From Siphonodentalium dalli (lineage: Eukaryota > Mollusca > Scaphopoda > Gadilida > Siphonodentaliidae): 64,000 bases of DNA. The translations under genes were made by a program, and so were the position numbers. The DNA lies in the NCBI GenBank assembly GCA_032622095.1, contig CP136064.1, positions 185,424,209 through 185,488,208 on the forward strand, read 5' to 3'. Under the pieces are notes generated by a model, which worked only from the letters and a program-made list of their open reading frames with translations, searched no databases and had not been told where the DNA came from. Each line of letters begins with the position of its first letter. The first letter of the stretch is position 1. Of the stretch, positions 1 through 64,000 are shown in pieces.

Positions 1-507
1 ACAATTATTAAAATTTATTTCCTTCTGACATGAATGGAGATCATTTTCATGAATGGATGCAAATCCTCATTCCACTGATATTATTGGTTGCGCCAGAACA
101 AAACTGTTCTATCTCCATTTTGGCGGGAAATATCGTCTTTTTCTTTCGATTCAGTGCGGGATGTCCGAAAATCACCCGATATCATATCTAATGTATACCA
201 AATTCGAATGAGAGGCTGTGTATCTAATAAATTTATTAAATAAATTTCAGTGCTAAAATGTTGTATCTCTGACCTTCAATAGAAAGCAATGGAACCCCAA
301 CTTGGCAGAGTGCCAGCGAAGTGACTAGTTGGAAATAATGCTTTCTCACTCCTAGGCATGAACATCTTATTTCTGGGATAATTATTTAGTTAAAATCACA
401 CAAATGTTGTGATTTGGGATTTTTGCACGTTCATATCATTAAAAACACAAAAAACCACTATGGTACGTAAAAAAAAACTAGAAAAATTTACACAAATCTC
501 CAAAGTG
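1..507. other. No gene seen
   Basis: A+T-rich intergenic sequence without a recognised repeat. Confidence 0.6.
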
Positions 508-627
508 TTTTTTCATGATTACACCCAAGATATCATGTTTTGTCTCGAAACTCGTCATATAATAGTATTTTTTCATGATTACACCCAAGATATCATGTTT
601 TGTCTCGAAACTCGTCATATAATAGTA
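508..627. repeat. Two-copy 60-bp tandem duplication
   Basis: The block starting TTTCATGATTACACCCAAGA at 511 repeats at 571 with no visible difference over 60 bp. Because 60 is a multiple of three, a chance ORF runs through it. Confidence 0.85.
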
Positions 628-1671
628 TTCTTCCAAAACAGAATGAGAACATAACTGGAGGGGATCAAAACTTTAAACTCGATTTCCGACAAAAATTTAA
701 ATATGGAGATAGAACACTTTAGTTCTGACAAGACGATATAACACTAATATCCTCAAAATTTGAAGTTGAAAACACCATATGTGCCTTTAAATGTAAATTT
801 ACAAGTGGTAACTAACAGTGTATACAACAATTGAATAAAATATATTCCCGATCAGTAGCACTCGATTCTATCATACTAGTATGTAGCACCAATCTCATAG
901 AAGACCCTGCTTCAAATGCCTGCAGTCTGACATGGAATTCATAATTGGGACATGGTACACTTATTTTTTTTATATTGGGAAGAGCGAAGGTAACAAGTTC
1001 ATAGGTTATATAAGCACAAATGAATTCAATTGGGCAATGATGAGGATAAATTTATAAATAGGATGAGCCAGGTAGCCAATTTTTTTAGCACATAAAATTA
1101 TGATATCAGTAACTCTTCTGTGACATGTATGATTCAACGATGTTTTGCACAGAATGTTATTAGAGAGCGAAAAACACTCAACCGCAATAGAAAAAAGATT
1201 TTGTATTGTTCATGTTCCAAGAACGAATGAGTCGTGGGGTTGATGTTGGACCGTTTTGTAAAAAAATTAACACCCTGCACTTTTCAGTATACAAAAATGC
1301 AAAAGAATCTGAGTAGCTGTAAGTTTCTTACTGCTGGAATGCTATCAGAAATAATAATTTGCTTCAGTTTTCGTGATAGTGAAAGCAAATTTATTATGTA
1401 GTATATACTGTCAGAGTAAATGTGGTCACAAAATTACTGATATTGGTAGAAACAGAAGTGGGTTGAAAACATTTTGACAGAATTGTTTAAATTGATTTGG
1501 TTGAATAATGAAAAGAACTAGGTGTGCGTTTCTGCATGATAATGACCCAACGTTATGTTCAATTACACAATGGTGGTGCAAATTTTCTGTAGAAAGAAAT
1601 ACTTTGGTATAAAATATTACAAGATCAACTGCATGAGTTGGGTTGTGGTTGGTTAAGTCAGCTCCAATTTA
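628..1671. other. No gene seen
   Basis: A+T-rich sequence. No coding signal or inverted repeat was noticed. Confidence 0.55.
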
Positions 1672-1675
1672 TTAA

Positions 1676-1925
1676 CCCTTCCATCAATGGAGCTCCCTGA
1701 AATTTTGTGAAAACCCTGTGCCAATGCATTCTCTTATATATGCGAGGTCCCATAGGGAGCCTCGCATATATAAGAGATTACATTGGCCTAACAATATTTA
1801 CTTTGACTATATAAGCCAGTCCATTCTCTTACATATGCAATGCTCCCTATGGCAGACTCGCATATATAAGAGCACTGGCACAAGATCTTTATTGCTGCAG
1901 CAGTGCAGCTCCCGTCATGAAAGGG
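1676..1925. mobile_element. TTAA-flanked MITE with internal tandem hairpins, copy 1
   Basis: The element is bounded by TTAA at 1672-1675 and 1926-1929. The left end CCCTTCCATCAATGG pairs loosely with the right end CATGAAAGGG. TTAA duplication with a CCC terminus is the piggyBac pattern. Inside are two hairpins built from CATTCTCTTATATATGCGAG and its complement. Confidence 0.75.
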
Positions 1926-1929
1926 TTAA

Positions 1930-3340
1930 TAATGACACACATTTCTGTGTATAAGAGTTACCGAACTAATATATGCCATAAATTTATCATGTTTAAATAA
2001 AAAAAAAATGACTGAATATTTAAAACAAGTAGACCATGTCAAAATTCAATAATTAGTCAAGACTACACAAACAAAATAACCAATGCTTAAAATGATCGTA
2101 CAAATACATAAAGAGTGAGCAATTTCTTTCACATTTCATAAATGTTCATACAGAAATATGTAGCATGAGTTTTGGAGCAAAAATAAGCTGCAAGATTCAG
2201 TGTGCACAATTAGTGAGAGAACAGAATTTGTGCACAATAAATCCAGCTAATATAATAGCAAATAAATTTATAAATAATTTCATATGAAATTCTGTTGTTC
2301 TATTTATGGGGAAGAGGCAAATTAAGGAGCAGGAATTATAAAATTAATGAACAAGTCAGCCAAATTTCTTTACTTTGACAATTCACGAACAGTATTACAA
2401 TTTATTTCAAACATTGCTTCCAGGTGACCTCATACAATTTTCCCAAAGTTATATTGGTTTTGTATGGAAAAGCAAAAAATATTGCAATATTTCCTAAAAA
2501 AAATTGTCTGAGCTGTTATACAAAGAGGTTTAGATCATAAAATGTCAATCTTCAAACTTGAGTTGCGATAGAAATATTCTTGGCGCGAAAGCACCTTGCA
2601 ATATATCTGTGGGAACGCTTGACATTTGCCAATAAGTCGAATGACTTGGTGACTTTGCAGAAAACAACTGGGAACCATGGGTATGTTTTGTCTGGATGTC
2701 TGTCACTGATAACAACGTTATCTGCTTTGCTGGAATGGCTAACTGTATACATACATTGCAGCTTTCAAGGTTCACATAATTTATTGTGAATCACACCACG
2801 ATATTAATTGAACTATAGGAGCTTGTAACAAAAAAATGTTCTACGAGTATAAAATTTTATGTTATAAAGCTTAAAATTAAACTGGTTTATATTAAGATTT
2901 AGGGTGCATACCTAGAATCATTAATATGGTTACCATGTTTGCTACAAAATAGAAGTTATCGTAGGTACTTTGAATGTTCTAAATCAGTTTTGACACAATG
3001 GAAACGTCTGGCGATCAGCTGACTGTCAGTAACTAATATCAAACAAAGATTTTTTTTCCATTTTACAATCTTAACCTCTCCAGTATTAAATTTACGGGGT
3101 GCTATACAACTCAATTAAGCATGTGAATGCCTTATCAGTTTGCGTTGGAATGTATGGGTTTCTCAACCACATACTGCTAATATTTTCAACTGTGAAAATG
3201 ATATGTAAAACATGAGAAGTGTAAGTCAGATCAATCCAGCAATTATTTTTGTTCTATATACAACACAAAACCAAATAACGTTTTGATTCATAAAGAAACT
3301 GACAAAAATATATTTCTGAAATTATCCCTTTCTTTGCTAA
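1930..3340. other. No gene seen
   Basis: Overlapping small ORFs on both strands at 2545-2790 have no recognisable motif and no splice context. Otherwise A+T-rich filler. Confidence 0.55.
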
Positions 3341-3348
3341 CTAATCAT

Positions 3349-3779
3349 CAAGTCTGAGTTTAGTGTGCCTGTCATTTGCAGAATGAGGTCACCAGTGGGT
3401 GAATTTAGTGATGCTATCCCGCATAGCGGGTTAGCATCACCAAAACCACCCTCTGGGGACCTCACTCTGAATAGCCTCATCTGTTACGGGAGACATAGAC
3501 TCAGATTGAAGTTCCAATATGGTGAATATTGTGATGTACACCCATTGGGAACCTTGAATATGCAATGTGTTGTCTGCCAATTTGCAGATATAGAGAAACT
3601 AAACTAAAAAAGAAATAGAATGTATGTGAAGAAGTTTCTATAGAATTTTGATAATAAGCAGAATGAGGTCCCCAGAGGGTGAATTTAGTGATGCTAGCCT
3701 GCTATGCGGAATAGCGTCACTAAATTCACCCTCTAGGGACCTCATTTTGCAAATGAAAGGCACACTAAACTCAAGCTTG
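3349..3779. mobile_element. Double-hairpin hAT-like MITE, copy 1 (8-bp duplication)
   Basis: A 431-bp element is flanked by the exact 8-bp repeat CTAATCAT (3341-3348 and 3780-3787). The ends CAAGTCTGAGTTTAGTGTGC and GCACACTAAACTCAAGCTTG are inverted. Each arm is itself a hairpin: AATGAGGTCCCCAGAGGGTG and its reverse complement face each other across a short GCTATCCCGCATAGCGGG-like loop. An 8-bp duplication points to hAT transposase. An ORF at the left end is a shadow of the arm. Confidence 0.85.
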
Positions 3780-3825
3780 CTAATCATTTAAGAGTAGTCC
3801 CTTTTTGAAATGTTTCGATAATACG

Positions 3826-3992
3826 GCAAGTTCAACAGACACCGATTACTATGAATACTCCTGCACTTGTATTATCTATTTAACTGTCTTGACATCTGCT
3901 TATATTTGAGCACCCGTCAAGATGAATAATAGATCATTCCAATGTATACTTCAATGATATATTTAGTAAAGAAAGGGGTCAATAAAATCCAA
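3826..3992. repeat. Dispersed repeat, same family as 6697-6905
   Basis: It shares the AATAATAGATCATTCCAATG and AAAGAAAGGGGTCAATAA blocks with the repeat beside the CSRNP stop codon. The left end is uncertain. Confidence 0.5.
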
Positions 3993-4797
3993 TTAAGAAT
4001 GACTAGGCAATTTTGATTAAAATATCAACCTATAACTCATTATATTATATCAATATTATTATCACAGTATAGTCTGCACAATGATTCACACATTGATTTC
4101 CAGTCTCTTTAAAAAGCTGACTATAATCTGATCAGATTTTCCTCTTTAGATCACTTATTGAGATTTCATTTCTATATTGATGGGATTTCCTCCATCCCAT
4201 TGGTTATGGTTTAGACTATGCACTATTTCATTAATTTCTGACATAACAGGTGGAATCGAATACTTAAAAAAAGCCGATAACAATTACAAACACTGTTTCG
4301 TGGTTGGTTACATTTAAATTGCGAGATCGGAGGTCAATGATGTGTTGACAATTTTCCCACGCATGGCGAGACAACAAATTTTATAATACAGAATACAGAC
4401 GACATTCATAATGATACTCATCGCAATCTAGGAGACAACATCTTCCAGTTTTTATCAGTCAACTATATTTATCACATAATTAGCCCCTAAGCCCGGTCTC
4501 ATATCTTTTAGTGAGACACATGTGTATTATCGCCACGTGCAGTGACATCAGAGTTCAGCGCAATGATGTCGATGTCAAATGCTGGAACTTTATTATTACG
4601 TTAATTAGAAAATAAATATGATACTTGACTTGTGTTGGGTTATTTCATGTTGACTGTGAGACAAACATGGGTGGTTAAATAATGTTGTCAACAAGAAAAG
4701 ACACTTTTAAAATGGAACTATATTTTTTCTTGAAGCCAAGGTGTCTTTGGTAGTGTTAAGGAAATCAATGTTAATTTGTTTTAATTGAGTTTTAATT

Positions 4798-4922
4798 GAG
4801 TGGCAATTCTATACAAAAATTTATTAACCGAGTGCACTAAATTCGAAACGAGCCTCGCAAAAGCTTGGCTCGAATCGAATTTAGTGCACTCGGTTAATAA
4901 ATTTTGTATAGAATTGCCACTC
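4798..4922. mobile_element. 125-bp hairpin MITE of a separate family
   Basis: GAGTGGCAATTCTATACAAA at the left is mirrored by its reverse complement at the right, continuing through ACCGAGTGCACTAAATTCG to a turn at GAGCCTCGCAAAAGCTTGGCTC. An apparent small ORF here is produced by the palindrome. Confidence 0.8.
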
Positions 4923-5167
4923 ATTAGAGATCCTCTATTTATTAGTGATTATTTGCTCGCATCCTGCTGTTTATATAAATACTATGATTCTAACAAACAT
5001 TTACTACACCAGGCATGCACTCTATATTTGGAAACAGATTATTTTGTCATCTTGGGAAATCTGCATCATCCTACAAATGAAATCTCAATGAGAAATCGAA
5101 AGACGTAAATCTGATAAAATTATCGTCGGGCTTTTCAAATGGACCGATTGATTTCCTACTCAAGTAA

Positions 5168-5217
5168 AGTAATGCTCTAAGTAATCGACTCTGGAGTCGA
5201 TTACTTAGAGCATTACT
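5168..5217. mobile_element. Minimal 50-bp perfect palindrome, terminal-only derivative of the hairpin MITE family
   Basis: AGTAATGCTCTAAGTAATCG continues to ACTC, then a TG centre, then an exact reverse complement. The sequence matches only the outermost ends (TAATGCTC...AATCGACTC) of the 33070 copy, so it looks like an extreme internal deletion. Confidence 0.75.
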
Positions 5218-5321
5218 GTAATTTACCAATTTCAGATACATGTCCCAATCGGTGATGGCAATTCTGCTGCTGTTATTATAGTCAATGGCTGAAAGTGACA
5301 AAATGCACTCACAGTGGGTAA

Positions 5322-5712
5322 ATGTGCCTGAGTTTAATGTGCCTGTCATTTGCATAATGTGGTCCCCAGAGGGTGAATATAGTGATGCTATCCCACATAG
5401 CAGGCTAGCAACACTAAATTCACCCTCTGGAGACCTCATTCTGCTTAGGCCTCATCTTCTCTGGAATGTTTCTTTATTATCAAATTTCTAAAGAAACTTC
5501 TTCAAATAGATTTTTCTATTTCTTTTTAGTTTAGTTTCCCCATGTCCCCAAATTGGCAGACGACACATTGCATAATCGAGGTTCCCAAATGGGTGTACAT
5601 CACAATATTTACCATTTGGGAACTTCAATCTGAGAGATGCGGGATAGCATAACTAAATTCACCCTCTGGGGACCACATTCTGCAAATGACAGGCACACTA
5701 AACTCAGGCTTG
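5322..5712. mobile_element. Double-hairpin hAT-like MITE, copy 2
   Basis: It has the same arms and interior as the copy at 3349, in the opposite orientation (interior with TTTGGGAACTTCAATCTGAG). The ends are mutated and the target duplication is not resolved. Confidence 0.75.
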
Positions 5713-6696
5713 AACCTATATTGTCACTACTACCAAACTGCCTATACAAAATTTTTAGATTCAATTGAGCCATATCAATTTAAGACCCAAATTTTTCTGA
5801 CAGTATTATTTAGAGCTTCACACAAGAGTTGGGTTTATGGCGATACTAGACAAAATAGATTAGACAAACTGAGGAATGATACCAGCTCATTCTTTGCAAT
5901 ATATAATAGGTTTAGAACAACAAGGTTGAACCTTATGGCAATAGTTTTGAGATTTGTTTTCTTCACTTTGATTAACAACATAAATAATTTGATATATACA
6001 GTGAATATACTGAATTCATTAATAAATGGAAACAATATTATACAATGGAAGTGATTGATGATTGTATGTTTATTTTAAAACTCTCTGTAAATGCCATATA
6101 TCTTATGAAAAAAATCGCAACATTAAACAATTTATTCCCGTGATCCATTATGTAAGTGAACCAAAAATCATGAAAATTCTGGCAATATGCAATATATCGC
6201 TTGGTTTGGGGGTCATATGACAGGAACCATGAAGTGGATTCTTAAAATCTTTAAAATCGCCATTTACCACATGAGGTCAATAGTCAAAAAAGAATCAAAG
6301 ATTTTGATGTTAACTTAAGGAATTATCAGCCTGCTATATATGATATTTTCATCAATCTTTGTTTGTGATGAAAAATTATGTTCTTGTGTTGATAATTCCT
6401 CATGTTATATCTAAGTCCCGACATTATGGAACAATTGTCAATGCTATTTACTCATTACATAAGTTAATGTATGACTAATTATTGTATAGCTGTATAAAAG
6501 GAAAAGACTAGACATCAGAGTTTCAGTTTGAATGTGTTAATGTGATGTCTCCTAGAATTTGTATTTATAATGTTAGACTTCAGTAGAAAATGCAGATGTC
6601 TGCTTATAATATATGAACATCCCAACAAATTTATAATTTGTTCTTAAACAATTGGCCTTTAATCCGTTTGATGACCAAAAGATCGTTATGAGTTCA
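5713..6696. other. No gene seen
   Basis: A 122-codon ORF (5686-6054) starts inside a MITE arm and is low-complexity; it is taken as chance. Confidence 0.55.
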
Positions 6697-6905
6697 CTAG
6701 GGAATGTTCAAACATTAAGTGCAATAATGACCTAAGGCTGTTTATTGAACTTATTACCTGAACAATCCCTACAAATAACTGAATAAGAATCCTGTGTCAT
6801 CAGCATGTCTATTATTAAAATGCCCCTCCAAATAAATAATAGTCCATTCCATTGTACAATTTATAACTGAATGGGCAAATCCATTCAGTAATGAAAGGGG
6901 TTAAT
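6697..6905. repeat. Dispersed MITE-like repeat directly 3' of CSRNP
   Basis: This stretch ends only 17 bases beyond the CSRNP stop codon. It shares with about 3826-3992, 15040-15254 and 53050-53236 the blocks AATAATAGACCATTCCA, TATAACTGAATGGGCAAAT and a right end AAAGGGGTTAATAA. The left part (TGAACTTATTACCTGAAC) also recurs near 47270-47362. No target duplication was resolved, so the element class is open. Confidence 0.6.
6741..6746 (-). promoter_or_regulatory. Candidate poly(A) signal of CSRNP inside a dispersed repeat
   Basis: AATAAA on the minus strand, about 180 bp past the CSRNP stop codon. It lies inside a dispersed repeat (about 6697-6905) that is also present near 3.9, 15.1, 47.3 and 53.1 kb. 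Whether it is used is unknown. Confidence 0.35.
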
Positions 6906-6922
6906 AATAATGTGGCAAGATA

Positions 6923-8634
6923 TTAAGCTGAAACTGCTTCATAAACTGTTTCAAATGACTGATAGTTAGCAGATCCATGTGATGGAAGCTGCGGACACGA
7001 ATCTACTGCTTTCTTAGAATTCTTTGTCGGTGGAGCATCTGCGGCGTATGTTTCCGGCGAATGAGACTGGGAGCTACAAGAGTCACTGCTGGACACTAAT
7101 GTACTCTCATTTCGATCGAGATTGAAATATGTGCTGTGTCCGGCTTCCTCTGAACTGCCGCTATCCACTCCATTAGTGCAGTTATAACCTAAACAGTCAT
7201 CCAATGGCTTCTCAACACTACTCGCATCGGAGAATGATGTGAACGACGAAAGTACGTTAAAATCCTCAGATTTGCCTTGTTGATCATTTGGTTTTTCTTG
7301 TGCATTTTCAGATGTCGTGACGTCATAATTATGCATGCCGTTAATTGACGTAAAATCAAATTGTCGTTCCATGTGATTAGAAATGAGGGGACAATTTTCA
7401 GCTAACTTTTCTTTTGTGGTTGGTGTCATGGTTGCGTAGTTGGTCGGCAGGATGTGCTCTTTTGACCAGAAGTTGTTGGTGGAATTAGGAAAGGAATCTG
7501 ATAGAGGGTTGATTAAGTCAGTAATCGGCTCCAATACTGAGCGAGAGTTTTTCAGATCGACATATTTTTGTTCTGCTGGATATACAGAATTATGCGATGA
7601 CGTGTTAGTGACCGGATTAAAATTTGATAAGTTTTCGTAAGATTTTTTATACTGAGTACTATCATATGAAGTACTTGCGTCGGTGGAGCAATCACTATTT
7701 TCAGAATACGACTCCTCAACTTTTAATCCAGTATAGTCAACTGTGACTGTCCCAGGGTTGTGGTATAATTCTTCACCATCAAATAACAGCGGCTGTTGAA
7801 CTGAGTCAGTTGAAACAGAACATGCCGTCGGATGAGACTGTAGTGCATTGTAGGAATTATTCATCGCCACACGCTGTTGTTCTGCCTCCATCGTCGCATA
7901 TTGCACATCCTGCATCATTACATTACACATCTCCGTGTTTTGGCAATCTCGGCAACTACCTTGTTCATTACTATTAAATACTGATAAATCAGCGGTCGAA
8001 CTAGGATTAGAATTATTACAGGAGCTATTTTTCTCTTCATCCGAACTTTCATGACTAGACGAATTACTACTGGTGCCATTTTGTAGTGACTCCGAATCCT
8101 TGTTCTCAAGTTCGAGTCTCATCAATGTATGAATAAAATGAGTCCGAACTCTGATTGGATTGAACTCAATCCTACCCTGAGTGTTCCCACAGCCTTCTTT
8201 GGTACAACCGCATGGGAATGACAGCCGGTCAACTTGACACTTTATATTAGCGAGGCTACATTCGCATGTCTTAGGATCGCAGTAAACTTTACAGTCACAG
8301 CCACATGATTCTCGTGACATTCGGATTTCTCGACAATGATCCCGCTCATTGCTATCAATTTTTTTCACACCAGAATTCCGCAGCATCGTCCTCCTTTGAC
8401 GAATTGCCAATGGCTGAAGGAAAAAATAGTCATCGTATTCATCATCGGAATCACTGTCACTGTTAATGTCGGATTCGCTGTCTGTAGGACTAGGAGATTT
8501 GTCCTTCATGAAAATATGCACTGGTTTGTTAATAGATTTCTGCTCCTGAATAATCATCTTTCGCATCCGCTTTTGTTCTTTTGCATACTCAACAACCGAG
8601 AATTGTTCTACATCTGAATGATAGGTGTCCATTC
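6923..8634 (-). CDS. CSRNP: CSRNP/AXUD1-family nuclear protein, exon 3 (last coding exon)
   Basis: This exon encodes residues 74-642 of a cysteine/serine-rich nuclear protein, a metazoan family of nuclear DNA-binding transcriptional regulators. The acceptor TTTCAG lies just before 8634, and the first two bases complete a Gly codon split with exon 2, so the apparent start Met at 8632 is internal. Visible in order: an acidic Ser/Asp run (about 119-141), the conserved RTMLRNSGVKKID block (about 154-166), then a cysteine cluster of 11 Cys at about 173-221 containing SCGCDCKVYCDP and FPCGCTKEGCGN, followed by GRIEFNPIRVRTHFIHTLMR. This block is the family hallmark. The remaining roughly 390 residues are Ser/Asn/Thr-rich and low complexity, as in other members. 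The stop is at 6923-6925. Which vertebrate paralogue (1, 2 or 3) it corresponds to cannot be decided; an invertebrate single-copy orthologue is likely. Confidence 0.95.
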
Positions 8635-8810
8635 CTGAAAAATATTTTTGTTCATATTTACATTCACTTGTTAGGCCACAGCAATGTCATTAGTTGGTTT
8701 TTATCAGGGAAAAAATTTCTCTTGATGAAGGAGGGCAGGTCTTGACATACCGATTGGTGATTATTCCACATGATTACTGGTGAATGCAAATCTCATACAT
8801 GTATATTCAC

Positions 8811-8987
8811 TCGACTCCTTAACCACAGCAGAATTATGGGTAACTTTTCAGGATTTAATCGGAAATATGGCTTGTTGACATTCATCGGAAAGCTCTTAAT
8901 GAGAGCTTTCCGATGAATGGCAACAAGCCATATTTCTGACTAAATCCTGAAAAGTTACTCATAATTCTGCTGTGGTTAAGGAGTCGA
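8811..8987. mobile_element. Full-length hairpin MITE
   Basis: The arms TCGACTCCTTAACCACAGCA and their reverse complement pair over about 85 bp each, with the turn at AGCTCTTAATGAGAGCT. It lies in CSRNP intron 2, about 175 bp upstream of the exon 3 acceptor. RNA from either strand would fold into a long hairpin. Confidence 0.85.
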
Positions 8988-9310
8988 TTATTTAGGGCAT
9001 TACTTGAAATAATTTATTGAAAATAAAAATAATTAAAACCAGCACATTTATAATATCTCAAATATTCTAATTTTCCTGTTGCATTATGACTGGTAGAAAG
9101 GTTTGTTGAGAAGTCTTATACCAACTTTCTGTTGTGCATTTTCGGTAGAAAGTTGTCGGCGGGTTCGTAAACCAGCTACTTAAATTGGTGTTACCTTACG
9201 TCAAATAATAAATCATATGCCCACTACCAGAATCCTAAATGTGTCAGTACAGCGTCAGGATGTCATTAGACTAGAGAGCTCAGAACTGCATCATCATGTT
9301 ACATGTTTAC

Positions 9311-9739
9311 CAAGTCTGCAAATATCTGTCATTTGTAGAATGAGGTCCACAGAGGGTGAATTTAGTGATGCTATGCTGCACAGTGGGCTAGGCTAGCATC
9401 ACCAAATTAATTCTGCTTAGGCCTTATATTCTGGGAAGTATCTATGGTCTGAAATTAACATTGTTTTTAGTTACATTTTCTCTTCTGGGAAGTTTCTATA
9501 TCACCTAATTTTCAGAAGATAAAATGCATAATCAAGATTACTAATTGGTGAACATCAACTTCAACTTGTGAACTTCAATCTGATCCTAGGTCTCCCATAG
9601 CAGTTGAGGCCAAAGCAGAATGAGGTTCCTATAGGGTGAATTAGTGACACAAGTCCAATGTGCAAGAAATCATCACTAAATTCACCCTCTGGGGACCTCA
9701 TTCTGCAAATGACAGACACACTAAATATTTGCAGGCTTG
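9311..9739. mobile_element. Double-hairpin hAT-like MITE, copy 3
   Basis: From CAAGTCTGCAAATATCTGTC to TATTTGCAGGCTTG. Both arms contain ATGAGGT...AGGGTGAATT. It lies in CSRNP intron 2. Confidence 0.75.
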
Positions 9740-10898
9740 TCGTTCAGTATCCTGTTGGTTGGTCTAGTTGTAGCTTGGGGAAAATTGATAGGCCCCAACA
9801 TTGTTTCATTGTGTTATGGGTTGTAACAAACTGCTGTGGAAAATATAATAAACAACAATTCAGAATAGAGTATGATGTTTCTACTCTCGTGAGATATATC
9901 ACAACATTTCGAACGCTGATGGACATGGAGGTTGTCCCTTGACTAGACCTGAAATATTTTGGATAAAATTTTCATTGACGATATCTAGAAATTGTCTACT
10001 TATTCCTCAGTGACAATTCCAGTGAGAGTTTTGTTAACTTTTTTTGGCATTATTTGAAAAACAATTTACAATTAGTCAATTTTACAACATTAATTATAAA
10101 TATATACTAATATCATGCAGACTGCCATAGTCTGATTTTGCCTTTACAAACTATCTAAGATATGCCTCGACACCCTGATTCAAAGAGCTTTCATTCCAGG
10201 ATTCATGATGTTTAGACATTTTTTATTTCTATATTATCATTCACTTCAGGTTGCAGGAAAGCCAAATAAACACAACAAATTGAAATAGACATGGGAATTT
10301 TCATTTCGGTATGGTTATCGATATTGTTTTTCTCCAATACCTTGGATTCTATATAAGTTTTATACAAGAGAAGGGTAAGATAGTCTAGATATGTCCACCT
10401 GCCTTTCGGATGGTAAGTAAGATCTGACGGTAGACTAGGAGATTCTATATACCATGGTTGGCGCCGCAAAAAGGTTGTATATAGGTAACACACATGAGCT
10501 ATTTTGTCAACATGGGGGAAACAAATCAGTGACAGCACACTGGCTTGACACCCTGACAACGTTATTTGAACCCACAGGCATTTTGTCCAACATGTAGCCA
10601 CCGGCAAAAGTGCCAGTTACTTGCTAACTTTCTGCCTTTCTATGTTATTATCGATATTTTGGTATTGCCGCCATCTCTAAATGGAGTTTAACATAAATGT
10701 ATCCATGTTCATACCAAAACGGCAATATAAATTTGATGAATATTTTTAAGTTTTCAAGAATCAGCTTAATTTTTACAACTGACTAAATACCCATTCCACT
10801 GATAACAAGTAATTCTTACATCTTCAATATTTGAAGTTGGAAACATTGTGTGTAGCTTTATATAGCATGTTATATGAAGTGAATTCAAATAAACTAAC
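9740..10898. other. CSRNP intron 2, unannotated part
   Basis: A 131-codon minus-strand ORF (10212-10607) shows no motif and no splice support. Intron 2 spans 8635-10898. Confidence 0.6.
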
Positions 10899-11018
10899 CT
10901 AATGTGGATCCCCCCTCACTAGGAACACAGACAAAACCCTGTGTTCGAGGGAACAAATAGACTGACACTCCATCAAAGCGAACTCGCTTCTTCTGCCTTT
11001 TTCTCTTTGGTTCATTGC
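10899..11018 (-). CDS. CSRNP: CSRNP exon 2 (conserved [15 protein letters not shown] block)
   Basis: This 120-bp internal exon is too short to show as a long ORF. It is bounded by acceptor CTTTCAG (before 11018) and donor GTTAGT (after 10899). It starts with two bases of a split Gly codon and ends with one base of another, and it joins both neighbours in frame. The product includes a basic run PKRKRQKKR, which could be a nuclear localisation signal, then [17 protein letters not shown] and [10 protein letters not shown]. This matches the N-terminal conserved block of CSRNP proteins (consensus FDGVTVYYFPRxQGFTSVPSxGGSTLGM). The match across the exon 2/3 junction (GGSTLG then M) confirms the splice. 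Confidence 0.93.
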
Positions 11019-12251
11019 CTGAAAGATATATATAAAGAAAAAATTAACAAGAATCCCATCAGAGAATCAGGGGTCGAGATTCGGTAGCTATGCCAAACAT
11101 GAGCATGGATTAACGAGAGGCCGATCACGATCAACCCATGTTTAACCCATATCTTGGCGATAGCGATTAGCTGTAACTGATAATTTGTCTAAGATATGAT
11201 CACAGGAATCCCCTATATCAGTACCCAACTTAAAATCAAAAGCTCAAATAATTTGTCTTAAGAAGGGGTTAAAGTATTTGGGGTGGGGGAGGAGTAGTTT
11301 TAAATCTCATAACTATGTCTCTATTCACCCAAGGACCTCTCACTGTGAGATCCAACGGTTTAGTGATTTCGGAGGATATGTTTAAGTTAACTCATTGGAA
11401 GCAAAAGTGATAAACCCTTATCTCTGCCACTTTTGACTTGCCAGATATTAAAAATTCATTCACTTCTAAAGAGAAATTATAATTTGTTGACAAGCCAGAC
11501 TGCTTAAAACAACATACATGTATGGGATTCCATCTCATATTTAAATTGTATTTTAATTTACCCCCCCCCCCCCCATTCTCCCCAGTTGTTATTTGTTTAT
11601 CAAACATGGACAGATAAGATCAGATCTGACATGTGTATTAAATAAGGAATGCTTATATTGTCAGGTACATGCAAGATTAAGTGTTTCATAACAGGGGTGT
11701 ATGGTTTTCAAAAATATATGTAGTTTATACAATACAAAAGTGTTATCTTTATAATGTTATACAGACATTGTATGATGAGGATGCTGGTCCGTATGACCCC
11801 TAAATCGTAACAGATTACCACAATTCATTTAAAAGAAAGTAAGTAGCCCTCAATAAAATGGCTTCACACATTACAATGTTTTACAAGTAGCTTGGACACT
11901 AAAATCCATAACCTTCAATGTTTATCTTTTAAGCTCTCTGTGGCCCCTAAAATTCAATCAATAACAATATGAACAAAAGGGAAGATAAGGTTCCTAGAAA
12001 TATTAACAACATCTACCATCTTAATTTTCAAAACAATGCATCACCTGCAATAGTCATGTAGATTTATCTGCCTGTTACCCATTGCATAGATAAATCATAT
12101 TGGCTATCAGCCATTATTTTAATTTCAAATTGAATGCTTGTGTCTGATGGGTCAATATATTTTTCAAAAATTAATTAATCAGTCAATATCAAAATTGATA
12201 GAAGTGAATAGTGTGCAAAGATAACCATAGATACGAAATATGAGGAAGGGT
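11019..12251. other. CSRNP intron 1, left part
   Basis: It contains a poly-C tract at 11562-11575. No exon was seen between 11019 and 15283 that would be needed for the frame. Confidence 0.6.
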
Positions 12252-12259
12252 CCATGTAC

Positions 12260-13243
12260 TAGGGTTGGGCGGTATGGACGTTTTTAAAAACTGCGATTTT
12301 TCCAAAATAACACCGCAATATACGGTTTGATTGAATATTATTTTACTATTGAAAAATACCACGTAAAATAAACTTTAAACGAGAGATATTAGACTCCGGG
12401 TTTTTGTTATAAGAGATGTAAAATTGTACACACTATCGCCCGGCAGTAAATGATAAACTACTCTCAAAATGGCATGTGCTCATTCTATAAAGTTCCTGCC
12501 TTCTGGAATACGAAACAACATTGAGTGAATTACAGGCTCAAGTTATCCTGATTACTCCATTGTTTACATATCAGCACGCGATGCACATTCCTGTTACATC
12601 ATAGCTAAGCACGTGCTCATAGGTTGATAGAGGACCTAGTAGAATTGGGCCAAGATGGTTCGTTCTGGGCTGTCTGCAGTTTATAACACAATGAATTACG
12701 GAACATTTTTAATTAACTTTTGAACACGGGAAAGATAATCATAATTAATCATTGAACAATATTGCAGTTTGTGAGTTTATTTGTCCAAATTCTTAGCAAG
12801 GAACACTAACATGTCAAATCTAGACGGATTGAGACATGTTCGTTTCCTGAGTCAAGTTTTAAGATATAATTGAAAAAAAAATACCGCCGAGTCTTGAGGT
12901 GGAAAGTTTGGACGAAGTATCGCTCGTGATGTTACACCGCTACCAGGTTGGATTCGGATGAAGATACTCCATCGCTCTACTTCAGCCCAAAAGCAACCGT
13001 TGCGTCATTGGTTACAATAAAAGACAATGGAGACTTGGGAGTGACTGATAAATAAAAGGCTTCTTTCAATCAGCGGTCCGCTAAAGTATTCAACTCAGTA
13101 TTGGATTGTAATTTGAAACCGTCTTTTGAGGTGATAAAATTGCGGTTGCGATATATTGAATTTTTATTTTACACACGGTTTCAATACGGTTTTTCTTTTC
13201 CAAACCGACAATAGTCAATATATTGAAATATCTCCCAGCCCTA
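12260..13243. mobile_element. hAT-like element in CSRNP intron 1
   Basis: A 984-bp element has ends TAGGGTTGGGCGGTAT and, in reverse complement at the right, TAGGGCTGGGAGATAT. It is flanked by exact CCATGTAC at 12252-12259 and 13244-13251. This is a classic hAT signature. Longer subterminal similarity is seen (TTGAATATTATTTTACTATT at the left, ATATTGAATTTTTATTTTAC at the right). No transposase ORF remains, so it is non-autonomous. Confidence 0.88.
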
Positions 13244-13826
13244 CCATGTACATTATAGCATGTGTCTATGGGAAGCTTGGAAAGGGTTAATTATTTTCTA
13301 AGCATATCAATGGAATATAGAAGACACTTATATATACTTATATAGGTGAGGAGTCCATCCTGTAATTAAATTTCAAGAATAGGAGAAACAAGAGACTCAT
13401 GCTGCCAATAGTCAAATTTGACAGATAAGATAAACAATTAGCCAGCCACAATTGTTGTTTATCTTTGACTTCATCTAACCAAACCCCACAGCTCTTTAGC
13501 ATATGTCATCACTTAATAACAAGATTTCACTTGGAATGTTCACATGTTAATTTATTGATATCATTATATTACATTTAACTATTGCAATAAAATCTTCATA
13601 TTTTCAAAACAGGACATCACACCTAATTAATGGTATAAAACTAAAACAAATGAAGTGTCAATGACAATTTTGTTTTTATTATTGATTTTTTTTTTATATT
13701 ATTATAAAAGTTAAAAAAAATTGATTAATTGTTTTGTTGTTTTAAGCAAGGAGTTCAAATCTAAAAAAATCTAAAAAAAAATTTGTTTGAATTTTTTTCT
13801 CGAAAAAAAGTCATATTTAAAATAAA

Positions 13827-14110
13827 TCGGATCAAACCCATATTCAAACTTTATCTGTATTTTGGGCTGAGAAACTCACATACCAAATTTGGTTCCGATC
13901 AGATAATTCTTTTTTTAGTTATTGTAGCATCCGTGAATTCTAAGTCGATAAAGGGCCATTACTCCGTAAAAAAAACTCGGATCAAACCCATATTCAAACT
14001 CAATCTGTATTATGGGCTGAGAAATTCACATACCAAATTTGGTTCTGATCAAATAGAAAATGTTTCAGTTATCGCATTATGCGTAGAGTGTCTATGGACA
14101 GACGGAGGGA
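13827..14110. repeat. Two-unit tandem repeat with a GGAC-rich tail
   Basis: CGGATCAAACCCATATTCAA begins at 13827 and again at 13978 (period about 151 bp), with ACATACCAAATTTGGTTC in both units. It is followed by GGACAGACGGAGGGACG. This is the layout of bivalve pearl-type elements. Confidence 0.6.
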
Positions 14111-15039
14111 CGAACGATGAGTGGTCAATCCGGACGTTGACACTATGTTTACCATACTATGGTATGGGTAAACATAAAGATGCATTAATTAAATGGGCTA
14201 TCATACACACGATCAAGACATTGTTGAGCAAGTCTTCACAAAATAGGTTGATCTGACATTTTTGTGTGGAACGCATGTGTCAGAACAACTTGCATCCATA
14301 CCCATGGAACACAAGCAAATCAACATTACAAACATCCATGGCTGGCAGAAGCGGATTTGCTGAACATAATATTGCTAACCAGTCTTCTCCAACTCCGACG
14401 ACACTGGAACTCTTAACTGATTTCAGGGATGAAGGGGGAATCCCCATTTTATGAAAACTGATTAATATACATGTTTCCAAATACAGCGTAAGGAAATGTT
14501 TATAATTGCAATCCACACATAGATCTACACACGTGTGCCTGAAGTCATGTAAACATGCAAGAGTGGTCACTTTTCATCAAACCAATTTTTGTGCAATAAA
14601 ATTATCTAAATGTTAGGAGAAAATACAAAGTAGATTAATATATTTTGAATATATTTGCAAATACAATTCTATTTTGCATACTTGTTCAGTCTGACCATTC
14701 CCCAATTATGAAGCAATGTACATACGTTGGATTTTGAACATACAACGTTTGATCAGATAAGATGTGTGGCGCTAGTTAACAGGTAGTTTATTTGACAACT
14801 TTGTGAGACTGCAGTCAAACACTGCAGGTTTGGCTTGTGTGAATAAGTGAATATTAATTGATTTTGCCGGAAGCTATTGATTTCTTAATCAATTCATCCT
14901 TCGATGCGCAAGTAATTTAATTGGAGCGATTCCTCCTGTTTGAAATAATTTATTCCAAGGGAGTTGCTAGACCTAGATGTTGATTGTAATGAAACCTTGG
15001 TCTAGTTTGAACGAGACTGAGCTTTAACCTGTTCTATAC
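14111..15039. other. CSRNP intron 1, right part
   Basis: Short opposing ORFs at 14266-14570 lack motifs. Nothing else was recognised. Confidence 0.55.
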
Positions 15040-15254
15040 TAAATAATCATTGGTGAGAAGTTCCCTAGAAATTGTTCAGATAGGTCATTTGTTGAACTTA
15101 TTATCTGAATATTTTCAATTGATTAAAAGAAATACTTCTGCAGTAATATTATCTGTTCCTCTGTTTTCATTTCCTGAAAACCTCTCTAGATGAATAATAG
15201 ACCATTCCAATGTACACGTTTATAACTGAATAGGAGATTCCACTTATGATATAA
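15040..15254. repeat. Dispersed repeat, same family as 6697-6905
   Basis: It contains GTTGAACTTATTATCTGAA, then AATAATAGACCATTCCAATG and TATAACTGAATAGG. It ends about 30 bp from the CSRNP exon 1 donor, so this family flanks both ends of the gene. Confidence 0.5.
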
Positions 15255-15283
15255 AGGATAAAGAAATTGCTACATTAATTTAC

Positions 15284-15380
15284 CTTCACTGCTATTGTCA
15301 GCCCAGCTGGAAGCACTGTTCTCATCTGACTCCGTCCCGAGTGAGTTTGTCTCACTGATATCTCTCTTTCGTTTCAACAT
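15284..15380 (-). CDS. CSRNP: CSRNP exon 1 (start codon and N-terminus)
   Basis: This first coding exon has its ATG at 15380-15378 and donor GTAAAT directly after 15284, leaving one base of a Gly codon that exon 2 completes. It encodes 32 residues beginning MLKRKRDISETNS and continuing with an acidic/serine run. CSRNP proteins typically start with a short LLKRKF-like motif followed by a Ser-rich acidic stretch, which supports this start. The three exons total 1929 bp, giving 642 residues plus stop. The 5' untranslated region lies upstream (above 15380); the transcription start is not located. Confidence 0.88.
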
Positions 15381-15750
15381 TCTGATTCCAATTTAAGGAA
15401 GACACCAGCAAGCCATTTCTTCTCTATAATCTACAATTCACAAAACAGTGGGTAATTTTAACCTCTTCAATTATAAACAGTTTAAACAAATTAATAAGAA
15501 AACTTTAGTATTATCGAAAATAACAAAGGGAAATAACAAATACAATTTGAAATGTGTCCAACTGAATTTATTGTCAGTAGTGGACAGAGATTGTGGACAT
15601 GACAAGCCGACCGGCAACATGATTTATATTTTGATTATTTTCGGTGGGCCATACAAAGCACCCAGCAGACCATATTTTTATGAGGGATCAGTTTCTGAGA
15701 AACAGAACGTTAATTTAGATTGCCCTTGGTATAAGAATCGCACAATTTAA

Positions 15751-15960
15751 CCCTTTGAGTGCCAGGTCCGATTTTTGTATCGACCCATATACCCTGTGCC
15801 AATGCATTCTCTTATATATGCGAGTCGACCATAGGTCGCCTCACATATATAAGAGAATGCATTGGCCTAACCCAAAAAAAAAAATTTTTTTTTTTTTTTT
15901 AGGGCACTCTAACAGACCATAAATTAGGGCCGATGAGATCAGCCCCTGGCACTAAAAGGG
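15751..15960. mobile_element. TTAA-flanked MITE, variant ends
   Basis: TTAA lies at 15747-15750 and 15961-15964. The ends CCCTTTGAGTGCCAGG and CCTGGCACTAAAAGGG differ from the other copies after the first few bases, yet one internal hairpin (TGTGCCAATGCATTCTCTTA) is the same. An A-run/T-run junction sits at 15874-15900. Confidence 0.75.
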
Positions 15961-16179
15961 TTAAATAGATATTGATTGAAAAATAAGAGCCTCAATCTGC
16001 CAGTATTGTTATGACTAACGATTCATCGTGAATTCAATGTATCGCAATGCACTTTCAAACAGTACGCATATCATCTCATGTGTATTGTGATACAGGTCTG
16101 ATGAGAGCAGACAAACAGACAAGCTGATTTCTATATACCCCCCCCCCCCCCCAACTCGTTATGGGACGGGAAAACCTCA

Positions 16180-16470
16180 ATCTACATTTCCTCATCTGTT
16201 ATGGGAGGCCTAGACACAGATTTAAGTTCCCAGATGTTGGGGATTATGCATTGTGTCATCTGCCAATTTGGGGATACAGAGAAACTAAACTTAAATTTCT
16301 AAATAAAATTGTTAATTTTATAATAAAGATACTTTCCAGAGAATATGAGGCCTGAGCAGAATGAGGACCCCAGAGGCAGAGGGTGAATTCAGTGATGCTA
16401 GCCCGCTATGGAGATAGAGTTACTAAATTCACCCTCTGAGTACCTACATGTAATTCTGCAAATATCCAGC
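16180..16470. mobile_element. Double-hairpin hAT-like MITE, truncated copy 4
   Basis: It keeps the interior (TCATCTGTTATGGGAG, CCAATTTGGGGATAC) and the right arm with GAGGGTGAATTCAGTGATGC. The left arm is replaced by a poly-C tract. Confidence 0.6.
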
Positions 16471-16734
16471 GCTCTATTTTGATGCCTGCCATACATGTAA
16501 CTGAGGTATCAGAGGCATACCAGCTGGAGAATGTTTGGAAATGATTGTGAATAAACTCTTGATTTATGAGAAAACGATTTAAAGGTCAACATTAATTTAT
16601 GAATGAAGAACAACTTTGTCATTTTGGAGTTACCAGACATGACATCGAAGATTGTGCATAATAACTTCAAATCTATCGCACCATGCAATTCACTTAACCA
16701 ATAATGGTCCAATATCCAGGACAATGATATGTAT

Positions 16735-16862
16735 AGTCTGTAATACGACTCGAGACGCGCTCGCCTACGCTGGTCGGGTAATCAATCCGGCAGCGACTGG
16801 ATCTGTTTATCTTCTATTGATTTCCGATCTCATCTCGGGGACGCCAGGACGGCATGCTAATC
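16735..16862 (-). promoter_or_regulatory. CpG-richer patch upstream of CSRNP (possible promoter or 5' exon)
   Basis: This is one of the few CpG-dense stretches near the gene (CTCGAGACGCGCTCGCCTAC, GGGACGCCAGGACGG), about 1.4 kb upstream of the start codon in A+T-rich surroundings. No TATA box or splice donor was chosen. It could equally be a repeat fragment. Confidence 0.25.
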
Positions 16863-17085
16863 AATAATCATTAGCATTCTAATTATTATCAACAGTTACT
16901 ATCTAAAATCATACATGACACAATTCCAATGCACATATCGCAGAAATATCATTGACCGTTGTGCTGTGTGAGCTTTCTTCATCCTTAACAATGCTGCCAT
17001 TTAAATTTTGGATCTGGCATGGGTCCCAGTTGGGTCATAATAAACAATTTGGAGCAACTTTCATCAGAAGGATGCATGGCACAAT

Positions 17086-17175
17086 TACTCTGGATCCAAA
17101 TAATAGTACAGGGTGGATTTTTCCAAACCCACCTATTATACTAATCAATAATTATCCACCTGTCACAAGAGAAAT
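17086..17175. repeat. TACTCT / AATAATAGT element end
   Basis: TACTCTGGATCC is followed by AAATAATAGTACAGGGTGG. The last 18 bp recur, inverted, at 49735-49755. The right end is unclear. Confidence 0.5.
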
Positions 17176-17934
17176 AAGATTTGTCAATTTTTTGGCAGAA
17201 AATTTTTAATCTGAGATGATTCAAAGTCGTCCAGTCCACCTTTCAAAAATGAGATGAACAAATTGCTTAGTTTAGCAAATAGTGCAACATAAGTTATAAC
17301 ACTTGAAAATGAAGTCCCCAGCATTCATATTAGGTTCGTTAATAATGTTTACAGCACAGACTGTCCTGTTACACATAATTGTCACACTGCAATAGTTCCC
17401 AGTCTATTATATGTAATTTAAATAGACTATAATTGGAACAGGTGTACACCTCATTTCACAGAAGTGCAATGTTGTTGATTAATATCTTCAAATGCAGTCG
17501 AAATACATGTATCCACACATTCAGTCCTTAATATGAATATTATTCAGATTTATGGAGGCAGACTCAGTATGAGTGTTGTGTTTTAATGGGTAACTTGGTA
17601 TGTTTTTTTTTCCCACTGGTTTGAAGATATAACAACTGTTATCAACATCAACAGCATGCGTCTAATTTATTATGTATCTTAGACTAATACTGGTACAACC
17701 ATACTATACTGCCAGTCTGGCAAGGCATATTTCTCATATGCGCAGGCGATTTAATGTGATAAATTTGAGGTTGACAAGTTTTGAAAGATAGAGCCTACAT
17801 GTAGTCCTACATATGACATGTGCCAATTAAAGTCCAATCATGCACACTATACAATAACAGAACAATACCGATCAATCAACCATGTCCTCATATAAGATAT
17901 AGTCACAATGTTTCCGATACCCATTACCAAAGGG

Positions 17935-18048
17935 CGAAAGTGGACTGGACAGGAAAGTACCTGCCCGGGGAGGTTGGACAGGTCCGGTCCACAGTCCAGG
18001 GGTGGACAGCGAACTGGACCAGTCCATAGCGGTCCGGTCCGCATCCCT
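17935..18048. repeat. GGTCCGGTCC-rich terminus of a possible hAT-like element
   Basis: The stretch is rich in GGTCCGGTCC and GGACTGGAC words and ends CGGTCCGCATCCCTA, resembling a TAGGGATGCGG hAT end. The opposite end was not found. Confidence 0.3.
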
Positions 18049-18351
18049 AACATGTATGTCCATTTGTGCATTGTAATTGCGATTGCAAAATATTATAAAT
18101 TTCTCGATTGAGACCAGGTTAGAAATGTTAGTAGATTGTTGCATTGGTAGTCCCATGAAACACAAACAATTGTTCTATTTCAGACACAATAATGTCAAAG
18201 AAGTAAAATAAATTTTGTCATGGAGTTATTCAGGTTAGAAAGGAGGGGGAGGTGTGGGAAGATGACATGTTTGATGTGGTACACCTGATTTACATATACA
18301 TGTATTAACATAAAAATATATTTTAAAAAACCCTCTACATGAACAGGTACA

Positions 18352-18373
18352 GTAATGCCCGAAGTATATGGCA
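18352..18373. repeat. Solo end of the hairpin MITE family
   Basis: ACAGTAATGCCCGAAGTATA is shared with the left end of the copy at 54927. Confidence 0.5.
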
Positions 18374-20035
18374 AAAGGGGCGGCTCCCGGGTGAAAAATA
18401 AAGCTCTATCAAGTATTGGAGATCATAGAAATGGGGTAAATTTCGGGAACCTGATCAAAATTGTTGCTTCTGACCACATCGAGAAGTGCACATTGATAAC
18501 TTTGAACACACGATAAATTGTGAACAAAGTGTCGGAAATTTGTGTATTCATTGAAACTAGTGAATGTCATCTGCTAGCCGTTTGCGAAACGTGGCTTCTT
18601 GATGGAGAGGAAGGACCGACGGCTCTTGCATCATGTCCGGACAATTTCAGAACCATCTTTAGTTCGCGCAAATGTGCCACACATGGAGGGGCGTTGGGTT
18701 ATTCTATTCAACCCGTATTCAGATTCAATGTGAGAACACTGATGTATACAAACATTTTGAACATATGGTAGTGCAGTGTAAATTCCCCACGGAAACAGGC
18801 ACAGAAAGTATGAGACTCATTATAATATATACCGGTAGACCTCCTGATAAACCTGGTGGTTGCAAAATTTCTAAATTCATGAAAGAATTTGAGATACTAA
18901 TTTGTCATTATGCAAGTCTTAATGAACCTTTTGTGATCGTTGGTGATATGAACGTATGGACTGACGACATTACACACCCAATGACTGTTAAATACCACCA
19001 ACTTCTAGAAGGGAAGTCATTAACGCAACATGTGTCGGGATGCACACGATGTTGTAGTGTTACACCACATGCTGGCCAAACGTTAGACCACATAATATCC
19101 AGTGAGAATGCTATTATTACCAACAGTCATTATGGATCACTCCATGTTCGACTCAGACCACCACCCCGTAGCATGCGAATGGTCGGTAAATGTACCCCAA
19201 GTTCGTCAACAACATAAATGTGTTCAGCGACGACCATTCAAGACGCCAGACTTTGAGAAGTTTTCTAGTCTTGTGGAGATAAATCTGACTGATATAGCGG
19301 ATATCGGGTCATATAACACTACCATGATAGAAATTCTAGATGACCTGGTTCCGGTAAAAAGTATCAAATTGCGCCAGTAACGTAATTCTTGGTTTTCAGA
19401 CGAAATCCGCCAAGAGAAAAAACAACGACGTAAATTATCAGTGAAGTTCTCAAGACACCCTACACCAAAAAATAGAGCCGATCTTGTGAATTCTTCGAAG
19501 CGTGTCGTCAAGATGGTTCATGTGGCCAAAAAATCATATTTTGAGTCTATCCTTACGAATATGACTCAGAAACAGATATTTGACTGTGTGAAACTACTAA
19601 CGAAAACAAATGAGACAGTTTTGCCATCACACGAGAATTCTAAAGTTTTTGCTGACAAATTTGTTGATTACCGGTACTTTCAAGAAAAAATTGAAGTTAT
19701 AAGAGGAATGTTTCCAACGACCACTTGCATGTTACCAACAAAAGTATCGATGAGCGACGTTTTTGAGTTCACTAAATTCGAGGATGTTTCTGAATCAATA
19801 TTGGAAAAGGTTCTCAACATAATGAAATGTAAATCATGCTTATTGAACCCAATTCCTACGAGATTTGTGAAAAAATGACCAAGTCAAGCAGCACTTTGTC
19901 TCTGTGTTCACTCGCATTGTTGTAAATTCTCTTTTGAACGGTGTTGTGCCTGATGAGATGAAGATTGCGGAAGTGAAACCTTTACTGAAAAAATCCTCAC
20001 TTGATCGAGATGTGCTAAAAAACTACAGACCAGTG

Positions 20036-20538
20036 CAGGGAAGGATCCAGGGCTCTTTTGATACCTGTTACAGGTTTGGGCGCCCAAACTCTGGTGGCCT
20101 AAATGTCCCCAAATTGCAAGTGGATAGTTTTATTAAAGCTGAATTTTCTATATTTTGAAGGAAATCTTCTATTATAATTCAACAACATGCAATCATCAAT
20201 ATATAGTTGATATAGAGCTTTTATTTGCTTAATCATGTGTCCAGTGAGAATTATTTTAACCCTTTAATGACTGGGGCTTCTTGAAATTTTGCAAAAATCC
20301 TGTGCCAATGCATTCTCTTATATAAATGAGAGTCTCCCATCTAAGGAGCCTTGCATATATAAGATAATACTTTGGCCTTTATCTTGACCTTGTAAGCCAG
20401 TGCATTTTCTTATGCGGGATCTTTAATACTGCACATAAGGGAGGGGGCGACCCCCTCCATACCTACCCCCATCTCGGGCCTACGGCATATCATGGTCCCA
20501 AAACAGGTGTCCCCAAAAAATCCCTGGATCCATCCCTG
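20036..20538. mobile_element. hAT-like non-autonomous element nested in the LINE
   Basis: A 503-bp element has terminal inverted repeats CAGGGAAGGATCCAGGG and (reverse complement of the right end) CAGGGATGGATCCAGGG. It is flanked by an exact 8-bp duplication GACCAGTG at 20028-20035 and 20539-20546. CAGGG ends with an 8-bp target duplication are diagnostic of hAT-type transposition. It splits the LINE RT coding sequence between the KNYRPV and SNLSFLSK motifs. Confidence 0.88.
20256..20440. repeat. Left part of a TTAA-flanked MITE inside the hAT-like element
   Basis: TTAACCCTTTAATGACTGG is followed by TGTGCCAATGCATTCTC and the hairpin arms typical of the copies at 1676 and 35214. The right end is lost. 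This makes a triple nest: LINE, then hAT-like, then TTAA MITE. Confidence 0.7.
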
Positions 20539-22173
20539 GACCAGTGTCTAATTTGTCATTTCTTTCGAAAGTTCTGGAAAAAGTAGTCAGTATCCAACTT
20601 CTTGAGCATGTGAACAAGCACAACTTGTTTGATAAATTCCAGTCTGCCTACAGAAGTAACCGCTCAAGTGAGACGGCAATCAAAAGTAAAAAATGACATT
20701 GACCTTTCGATTGACCACGGGAAGTGCATACTATTACTGATGCTAGATTTAAGTGCGGCATTTGACTCTTGTGACAACAACATTATGTTACATCATTTGC
20801 GAGACTATATTGGTGTTCGCGACATCGCACTCAGTTGGTTTAAGTGTTATCTTTCCAATAGGAAGCAAAAGGTATTGATAGGAGACATTTGCTCAGACGA
20901 AGTGAGTCTAGATGTTGGAGTTCCCCCAAGGGTCCATACTGGGACCCCTATTATTTCTTTTTATCTACACCCTCCCACTTGGACGTATTTTGGATAATCA
21001 CGCTGTCAGTTATCATCTTTATGCAGATGACACTCAAATATATGTTGAATTTGGTCGGAAGGAAGTCGGCGGATACGATGAAGCCAAACCTTGTTTAGAA
21101 ACATGTTTCTGTGATGTCAAAAACTGGATGCTTGATAACAAATTAAAGCTGAATGATGATAAATCCGAATTTCTGGTCATAGCCTCCAAATATCACCTTA
21201 ATGCACTTTCGGCAGAAGTGAATGGTTGTGTTGATTCCAGCTTCGACATACAACTTGGTGATAGCATCATTTCTTCATCAAAGCAAATTCGAAACCTAGG
21301 TGCATATTTTGATTCCAATATGACAATGGACACAATGGTGTCTAAAATTCTAAAAATCTGTTATTTCCACTTGCGATGTTTAAGAAGAATCAGATCACAT
21401 CTTACAAAAGAAGCAATGAAACATGCTGTGCTTTCGCTGATTGTATCACGTATTGACAGTCTTAACTCCCTACTGACTACCATCACTCAGGAGAATGTGG
21501 ATAAGATCGACATTTTGATAAACAATTGTGTTCGCTTAATGAATAATAAATGTAAATATGAATATGATCATATAACCCAATTTCTAATCCAAGAGCACAT
21601 CATGACATTCAGATTTAGGATTCAGTTTAAATGCGATGTAATTGTGTTCAAATCTCTCCACATGGAAACACCTGATTATATCACGGATATGTTTCGGGTG
21701 AGATCGGGAGGAATAACTCGGTCCAACACCACCGGATTCAACCTGAATACCATTGGTGGCAAACCGAATAATAAGCATGGAAAGTTATGCTTCCAGGAAG
21801 TGTCCATCGCGTTATGGAACAAACTGCCAATGAACATCAGGCGCTGTCACTCTGTTCAAAGTTTTAAAAAGTTGCTGAAAACATATGTTTCATCAATGTT
21901 TTCAGTTGCCAAATTGACATTATTCGCACTTATTTTCGATTCACTAATTTTTCATATATTCCAAATTCGTGATTTGTTACTTTTTAGCTGTGTACGTAGC
22001 TGTTTTATGTAGTATTTTAATTCTCCTTGGCCTCTTTTAAACTCACATATGTTTTAGTATCATATTGTGTTATCTCTTTATTTTAAACTGTATTTCTATT
22101 GTAAAGCGCATTGAAACTAATTTACTGTCTAATGTGTTTTTAAATGTAAATATAATAATAATAATAATAATAT

Positions 22174-22346
22174 GACCCTTTAACCACAGCAGAATTATGG
22201 GAAATTTTTCAGGATTTAGTCAGAAATATAGCTTGTTGCCATTCATCGGAAAGCTCTCACCGAGAGTTTTTTGATGAATGGCAACAAGCCATATTTCCGA
22301 CTATAGCCTGAAAAATTTCCCATAATTCTGCTGTGGTTTAGGGGTC
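22174..22346. mobile_element. Full-length hairpin MITE (ACAGCAGAATTATGGG family)
   Basis: A near-perfect inverted repeat over its whole length, from GACCCTTTAACCACAG to CTGTGGTTTAGGGGTC, with the turn near a CTCACCGAGAG loop. It abuts the LINE's TAA tail. The same family occurs at 8811, 33070, 52113, 54927 and 55414. Confidence 0.85.
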
Positions 22347-22478
22347 GATTATTACATTACTGTAGGTCAAGCAATACAAACCTTTGCAGAAAAGTTATTT
22401 TTAATCAGATTTTATCCATGGATTATTTCTCGAAAGACAGTCTGAAAAGAAGCCAATCATAAGTACTCGTGTGGTAAA

Positions 22479-22950
22479 CAATCCTGAGTTTAGTGTGCCT
22501 GTCATTTGCAGAATAAGGTCCCCAGAGGGTGAATTTAGTGACGCTATCCCACACAGCGGGCTAGCATCACCAAATTCACCCTCTGGGGACCTCATTCTGC
22601 ATGGCCTCATCTGCTATGGGAGACATAGACTCAGATTGAAGTTCCTAAAATGGTGAATATTGTGAGGTACACCCATTGGAAACCTCGATTATGCAATGTG
22701 TCATCTGCAGATTTGGGGATATAGAGAAACAAAACTAAAAAAAGAAATATAATCAATGTGGAGAAGTTTCTATAGAAATAGAATTTAAGTATAGAAATTC
22801 AATAATAAAGAAACTTTCCAGATAAGATGAGCCCTAAGCAGAATGATGTCCCCAGAGGGTGAATTTAGTGATGCTAGCCCACTATGCGGGATAGCGTCAC
22901 TAAATTCACCATCTGGGGACCAGATGACAGGCACACTAAACTCAGGCTTG
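22479..22950. mobile_element. Double-hairpin hAT-like MITE, copy 5 (8-bp duplication)
   Basis: CAATCCTGAGTTTAGTGTGC to GCACACTAAACTCAGGCTTG, flanked by GTGGTAAA and GTTGTAAA (7 of 8 identical). Both hairpin arms are complete. Short ORFs on either strand here are arm shadows. Confidence 0.82.
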
Positions 22951-23309
22951 GTTGTAAATTGTCGTTGGAATAAAGATAAAGCTGTGTCTCTCCAGTGAAT
23001 TATCATGCAAAAGGGCCACATTAAAGGGACCCAAACACTCTCAGTGGGTAAATGTCCAAAAGATATATATTATAAGTCTCTAAAAACATCACCACTAAGA
23101 AAAACATGGAAAAAATCTATCAATCTTTATTAGAAAAAGCCCATGTTAAAACATGTTTGCGTTATTTAAATACAGATAAATAAATTTTTACATATAAATA
23201 CTGAACATAACAAATATAATATACATGTACATGTAGCTGTCCGTAGACATTCATAATTACCATCTGACATGAATGGGCTTATATGTTAGTTTGTACTGCC
23301 CTTATATAC

Positions 23310-23590
23310 TTTCCTTATTTCGTAATTCAAAGGCGTGTTTAACAAAATCAGATATGTTTTGTATCCCAATATGTTGTCAGATTTAAAATAGATTCAGTTG
23401 ATATTACCTCTGTTCTGTTAAATATAGATTTATAATTTTCCCTCAAGCTATTGTATAGTGTACATGTACATTCTTGAATAAAATGCTGTTTATTTTGAAC
23501 AATTTTTCGCAATTCGGACGAAAATTGTTATCATAATGATCTTTTATTGGCTTATAATATCTTCCTACCTCGCTCATAAGGGGATGTGCA
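23310..23590 (-). pseudogene. Degenerate LINE C-terminal fragment
   Basis: Reading the minus strand, HPLMSEVGRYYKPIKD-like and ISDFVKHAFELRNK-like peptides appear about 250 bp apart in broken frames. A motif of the form HPLxSExGRYYKP is known from the end of ORF2 in several invertebrate LINEs. The rest is too decayed to classify. Confidence 0.4.
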
Positions 23591-25493
23591 CTTAAATAGA
23601 TTTTAGACAATGCTGAATGTTGATATGAGGGTAAGATGAAAGTGAAACTATTTTGAAGTCAGAAATCCCTCAACTAATACCAGAGTTTACCAGAATTTGC
23701 CAAATTTATGTTAATATCTAAATTCATTATTGACTTAAAGGGGTACACTACACTAAATCTGGCCATTATAATTTCCATCTTTCATAGAGCACATGGACAT
23801 ATGCAGATTAAATTATTTCATTCTATATACATGTAGATACATTTATATAATCATTTAACATTACAACTAGTATAACTGTATTGTGAATTTGAAATATGTT
23901 TTAGATTATCCATCAAAACTTGCTATTTAATAATCTGACCCAATAGCAATACATGTAATTCTTTCTCATTTAGGAATTTATGAATACATGTGCTTGTGGG
24001 CTTGATAATTAGTATGGTAAGGCCAAAAAAAAAACCTCTTTCTTTCCGAATCGAAATTCCGATACCCTGCCTGGCTGAGTATTTCTTGTCTGCCTCAATT
24101 TTTTTTTTCAATTTTCTCCAGAAAGCTAGTTTATATAGTTAACTATTAGAGTGTCAATGTGAATATTTATCATTTCCCCAATCCCAAAAGCAAAAATAAG
24201 TGGGTTATTATGCTCAACATTGGTTGAGATCTTAAGTACTGCAGAGTGAATGAATTCAAGGGACAATATGCTTTTATCCAATGCTTCATGCTTGGCTCAT
24301 TTTCAATACATATGGATCTACCATATTCCATGGCACCATGACTACACTATTATATCGCTTACGACAGAAAGGTTTTAAAAAAACAAAAACAAAACGAAAC
24401 AAAATTCCTGCCTGCCTGTTTCCCAATGTTATCGGAAACAGCTCGAGGTTTTTTGTTTTTGGCCTAAATCCCAGCAAATCAATTTGTAAATATCACACTC
24501 AGACTAACAGATGTCTCAATCCGACATAGATATTGTTCTATATTCAAACAAAACCAGTAGATTAAGCTCACTGAGTCATAGGTGACAGGTAGCACAAGAA
24601 ACTACTGTCCCAAAAGCAGTGACCTGCCACTGACATGTGAACATTACGAGCCATGTTTGCAACTGGCAAACTTGCCTTGCTACCGTTCATAAATCAGGGT
24701 ACCATCCTGCGGTGTGGATCATAAATCCATGCTCCTCGGGAATCAACCAACTCTGCCAATGCTGGACAGCTCGTGCCAGCCTAAATGCACTATACATGAA
24801 TGACTGTCAGAGTCGCTGGAGGCCCCATCAATGGACTGAAGTATACAGAATTTCAGCAGTCGCGACATAATAGGTCAATGACTTCTCAGATTGATCAATA
24901 TGAGCCGACTGGGTCTCAAAAATCTAATTCATCAACAGATTGGACTATCTGTGCAGGGAGCCAGGCTATCGGCTGTTACTCTAGCTGCTCATTGTACAAA
25001 CTATAATGGAGTGTAACAACATCCAATATGATTCAATCGATAACAGGAGGATTAACAGAAATGAGGACAACCAAAGCAGAACTCAGCTACATGTAATGAA
25101 GTGACACACTGTATTGCAGTAAAGCAACTTAAGCAAGCTTGTAATTAATTCAAATTTGAGGAGAGCTCTTCAGTTAGTCTAAGAGTGCATAAAAAATTTG
25201 TCTTCCAGTATTTGAGACATCAGCAGGAATATTATAGAGTATTTTTTGGTAGATGGGAGCAATATTAAACATACATGTAGACTGTGGCCATATATTATAT
25301 CAATAATTAATGGCTTGGAGTTGACCATGTCAAAATAGTGGTTTTTGAGGAGAAATAGTCCATGAGCTTCATTATTTAATATTATATTACAATCGAACAC
25401 TGACCAGTGGAAATTCTGTGAATTTTGAAAATCTGTTTCAGATTTTACAATTTACGGCAAAATTTTTGCCGATAGCATGCAGTGGAATATAAC
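23591..25493. other. No gene seen
   Basis: A+T-rich. The slightly G+C-richer 24640-24970 has two short ORFs without recognisable motifs. Confidence 0.5.
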
Positions 25494-25933
25494 TACCCTC
25501 GGGCTCCAAATAAAAGTGCAGGCCCAAATAATAGTGCAGGGGGGAAATTCCATTGAAAGTTAATAAAAGTGCAGACCCAAATAATAGTGCAGGGGGAACT
25601 CTAAGCAAAACATCAACATAACTGGTTAAACAAATTATTTTTATAGTAGGTCAAGTATAGGAATCAACATGTGTCATGTGACCCAGTGTTTTATTCAATA
25701 TTAATTAAATGTTCATATAATTATATGCCATATACCTGAATATGTACATGCATAAAGTTATAAGATCATCATTTTGATATCAGAATGATATAGAATTCTT
25801 GAGTTTATGCTGATTTATATTTTCATGGATTCAAAATTAATAAACGTGCAGACCCAAATAAGCACTGTGCAGGGGGGAAATTTCCCAAGAAAAAAATAAA
25901 CGTGCATGCATGTTTATTTGGAGCCCAAGAGTA
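25494..25933. mobile_element. 440-bp element with TACYCTYGGGCTCC inverted ends
   Basis: TACCCTCGGGCTCCAAATAA at the left and (reverse complement) TACTCTTGGGCTCCAAATAA at the right. Inside, CCCAAATAATAGTGCAGG occurs twice near the left and a related AATAAACGTGCAGACCC near the right. It is non-coding, and a TA target duplication is possible. Confidence 0.7.
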
Positions 25934-26334
25934 TGGTATTACTAATTTTAATACTACTTATTAATTCAACTAAGTTCATCCCTTCATGGTTCATGTATTT
26001 ATTTCTATAATTCTATCATAAACAAAGACATTTTGACAATACTTCAGAAGTAAAATTGTTTATCTTCGATGAAAATGGAAAAGGAAGTTATAAAATTACT
26101 GTTTACTGGCACTTAAAAATAAGGATTGTTCACATTCCAAAATAAATGGACAAACTATATATTCAATACATTGGATAGCTATGATCGGACACTTCTAAGA
26201 TCAATAAAATTCACCAATAAGTCTAATCATATACCAATATTGCAACAAGTAATGTACAAGGTATATATGTAGTTTCAGATTGGCCCTGTGTTAAGATGTC
26301 AAACCAATAGCACGAAATGCGTCTTTTACTATAA

Positions 26335-26979
26335 TCTCATATATATTTTGAAGACCTCTGTCTGTCTGTCTTTTTGTCTGTTTGTTTGTCTGTCTGTCAT
26401 TAATACAAATCTACGATTCTCGACCGATCGGGACGAAACTTGGTACGTGTCTTTTACTATAATCTAATATATATTTTGGGACTTCTGTTTGTTTGTCTGT
26501 CTGTTTGTCTGTTAGCTATGGCCGGGAAAACGGCTGGACCGATTGAGTTCAAATGGAGACCGTCAGAGCACTCCTTCTCCATTCCCCCACCACCGCAATG
26601 GGAATTCATGGGTTAATCGTGTGATAGTTAAAGAGCGTTCGTATCCGCAGTGTCGTTGATAAAGAGCGTGTATGTGTCCAGACATGAGCGTGTCTGTCGA
26701 CATGAGCGTGTTGTGTGATTCGTACTTAGGGGTTCCTAGGAATGGGGGAGATTCACATCGGGTCAGTTTTTCCGCCAGAGGTGACCTTCACCTTGAAACG
26801 GGTACCCACAAATGATCTAATATACCGGGAAAACTGCTGGACGGATTTCGACGAAATTTGATACCTACGGGTAATTTTCTCCAGGGAGTGTTTTGGACGG
26901 GTCAAATCGTGACCCCGACCTGACCTTCAAAATGGTCAATTCAAGGTCACAGCCCGGACGAAGTCGGGTCACCTGCTAG
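26335..26979 (+). mobile_element. Helitron-like non-autonomous element, first of a head-to-tail pair
   Basis: It begins TCTCATATATATTTTGAAG after an A, carries CTGT microsatellite repeats and a second internal TCTAATATATATTTTG start at 26465. It ends CGGACGAAGTCGGGTC...CTGCTAG, with a small CCCG/CGGG hairpin before CTAG. The 5'-TC and CTAG-3' ends and A/T flanks fit Helitrons. Confidence 0.65.
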
Positions 26980-27452
26980 TCTCATATATATTTTGAAGAC
27001 CTCTGTCTGTCTGTCTGTCTGTCATTAATACAAATCTACGATTCTCGACCGATCGGGACGAAACTTGGTACGTGTGTGTAGTTTGACCAGGCGGTGGTCG
27101 TTGTCGTATTGGCGAGCCTGTGCGAATTGTCAATTCAAGGTCAAATCGCGAATTTTGACGGGATTTCGACAACATTTGATACATAGGGTTACTTTTGTCC
27201 GAGGAGTGTTTTGGACGAGTCAAATCGTGATCCCAACCTGACCTTGACCTTCAAAATGGTCAATTCAAGGTCAAATCGGGTAAAACCTGACGGATTTCGA
27301 CGGGTACTTTTGTCCGGGGAGTGTTTTGGACGAGTCAAATCGTGACCTCGACCTGACCTTGACCTTCAAAATGGTCAATTCAAGGTCAAATCATGCAATT
27401 TGCCGAAAAGCAGAGGGGAAACAGCCAGGACAAAGTCGGGTCCACCAGCTAG
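26980..27452 (+). mobile_element. Helitron-like non-autonomous element, second of the pair
   Basis: It starts at the base after the first element's CTAG with TCTCATATATATTTTGAAG, carries repeats of TCAAGGTCAAATCG, and ends AAGTCGGGTCCACCAGCTAG followed by T. No Rep/helicase coding is present. Confidence 0.65.
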
Positions 27453-27455
27453 TTT

Positions 27456-27628
27456 AGTATAAATAGAAAAAGAATAGTAGGCTAGTAGGAATCCTACTAT
27501 GGTACTATCGGAAAATATTATATCTCATGTGACTTTCTCACGTTCTGATTGGCTGCACACTACTATTTTACGAGATAACCCCAGTAGGATTCATATTCAC
27601 CTGCTATTTTTTTCTTCTATTTATAGTA
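27456..27628. mobile_element. Short MITE with about 28-bp inverted ends
   Basis: TAGTATAAATAGAAAAAGAA at the left is mirrored by TTTCTTCTATTTATAGTA at the right. GTAGGAATCCTACT lies inside the left part. It starts directly after the Helitron-like end. Confidence 0.55.
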
Positions 27629-27861
27629 ACAGACTCATTTCGCGCGATCGGATTGCTGCCTGAAGACATGGCATTTTATTGCAGATCATGCCATGAATCT
27701 CTACTCTGGCTACGCCGGTAAAGATCATACTCCACCACAAGTTAAAACCCTTTTTGGTGTTCTGATGGGCAACTACATTTGTTTCACATTGAAAATATAA
27801 CTCAGGTAATATATTGCTTAGTCAATACCTGTTCCTTCATAATGTATTTCACAGTTAGCGA

Positions 27862-28019
27862 AGGTCCCAGCTTGAGATTGCATGATTTGGGCGACTTATG
27901 AAGTTATTAGAGCCGATATCGCTTGTGTTGCTTACAATCATAAGATTTACCCATGGTAATTAATTGTCAAATCGGCTCATAGAAGTAGCCCAAATGATAT
28001 AATCTTGAGATGGGACGAC
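27862..28019. repeat. Imperfect long hairpin
   Basis: GTCCCAGCTTGAGATTGCAT and AGAGCCGAT pair imperfectly with AATCGGCTC and AATCTTGAGATGGGAC. It is probably a decayed MITE. Confidence 0.5.
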
Positions 28020-28169
28020 ACCTACACATGTAACTGTAAAGTTGATTATTAAAGACGAGGTATTAACTACAGTTAAGAAATCTATTGCCTGCAAAAAAAA
28101 TTTAAGGCTATAAAGTTCCTTGTCAGGACTTCAAAAAGTTCAGATGCTTAGGATAGGATGTGCTACATG

Positions 28170-28665
28170 TATTTCCGATACACATATTTTACATAATAAT
28201 GATATGAATAAAGTCTGTCATATTGTGGAGAGGAGTGGCATAATCTGTCAACTTGGCAAGATTGTCTTCCTGCCATCCCACGTACATGTATGTTAAAAAG
28301 AAGGTAATTAGTAAGATTGCTTGGAGTGCAAGATGAGCTAAACAAATTATGGGGCCGAGTATGGTATGGAGCCTGGAGGGACTCGGCATGTTATGTTCAT
28401 TAGTTTGGATTTATTTCCCTGGAGTTCTTCAACATATTGTCATTGGTTATCTAGATAGCTTTGGAACCAAGACAGGGAGTACCCCTTATCCCGTAATGAT
28501 TTAATTTTGAAATTAATATATCATGATTAATATTGTCAAATGCTTTCGAGAGGTCAAATAGAGCTCCTGTTGAATATCATTGTTATTGGCTATTTGGTTG
28601 AGAAGATGTCATTATGATCGGAAAGTAGAGTGGTTTGGAAGGAAGATATTATTGGTCCTTGTACA
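28170..28665 (-). pseudogene. Decayed antisense LINE reverse-transcriptase fragment
   Basis: On the minus strand near 28560 a frame reads [20 protein letters not shown], the RT box A region. About 170 bp further on (near 28370) another frame reads a PPGSILGPIICL-like box B. Stops and frameshifts lie between. It matches the CR1/L2 RT layout, independent of the copy at 18.5-22.2 kb. The YADD box is not visible. Confidence 0.65.
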
Positions 28666-29347
28666 TGATATCATGCAAACTTTTAAAAATCTACAAGGCA
28701 TTTTTTGCATTTTTCGTTCTAAAACTAGTGAAACCTTGAAAAAGTAGGAAGAATGGAACTTGGTCTATTCATGTACATGTACTTGGAGATTTTGTGTGCA
28801 TTGTAATTTTTTGAAATTGGAAGACTTTGCTATTTTCATTTACATGTACATGTATGTATTCTGGGACAATTCTTATTCAAATGAGAGTTTAAATACATGT
28901 ATATGTTTTAATGCCGGGGCTATGAAATCAATTGTTTCCTTCATGAGTTTAGTGGTTATCCCTTTAAATTACATACTTGATTTCCCTTTCATTGATAAAT
29001 ATGTCAGAATAATTTCTTGGATTGTGGTTAGTTGGGGCAATTAATATCAAAGTTGTTACTGTCGTTAATTTTTTCCAGTTTTCAACTATGATCATCTGCA
29101 CTCATTTTGTGTGGTGCCTGTGCCAAAAAAATGATCGTTTTGAAGTTGTGGAACATAGAATAACTAATTTTATGGTTTTCAGCATATATATACACCATGT
29201 TTAATTTGCACTAGAACGGTAGTGGTAATTGCGTACTGTGTAATAAGCCAGATATTTTCTGAGGTGGGTTTTGTTGATGAGGTTTTTTTTGTTCAGCTGC
29301 TAGGCCATATAGATCATAACATTGTCAGTTTTAATAGTGGAGGAAGC
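28666..29347. other. Possible LINE remnant, otherwise nothing recognised
   Basis: It lies upstream (on the minus strand) of the antisense RT fragment, so it may be its decayed continuation, but no endonuclease motif is readable. Confidence 0.3.
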
Positions 29348-29610
29348 AAGCCTGCAAATAGTGTGTCTGTCATTTGCATAATAAGGTCCTCAGAGGGTGA
29401 ATTTAGTGCTATCCCGCAAGATGGGCTAGCATCACCAAATTCACCCTCCGGTCCCTCTGGGAACCACATTCTGCTTTAGGCCTCAACTGCGATGGGAGAC
29501 CTAGGATCAGATTGAAGTTCCCTAGTTGAAGTTGGTGATGATCATCCATCAGTCACCTTGATCATTTTATCTTCTGTAAATTAGGGGATAAAGAAACTTC
29601 CCAGAAGGGA
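29348..29610. mobile_element. Double-hairpin hAT-like MITE, copy 6, right end missing
   Basis: The left arm CAAGCCTGCAAATAGTGTGT and the first hairpin are present, followed by interior sequence. It stops near ACTTCCCAGAAGGG. Confidence 0.6.
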
Positions 29611-30099
29611 AAAAGTAACTAACAAGACAGTCAAAGACTGTGGGATCGCTCACCAGACTGCAAAGACTTATAAGACTGGGACTCTGGAGACCACAACAGT
29701 CAGAATTTTCATAATCACTTTAAAAGAATTAGATCTAAACAGGATATGTGGCTAGAGAGGCTTCATGTATGTACATGTACATGTAGATCAGTGAATATCT
29801 ACCTTTAAATTACCAACTGTACACTACTGATCACCCCCCCCCCCCCTCCTCCTCCAGCTCAACATGTCCCCTCCCAACCGGGCTGCAGACTCCCAAGTTT
29901 TAGGTTTGAATTTAACAACCGACATCTCAAACTTTCTAAATTGTTGGAAATTTCCAATCTCACAAGCGCCTTTTTATAAAACCATTTAGACATGTTTAAA
30001 GCCCAATTATCCATGGACCCAAAAACACTATATGTCAGATTAATCAGTCAGGTAGTTCCAAGGTACATGTTTTAATGAATTTTGTATTTTAATGATTTT

Positions 30100-30815
30100 A
30101 TTAGACACAAAAGTCTTAAGTCCCCATAGCCCCGTCATTTCGTAATGGGTTGACCTCATGTTAACAAATCTGAATTACTGGTTGACCTCATGTTAACAAA
30201 TCTGAATCTCAGTCACTAAAGGATCCTCCATACTATATGTAAGCTAAATAGTCCAACCTGTCTTGAGAAGACATTTTAAGTATTACTATAGAGACATACA
30301 GTTATGTCCCTGGTCTCACCCTATTTAACCTGGTGACCCCATCTGAATAAATTTGAATCCCAGACACCAAAGAACCCTTCATACTAAATATCAGTAAAAT
30401 AAACCTGATGGTCCGTGTGAAGGAAGCATATTAAGAGGAAAACTGTCCTTTGCTTGGCCCCTATTTGACCAGGTGACCCCATTTGAACAAATCTGAACTA
30501 CAGTCACCAAAGGACCCTTCATACCAAATATGAACACATTCAACCTGATGGTACATGACAAGTCGTTTTAAGAATTACTATGGAGGGCAAGAGTTATGGC
30601 CCTGGCTTCACAACCATTTGACAGAGTGACCTCATTTGAACAAATCTGAATGTGAGTCACCTAGGGAACATCCACACCAAATATGAACCCATTCAGTCTT
30701 ATGATCTAGAGAAGATGTTCAAAGAAATTGTTGACAGATGGATGGATGGATAGACAGATGAACAGGTGACAGATGAGAAGTGATGACTATAGCTTCGTCT
30801 CAAGTGAGCTTCAAA
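30100..30815 (+). repeat. Tandem-repeat element, about 160-bp units, first block
   Basis: Units repeat CATTTGAACAAATCTGAA, CAGTCACCAAAGGACCC, CATACCAAATATGA and AGTTATGGCCCTGG about every 150-160 bp. The block ends with a GATGGATGGATAGACAG tract and TCTCAAGTGAGCTT. Core repeats, a short GGAC/GATG tract and a GTGAGCT terminus match the pearl-like element layout of bivalves. Confidence 0.7.
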
Positions 30816-31194
30816 ATTACATTTCATTGAAAAAATATGTCAATCACCCCCCCCCCCCCAACACTGTGGGGACATCCCTGCGAGAATATGACATACATGA
30901 TTTATTTGAATGCCTGACTACATTAGCTTAACAAAATTCCCATGACCTTGAAAGCCAGTGCATTCCATTCATGAAACCATCAGCTACCAGTATGTCTTGT
31001 GGAGAGGTGTTGACATTTAGATAATTAGGTTTTAACGACTGCACAAACAGCTTTGTGATACTCCTACAGCTGTGATCAAAACAAGGATTTTAGTGGGATG
31101 AACTAGGCAGAGATAATATGGTATGGTACAGCATGGTGTGGCAGGGGCAGGAGGTGTGATGGGGAGGGTGGGGTAGCTGTGATGTGTCTAAAAA

Positions 31195-31718
31195 AAAATC
31201 AAAAGGTCAAAATGCAAAAATGTTATATTTTTTTTAGTTATGTCCCTGGCTCTGCTCCTATTTGACCCAGTGACCCCATTTGAACAAATCTGAACACCAG
31301 TCACCCAAGGTCCCTCCGTACCAAATATAAGCTAAATCGGCCCAATATTTTTTGAGAAGAAGTCATTCTAAGAATTACTATGAGTTATGGCCCTGGTTTC
31401 TCAACTAATTGACCGGGTGACCTCATTTGAACAAATCTGAACACCAGTCACCCAAGGACCCTCCATACCAAATATTAGCTAAATCGGCCCAATGGTTCTG
31501 GACAAGAAGTCGTAAGAATTACTATGGAGGAATAGAGTTATGGCCCTGGTTTCGCAACTATTTGACCCAGTGACCTCATTTGAACAAATCTGAATGAGAG
31601 TCACCTAGGGAACATCCACACCAAATGTGAACCAATTCAGTCTTACGGTTCCAGAGGAGAAGATGTTCAAAGAATTGTTGATGGATGGACGGTACGACGG
31701 ACGGACGAACAAATGGGT
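31195..31718 (+). repeat. Tandem-repeat element, second block, split at its 3' end
   Basis: The same monomers as 30100-30815. It runs to GGACGGACGAACAAATGGG, whereas the expected terminus (TTGTCTCAGGTGAGCTAAAA) appears only at 32169, after about 450 bp of ATGTGGCTA-rich sequence. Confidence 0.65.
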
Positions 31719-32168
31719 AGATATGTGGCTCCGACCTATGTGGCTAGAAATGGTAATGTGGCTTTAGTTTTTATGTGGCTTCTCAAGTAGCCATAAAATT
31801 TTATGTGGCTATCAAGTAGTAGATAGTGATAAAACTCCAGATTATGGATTCATAACATGTTGGAATTATAGCAGAAGAAGCTGATTAAAACTCAAAAACT
31901 TGCACACAGCAACTGGGACAGTGGAATATGAGAAACTGACAGGTCCGTGATTGGGTGGCTAGCCACATAAATGTCCGTCAGTGTCCGACATCTCCTATTG
32001 ACAGGTCATGGATGTCTAAATCTATGGACTTTTTGTTTCCAAATTTTGAGTGACTACAAAATTAAATAAGCTGATTAGGCCAAATAGATCATTTTTGAAC
32101 GTCCATCTGAAAGCTGTTACGTGGCTAGCCACGCAACGGACGTTATGCACATAAATATCCATTTTACA
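31719..32168. repeat. TGTGGCTA-rich insertion in the tandem-repeat element
   Basis: ATGTGGCT occurs at least five times and GTGGCTAGCCAC twice in this stretch. It separates the GGAC tract from the GTGAGCT terminus of the surrounding element. Its ends were not defined. Confidence 0.4.
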
Positions 32169-32179
32169 CTTTGTCTCAG

Positions 32180-32362
32180 GTGAGCTAAAAACAATGTTAA
32201 TTTGAGACTATACTTCCCAGAAGATGAGGCCCAAGCAGAGTGAAGTCCCCAGAGGGTGAATTTGGTGATGCTAGCCCACTGTGCGGGATAGCATCACTAA
32301 ATTCACCCTACGGGTGACCTCATTCTGCAAATGTCAGACACATTACCTGTATATGCAGGCTT
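32180..32362. mobile_element. Double-hairpin hAT-like MITE, right half only (copy 7)
   Basis: It begins in the interior (ACTTCCCAGAAGATGAGGCC), contains the whole right hairpin, and ends ATATGCAGGCTTG. Confidence 0.6.
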
Positions 32363-32544
32363 GACAAATGGTTAATTTCTCTGAGAAATCGCACAGCTGC
32401 ACCAATACAACCCAAACTAGCCCAGATATACAAATTAAGTTTCCCTCCTTTGTGTGTAATCTGCGATTATCAGAAATTTAAGATGCTAGAACTGTACTCA
32501 CCCCTCACATACATGTATATAAAGATAATGCATAGTTTACAAGG

Positions 32545-32612
32545 CCAGGGTAAATAGTGTTAGGCCAATGTATTCTCAGATATATGCGAGGCTCCCCCTA
32601 TGGTCCTTATGG
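32545..32612. repeat. Fragment of the TTAA MITE
   Basis: TTAGGCCAATGTATTCTC and ATATATGCGAGGCTCCC are family motifs without either end. A 36-bp piece of the 160-bp tandem-repeat monomer (AATCCAAGATGGCTGCCAGC) follows at 32655-32697. Confidence 0.55.
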
Positions 32613-33069
32613 AGTAAATGGGATCGTCCTGAAAGATTTAGTGATAAAAAGACTACTGATAGAGTAAAATCCAAGATGGCTGCCAGCGGCCATGTTTTTC
32701 ATCAACTTCTTCAAGTTAAGCTAAAAAATGTCAGGCATGGGAAAGTCAATGACATCATTTCTATGCCAAGTTGAATCTGAATATAAACCATTAGTTTTGC
32801 ATCTAAGTTTATTATCGTTCACATACCTTATGTGCTAAGCAAAACTTGATACGAGTCGGCATGAATATGTTCATATTTCTGACCGACTCACTATGTGTTT
32901 CTCGTGAGTTGTGATCACTGAATATCCATTTAAATATCACCAAAAATGCCTGATAATGACTGTCTTGATTGATAGTATAATATGTACATGTACAAGTTCC
33001 CATGCGATGGCAACGAACAATTGGCTCATTTAGATGCCAATTTTATAATACATGTACTAGTACAGAGTA

Positions 33070-33227
33070 TAATGCTCTTAATTAATCGACTCCTTAAACA
33101 CAGCAGAATTATGGGTAACTTTTCAGGATTAAGTCGGAAATATGGCTTGTTGCCATTCATCGGAAAGCTCTCGGAAAAGTTACCCATAATTATGCTGTGT
33201 TTAAGGAGTCGATTAATTAGAGCATTA
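33070..33227. mobile_element. Full-length hairpin MITE with an internal deletion
   Basis: The ends TAATGCTCTTAATTAATCGA and their reverse complement pair, and the inner part contains GAATTATGGGTAACTTTTC. The right arm lacks the ATGGCAACAAGCC segment that faces the left arm in other copies. Confidence 0.8.
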
Positions 33228-33567
33228 CTGTATTAGAACATCCTGACCAATGCATCACGGTCCCCCAGCTATTGTTTCTTATTAATCAATAATTTCCTGC
33301 AGACAGACCTCTTTCTACTAAATGCACTAAGTACACAATTCATGTTTATCTATAGGTGTGTGATTGTTATACACACACGGTCACAACAAACAGAAAGGTA
33401 GTAAAAAGATTCTTTAGATCAATCACCAACTATCCCTAGACTGCAGACAACATATCATTAGTTATGCCAGTGAGTGCAGATGGTACATAGGATCAACAAT
33501 TTGAATGCTGGTGGCAGATTAATAAATTAGGAGATAGAACCTATTATAAGGGAGATGATTACATGAG

Positions 33568-33870
33568 CAAGCCTGAATTTAGTGTGTCTGACATTTGCAG
33601 AATGAGGTCCCCAGAGGGTGAAGTTAGTGACGCTATCCCACAATAGTGCTGCTATCTCTGCAAATTGGGGGATATAGAAACTCAACAGACGGGAACTAAA
33701 AACAATGTTAATTTCAGACTATAGATACTTCCCACAAGATGATGCCTAAGCAGAATGAGGTCCCCAGAGGGTGAATTTGGCAACGCAAGCCCACCATGCA
33801 GGATAGCATCACCAAATTCGCCCTCTGGGGACCTCATTCGGCAAATGTCAGACACACTATCTCAGACTTG
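33568..33870. mobile_element. Double-hairpin hAT-like MITE, copy 8 (exact 8-bp duplication)
   Basis: It is flanked by exact TACATGAG at 33560-33567 and 33871-33878. The ends are CAAGCCTGAATTTAGTGTGT and ACACTATCTCAGACTTG. The interior is shortened (303 bp in all), which shows that internal deletion derivatives have moved. Confidence 0.88.
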
Positions 33871-33921
33871 TACATGAGCATATATATCTATCTTGAAATT
33901 GTTTATATTCTATTTTACTGA

Positions 33922-34722
33922 CAAGCCTTGAAATAGTGTGTCTGTCATTTGCAGAATGAGGTCCCCAGAGGCAGTGATCACGCTGTCGGTAGCCAAATTA
34001 GCCAATGGCTAATCTTTTTCGAATTTGGCTAATAAAAATTTCATTTGGCTAAACTTTTGGCTAAACTTTTTTTGACCCCAAATAGAGACTGGAAGCATGA
34101 ATTTTTGGCAAGTGGGTTTTTAATTCTGTGATGTGAACGGTCTAGTCCGAAAACATTGTATACGTATTAAGTGGGAATATATCGCTGACTGTACAAAGGG
34201 AAACCCGATCGCGGACAGTACAAAGGGAAACCCGTCACTCTGCACGAAACAGCAAAAGGTCATATCATTATTTTACATTTAATCCGCTAATCCCCCATTG
34301 TCTGTCTGGTCACTCACGGGGCTCCTGCACAATGCATGTTTATGATGACATTGTATTTATGACGGCCAAGGTTTATGAGCACCAAGTGTAAGACAATAGC
34401 TTAATCAGCCAAATGTGAATCACGACAGATATTTTGTGGCTATTTTTCGTCAATACGGATACATTCAAAATAATATGCATGCGTTTATGACAGATTGTAA
34501 TTTGATAATGGCGTAACAATATTAAGTTATTAGTTTCCAGATGTCACTTAGATATTTTCGCAAGGATAATTAATACTTAATGATTTAAAAGAAGAAAGTG
34601 GGGAAATGTCCGGTGGGGAAATGTCCGTATACCCAATCCCGGGTTACCCCCCCCCCCCCAAAAAAATCACTCTTTCTGGGGACCTCTTTCTGCAAATGAC
34701 AGACACACTATTTCAAGGCTTG
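33922..34722. mobile_element. 801-bp relative of the double-hairpin MITE with unrelated interior
   Basis: The ends CAAGCCTTGAAATAGTGTGT and ACACTATTTCAAGGCTTG are flanked by TTTACTGA and TTTACCGA (7 of 8). The outer 50 bp of each arm match the family, but the second hairpin limbs are gone. About 690 bp of different sequence (33969-34660) fills the middle, beginning CAGTGATCACGCTGTCGG and rich in TTGGCTAA repeats to about 34070. It could be a closer relative of the autonomous parent or a chimera made by a second insertion. Confidence 0.75.
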
Positions 34723-35209
34723 TTTACCGATATGTGTGTGTGCATGTACATACCACAGAGAATAGAAGAAAATAAAACTGTTATGTCTATCTAGACCAAA
34801 AACGGATCCATACAGATTGTCAAGCTATGCATATATTATCACTGTTCAGGAAATAACAGGGTCTGCACTCTGTGGGTAAACAATTATTCTTTGGACACTT
34901 AAATACTGCCTGACATACAGGTCACATACAGGGGACATCTGCCCCTCTGTCCTCCGCCAAGGTTCCCATATTGTATATACATGTACAGGGGTACCGGATC
35001 AGGGGACACCTGCCGATCTGCCTTCCACTAAGGGTCCATTATGTATATAGAGGGGAGGGATGGGTACCCTTGAAATTTCCAACATGAAGCAAACTAAACT
35101 GATTGCAATTTCAGTGTCTCAAAGTACCGGTAGTTAATATTAAACTTTTGGTCTAAAAACAATAAATTTATGCAAAATACTTGTTGGAACAAATTGGTAT
35201 ACACATTAT
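34723..35209. other. No gene seen
   Basis: An imperfect duplication of GGGGACATCTGCC-like and CAAGGTTCCCAT-like words at 34930-35040 is the only pattern noticed. Confidence 0.5.
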
Positions 35210-35213
35210 TTAA

Positions 35214-35512
35214 CCCCTTCCACGACTAGAGCTTCCTGAAATTTTGCAAATACACTGTTCCAGTGCATTCTCTTATATATGTATATCCCAAAGGGAGCCT
35301 CGCATACAATGTATATTACATGTATAAGACAATACATTAGCCTAACTATATTTACTTTGACCTTGTAATCCAATGCATTCTCTTATATATGCGAGGCTCC
35401 CTACATGTATGTAGTCAGGAGGCAAGCACCCCAATGAGATACTTGTATAAAAGAGAATGCACTGGCAAAGGGTCTTTAATGCTGCACCAGCTCAGCTCAC
35501 GTCATGAAAGAG
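35214..35512. mobile_element. TTAA-flanked MITE, copy with both ends
   Basis: TTAA lies at 35210-35213 and 35513-35516. Two internal hairpins are present, and short CATGTAT insertions within them break the arms. Confidence 0.75.
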
Positions 35513-36289
35513 TTAATGACATGAATTTATATGATATATATAATACAATCTGAGAGGGAAGAAGAGGATTTTGCATCAAGTGCTGGGCACTTACCAGGAG
35601 CCATCACCTCAAATGTCAAATTTGATTAGAATAAATTCAACCTACTTCAATGACTTCTTGTCTGAAATTTACAACTAATCATAAATGAAATTTACAACTA
35701 TTGAAAGTTTTGGTGAGATGCCCCCCACCCCCACCCCCCTTTACCGCATCTGCACCCCTACAGTATGTGACATGGGCATGATTCGGAAATGCACAGGTTA
35801 GTCCACAGAGATGCAGCTTACCCACACACAGGAAAATCAACAGCTTTGGCTGCCTTGCCAAGGGCTATTATTAAAAGAAACAGAAATGTCTGGCTGCATA
35901 GCTTGGAGGTCTTCCTGGTCTATTGTTACCACACTAACTACTCACCACAATGCTCCATTCATAAATCCCAGAGCATCCTGATAAAAGTCAAACAAGTGTG
36001 TGTTAATCTGAGCTCTTCAATTCATAAAGGTACGAACATGAAACCAGACATAACATAAAAGCCATGAACAATGCAAACCCCCCAGTACTCAAGCCATTCA
36101 GGACACAAATCTCCATACTAATAATTTGAGTCTCCTAGGCAACCACTCTCAGAAAGATCCAATTTAAAAGAATACAGCTATAGCTGCTGGGAGACTGGAA
36201 GAATGGATCAATAGAGTGGAAGTGTCAATCATAAAGAGGCATGGGCGCTTAAAATCAATATCTCTATCAAACATCGATAGATATAATCA

Positions 36290-36645
36290 CCTCTCAAAAT
36301 TAACAAATCCAAAATCTGTGATTTTTGCACTTGAAGTACATGTACTTATTGCCTTCATAAATTCTAGGATATGTATACTTATTAGCGTAAAATAAACAAT
36401 GGTTTGTAAAGTACAGTCTTACTTCAGTTAATCGATAAATGTGAATAGACATAACATATATCACTTCTCAAAATTAACAAAATCTGTGATTTTGCATCAT
36501 GTACATGTACTTAATTACTTATAAATGGGATATATATAATTATTTATAAGGGAACTGAAACAATGCACTATGTATAGTCAGTTCTCAAAATTAACAAAAC
36601 TGAAATATATACAATTTTTGCATCAAGTACATATACATGTACCTA
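36290..36645. repeat. Three-unit imperfect tandem repeat
   Basis: TCTCAAAATTAACAAA begins at about 36294, 36465 and 36574, each followed by a TTTTGCAT/TTTTTGCA stretch and an ACATGTAC run. Confidence 0.55.
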
Positions 36646-36735
36646 CTCCAGTATTCCAAATAAACATGCAGTCCAAAATAAAATGCAGGGTGGAAATCCT
36701 GATAAAATTAAATAAACGTGCAGACCCAAAATAAT
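36644..36735. repeat. TACTC / AATAAACATGCAG element end
   Basis: TACTCCAGTATTCCAAATAA followed by ACATGCAG, then AAATAAACGTGCAGACCC. The architecture is that of the element at 25494; the right end is missing. Confidence 0.5.
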
Positions 36736-37689
36736 GTGATCCCAGTGAAAACTTTTCACAGGGAAAATAGCGACAGGATCAAGTGTGTACATATACATGT
36801 AAATGTATAATCAGTTGCATTTTCAATACAAGAGCTTTTGAAAGAACATCAAGGGTTTAAAATTATAATTGTTTCGGCTACTATATAGGGAGCTATCAAC
36901 TGCGCCCATCCCATACCTTCTGGTAATTATGGGATAGAGAAATTGCCTGGAATGTGTAACATGTACATATAAACATACACTGGCATTTCCACAAGGGCGC
37001 ATCCTATCCAGCCTCAGTAGCCTGTCAGATGGTTATTGTTATGCCTGTTTCGGTGTCCCTCTTTTGACAATTGTCAATTGTCAAGCTCGATTGATGCTAC
37101 TCAACAAAATGGCAGCAAATTAGAACTCTTGTGTTTGACTTGACTGATGTTAGCCATGTACCGGTATATTGTCATCCATGTGCGTTTAGACTTTTGTGTT
37201 GATAAAATAATCGGAGAAACAAATCACACCATTTAGCGATATACTTCATTGGTTCTAGTGGCCATACTGGGACTTTCCAAACTTAAGTTAAAATTTTGAT
37301 TGATATTTTGTGTGCTTCATAAGGGCAACATGTGGCTCTGTTCGCTCAGTATATATATATTAATATTGCGGAAGTCCACCAAATGTGGGTAACATGTCGC
37401 TAGCGACAGCGGTCTTATCGAGTGATCAAGGGAGATAAACCCTGTATGGAGTTTGAGAGCAGGGACCAGTCTAGATAATTCAAATTGGGAAAAGTCACTT
37501 CTCCCTATTAGATTATTAGGGAGAAATGTACTCCTATCAGGGAGGAGTCATAAAGGCTGAATCTCAATTTGTTCTCAATCCTCACCTTTCTGTGATCCAA
37601 TAAGAATATGTAATACAATAGCTCATTTATAATACCATTATAATGAGTAAGTACACCATTATAATTATCAGTAAATACACTTTGAATAT

Positions 37690-37771
37690 GCTGTTATCCC
37701 TTCCATGACTGGAGCTTCCTGAAATTTTGCAAAAACCCGGTGCCAATGCATTCTCTTTTATATGTTATACC
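37690..37771. repeat. Left-end fragment of the TTAA MITE
   Basis: TATCCCTTCCATGACTGGAG, TTTGCAAAAACCCGGTGCCA and CATTCTC are shared with other copies. It ends abruptly at ATATGTTATACC. Confidence 0.6.
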
Positions 37772-40174
37772 AAATAACAAGATATTCTGTTGAACATGTT
37801 TCAAGTTATCATTCGGAAAACCATCGTCACAGTCTGGGCTAGATAAGGTTGGCATGAGTTCAAACTCCAAATGGATGAAAATTGGGACCCAATTTCAAGC
37901 ATGATTTGAGATGAAGGACATGTCAATATGCCATTCTGATCGATACATGGTCATTTTGGTAAGAAATAAGAATTTGTTCATGCACATTGAAGAAATGAAC
38001 ACTCGTACTGAGTCAATGCCTCCATACATCTGATATACATATACATATAAGCCAGTACCCGGAATCGTATATAGTTACAGATATAATTTTAGAGGAAGTG
38101 CTTTGTGCTGTTCAGTCAATCATATACTGACACATTGATTAGGCTGTATATATTTAAATCTTAGACCTGCCTTTATTTTGATCTTGAAGAGAAAACATGT
38201 ACCGGGTATACCATGTTAGCATTTCCCTATCATCAAAGAGTTAAATATTTTTACATGTAAATCACTGAATGCTAAGAATACTGATGTTGAAATGAAGCTA
38301 TTCCCACGACTTCTTTCAAGAAATCAATAATTGTTTGAAAAATCAATGGAAGTAATCTGTCTTGGTGATTGCATGTACATCCAAATGTTCTATGTACAGG
38401 GCACTGTAACTAAATTGGAACTCCCAGCAATTTGAGATTCTCTGCTGATAGACAGTTAACTTTCGCTGAAGCATGAATTGTGAATTCAATCAATCTGCAG
38501 CCTACATGTACCAGTAGTTTTGTACTCACAATTATAGTTGTTTGTAGATTAACCCTATCAAATACGAGTTCCTGATTGTATATATATGTATTGTATATAT
38601 ATATATACATATACTAGTAAATGTATGTACATCTGGGCCTTCCACAAATAGAAGTGTACGGTGCATGTATATCCATGTATATGCATGTACTGTACCGTAT
38701 GTTGCCAACTTGCCAAACATTATAAAAACCAATTGGATTATGGAAGAATGTGCATCAAAGATCTACAGTACTATTGGATAATATACAGGTTTACCCTGGA
38801 TTTGGAACATCTATATGTAAATTCAAACCGTAGATATGTTAAGGTGTTAGTGGATATTTAGATTTTTGCATTGTGAAAATACCGGGTCTGGTTTTTGGGG
38901 ATATTGATTAACAAAGGAGGCACTGTTTCACACATTAATAACTTATGCTCTGCCTGTTAAGCGACCGAATTCGGCTCATAACAGCATTTTATTTTGACTT
39001 TCACACAATGACCAAGACAATTAATCAATTTAATGCCCACTATTAGGCCTGTTTTATTCATGTACATGTACGCCGCACGAGCCGTGCTATCTCAACCTGG
39101 TTTGATGTTGGTGCATCGACAGAGAGTTTGTTTTATACAACGTGCTAGCTAACACGTGTCATAATCATATATTTCAAACAATTATATCATTTCTGATACA
39201 AAATGTCATCAAACCACTTTCCTTGCGAAGTTCATGAAAATACGCCGTAATAGTGTTTTCTCTGATGGGGTATAAAAATGGACCTCGCCAAGTCTTCTTG
39301 TATCGTGAGTATCGGATTTAAACGCTTCCGTTGGTTTCAAAATCGGGATCTTGTCAATAATCTCCCCTGATATCCTTGAACCTTTGTACATACTAGTATC
39401 TCTGCAATATATGTATTCCCAAATCTTGTGAAACTTTCTTTGTCATTCAATACATGCACCATATTACCGTATATCATAGACTTCAATGTATAAATATTGA
39501 CAACGACCAAGAGTCAGCACGTCTTTGGCCCAAGTCCTGACACTATATTATACAATGTGCCAATGCCAGACACGAGTCATGCTAGGATGATCCAGAGATG
39601 ATGCAATTTCGCTAAAAACTTCAAATTTTGCATGCTCTCTGCCAAAAAGGTCTGAAATGGGTGACGAATTTCAATGTCACGATGCATGTTTGGCGCGACA
39701 TAGTTTTATGTGACAAGCCACTCATGTACCGTGTCTGATAGCTCATTGTAACATGTCTGGAACAGACGTAGCAGACATTAGCTCGTGCCAGGTTAAACTC
39801 GACAGGACAACGAGCCAGATGGTTTTATATGTCGAGCCTCACACGCGCTTTCCTGGACTTGGCAATTTTACACCGATATGCCTGGCATGGCTCTTGGTTA
39901 GCTTGATGTATAAAACAGCCCTTAGTCTTAATCCTATAGTTTTGAAACATGATTTTCAAGTATAGCTCAGCTCTCAACTGTGAACCAGCAACAAAAGTTA
40001 TAAAACATGTGTCAATATAAGATTAGGACAAATCGTGGGCATGATTTTTATTCACTGACTTACTGTCTGTACACTTTTATAGCCACATGTGTTCAGACTT
40101 TTAAATTGGACATAATTTGCTGACACTACAAAGACATTTGCAGTTGCTTGCATAAACTGATATTCCCCATACTC
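37772..40174. other. No gene seen
   Basis: A 2.4-kb stretch with TATATA microsatellites near 38580-38620 and short ORFs lacking motifs. Confidence 0.5.
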
Positions 40175-40542
40175 AGTGTACCTTCAGACGACCACGATAC
40201 ACATCGTAAGTGGAGGGATCGGGCCCGACGAGATCGTGGATAGTTTGGTCAGACGATTGCGATGTCACGTGCATTATTCTATCGTAGGTTGTTCTAAAGC
40301 ATGTGATTGACTACCCTACGACCATTTCCAGCTACGATTTTTACATACACACGGCTGCGATTACGTCGCAAGTGGATGTAACCAAGGATACGCCACGATA
40401 TCGCATCTAAAATCAAACACTGTCTGATATTATTTTTTGTTCTACGATTTAGACGTGAGCATGCGCACTCCATCTTCCTGTTACTTCCTACGACGAAAAT
40501 CCTTCCACTTACGATTGAATCGTGGTCGTCTGAAGGTTCACT
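40175..40542. mobile_element. 368-bp MITE with long inverted ends
   Basis: AGTGTACCTTCAGACGACCA at the left and (reverse complement) AGTGAACCTTCAGACGACCA at the right, continuing through CGAT...ATCGTAAGTGGA. The interior is CpG-richer than its surroundings. The target duplication was not resolved. Confidence 0.75.
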
Positions 40543-40559
40543 AATACATACTTAATAGT

Positions 40560-40690
40560 AGTCCATAGGGAGCCACGCATATATAAGATAATACATTGGC
40601 CTCCCTATGGGAGACTCGCATATATAAGAGAATGCACTGGCACAGGATCTTTAATGCAGCACCAGCTAAGCTCCCGTCATGATGGGTTAA
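40560..40690. repeat. Right half of a TTAA MITE
   Basis: It contains the second hairpin and GGATCTTTAATGCAGCACC, ending CATGATGGGTTAA. Confidence 0.65.
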
Positions 40691-41280
40691 CAATTATTAC
40701 ATACAATCTATATTTTCAACCAAAAAGTTTGAATTAAAATAGACTATTTTTTCTTGATAACTGGAGGTTACATCAACATACATGTACCCGTAACTGTGAT
40801 GGGTTCAACGGAGGACAGTCACGGAACTCAGGAATCGATTCGCGTGTTGACTAGTGTGAAAAACTTGCATTCAATTTCATTAGATATTCGTAAACAGATT
40901 TTGGGAGAATAATGTACATCTATGTACGACCACATTCTTGGCCACTCTATATTCCCATCTAAGAAATTATTTTCCGACTTCATATTTTGGCAGAGTACCA
41001 TACCAACTTTAATCTTAGCCGTAGGCCTACATGTATGATTCTGTACTGGAATTTTATTTTTCAAGTTGTTAGTCTAGATGATAACATGAAGGTTGGTTGG
41101 TAAATCAAAATACACATGTATTAGATCAATCTCAACATTTTCATTCTGACATTGCCTATTATCGGCAAGGAAGTCACTCAATGCAATGTGTTTTTCTTTG
41201 GTTAATTGTCATTTGGTCTGGAATTATTGCATAAAATCCTACATAAGAGATATGCATATTTCAAAAGGCAATATTAAAAT

Positions 41281-43827
41281 GAAAGTGTCAATGACACTGT
41301 AGCTCAACTTGGAAAGGGAATAATTTAATGTATTACAGTCAATGGACCGATTAGGAATGTGGAAAGTTGAATGTCTAATACTAGTTTATAGACATGAAGA
41401 GAAAAGTAAAATCCAAGATGGCTGCTGGCGGCCATGTTTTCGGCCGAATGACCCCAAAATGATTGTATCCCATCTACATGTCATCGTTAACATCCATGAC
41501 AAATTTTATGACGATCAGACTAAAGGTACGACCTGTAGCCTATGCTAAAGAATTTAGTCATACAAAGAGTAAAATCCAAGATGGCTGCTGGCGGCCATGT
41601 TTTTTGGCCGAATGACACCAAAATGACTCGTTCCCATCTACATGTCATTATTAACATCTATGACAAATTTTTATGACGATCAGACTAAAGGTACGACCTG
41701 TAGCCCATGCTAAAGAATTTAGTCATACAAAGAGTAAAATCCAATATTAACAACCATGACAAATTTCATGATGATCAGACGAACAGTACGACCTGTGGCC
41801 CATGCTAATGGATTAAATTTTGAAATCCAAGATGGCCACTGGCGGCCATGTTTTTTGTCCGAATGACCCCAAAATGACTCGTTCCCATTTACATTCCAAT
41901 TTCAACAGCCATGACAAATTTTATGATGATCAGACTAAATGTACGACCTGTAGCCCGTGCTAAAGGATTTAGTCATACAAAGAGTAAAATCAAAGATGGC
42001 TGCTGGCGGCCATGTTTTTCTGCCGAATGACCCCAAAATTACTCGTTCCCATTTACATTCCAATTTCAACAGCCATGACAAATTTTATGATGATCAGACT
42101 AAAGGTACGACCTGTAGCCCGTGCTAAAGGATTTAGTCATACAAAGAGTAAAATCAAAGATGGCTGCTGGCGGCCATGTTTTTCTGCCGAATGACCCCAA
42201 AATGACTCGTTCCCATCTACACGTCATTATTAACATTCACGACAAATTTTATGATGATCAGACTAAAGGTACAACCTGTAGCCCGTGCTAAAGGATTTAG
42301 TCATACAAAGAGTAAAATCCAAGATGGCTGCTGGCGACCATGTTTTTTGGCCGAATGACCCCAAAATTACTCGTTCCCATCTACATGTCATTGTTAACAT
42401 TCATGACAAATTTTATGATGATCAGACGAACAGTACGACCTGTGGCCCGTGCTAATGGATTAAATTTTGAAATCCAAGATGGCCACTGGCGACCATGTTT
42501 ATTGGCCGAATGACCCCAAAATTACTCGTTCCCATCTACATTCCAATTTCAACAGCCATGACAAATTTTATAATGATCAGACTAAAGGTACGGCCTGTAG
42601 CCCGTGCTAAAGGATTTAGTCATACAAAGAGTAAAATCCAAGATGGCTGCTGGCGGCCATGTTTTTTGGCCGATTGACCCCAAAATGACTCGTTCCCATC
42701 TACATGTCATTATTAACATCTATGACAAATTTTATGATGATCAGACTAAAAGTAGGACCTGTAGCCCGTGCTAAAGGATTTAGTCATACAAAGAGTAAAA
42801 TCCAAGATGGCTGCTGGCGGCCATGTTTTTTGGCCGAATGACCCCAAAATTACTCGTTCCCATCTACATGTCAATATTAACATCCATGACAAATTTGATG
42901 ATGATCAGACTAAAGGTACGACCTGTAGCCCGTGCTAAAGAATTTAGTCATACAAAGAGTAAAATCCAAGAAGGCTGCTGGCCGCCATGTTTTTTGGCCG
43001 AATGACCCCAAAATTACTCGTTCCCATCTACATGTCAATATTAACATCCATGACAAATTTCATGATGATCAGACGAACAGTACGACCTGTGGCCCGTGCT
43101 AATGGATTGAATTTTGAAATCCAAGATGGCCGCTGGCGGCCATGTTTTTTGTCCGAATGACCCCAAAATGACTCGTTCCCATCTACATTCCAATTTCAAC
43201 AGCCATGACAAATTTTATGATGATCGGACGCAGGGTACGACCTGTAGCCCGTGCTAAAGGATTTAGTCATACAAAGAGTGAAATCAAAGATGCCTGCTGG
43301 CGGCCATGTTTTTTGGCCGAATGACCCCAAAATGACTCGTTCCCATCTACATGTCATTATTAACATTCTTGACAAATTTTATGATGATCAGACTAAAAGT
43401 ACGACCTGTAGCCCGTGCTAAAGAATTTAGTCATACAAAGAGTAAAATCCAAGATGGCTGCTGGCGGCCATGTTTTTGGGCCGAATGACCCCAAAATTAC
43501 TCGTTCCCATCTACATGTCAATATTAACATCCATGACAAATTTCATGACGATCAGACAAACAGTACGCCCTGTAGCCCGTGCTAATGGATTGAATTTTGA
43601 AATGCAAGATGGCCACTGGCGGCCATGTTTTTTTACCGAATGACCCCAAAATTAATCATTCTGGTCTAAATGTTGATGTCAACAGCTATGACAAATTTCA
43701 TAATGATCCGACCAAAGGTACGACCTGTAGACTGCATTGTTGACGCCTTACGTACACACGCACACGCGGACGACGGACGACAAAGCCATGGCAATAGCTC
43801 AAACTTTACAAAGTAAAGTTGAGCTAA
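41281..43827 (+). mobile_element. Pearl-like tandem-repeat element with about 15 monomers in higher-order order
   Basis: About 15 units of roughly 160 bp run from 41400 to 43735, each with AATCCAAGATGGCTGCTGG, CCATGTTTTTTGGCCGAATG, ACTCGTTCCCATCTACATG and GATGATCAGACTAAAGG. A variant unit (GATTAAATTTTGAAATCC, with GACGAACAGTACGACCTG before it) appears at about 41823, 42468, 43116 and 43598. The array is preceded by GTGTCAATGACACTGTAGC and followed by a CGGACGACGGACGAC tract and TTTACAAAGTAAAGTTGAGC. It is non-coding: three near-identical 60-residue ORFs are only the repeat read through. Confidence 0.85.
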
Positions 43828-43856
43828 CAAAGTGAATGATTTGGTATTTTAAATAA

Positions 43857-44256
43857 CACTATGCCAATGGATTCTCTTATATATGGGAGTCTCCCATAGG
43901 GAGCCTCGCATATAAAATAGAATATAATTATTGGCCTAACAAAATTGACCTTGACCTTGTAAGCCAGTACATTCTCTTATATATGCGAGGCTCCCTGTAC
44001 TCTCAGGTGCCTAATAATCGTGATGGCCTAATAATAGTGATGGGTGGGGATTTAGGCTGAAATTAATAATAGTGATGGCAATTTCACTCTTTGCCTCAAT
44101 GCCAAATAATAGTGATCGTTGGGAATTTTCTCCAAAATTAATAATCGTGCTGACACTATTATTAGGCACCTAAGAGTAGGAGACTCACATATATAAGAGA
44201 ATGCACTGACACATGATCATTAATGGTGCACCAGTGCAGCTCCTGTCATGAAAGGG
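43857..44256. mobile_element. TTAA MITE split by a nested element
   Basis: Family hairpins flank an inserted element at 43998-44178. The right end CATGAAAGGG is followed by TTAA at 44257-44260. The left terminus is lost. Confidence 0.72.
43998..44178. mobile_element. TACTCTCAGGTGCC element, nested copy
   Basis: TACTCTCAGGTGCCTAATAA at the left and ATTATTAGGCACCTAAGAGTA at the right. The inside repeats AATAATAGTGATGG. It is inserted in the second hairpin of a TTAA MITE. Confidence 0.78.
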
Positions 44257-44439
44257 TTAATAAATTACAAAAAATATTATGTCATTAAATAGAGTTATTT
44301 TTTCTTTGTTTCGCTGCAAAATAGGATATCTTCAAAAACAGCAGTGTTTGTCGACTCTAGTAGTCTCTACTGAACAAAAGCGTTCTGGTACGTAAAAATG
44401 ATTTCAACAGGCTGTATCTCATCACTGAGGGATTATTAA

Positions 44440-44620
44440 TACTCTCAGGTGCCTGATAATAGTGTCAGTACGATTATTAATTTCGGAGAAAATTTCCAAT
44501 GATCAGTATTATTTTGCATTGAGACATACAGTGAAATGGCCATCTCTATTATTAATTTCAGCATAAATTCACACCCATCACTATTATTAGGCCATTACGA
44601 TTATTAGGCACCTGAGAGTA
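44440..44620. mobile_element. TACTCTCAGGTGCC element, second copy, opposite orientation
   Basis: TACTCTCAGGTGCCTGATAA to GATTATTAGGCACCTGAGAG, the same length (181 bp) as the copy at 43998 and internally its reverse complement. The flanks are A+T-rich and the duplication is at most TA. Confidence 0.78.
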
Positions 44621-44903
44621 ATGAAAATAAGAACAAAGTCTATCTAATTTTTAATGTTATTCTTGTTGATTATAGTTTGAAATGCTTTGTATTATTTGTT
44701 CAGCTTGACCCACAGTGAACACCTTCCATATCTGTGAACCACCTTCATTCAATTCCCAATTTGACAGTCAGAATAAAAATCGATCAGCTGATCGATCGGC
44801 AGATGTTTAACCCATCCCTTGGCGATTGTTAATTGCTATGATCGGAATCATAATCTAGAGTTTTGATGTTTAATTATAGAGTATGCTGTACTAAAGTAGT
44901 ACA

Positions 44904-45060
44904 GTAAAACCTCTCCAAACCGGACCCTCTATAAACCGAATCCCTCTCCATACCGAACAAATTGTCCGATCCCGAATTCACCCAAGTGCATTCTCACTAA
45001 GAATTATCTCCATAAACCAGAAACTCTCTATTCCGAACATTGGACAGCATTAAAAGTCAA
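44904..45060. repeat. One end of a pogo/Tigger-like DNA transposon
   Basis: TACAGTAAAACCTCTCCAAA and CTCTATAAACCGAATCCC resemble the CAGTAAAACCTCTCTATA-type termini of pogo/Tigger elements, which insert at TA. The other end was not found within 1 kb. Confidence 0.5.
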
Positions 45061-45594
45061 AACATGAACGAATACATTAATTTTTATCTCTGAAATCCGA
45101 ATGTGGAAAGCGATACCATCCAAACGCACATGCAAATTCGGTTGCTACCATTTATTGATGAAGTTGTTCAGGCATAATTGGGTGCCCATGGTGATTATTG
45201 CGAGTACATGTATATGACTGCCTGTTTATGATTAAAATGTAGCATTAGTAAATTACTTAATTTCCATTAAATTTATTGTACCAGGAAACTTTTCATGGCA
45301 TGTTTTATTTAAAGACTTGCAATTAAATAAACCAGTGGGTTAGTGGATATTTCAACCACATTTGGGCAAAAATGTTTGGGAATTCCCATTCTATCTATCT
45401 ATATCTATCTAGAATTACCTGTCAACTCCCCTTTCGGGTATTACAGACAGTGCTATTCCCGGAATTCACTTGTTAGATTGAATTCGTTAATGGAATGCTA
45501 TTACTGTTTAAAACCATTTTGGCTCTGTTACATACCATACTAGCCATATAAAGCCATCTAAATGGTAAAATTTGACCCGACAAACTAGATGAGA

Positions 45595-46041
45595 ATCTTT
45601 GCCATTATTTGGCACCCACCACTATTATATATTTTCCTGAAAATTTCCGCCTACCACTATTATTGCTGACAGGGTCACTATCATTAAATACCCAGCTTAA
45701 TATGCTGTGCGGTCGAGTATCTCGCTTAATGAAATCTCAAGATTTCCGATATCGTCTGATAAAATGCTTTTATTTTTGGAGAATTCCAATGTCCAAAACA
45801 AAATGAAAATGCAAGCTGGTGTGGCATAAAGTCTAAAGACGCACCGTGTCCGAACAACTAATTTAAATCGTTTGATGGTAGGCCTATATAAAATATCCTA
45901 GTATACATGTAGTAGTGACCCCAGTCCGAGATTTCGTAAAGCGAAGTACTCAGCCATACTGATTTGTTAAGCTGGGTACTCAACCGTACATCGCGTGATG
46001 ATAGTGACCCCATCAGCAATATTACTAGGCAGGTGAGAGTA
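45595..46041. repeat. Degenerate TACTCTCAGGTGCC-like element
   Basis: The right end ATATTACTAGGCAGGTGAGA matches the family. The left side has CCACCACTATTAT and CCACTATTATTGCTGAC in place of the AATAATAGTGATGG repeats (complement). Confidence 0.45.
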
Positions 46042-48500
46042 AGTAATTTAATTAATTGAATAAAAGCGGAATTACCAGTATGTATACGTTTAAAGGGGTA
46101 CTGTACTCAAATGTTGTTGTTGGTTTTTATATTCTCTGCTGGGCAATTCCATACGTGACTGATGTTATGACAGGAATTTTCCATTCCTTCATTAGCCTAT
46201 AAAACTGATTTCAACAATATCTTCTTCATACTTGTTAAATAATCATAAAGTTAATTCCTTGGTGATTATCTTCAAGGTGATAATACCAATTTGCTAGTTT
46301 CCTTCATGGTTAATTAAAGATGTGAGAAAATGATGTCGTGAATGACGTTACACAAAAAAGACATGGATTTTGAGCACCTGTATAGAGATTACCTTTCTCC
46401 AAATCTACAGGCATTCTGGAATTAGTTTTTATTCGCCAAAATTGGTACAGGGATACTCTTCAATAGAACACAAAGTATTTGCTAATTGATGGAAACATTT
46501 GATATTGTCATCCTTTTTTTCTGTGACTGATGTTACTGTGACTGACGTTAATTTACAAATTACAATTGCTCTATAAAATGGCCATCATTTTGATACCAGA
46601 CAAAGGTAAATTTTTACTTACAAGAATAAAATTGCTACTTTGTTTTGTTCAAGTTAGCTGTGTATATGTAGGCTGTAAATTTTGATGATTAATATGTTTA
46701 TCAGGTACCGGTATGATTTGTTCACAAGCCAGTCTGTTACAGCCCTTAAAACAATGCAAAAATAGCATTATATATGTTGGAAAATGGCAAGTTAAACAAG
46801 TGCAAACTTTGCATGATTTTGGTTTTACAGCATGTCAATTTAAGCCAAGATTACTATGTAGCAAGTTCGGACCATGAGTGCTGCAAGATTGGTTAACCCT
46901 TTTTCCTTGCCAGGCCCTATTTTTTACATTTAGTGCCGTAAAATCCTGTCAATGGCTTTAAAAGTTCAGAATACATTGTAATTCGAATGTGACGTTTGGT
47001 GAAAAAAGCTGTTCATTGGCAATTATATCTCATTAACCTTGTCAGTAACAAAACAAATTTCACTGCCCAGGAGTTTTTCAACATACTGAATCAGTTTCTG
47101 ATATCGAAACTGACATTGGTCACCTGACTATTAAGTTGCTATATACCGACATTGGGCACCTCACTATTAAGTTGTTACTAGCTTATGTATACTGGTAACT
47201 TAAACTGGACAGTGTGTGTGTGTATAATCTGTCTCACTCAGGAACCCCAGGCCATTCCCATAGAGGGATGTTCAGATTACAGGCTGTTTGTTGAACCTGT
47301 TATCTGAACATGTATCCCTACAAACGACTACTCATCAACGAGTCTCCTGTTATCAAAGGGTTAATATGGGCACCATATTTCTGTATCTATATATATTAGT
47401 AGCACTGTAACATGTGATATATATTAGAAAATTGAATTTATTTCATCAGAAGTAATATAAGACCCTTGTCACAAAAGTACCCTTTTAAAATTATACACCT
47501 ACGTGGGAGCGATTATGGCAATATGGTACACTCATTTAACTTTTGAAGGAATTAAAAAAAAAATTCCGAACACTAGGCGGGGGTGGGTGGGTGGTTCAGC
47601 AGCCTGACTAACACAATTTTTCCTGGCCCTGTAAATTTTTTCCTGTAGTAATTTTTCTTCAAAATAATGTGACAAAAGGTTTTAAGAATGCTTCTATTAT
47701 GTAATAGGTATGCACTTAACTCTTGGCAGGGGGGTTGAGTTCACCATCAGTTATAATGAGAGATGACACCAATGGGTAATAAAAAGGGTCAGCTTGCTAA
47801 ATGTTTTCATCAAGCATCTATCAAGGATGGAAAGCCTCAGGTTTAAATAGTTCTATTAAAAATCATTTATTCAACCTGATATAAATACATTAGGCAATGT
47901 GGCAAGTCGATGTTAAAGAATTTTTTTCGAAAAGGGTTAATAACTCTGTAAAAAAAATAAAAATTCCCTCATCTATATACATGTTGCACATCTCCAATAT
48001 GTGGGTAACAATACTCTGAAGTTTCAAATATCTACGATCAAAAAAATAAAAATGCGCCTAGTATCCAGAATTTATTTCCTGACCCCCCCAGCTGACCCCC
48101 CCCCCCCCCCTGGAATTAAGTGTTTATTTTGTTGTTGTTTGATGATTTGGGGAAGGTATATAAGTTGACAGTCCTATATAACGGTACCTTCCCCAAATCA
48201 TCAACCACAACAAGGATAACCCTATGGGAATGCATTTTCATTGCAAAATATGCATGCTGCTTGCAATAATTTATATGCCCATGCCATGTGACTGACGTTA
48301 CACATACTTTGAAGCCACACACTGAATCTTACATTGATCGATCTGATAATCCCAGCCATATATGTTATTTTGCATTACAAGGACATGGTTTTACTAGATG
48401 GGTGATGGTTTATCTTTTAATAAAATCCCCTTGAGGCAGGAGAATATACATGTATATATGTAGATGAAATATGTGACTGACGTTACATAAAAATTGACAA
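46042..48500. other. Non-coding stretch with recurrent GTGACTGACGTTAC words
   Basis: TGACTGATGTTA/TGACTGACGTTAC words occur near 46155, 46522, 46535, 48288 and 48473, with a variant at 46350. No ORF or terminal repeat was identified. Confidence 0.5.
48128..48214. repeat. Long imperfect palindrome
   Basis: TTGATGATTTGGGGAAGGTA pairs with ACCTTCCCCAAATCATCAA across a loop of about 35 bp. It follows a poly-C tract. Confidence 0.6.
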
Positions 48501-49683
48501 TTTTCAAACGGTCATTGTGTTTTTATCATATTGACTGGCCCATTTGAATATCACATCTGCTGACAGTGTTGAGTGATTTGATAACAATTCATCGGTCAAG
48601 ATTATAAAATGGAACAAATTCACTACTAGTACTTCTTAAATTATAGGATAATACTCATCATAATAGGGGAAAATCTGGGGAATTTTCCCCACCATTTACT
48701 GGGAGGCAAGAATTTGTTCTGCCACAAACCAGACTTAAGTCCATTGTATGTCATGAAATTACAGTAATTTCCCTATACTATGAAGATTACATGACATGAG
48801 AATGAATTTGAAATTTTGGTGGTTGTATCCAGTTCTGCATGGAGTTGCCCCGCTTTGTAGAATAAGGTCCTAACTGGATTTCTATTATTTGACTGTCGTA
48901 ATGTTACAGATGGCAGATACATGTATTAAAGCGAGAATGCAAAAAAATAGAATGCTCGTTATCGTCTCATCTTGATTATTGTAAAATTTTCAGGCAAATG
49001 TATCAAATAAATGTATATGTACCGTACATGTATTATATGCATACCGGTACTCTCATGTACCAAATAATTGTACATGTACATTTATTTTTTTTCATGAAAA
49101 TTGCTGCCCTGTATGAGCTTATATTCGGGTCTAGCCATATATTAATTTTAAACTGACAAGATCTCATGTATTCTCGCGAAAATGCGATAAAAACAAATAT
49201 TTGAAAGAGAATTTTTTTTAGAATCGAATCTGCGTTTATTACATCATAATGCCGCGTTCTATCGTAAAAAACTAAGCATATAAACTAAGTGTAATATTAG
49301 TATGACCAAAAGCAAATAATGTAAATATTCTTCTTGGTTTGAATGGTGAGCACTGTTTTACAAACATTCTCCCAATGTAAAGCAGGTGGAGGTGTTCCAA
49401 TGAATTGTATTGTTTATTTTAAAACCATTAACGGTACAGTTAGTACTAGTATAAGGCAGTGGTTACTAGTGTAAGTACCGAGCAAGAATTTCTGGTAAAC
49501 ATACATTGTAGTTTCGTTCTTGTAAATTATATTTCGGTTCATTTTCATTCCGTATAAAATTTATTCCGGGAATCGACGATAGATGAGCATAAAACCAAAC
49601 TGGTCCCTGTCAAAACAAATCAGTCGCTCGTTTGAAAAAGAAAAAAACAACACTTTCTTAAAGATATAATTTGTCTGCCTGTA

Positions 49684-49780
49684 GCCTACTTCTATTCCAG
49701 ACTGTACTATTATTGAAATTTGCTCATTTGTCCACCCTGTACTATTATTCCGCTGTCCTTCTATTCCGGACACAAGAGTA
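49684..49780. repeat. Right end of a TACTCTTGTGTCC-type element
   Basis: Reverse complement: TACTCTTGTGTCCGGAATAG, then GGAATAATAGTACAGGGTGG. It shares AATAATAGTACAGGGTGG with 17104-17121. Confidence 0.5.
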
Positions 49781-51442
49781 TAAATTTAGCCCCCCCCCGA
49801 CACTCATTAAATGTTTTGTATAGTTAGTGAGTGGTTTGAGTTGAAAGAGTTCATACCCCATATCAAGAATATTTCATTCACGATCACCTGATGTGTGCCT
49901 CATGATGCCCAGTCCACTATCCATCAATTAATTTGATTATGTCTTGTACATGGCAATTCGTAACTTAGTTTATGGCTCGAGCCATAAACTTAAACTTTTC
50001 AGTTATTTAAACCTGTTAACCTTATTTTCGGTACTTTATGTCCAGTAACTGTGTCCAATTATTAATAAATCATTAAATGTGAAAACGGCCTCCTGCGTCC
50101 CATAACAGTACATTATATGTGCAACATACATGTGTACTATTGTAAATACTAGTAATTATAATTTGTTTAGTACACAAGCTGCATCATACTAGTATATGCA
50201 TGCCATGATGATGTGTACTTTTTAACACACTGTTATATCAGGCCTAGTGTACTGATAACTTTTCACTGGTGAGTCGTATATCATGGACATATTATTATTA
50301 ATTATTTTATAATACTTAGTTAGTACTCAGTGACAGTCAGTGTGTGTGTTGACTAACATTACAAGTGTATCTGATTCAGATTTCAGAGAAGTCACAGAAA
50401 AAACAATGCTCGTCCTTGTCAGTCAATCAGTTGACGTGGTGTGGCTAAATATGTTTGCAGTGAGAGTCTGAGACTAACAGAAATATGTCAATTGTAGTTG
50501 ATCTTCAGAAACGAACCCATGTCCCTGCCTTCCAAAACAGCTACACCGACACTCGACAGTGCGGTCGAATTTACGATCAGTCTGATTCTGAATTAAATTT
50601 TACGGAATCAACTGCAGAACACGCATCGAAAGAACGCCGGCCGTTTACAAATAACAAATTATACTCACCTACATGTTATCGCGATATTCGGTGATACAAG
50701 ATACAGGAAGTAGTTGGTTTAAAAAGCCCTCGTCGGGATTGCCAGTCATTATCTACTGGTATATTGTTAATCAGTCACAAAGCAATTATCATCTTGACCC
50801 AGATAAAGACAAGTTCAGACAATCTGTCCGGTTTTAAGAAACAATATAATCCCAAGTTAAATATGTGTTATATCAATAAAAGATACATATTATTGTCCAG
50901 AATTGTGTAAATAAGGAGGAATATCGTTCCTAAATTGTTTTAATTCCAATTCGGTAGTTTAATATACGCTTTACTTGAGAAATGAGATGTTCTTGTGCGT
51001 AATAAATTATCGCGCAGTTATCTTTGTCTCACTATCCCAAAAATTTATGACGTCACAGAAGAAGTGACCTATCTTTACTGCGCCTTACCTAAATTACCTA
51101 AATAGGATGAGAATATCCCACTTCATCAACAGAGAGTTAAGCTTAATCATGAAGATTTTATATTCTTATTGGCCTCAATTGTTATACTTGTGGTAGAATT
51201 GATATGTCTATATAATTCAAAGGTAGCCATTTACACTACTGTGTCAATAAAATTGTCTGTGATTTTGGAATAGAATATTCATCGTAATGCTAATACCCCT
51301 CAACAATTAATAAGCCAAACTAGGTTCAAAGGTCAAGCACAGTTTTCATGCGCCACTCCACGTGCTTTAGTTTACATTTCCATAGCAGAGTATTTTCGCG
51401 GGTTTGCAGTTAACAGCTGATCGTCGATGGGATGACTTGAAG

Positions 51443-51455
51443 ATGCTTTCAACTG
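51443..51455 (+). other. Possible first coding exon of the right-hand gene (weak)
   Basis: ATG plus three codons and one base, followed by GTACTG. This is phase-compatible with exon A at 52544, and the surrounding 51340-51460 is less A+T-rich than its flanks. The donor is poor and the segment is tiny. It is offered only because some exon must precede 52544. Confidence 0.15.
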
Positions 51456-52112
51456 GTACTGAACTTTCTGTCATTGGTGATATGATAGCTGATATAATTT
51501 GACATTGTGTGATTTTATCAGGATATTGAGTGTCCAGCAAAACTTAAATATAGCGTTGTAGATAGGAAGGGACGTGTCAAAATTGAAGTGGAGGGGTGAT
51601 ATAAGAATTAATTACTAGTAAGATGGAAGTTTTTGAAGTTGGCAGTTTGCTCTATTCAATGGGAAGGTGAGGCGTTTTGCATTCTAAAATTTTGAGGTGG
51701 ACACTCCCAATGGTATTTTGGTCTTCATTAAGGCTACATACATGTACCTCTTGGAATCTGGTAAATAATTAGACATGGAATCCAGTTTAAATACCGGTAT
51801 CTATTGATAAGCCTACATGTATGTAATTTATTTTGGAGAGAAACAACATTGTATGCTGTATAATATAAAACAATAACAGAGAATTTTTCTTCCCTACATT
51901 TTGTGTAATTCATGGAGTGCATTTGTCATTCAGAGAGAACGCTATCCAAAAGTGATGGATATATTATTAAACTACCATATCATGGCATATAGTGTATCCA
52001 TATGAACGAATTACAAGATTTACTTCAGTGATCTAATGTTATAGTGAGATTATTAATTAATAACTATGTATTTACTCATTTTGGAAAGCACAAGATCATG
52101 ATTGTATTACAG

Positions 52113-52293
52113 TAATGCCATAAATAATAAACTCCTTATCCACAGCAGAATTATGGGTAATTATTCAGGATTTAGTTGGAAATATGGCTCACTGAGAACT
52201 TTCCGATGAATGGCAACAAGCCATATTTCCAACAAGATTCTGAAAAATTACCCATAATTCAACTGTGGTTAAGGAGTTGATTATTTAGGGCAT
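52113..52293. mobile_element. Full-length hairpin MITE
   Basis: TAATGCCATAAATAAT pairs with ATTATTTAGGGCATCA. The arms hold the family's ACAGCAGAATTATGGGTAA and its reverse complement. The left arm lacks part of the ATTCATCGGAAAG segment. Confidence 0.8.
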
Positions 52294-52543
52294 CATGCGG
52301 ATGAATATTATTTGTATTATTTAGATTAATTTGTCCTTTTAATAAAGTTGTTTGTATGATTTATTTCTTGTAATAGGCCAATGTTATATTATTGTTCAGT
52401 TAATTTGCAAAAATATCCCATGGATGGGTCATAAATTACATACTCACCTGCCAAAGGGGTTAAAACTCACTTCTGATTATTTTTGTTGGCAGTGAATTCT
52501 CATCTCGTTAATGTTTGTCTGTAATTTGTGTTGACTCTTTCAG

Positions 52544-52674
52544 ATTATGAGTTGGAAGGCATTGAGCTTCCATCACCCATATTGGAAGAAGATGAACTAT
52601 CAGATGCCTTAACGTCGCTGTCGACATCGCTAGCTTCATCTCTTTATGATGATATGCCTCTTATTAGTCCAGAG
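52544..52674 (+). CDS. Unidentified gene, internal exon A (acidic, Ser/Leu-rich)
   Basis: This 131-bp exon lies between acceptor CTCTTTCAG and a consensus donor GTAAGT. It begins in phase 1 (a split codon, probably Asp) and ends in phase 0. The peptide starts YELEGIELPSPILEEDEL and is acidic and serine/leucine-rich without a recognisable domain. It joins the next exon at 56687 in frame (PLISPE then EEKIKLKIS). The low-complexity acidic composition would suit a disordered part of a nuclear or regulatory protein, but no family was recognised. The upstream exon was not found with confidence; an ATG at 51443 followed by 13 bases and a GT is phase-compatible but weak. Confidence 0.7.
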
Positions 52675-53049
52675 GTAAGTAAGCATGAAGTAGGAACTGA
52701 CTGTCAGCAACTGATTGGTGAGTTAGTTTCATGCAATGAACATCAATTGATTGATGCAATAAATAATAACTGGAAATTCATTGTTGAACAGTCAATTGAT
52801 TTCTTTATGAGGGTGGGGGGTGGTGGTTTCGACAGTTGGAAATGTTATGCCCAACACAACGTAGTTGAAAATTTTAGACCACTTACAGTCTACCAGGTAC
52901 TGTGATTATACCAGTAATTAGTTGGGAATTTGTTGTTTTTGAGACCCAACAGTAGCAAATTTTTCTATTTTTGGTAACAATTTTGGTCTGAATTTGCTGT
53001 CAGTTGAAAATTTTCCAACCTTAGAGGGGGTGTCAGGTTGGACAGTTCC

Positions 53050-53236
53050 AACAGGGTGCTAATAAAGCAAACAGCTTATCTACTTACAGGTATTATCTGA
53101 ACATAAATTCCCACCAATGAATAGGAATTATTCCGCACTTGTATTATCTTTTTATCTATTTGTTGTCTCCACTATTCCATTGTATACTTTTATAACTGAA
53201 TCTGAATGGGCGAATCAATTTAGTGTAAAGAAATGG
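53050..53236. repeat. Dispersed repeat, same family as 6697-6905
   Basis: It shares TTATCTGAACATAAATTCCC, CACTATTCCATTGTATAC and TATAACTGAATCTGAATGGG with the other copies. It lies in the first visible intron of the right-hand gene. Confidence 0.5.
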
Positions 53237-53344
53237 TTAATTGGTTGTGTATCAGATACCTTACTCGTATTTAAATTCACGCTGTACTATATTTTGCTCA
53301 ATTTTGAATTTGTGGTGTGCGAATTCAAATCTGACAAAAATATT

Positions 53345-53923
53345 TTTATATCCCCACAACAAAGTTGTGGAGGGGGGGGGGGGGGGGGGGGTATACTGGA
53401 ATCAGCTTGTCCGTCCGTTGTCCATAAGTCCGTGGACACAAATTTGTCCAGAGTTTTTCTCAGTCGTTTTTTAATCATTTTCATTGAAACTTGGCACAGA
53501 CATTAACCACTGTGGGAACCTGAGCACGTGCGATTATGATGTCTGCCGGACTTTTATTGGTGGATTTATTCCTCCTTTTTTGACTTAGAAAATTTTTGCA
53601 GAGATATTTAGTACCATATGGGATCTTGTGCACCTGCGATTATGACATCTGTCCAACTTTTTTTTTGTGGAGTTATTCCCCTTTTTCGACTAAGAACAGT
53701 TTTGCAACATGCATAATTTTGTCTGAGCTTTTATTCCTACATTTTTCGGTCAATCGGTTTAGGGTTAGGCGTTAGGGTTTTGCACCTGCAATGGGAATCT
53801 GTTATTTTATTATTTTAACTTAATGTTTACTGACATGTGAAACCTCTTAGTGTCTTAAAAACACAGCCCGGGTGGGGGGGGGGGTGGGTATCCTTAGCCC
53901 CATTGGGCAGTCACACCTCTAGT
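53345..53923. repeat. Dispersed element with a CCCCACAAC hairpin start and CTAG end
   Basis: It starts with CCCCACAACAAAGTTGTGG and a poly-G tract, runs GTATACTGGAATCAGCTTGT, CCGTCCGTTGTCC and a GAAACTTGGCACAGAC stretch, and ends CCATTGGGCAGTCACACCTC plus TAGT. The CTAG/T end with a preceding CCCATTGGG hairpin is Helitron-like. The family assignment is tentative. Confidence 0.45.
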
Positions 53924-54502
53924 TGCATATGTCTTGTAAATGTTGACATTTTCAGTTCTTAATCTTTCCTGAAGATACACATGTCTATTAAAGCCTATCA
54001 TGACGAAAAGTTTACATTGATTAAGACATATAACTGCATCATCATTATGTTGCGCATATATAGGTGTTTATATGCAAGAATCAAACAATCATTCTGATAT
54101 TTAAATAGTAATTGAAATGGTATCGACAAAAGTAAAACAAGAACCACATAGGCATATTAAAGACAAAATCTACACTTGTCGACAACATGTAAAATTTTGG
54201 GGTTGACATTATTAACTGAGACTGGATGACTTGCAGTGTCATTTCAGGTTTATGGATACGGAAATGTTGTTTCATGCACCTTCAGTGTATTTCTTACACA
54301 AGCCTTGCAACATCGATGATTATACCCGCTTTATCGCTTTACACATGCATAATGCTGTAACTTTATTTTGTCTTGGGGAAAGCCCCTCATTCTAGAAATA
54401 GGATCTGAATACAAATTCTAGAGGTGTTAATCTGATAAGATTATCGTTAACTTTTTGTAGAGATTTATAAATATATTGACTAAAATCATATTGACTAAAA
54501 TC

Positions 54503-54891
54503 ATACCCATAGTGGGCTAGCATCACTAAATTCACCCTCTGGGGACCTCATTCTGCTTAGGCCTCTTCTCTGGAAAGTTTCTTTATTACCAAATTTCTAT
54601 AGAAACTTCTTCAGATAGATTCTATTTCTTATTTAGTTAATTTCTCTATATCCCCAAATTGGCAGACACATTGCATGCATAATCGACGTTCCCAATGGGT
54701 GTACATCATAAAGTTCACCATTTGGGAACTTCAATCTGAGTCTATGTCTCCCATAGCAGATGAGGCCATGCAGAATGAGGTCCCCAGAGGGTGAATTTGT
54801 TGACGCTATCCCGCAGAACAGGCTAGCATCACTATATTCACCCTCTGGGGACCTCATTCTGCAAATGGCAGGCACAGAAAACTCAGGCTTG
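54503..54891. mobile_element. Double-hairpin hAT-like MITE, copy 10
   Basis: The left arm is truncated (starts CATAGTGGGCTAGCATCACT). The interior and the right arm to AACTCAGGCTTG are complete. Confidence 0.7.
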
Positions 54892-54926
54892 GCACATACA
54901 TGTACATGTATGTAAGTACCTACAGT

Positions 54927-55057
54927 AATGCCCGAAGTATATGATCCTTTAAGCACAGAAGAATTATGGGAAATTTTTCAGGATTTAGTCGGAAATATGG
55001 CTTGCTGCCATTCATCGGAAAGCTCTCTGTGAAAGGGGTCCATTATTTAAGACATTA
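54927..55057. mobile_element. Hairpin MITE, right arm largely deleted
   Basis: It starts TAATGCCCGAAGTATATG, carries GAATTATGGGAAATTTTTC and ends ATTATTTAAGACATTA. The first 22 bp also occur alone at 18352-18373. Confidence 0.75.
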
Positions 55058-55413
55058 CTGTACATATAGATCATGCCACGAATCTCTACTCTGGCTATGG
55101 GCATTGCCAGAGTAGAGATTGATGATATGATTTAATGATTACTTCTCCATGGTAAGCGCGAAGCTTTAAAAACCTGGAATAGCCTGGTATATTTTCAGAA
55201 ATGAGATGGATTAATGACCATTCAAGGTCTGGGAAGTAAATTAATTGCCCCATGGCTTGAATAGCTTTGAATTCGAGTAATATATATTTTTTCGCTGCTT
55301 GCTGAACTCATAATCAGGCCTTCAGATTATTGTAATTTTGGAACATCAGGTTGAGCCATGGATTCACGTGGTAGGAGTATAAAATTGTTGAAATTTAGAC
55401 CAAAAAGTCATTG

Positions 55414-55630
55414 TACAGTAATGCCCTAAATAATCGACTCCTTAACCAGAGAAGAATTATGGGTAATTTTTCAAGATTTAGTCAGAAATATGGCTTGTTG
55501 CCATTCATCGGAAAGCTATCACTGAAAGCTTTCTGATGAATGGCAACAAGCCATATTTCTGACTAAATCCTGAAAAATTACCCATAATTCTACTGTGGTT
55601 AAGGAGTTGTTTATTTAGGGCATTACTGTA
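55414..55630. mobile_element. Full-length hairpin MITE, best-preserved copy
   Basis: TACAGTAATGCCCTAAATAA pairs with its reverse complement at the right edge. The arms are about 100 bp with few mismatches and the turn is at CTATCACTGAAAG. Because the palindrome includes TACAG / CTGTA, a TA target duplication is likely. Confidence 0.85.
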
Positions 55631-55803
55631 TTAGATTTCCGAGAATGGTTGATTGCAGGATAATTTTTCACTGATGTCAACTTATATGGAATTATTTCAG
55701 TATAGTAAACTACCTCTAAGGCTATGCAATGTAAAAAATTCCAGTCTCAATGTTTATTTTTGGTGATTGAATAATATTGAAGATACGCATTGAGACCTGT
55801 TAA

Positions 55804-56051
55804 CCCTTTCATGACAGGAACTGTGCTGGTTCAGCATTAAAGATTATGTGCTAGTGAAATATCTTATATATGCAAGTCTCCAGCAGGGAGCCTCCCATAT
55901 ACATGTATAAGAGAATGCACTGGCTTACAAGGTCAAGGTAAATATTGTTAGGCTGTTGTATTCTCTTAAATATGCGAGGCTCCTCATATATAAGAGAATG
56001 CATTGGCACAGGGTTTTCGTAAAATTTCAGGAATCTCCAGTCATGGAAGTG
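55804..56051. mobile_element. TTAA-flanked MITE, reverse orientation
   Basis: TTAA lies at 55800-55803 and 56052-56055. It reads in reverse relative to 1676 (CCCTTTCATGACAGG first) and has both hairpins. It lies in the intron between exons A and B of the right-hand gene. Confidence 0.75.
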
Positions 56052-56686
56052 TTAATAATTTAATCACACTCCAGATTTTGAACAAGGCTCAAGGTGTATC
56101 TTCAATATTATTCAATCACCTATCAGAACAACTATTGTTGTTTTGGGTACATCTTTTACCGAATTGATTATGGGGGAGAATAATGGCCTTCTCATAATTC
56201 CATCATTCCAATCTCATTTTACCTTATTTTGATTCTTCAAAAAAAAGTTTAAATTGCATAGAAAATTTTAGCCTTGAAGTTTAGAATTGAGGGTTGACTG
56301 ATCTCAATGAACTTTGGTATAAATATTCACATTCAGAGGAGTTTCAATCGCTTTGTTCTAATTTTCTGTTCAAGAGTTAAATATTCATCTGTCTGCCTGA
56401 GTATTTCACCCATGGCTTATAGGATATTCAGCATTATAAAACATTTCAATGAAGTATCAACCAGTGTTTGGAATTTTCATTCTATAGTTATTCTCCTTCA
56501 TTTGTCTGTTGATTTTTTTTGTTGATCCATACAAATATCTTAGTTACATGTATCAGGTTTCAATGAAATATTCACCATAATGAGGACTTCCAAAGAAGTT
56601 TGAATAACTTTGTTTGAATTCTTCATTCTAGGGTTATATTTCTTTGTTTACTTATGCCCTGTGGGAATCCTGTTAATTTCTTTCAG

Positions 56687-56968
56687 GAAGAAAAGATCAA
56701 GTTGAAGATATCATATGGAAAGAATGGCATAAAGATAATCCCGAAAGGTGAAAGCGAGATTTTCTTCTCTGATAACATGTCGGATCGGAGCAATGCTTCC
56801 AGTGGATCTTCAGCAGAGTTTCAGTGTGAGGTGGACTCATCAACAGTGGATGTTCCAGTTCCCAAAAAAATTTGGGACATCCTTATTGGGATCGGCGCAA
56901 CGAAGAAAAATAGACTTCAGCAGGACATTAAAACTGAACTCAACCATATTCACGATCGAGTCAAAACA
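56687..56968 (+). CDS. Unidentified gene, internal exon B
   Basis: This exon of 282 bp (94 codons) has acceptor TTTCTTTCAG and a probable donor GTTAGT at 56969. It is symmetrical (phase 0 to 0) and continues exon A. The peptide starts EEKIKLKISYGKNGIKIIP, has a Ser/Asp-rich middle, and ends with KIWDILIGIGATKKNRLQQD and a short charged helix-like tail. No domain was recognised. The donor is the weakest point: an open frame continues to a stop at 57020, but those last codons fall inside a transposon end that starts at 56986, so splicing at 56969 is the better model. No later exon was recognised before the end of the window. Confidence 0.65.
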
Positions 56969-57360
56969 GTTAGTTTGTACCAGTATTCACGGTGGGGAAT
57001 CACATGGTTTCGAGGTTGGTGATTACCACGCATTCATAATACGCACAAAAACATAATATACGAGGAACTGACACAAAACATAGCAGTTTGTTACGAGCAT
57101 ATACATGTATGCTAGTTATTTTTTTGAACGATTTGATAACTTATTTGTTCGGAAATACTTGGTGGTTTTCCATAACATTCTGACCAAAAATGCCAGTCGG
57201 AAGTGCGTGGAATACACCAGTCTATACATCTTGGAGAATCCTTCGACTGACAACGTTGGTCAGAATCTTAGAGCAAACAAATGTGAATTTTGACATAAAT
57301 GAGGTTTCAGCTTGTTGGAAAAATAGTATAGCATCTGCCTGTATGGCAAGCCAAACCGCT

Positions 57361-57490
57361 ATTTAATATTAATTTTACTTAAGTAAAATAAAATGACACT
57401 TTATTTCACTTAAGTGAATTAAAGTGCCATCTACATGGTTTTATTTTACTTAAGTAAAATAAAATGACATTTTATTTTACTTAAGTAAAA
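57361..57490. repeat. Palindrome array, TTTTACTTAAGTAAAA class (left end)
   Basis: Four CTTAAG palindromes at 57378, 57409, 57449 and 57480, in TTTTACTTAAGTAAAA or TTTCACTTAAGTGAAT context, spaced about 30-40 bp. They form the subterminal part of the left inverted repeat. Confidence 0.85.
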
Positions 57491-57869
57491 TTAAAACGCA
57501 CACTAATTTTACTTAAAGTGATGTGAAACGTAAATTGAACCTCACAATTGAGTTCCCTGCGTCATTCTGTGGGAAGAATGAATAAAATAACTCAGATACA
57601 CGAAATCCCCCATCCTGAAGTCAGTTTGTACACATTATACGGCCATTCGGCTAACTATTTATATTTCATCAATCGTCCCGATTAATCTCACCTTAATAAC
57701 ACGAAAAAACAAACCGATGCGTTGTCTTGTGCAGTCACGGAAATGACCGAGCACTTCCGACTCGATTGGGATTGAATCGGGTTTCGTTCTCAGAAATGGC
57801 TTCTAGGGAGGATGACCGTTCGCTGGAATAGCGTCATGCACATCAGAATATTAAAGCGAAAAACAAATT

Positions 57870-58000
57870 GACATTGCAATCGGTAGTCAATTCGACAGGG
57901 AAGGAATAGAAAGGGAATTGTTGCGTGAAATCACAAACGGAAGAACATTGGCCGAGTTAGTGGCAAAGATTATAATCGAACAGTGATCGAGAGGTAATAA
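57870..58000 (+). pseudogene. Peptide-like relic inside the inner element, left side
   Basis: An open stretch after a stop at about 57854 reads SEKQIDIAIGSQFDREGIER then ELLREITNGRTLAELVAKII before a stop. The amphipathic, helix-turn-helix-like character suggests the N-terminus of a transposase, but the family is not identified. Confidence 0.3.
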
Positions 58001-58309
58001 TTCCAAAATGTTACTATTTATAGAAAATTGTAAGCGCATTGACAGAATTTTTACATCAATCTGGCCGCAAGCACAGTACCGTGCAGAAAGAGTTGTCTTA
58101 CTTTTGTAACTCAAAACTGTTTAATTACATTATACCTGTACAATAGTACAAATAATTGGTATTCAATATGCCAGTACAGAACATTTGTTAGCTCATTGGC
58201 CATGAAATGTTTTTAATGGCAAATTCTGTTGTCAAGCTTTAGTAAGCACTATTCATTCTGATGGATGATAACTATAATGGAAAGCCTTTTTCACATGTAT
58301 TAGCTAATT

Positions 58310-58572
58310 GCACTTTAGCATAAGTAAATTACAATTAAGCGTAATGTATTACACTCAGGTGTAATGCACACATATAAAGCGTACTTCACTTACGCTTAAC
58401 CGTATGATGTAGATAAAGCATTACTCCTATGAGTAATAGAATTATGACTAGTGTGCTTAAGCGTAATTGATTAAAGTGTGCTTAAGCGTAATTGATTTAC
58501 GCTTAAGCTCACTGGTCATTTATTTTCATTGATAGATTAATTACACTTAATCATAAATGAATTATGCTTAAG
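58310..58572. repeat. Palindrome array, TTACGCTTAAGCGTAA class
   Basis: Full or partial copies of ATTACGCTTAAGCGTAAT, with exact cores at about 58456, 58481, 58502 and 58567 and degenerate ones in 58310-58400 (CATTACACTCAGGTGTAATG). Confidence 0.8.
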
Positions 58573-58619
58573 CGATTATACGAGAAGCCGTTTTCACATT
58601 TATTCTGATTCCGCTTAAT

Positions 58620-58845
58620 CGCAAATCATTTACGCTTAAGTGTAAATCATTTGCACTTAAGAACAAATCATTTATACTTAAATACAAATAATATGCGCTT
58701 TAGCGGAAATAGTATGGGAGGCCCTTTTCACATTTATTATTTATTTGCGCTTAAGCGCAAATATTTGTGCTTAAGCGTAAATCATTTGCGCTTAAGCACA
58801 AATATGTGTCTATCAATTTATTTGCGCTTAAGCGCAAATACCTAA
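58620..58845. repeat. Palindrome array, ATTTGCGCTTAAGCGCAAAT class, left block
   Basis: Cores at about 58635, 58656, 58750, 58770, 58791 and 58827. Several are perfect 20-mers (ATTTGCGCTTAAGCGCAAAT). Neighbouring ones are spaced about 20 bp, so the palindromes nearly abut. Confidence 0.85.
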
Positions 58846-58924
58846 CACTCCATTACATCCCTCTGATGTGAATGATTGAGTCCATCTCATATTATATTAG
58901 CATGGGCCCATAGTAATAGCCCCA

Positions 58925-59312
58925 TACAGACTCGAAGTTGAAGAAAAAACATATTTCCATATGCATATCAGCATCTGTGTCCCTGGTGTCCCAAGATTTG
59001 GTGCCTCACTCCCAGAGCTCATGTATATTTTATTATCTCCTGCACAGATATATACCATTTCCATGGCCATAAATAGGGAATTAGGGTTTACTGGGGTTTG
59101 CTTCCCTCATATGGTGTACTCATTGACTTGAAGTTGGGGAAAAACCCCTATTTTCATAATATCAGCATCCCTGTCCCCAAGAATTTGTGTCGCCATCCCA
59201 GAGATATAGTATATTTTATAAAAGAGACATATCCTACACAGATCTATATCATTTCCATGGTCATAAAACAGATCTTGGGGTTTCTGGGGGAATGTTTCCC
59301 TCATATGGTGGG
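58925..59312. repeat. Two-unit tandem repeat of about 195 bp between palindrome blocks
   Basis: Both units share GAAGTTG(A/G)(A/G)GAAAAA, ATCAGCATC, CCTACACAGAT-like and ATCATTTCCATGG segments and end CTTCCCTCATATGGTG-like. They contain no CTTAAG, and chance ORFs here are not conserved between the units. Confidence 0.65.
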
Positions 59313-59389
59313 GCTATATCAACTTTAGTGATGTGTTTAGGTCTGTGCCATGTAAAATTAATTCAGGGGGGATCAATGCATATTGATTT

Positions 59390-59620
59390 TTATTTGCGCT
59401 TAAGTGCAAATGATTTGCGCTTAAGCGCAAATAAGATCTATTTGCTTAATTGCAAATGATAGAGGTTATTTGCGCTTAAGCGTAAATAAATAATAAATGT
59501 GACAAGGGCCTCCCATATAATAGATCACATTTATGGCAATTTTATGCTAAAGCGCAAATATATTATTAGACACATATTTTTTTGCGCTTGAGCGCAATTG
59601 ATTTACACTAATAACTAATA
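59390..59620. repeat. Palindrome array, ATTTGCGCTTAAGCGCAAAT class, right block
   Basis: Cores at about 59399, 59420 and 59475, plus near matches (CGCTTGAGCG). The module GGAGGCCCTTTTCACATTTA of the left block (58716) appears here inverted near 59500. Confidence 0.8.
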
Positions 59621-59769
59621 TATTTGAAAAGGCTGTCTCCCATGCGATTTCCTCTAAACTCAAATTTACTCTGTCAATAAGACATCAATCAAACATCGGT
59701 TTAGACTCCCCCATATACTATGAGATGGACTCAATTATTCAGACAGAGGAAATCAGTTGGAGTTAGGTA

Positions 59770-60420
59770 TTTGCTTAAGCATTATTCATATTAATTATGC
59801 TTAAGTGTAAATGAGTTCCGCGCTTAAGCGTAAATGAAGTACGCTTAAACGTAATTCATATACACTCTTATTGAACTCCCCTCAAGCTGAAATGGATGCA
59901 ACCGCATTACTAATGCCAGTAACCTACATCAGGTTATACCAATATACATGAGGTATATGGGGAGCCAAATTAACATTTAATAAATAATAGAGCTTAAGCG
60001 ATATAATTGAGCTTAAGCGATATAATAAGGGAAGATATAATTGCGATTAAGTTCAATAAGGAAATATCTAATTGCGCTTAGCACAATAAGGAATATCTTA
60101 TTGCACTTAAGCACAAAAAGGAATATCGTATTGCACTTAAGCGCAATAAGGAATCTCTAAGCGCAATAAGGAATCTTATTATTGCACTTAAGCGCGATAA
60201 GAAATATTCTTATTGCACTTAAGTATAATTAGTCTCGAGATTCCTTGATTGGGGGGGGGGGGGCTTTAGCTCAATTATTTATTAAATGTTAATTTGGCTT
60301 CCATAGAGGTGAGATAGTTGATGAACCCAATTACACTTAAGCGTAATTCAAATGTATTACGCTTATCGTAAGTTAATTATGCTTAAGCATAAATAATTTA
60401 TGCTTAAGTGTAATTAGCTA
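59770..60420. repeat. Palindrome array, mixed ATTGCACTTAAGCGCAATAAG class
   Basis: About a dozen CTTAAG cores (59774 to 60402). In 60040-60230 they are linked by AATAAGGAATATCTTATTGC at about 30-bp spacing, which forms a regular ladder. A poly-G tract interrupts at 60252. Confidence 0.8.
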
Positions 60421-61120
60421 CTATAAAGTGAATCTGGGATAAGGGGAGTACTCTAAATTGTTCTTTCGACCAGCTGTTTCTACCAATTAAAAAAAATTCT
60501 CATTTATTTTGAAACTAATGAAAGACAATGGTATATTTTTTTACTAGTAATATTCATTATAAACTTGTACAAATCTGAAAACAAACAAAATTTTAATATT
60601 TAAGAAATTTAGAGTTCCCTCTCTTACAGCAGCAACCACTATGCCAGGATGACCAATCGACCTAGTTCAGCCCGATTGGGTTATTATAATTTATAGATCG
60701 ATCGGTGGTTCATGCACTCTCTGCGTTTGAAATATTGCTAATAATTTCCATTTACAGAAGTCAATAATGCCATTGCAGATAACTTCATCTTAAATTCGAC
60801 CAAATGTGTTGACGTTTGATAAGAAGGGCAGGAATTCCCCGATTTGTTTATTTTCAATCGATGAGAAGCATGACGACCTGGATCAGCTGATCGGTTCGGA
60901 GGTGTGCCAATCGTATTTTGCATGCTGTGAATACCCATTCATGCCTAAATTTGCAAACAATCCATATATAACATATACACAGTGTGTACACTTTGTTAGT
61001 TGCCAATTAATTCTCGACATTTTAATTAGAAAATATGAGATATCGATGCAAAAATTAAGACATAATCACATTATCTAGTTTGTGTTTTGTTGAATCTACT
61101 TTCGGTTATCGACATGCCGG

Positions 61121-61312
61121 CTATTGTTTTGGCTGTTCTGTCAACCGTGCGTGCCAGCCGATCGTCGTTTTTCGGGCCGTTCCGATTTCTTCCGAATATA
61201 ATTCCATGACCTCCACGCGATGATTCGCGCCGAAAATGTGGTTGTATCTGAGAAGATTTCTTATTCTGACCGCAGTTTTCAACAATTTAATACGGGGCGA
61301 ATACCGCATCAA
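61121..61312 (-). pseudogene. Peptide-like relic inside the inner element, right side
   Basis: A 63-codon ORF on the minus strand, basic, with RIRNLLRYNHIFGANHRVEV. The region is unusually CpG-rich for the window (TCGTTTTTCGGGCCGTTCCG), as is 57650-57800 on the left side. It could be a remnant of a transposon gene facing the left-hand relic, or chance. Confidence 0.25.
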
Positions 61313-61439
61313 TAATATGCAACCTTGGGGTTTTATTTCTAGTTTTTTATGACCTTTCTTATGGTATATCGGATACAGTTCTGTCTGACATGAAATATAT
61401 ACCCACCGGGAGTGAAGCTAATGACTTTAAGTGAAATAA

Positions 61440-61650
61440 AATTACCATTATGTTACGCCCTTTTTTATTATACTTAAGTAAAAAAGAATTTTACTTAAGT
61501 GAAATAAAACAGTTTTTATTTAACTTAAGTAAAATTCTTTTTTACTTAAGTAAAATAAATGAACATTTGGGTTTATTTCACTTAAGTGAAATAAACGCCA
61601 TCTACCAGTCATCGATAGATGTCATTTATTTTACTTAAGTAAAATAAAGT
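61440..61650. repeat. Palindrome array, TTTTACTTAAGTAAAA class, inner right block
   Basis: Six cores between 61473 and 61634, some alternating with TTCTTTTTTACTTAAGTAAA. About 80 bp at its right (CACTTAAGTGAAATAAACGC...ATCGATAGATGTCATTTA) recur at 62289-62371 in the same orientation. Confidence 0.85.
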
Positions 61651-62009
61651 GCAACAAGTGTTTAGAGACCAACGCCAAATCCCACCGAACCACATGTGAC
61701 CTTGTTATAAGGACAGCGAGTGTTTTATGATACATTGATGACAGAATGAGATTAGCACCAACCTCATGCAATAAAATTGAGAACATTCCACACCCACTGC
61801 CATTACCGCAATAATCAGAGAAAACTGCTAAATTGTGTGATGCGTTTGTGTTTGATGCTTATTGTGCTGAGAACGAGATATAATCACATATCATACTCTT
61901 TTAAATATCAGATTTATGGAGGCATGTACTTAGTACGAGTGTTAATTGCTTCAAATGTGCTTGCTGCAGTGAGCGAGACCATTGGTGAATTGATATAGCA
62001 ACATAATGC

Positions 62010-62033
62010 CTGGGACTAGTATACTAGTCCCAG
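62010..62033. repeat. 24-bp perfect palindrome
   Basis: CTGGGACTAGTATA followed by its mirror CTAGTCCCAG. It does not contain CTTAAG and sits in the spacer between the two right-hand arrays. Confidence 0.85.
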
Positions 62034-62288
62034 ATAATGCCAACATTATGCCGACATTCCAAGTTCGGGGTTGCGGTACAATAGTTAGTGACCACCAGTT
62101 GTGGCCGGCTGCAGCTTTCTGTAGCTTTCTACTGCGCATGCCTAGCCAGCTACGACTGTAGCCTGGGTTGCTCAAATACACTCATAATACACAACGGGAG
62201 ATAACTTTCTCACGAACATGAACAGCACTCCCGGCGCACATGCCAAGGGAGCAATTATTAGTTTGCAAGATGACTCTCATAGTGGGCG

Positions 62289-62612
62289 CTTTATTTCACT
62301 TAAGTGAAATAAACGCCATCTACCGGTCATCGATAGATGTCATTTATTTTACTTAAGTAAAATTAATGCATTATTTTACTTAAGTAGAATTCTTTTTTAC
62401 TGAAGTAAAATAAAGGTCATTTTTTATTTTACTTAAGTAAAAAAGAATTCTACTTAAGTTAAAACATGGTTAATTTTACTTAAGTAAAATTCTTTTTTAC
62501 TTAAGTAAAATAAAAAATGACCGTTATTTCACTTAAGTGAAATAAAATGACATTTTATTTCACTTAAGTAAAATAAAGTGTAATTTTATTTTACTTAAGT
62601 AAAATTAATATT
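62289..62612. repeat. Palindrome array, TTTTACTTAAGTAAAA class, right end
   Basis: Ten cores between 62299 and 62594. Its outer 75 bp pair with the left end of the element. Confidence 0.88.
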
Positions 62613-62857
62613 AAATAGCGGTTTGGCTTGCCATATGCCTGTAGCTGTCAAAATAATATGTAATATGTAATATCTTAGTTTATTACCTTTTTACCTGGTT
62701 GCATTTTACATCGCCTCGGCCATTTTGAATCCGTGATACTCTTCAACTCGAAACCACGTGATTCCCCACCGTGAGTATTTAAAGACATGTAATGTGCTTA
62801 TAACTAGTAAACTCCTTCAATCTGATACATTATGATTCAGCCACTCACACATTTTAA

Positions 62858-63231
62858 AGGCCCACTTAATTTTCGAATACCCAGATCACATTATATATCA
62901 AATATTCCATATTATATACCATTTGAAAGAGCCTTGAAACATTGTATTATCAAATTATCCATCAAATAAACTGTGAACATGTACTTTTTGTTCTGAGCTT
63001 AATTTTTATCTGGTCTGCTGTCTATTATTCTCAATGGAAAGGGAATAACTCTATCTCTTAGTCTGCTTTATGATGCATTCTGGAGTAAATAACGGGGGAA
63101 GTCTTGGTGTGAATCTGAGAATCTCTTTCACTTGGTGGACATTCCTAGGCCACAGCTGCTCTCCAGAATGGTATATAATTTGAATATGTTGTATATAATG
63201 TAATCTGTGCAATAGGAAATTAAGTGGCCCT
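62858..63231. mobile_element. TTAA-flanked MITE of another family
   Basis: TTAA lies at 62854-62857 and 63232-63235. Its terminal inverted repeats are AGGCCCACTTAATTT and AGGGCCACTTAATTT. The interior is A+T-rich and non-coding. It follows the right edge of the large nested element by about 80 bp. Confidence 0.75.
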
Positions 63232-63235
63232 TTAA

Positions 63236-64000
63236 GTAATTGACAATGACATTGAAAACTTCAGCATATGACCATTACATTACATCTGAACTACATGTAA
63301 ATATTTATACTTTCTCTTGTCCCAAATTAATCACTGACAAATGAAAATTCAGGAATGAATGTTTTGTGCTGCTAATATTGATATATAATTTATGAAAATA
63401 ACCTGCAATGAGCAAGTTTAGTTTCTACATGTGTTTGCATACCCCAGAGGTGCGTTTCACTATCACTTTAAAATCGGAATACTTGCACCCTAAAACCCGT
63501 CATGTGATTTGAATATGGTCCATGCACATATTCAATGGAATGACATCATTCAATATAATGTGAAGAGAAGATACACACTACAAAGACAAATTCACTACAA
63601 AGACAAATTCACCAGATGTAATTCCCGTATAAATTTTTAATGTTTTGGGTAATGGCCGTTTAATCAAGGATTTTATTGTTTTAGCAGCTGATGACATTAT
63701 AATGTTAAGCCAGCATCTGGAAACACAACATAATGTTTGTTATCCTCTGCAACATTATGTCTTGGTATTCTTTAGTGAGAATGTATTGGTCACAAGTTGG
63801 TTGAATTTAGGACCAAGAACTTCGTTCAGTTTGGAGAGGGATTGTTTTATACAAATTATAGATGGTCTGGTTTGGAGAGGTGAACCTTACTGTATATTGT
63901 GATTGAAGATAATAGACAAATAAATGACCAAAAAAAACACCACATAGAGAGTTCAGGATGAAATAAAAATGTTACAATATTAATGTTTACACTACGGTAC
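63236..64000. other. No gene seen at the right edge
   Basis: An 85-codon plus-strand ORF (63645-63902) lacks recognisable motifs. It could be a terminal exon of the right-hand gene, but no phase-matched acceptor was established. Confidence 0.4.

Follow-up and report, generated by a model that had tools for sequence, protein, structure and literature searches.

Nested, probably IS3EU-like transposons with phased CTTAAG palindromes in the scaphopod Siphonodentalium dalli

Within a 64-kb window of the S. dalli genome (i.e. the whole stretch of DNA analysed here), CTTAAG occurs 52 times, a count reached in 0 of 100 shuffles, and 45 of these sites lie at 57342–62635, leaving 7 for the remaining ~58.7 kb. 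What is this structure, and what might its palindromes do? An earlier note had described the crowding of CTTAAG and its rarity elsewhere, which these counts confirm, and had taken the region for one 5.3-kb mobile element with termini matching no superfamily that it could name. The object is instead a nest of cut-and-paste transposons, i.e. a 1.38-kb non-autonomous outer element (class A) interrupted by a 3.91-kb TTAA-flanked repeat, and the puzzling 5.3-kb structure thus resolves to nested insertions.

A nest of insertions

The features of the region are as follows.

57142–57341: left flank, a segment of another high-copy repeat, the target of the class A insertion
57336–57341: TGCCTG target site duplication (TSD), left copy; single-copy target at paralogous empty sites
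57342–57516, + strand: class A element, left arm, with terminal inverted repeat (TIR) TATGGCAAGCC..., four CTTAAG palindromes and the left half of a split fifth
57513–57516: TTAA duplication, left copy, within a CTTAAG palindrome
57517–61426: TTAA-flanked 3.91-kb element inserted in the class A element
58578–59643: older nested element in the insert; ends ATACGAGAAGCC / ATGGGAGACAGCC, 18/26 identical; GCGATT on both flanks
58713–59517: element nested within 58578–59643; 51-bp TIR TATGGGAGGCCC..., 49/51 identical; flanks AAATAG/TAATAG (5/6)
59956–60305: further nested relative; TATGGGGAGCC.../TATGGAAGCC...; flanks GAGGTA/GAGGTG (5/6)
61427–61430: TTAA duplication, right copy
61431–62635, + strand: class A element, right part, with palindrome arrays at 61464–61648 and 62290–62608, then the right TIR
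62636–62641: TGCCTG, right copy
62642–62774: right flank, the same repeat continuing to the limit of the matches (query 201–333)

The long TIRs that had been noted are present: the outermost 48 bp are identical, and the terminal arms 57342–57430 and 62547–62635 (89 nt) are 94 % complementary. The TGCCTG direct repeat likewise stands on both sides. The element ends are TATGGCAAGCC..GGCTTGCCATA (TATGG..CCATA) in the window and in the counted class A and B copies, the latter being copies retrieved by those same ends. Taken together, the two parts of the class A element align with L005, an intact copy, over 1326 bases at 97.7 % identity; the two right-hand arrays of the element stand on either side of ~640 bp of other sequence that has no long open frame.

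A query of the joined flanks (200+200 bp) gave 69 matches, of which 40 are long, each at a different scored place, and cross the junction at 88–90 % identity, the other 29 being shorter, on the opposite strand and at the same places. In the alignments of L049 and L050 the 6-bp target is single and uninterrupted (TGCTCG vs TGCCTG in the window). Since related repeats carry the site uninterrupted, the boundaries 57342 and 62635 are exact, as had been proposed. Many further copies with the same ends were found genome-wide, i.e. 273 forward and 263 reverse class A ends and 412 and 379 class B ends, with 0 in the control for either class. Of the 19 complete insertion events of classes A and B (from 26 end pairs, after removal of four pairings across different elements and merging of three duplicate rows), 18 have a perfect 6-bp TSD, the lone exception being L038, which has internal ends. 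The 6-bp duplication, the further copies and the empty sites together bear out the mobility claimed for the element.

In the class A copies L003, L005, L006 and L007 (the last two being a single duplicated event), CACTAATTTTACTTAAGTGAAAT is unbroken where the window has the TTAA-flanked insert, and these copies rule out a single 5.3-kb element. TTAA duplications are known from piggyBac and Kolobok, the candidate superfamilies for the 3.91-kb insert, which has TTAA on both sides in the window and at three other loci (L052, L053 and L054). Its left end has 804 first-look candidates across the genome, and no open frame of at least 120 aa was found within it (57517–61426). Inside the insert, 25 of the 45 CTTAAG sites belong to older nested relatives, and the element at 58713–59517 carries palindromes of class C, TTTGCGCTTAAGCGCAAA. 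The previously noted grouping of palindromes by class along the region is therefore real and is due to the nesting of transposons.

Ends and transposase families of the IS3EU type

IS3EU families are described in PMC12730594 as having TAYGG..CCRTA ends, TIRs of >30 bp (stated for fungal families) and TSDs that are usually of 6 bp, and the end description recurs in PMC10045372. The CTTAAG element has all three, so that the termini fit IS3EU after all (ends TATGG..CCATA, long TIRs, 6-bp TSDs), and we infer from these features that the outer element is IS3EU-like.

The genome holds 126 matches to the transposase domain PF24764. At two loci this sequence is joined to TAYGG ends, i.e. at L031 and, as a fragment, at L043. 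The L031 element, with TIR TACGGAAGCC and flanks AGAACA/ATAACA (5/6), encodes PF24764 in a frame of 371 aa and carries 18 palindromic repeats across its two arms; it is an autonomous-looking IS3EU-type element, with a palindrome array different from that of the window. L043 combines TAYGG-type ends and an array with a C-terminal transposase fragment only; these two are the families with located TIRs (flanks 5/6 each) among eight IS3EU-type transposase families that carry arrays of differing palindromes. The arrays, which a general palindrome scan revealed, adjoin the 5' side of the gene in six of the eight families; at L027, L028, L030 and L048 an array was present on one side only within the stretch fetched. 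An array score of at least 10 was reached by 8 of 31 PF24764 loci vs 0 of 24 window chunks (one-sided P ~0.006, by hand; Fisher 0.003 including L031, counted as a ninth locus by its own pattern and not by the fixed score), both P values being rough because locus lengths are unequal and L024/L025 and L042/L043 are each one family. The other 22 loci, many of them fetched in part, had no array by score or pattern.

Nine related frames share the invariant residues D201, D260 and E304, which can be read as a DDE triad, and transposases of the related families gave weak matches, far below the cut-offs, to bacterial IS3 and IS481 models. The model of the L031 protein has three confident helices at 72–112 and a poorly modelled catalytic part (mean pLDDT 51.9); no PDB chain matched this protein by sequence.

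A transposase accompanying CTTAAG arrays was not found in the 31 PF24764 loci (12 of them covered for only ~2.3 kb on the 5' side), the long class A/B pairs or the extra class A ends; nor did the loci searched yield the autonomous copy between matching CTTAAG ends that the earlier note had suggested seeking. HMM searches found no PF24764 trace in the window and the fetched CTTAAG loci, and among the matches listed, which took in ~168 of the 536 class A ends and 100 of the 791 class B ends (coordinates compared by eye), none to PF24764 lay between class A/B ends. The long class A copies fetched (5–15 kb) were rejected as autonomous elements, as they contain other insertions and no PF24764 trace. 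L014 has an inserted reverse-transcriptase element, and L015 a frame with a BED zinc finger, as is known from hAT transposases; this frame was rejected as partner transposase, since it belongs to a separate insertion bounded by inverted ends of its own.

Palindromes, their spacing and rival explanations

Every repeat unit in the outer element is a palindrome on its own, perfect to as much as 26 bp and with symmetry reaching far past the CTTAAG core. Class A and B sites retain symmetry farther outward than chance expects; the 7 background sites have symmetry spans of 6–10 bp, about chance outside the core. A frame, TTnnnCTTAAGnnnAA, is common to the three CTTAAG classes, each of which has its typical triplet beside CTTAAG (TTA/TCA, GGA or GCG). 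The TT flank of this frame is found in 45/46 half-sites of L005, 33/34 of L034 and 14/14 of the element at 58713–59517, vs 2/14 in the background.

The spacing of sites favours whole helical turns. Basic palindrome spacing is 20.0–22.2 bp in eight families, and the phase at 10.5 bp, as mean cosine, is 0.58 for class A and 0.43–0.48 for three class B copies, exceeding jitter, while it is weak in the 3.91-kb insert (0.27, P 0.045) and in L031 (0.19). Unequal spacers in classes A and B (21, 31–32 and 53) prefer one phase, L005 having 5 of 21 spacings off phase and L034 5 of 15. Arrays can grow by tandem duplication, and spacings within an array are therefore not independent.

These rows of palindromes probably mark transposase binding sites. 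It is rather unlikely that they represent passive growth instead, i.e. a ~21-bp minisatellite, palindromic by chance, expanding without function inside transposons. Arrays of the L048 type (74 sites, mostly 21–22 bp apart) do resemble tandem amplification, and two oyster satellites with IS3EU similarity appear in a table of PMC8268682; however, the basic spacing hardly differs among eight families whose palindromes are different, the unequal spacers of classes A and B share a phase, with the exceptions given, and site symmetry is maintained farther out than chance. Hairpin extrusion, by which the palindromes of a foldback or cruciform element would work in place of protein binding, is improbable. 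While the right arm (62289–62635) as single-stranded DNA folds much better than 100 shuffles (z −16.4), hairpins need no preference for whole helical turns, a class-typical triplet in a constant TT..CTTAAG..AA frame resembles a recognition site, and perfect 6-bp TSDs with precise TATGG ends are cut-and-paste traits.

Six-bp duplications are also made by the superfamilies hAT6 and Dada, and the CTTAAG families might belong to one of these or to another such superfamily, having arrived at IS3EU-like ends by convergence. The failure to find a CTTAAG-family transposase copy in the loci searched and the BED frame within L015 would suit this reading, which we nevertheless regard as improbable: that frame sits in an insertion of its own, the TAYGG..CCRTA ends, long TIRs and 6-bp TSDs occur as a set, and L031 and L043 unite the same end type with PF24764 sequence and palindrome arrays.

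A possible mechanism and known systems

The reading that we consider likely is that of nested IS3EU-like transposons on whose phased CTTAAG palindromes trans-acting transposase dimers would pair the element ends and possibly repress their own supply. An IS3EU-type DDE transposase provided in trans would bind the palindromes in dimeric form, using the helical domains at its N-terminus. With a distance of mostly 2, 3 or 5 helical turns between sites, the bound dimers would lie on the same side of the helix and would nucleate a complex pairing the two ends. Since arrays abut the 5' end of the frames in related families, they may in addition keep transposase expression down. Which transposase recognises which class would depend on the triplet next to CTTAAG. 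More speculative, and in our view somewhat doubtful, is an IS3EU palindrome code, whereby lineage-specific phased palindromes at the ends and against the transposase gene would co-evolve with the DNA-binding domain as lock and key; a three-base change in the TTnnnCTTAAGnnnAA frame would then split off a class that is not cross-mobilised, and 229-aa copies consisting of the N-terminal part only would be array-binding repressors.

Judged from sequence, the common TTnnnCTTAAGnnnAA frame with its class triplet and the palindrome arrays in eight IS3EU-type families appear to be new. Among the papers listed in our literature search there was no description of IS3EU palindrome arrays, and no paper searched paired IS3EU with the term subterminal; the IS3EU/GingerRoot papers listed are classifications and genome surveys. 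With IS3EU/GingerRoot the elements described here share ends, TIR length and TSD, and related families in this genome have a DDE-type PF24764 transposase, whereas the CTTAAG copies examined encode none and phased palindrome arrays are absent from the descriptions in the accessible parts of PMC10045372 and PMC12730594. Arrays with one pitch and a recurring place by the gene would supply matched pairs of protein and site, allowing tests of how transposase specificity changes and of the control that array number and phase exert on transposition.

The hAT and P-type elements have many short subterminal transposase sites, and internal repeats near their ends aid complex assembly; a study of the Hermes hAT transposase reportedly concerns its BED domains. 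The arrays described here resemble them in having repeated internal sites near the ends, but those elements belong to other superfamilies and have short sites, as against the helically phased long palindromes found here. Foldback elements, the nearest analogy offered by the earlier note, have inverted ends made of short repeats and no constant cut-and-paste termini. The likeness lies in long, foldable inverted ends of repeated units; in contrast, the elements described here have constant TATGG termini, precise 6-bp duplications and units that are each palindromic in themselves.

Boundaries and nesting of the CTTAAG-rich region

The window contains 52 CTTAAG sites, against a shuffle mean of 15 (0/100 shuffles reach 52), and 45 of these sites fall within 57342-62635, many of them at the centre of longer palindromes, perfect up to 26 bp. 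The concentration described in the earlier note is therefore confirmed, as are the long inverted arms (89 nt, 94 % identical, with no mismatch over the outer 48 bp) and the TGCCTG beyond each of them. For an empty-site query, the two flanks were joined after removal of the element and one TGCCTG, and the 2.23 Gb genome (9 contigs; window at C4:185424209-185488208) was searched. At each of the 40 places scored, of 2639 first-look candidates, a long match of 88-90 % crosses the junction, while 29 more matches among those listed are shorter, on the opposite strand and at the same 40 places. Since the flank matches run through the junction, unbroken in the empty-site loci L049 and L050 with a single 6-bp target (TGCTCG), the class A element indeed extends from 57342 to 62635, as had been proposed, and sits within another high-copy repeat.

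The same stretch had also been read as a single 5.3-kb element, which we reject: four copies (L003, L005, L006 and L007, the last two being one duplicated event) run uninterrupted across ...CACTAATTTTACTTAAGTGAAATAAAATTACC, whereas in the window this same sequence is split at TTAA by 3910 bp with TTAA on both sides. Without the insert, the class A element measures 1380 bp and is 97.7 % identical to L005 (1326 aligned bases). The insert recurs, TTAA-flanked, at three further loci (97-98 % identical in aligned pieces), two of which, L052 and L053, lack the portion 60071-60420. Its left end gave 804 first-look candidates genome-wide and an inner piece 1168, with 40 scored copies at 98-100 % in each case.

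Repeat and nested elements within the class A element

57517-61426, also L052-L054: 3.9-kb TTAA-flanked repeat, ends AGTGATGTGAAACG / AGTCATTAGCTTC
58578-59643: older relative nested in the insert, GCGATT at both flanks
58713-59517: element nested within 58578-59643, TIR 49/51, 6-bp flanks alike 5/6
59956-60305: further older relative in the insert, 6-bp flanks alike 5/6

The TTAA-flanked repeat has captured nested IS3EU-like elements and amplified them. The grouping of palindromes by class along 57342-62635 is real and results from this nesting. A perfect 24-bp palindrome in the class A interior (CTGGGACTAGTATACTAGTCCCAG, 62010-62033) may be a small extra insertion, because the matches of six loci (L002, L005, L009, L010, L012 and L015) are interrupted there. 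Elsewhere in the window, 41742-43730 is a tandem repeat (164-bp unit, 12.3 copies).

Further copies of the same ends, which the earlier note thought worth seeking, number in the hundreds: class A ends (29 bp, ≤1 mismatch) were found 273 times forward and 263 times reverse. Class B ends (TATGGCAAGCCGTTTTCACATTT) were found 412 and 379 times; the reversed control query gave none for either class. Exact ends in the fetched loci formed 26 pairs; removing four that joined ends of different elements (1/6 bases alike) and merging three that repeat an event (L007 with L006, and single rows in L035 and L041) leaves 19 events. The 6-bp duplications are perfect in 14/14 class A and 4/5 class B events, the exception, L038, having 2/6 bases alike and containing internal ends. 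Fetched copies range from 180 bp to 15 kb. The copy L015 sits inside another class A copy, interrupting a stretch of its interior that L015 itself carries unbroken; L015:410-1720 is a separate insertion in a class A copy, with inverted ends CTAGTGCTGGGACGG... and a BED zinc-finger frame. Within the 15-kb copy, L014:1764-3767 (minus strand) is a reverse-transcriptase-like frame with an adjoining recombinase-like frame, together DIRS-like.

Frame and spacing of the palindromic sites

All three CTTAAG classes share TTnnnCTTAAGnnnAA. TT half-sites account for 45/46 in L005 and 39/40 in the window (class A), 33/34, 42/44 and 37/40 in the class B copies L034, L040 and L039, 14/14 in the 58713-59517 element and 39/50 in the entire insert, compared with 2/14 for background CTTAAG. 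The adjacent triplet is TTA or TCA in 42/46 L005 half-sites, GGA in 30/34 of L034 and GCG in 9/14 of 58713-59517, and is mixed across the entire insert (GCG 12/50).

Between neighbouring centres <70 bp apart, 16/21 spacings in L005 are 21, 31-32 or 53 bp (others 26, 27, 36, 40 and 48) and 10/15 in L034 are 20-21 bp (others 24, 29, 36, 46 and 46). These symmetric sites favour one helical phase: for a 10.5-bp period, the mean cosine is 0.58 in class A and 0.43-0.48 in three class B copies, exceeding random jitter (P from <0.0001 to 0.007), and just 0.27 in the insert (P 0.045).

Palindrome arrays at transposase loci

Pfam PF24764, which we take to be matched by IS3EU transposases, has 126 matches in this genome and none in 14 control genomes. 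By a fixed score (≥10 palindromes sharing a core within 1 kb), arrays occur at 8/31 PF24764 loci (L027, L028, L030, L042, L043, L048, L056 and L057), and at 0/24 window chunks of 2301 bp, 0/8 of 7 kb and none of L021, L022, L023, L049 and L050; L020, covering a class A copy, scores 8. Such arrays are thus associated with IS3EU-type genes. With L042 and L043 as one family and L031 added by its own pattern, our grouping gives eight families. Their cores (GATATATC, GTGGCCAC, GTTTAAAC, TGATATCA, CTAATTAG, GAGATCTC, TTAGCTAA and GGGAGAwAACTTwTCTCCC) differ, yet mean spacing (<30 bp, one locus per family) is 20.0-22.2. By coordinates, arrays in L027, L028, L030, L031, L048 and L056 adjoin the transposase frame on its 5' side (L055-L066 cover this side only), and the other side scored none in L027, L028, L030 and L048. 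At L048:820-2475, the core CTAATTAG forms 74 palindromes, for the most part spaced 21-22 bp, directly 5' of the IS3EU-type frame; at L056:378-735, GAGATCTC and TCTCGAGA palindromes (17 of each kind) overlap, again mostly spaced 21-22 bp, and precede the IS3EU-type frame of that locus.

Transposase element and N-terminal frames

L031, 1643-4711: element, TIR TACGGAAGCC, flanks AGAACA/ATAACA
L036, 2245-2931 (-): 229-aa frame
L037, 1348-2034 (+): 229-aa frame, as in many further places

Among array loci, TIRs were located in L031 and L043 only, L043 (TATGGGGCGC, flanks GAAATT/GAAATA) enclosing just a C-terminal transposase fragment. The L031 element encodes a 371-aa frame with PF24764 and holds palindromic repeats in both arms, with spacings that agree poorly with 10.5 bp (mean cosine 0.19). 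D201, D260 and E304 (L031 numbering) are invariant among nine related frames, matches to bacterial IS3 and IS481 models are weak, well below cut-offs, and a sequence search found no matching PDB chain. The structure model is confident for helices within 72-112 and without confidence for the catalytic part. We propose that the N-terminal helical domain could bind the palindromes as a dimer, that bound dimers would assemble along one DNA face and so pair the element ends, and that the arrays might feed back on the transposase gene. The recurrent 229-aa frame covers the L031 transposase in its N-terminal part only (mostly 76-92 % identical, residues 37-155) and in L036 and L037 adjoins TACGGAAGCC ends and L031-type palindromes; as a guess, it would suit a repressor-type derivative.

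Comparison with IS3EU

In the literature searched on IS3EU, TAYGG ends, subterminal sites and palindromes, as far as the accessible text goes, we found no such arrays described and no paper treating IS3EU together with subterminal sites; an earlier description may exist in Repbase reports. Two oyster satellites with IS3EU similarity have been tabulated (PMC8268682). The autonomous copy that the earlier note proposed to look for did not emerge: no transposase was found with CTTAAG arrays, neither the window nor the fetched CTTAAG loci holding any remnant of one, and for this reason the class A element is placed in IS3EU, as a probable member, by its ends and duplication. The earlier note could name no superfamily with such termini. 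From the parts of the sources available, complete IS3EU families carry TA..TA termini, usually with 6-bp TSDs (PMC10045372), and rust-fungal families have 6-bp TSDs, TIRs >30 bp and TAYGG..CCRTA termini (PMC12730594); the class A element agrees with all of these published features, i.e. termini, TIR length and TSD.
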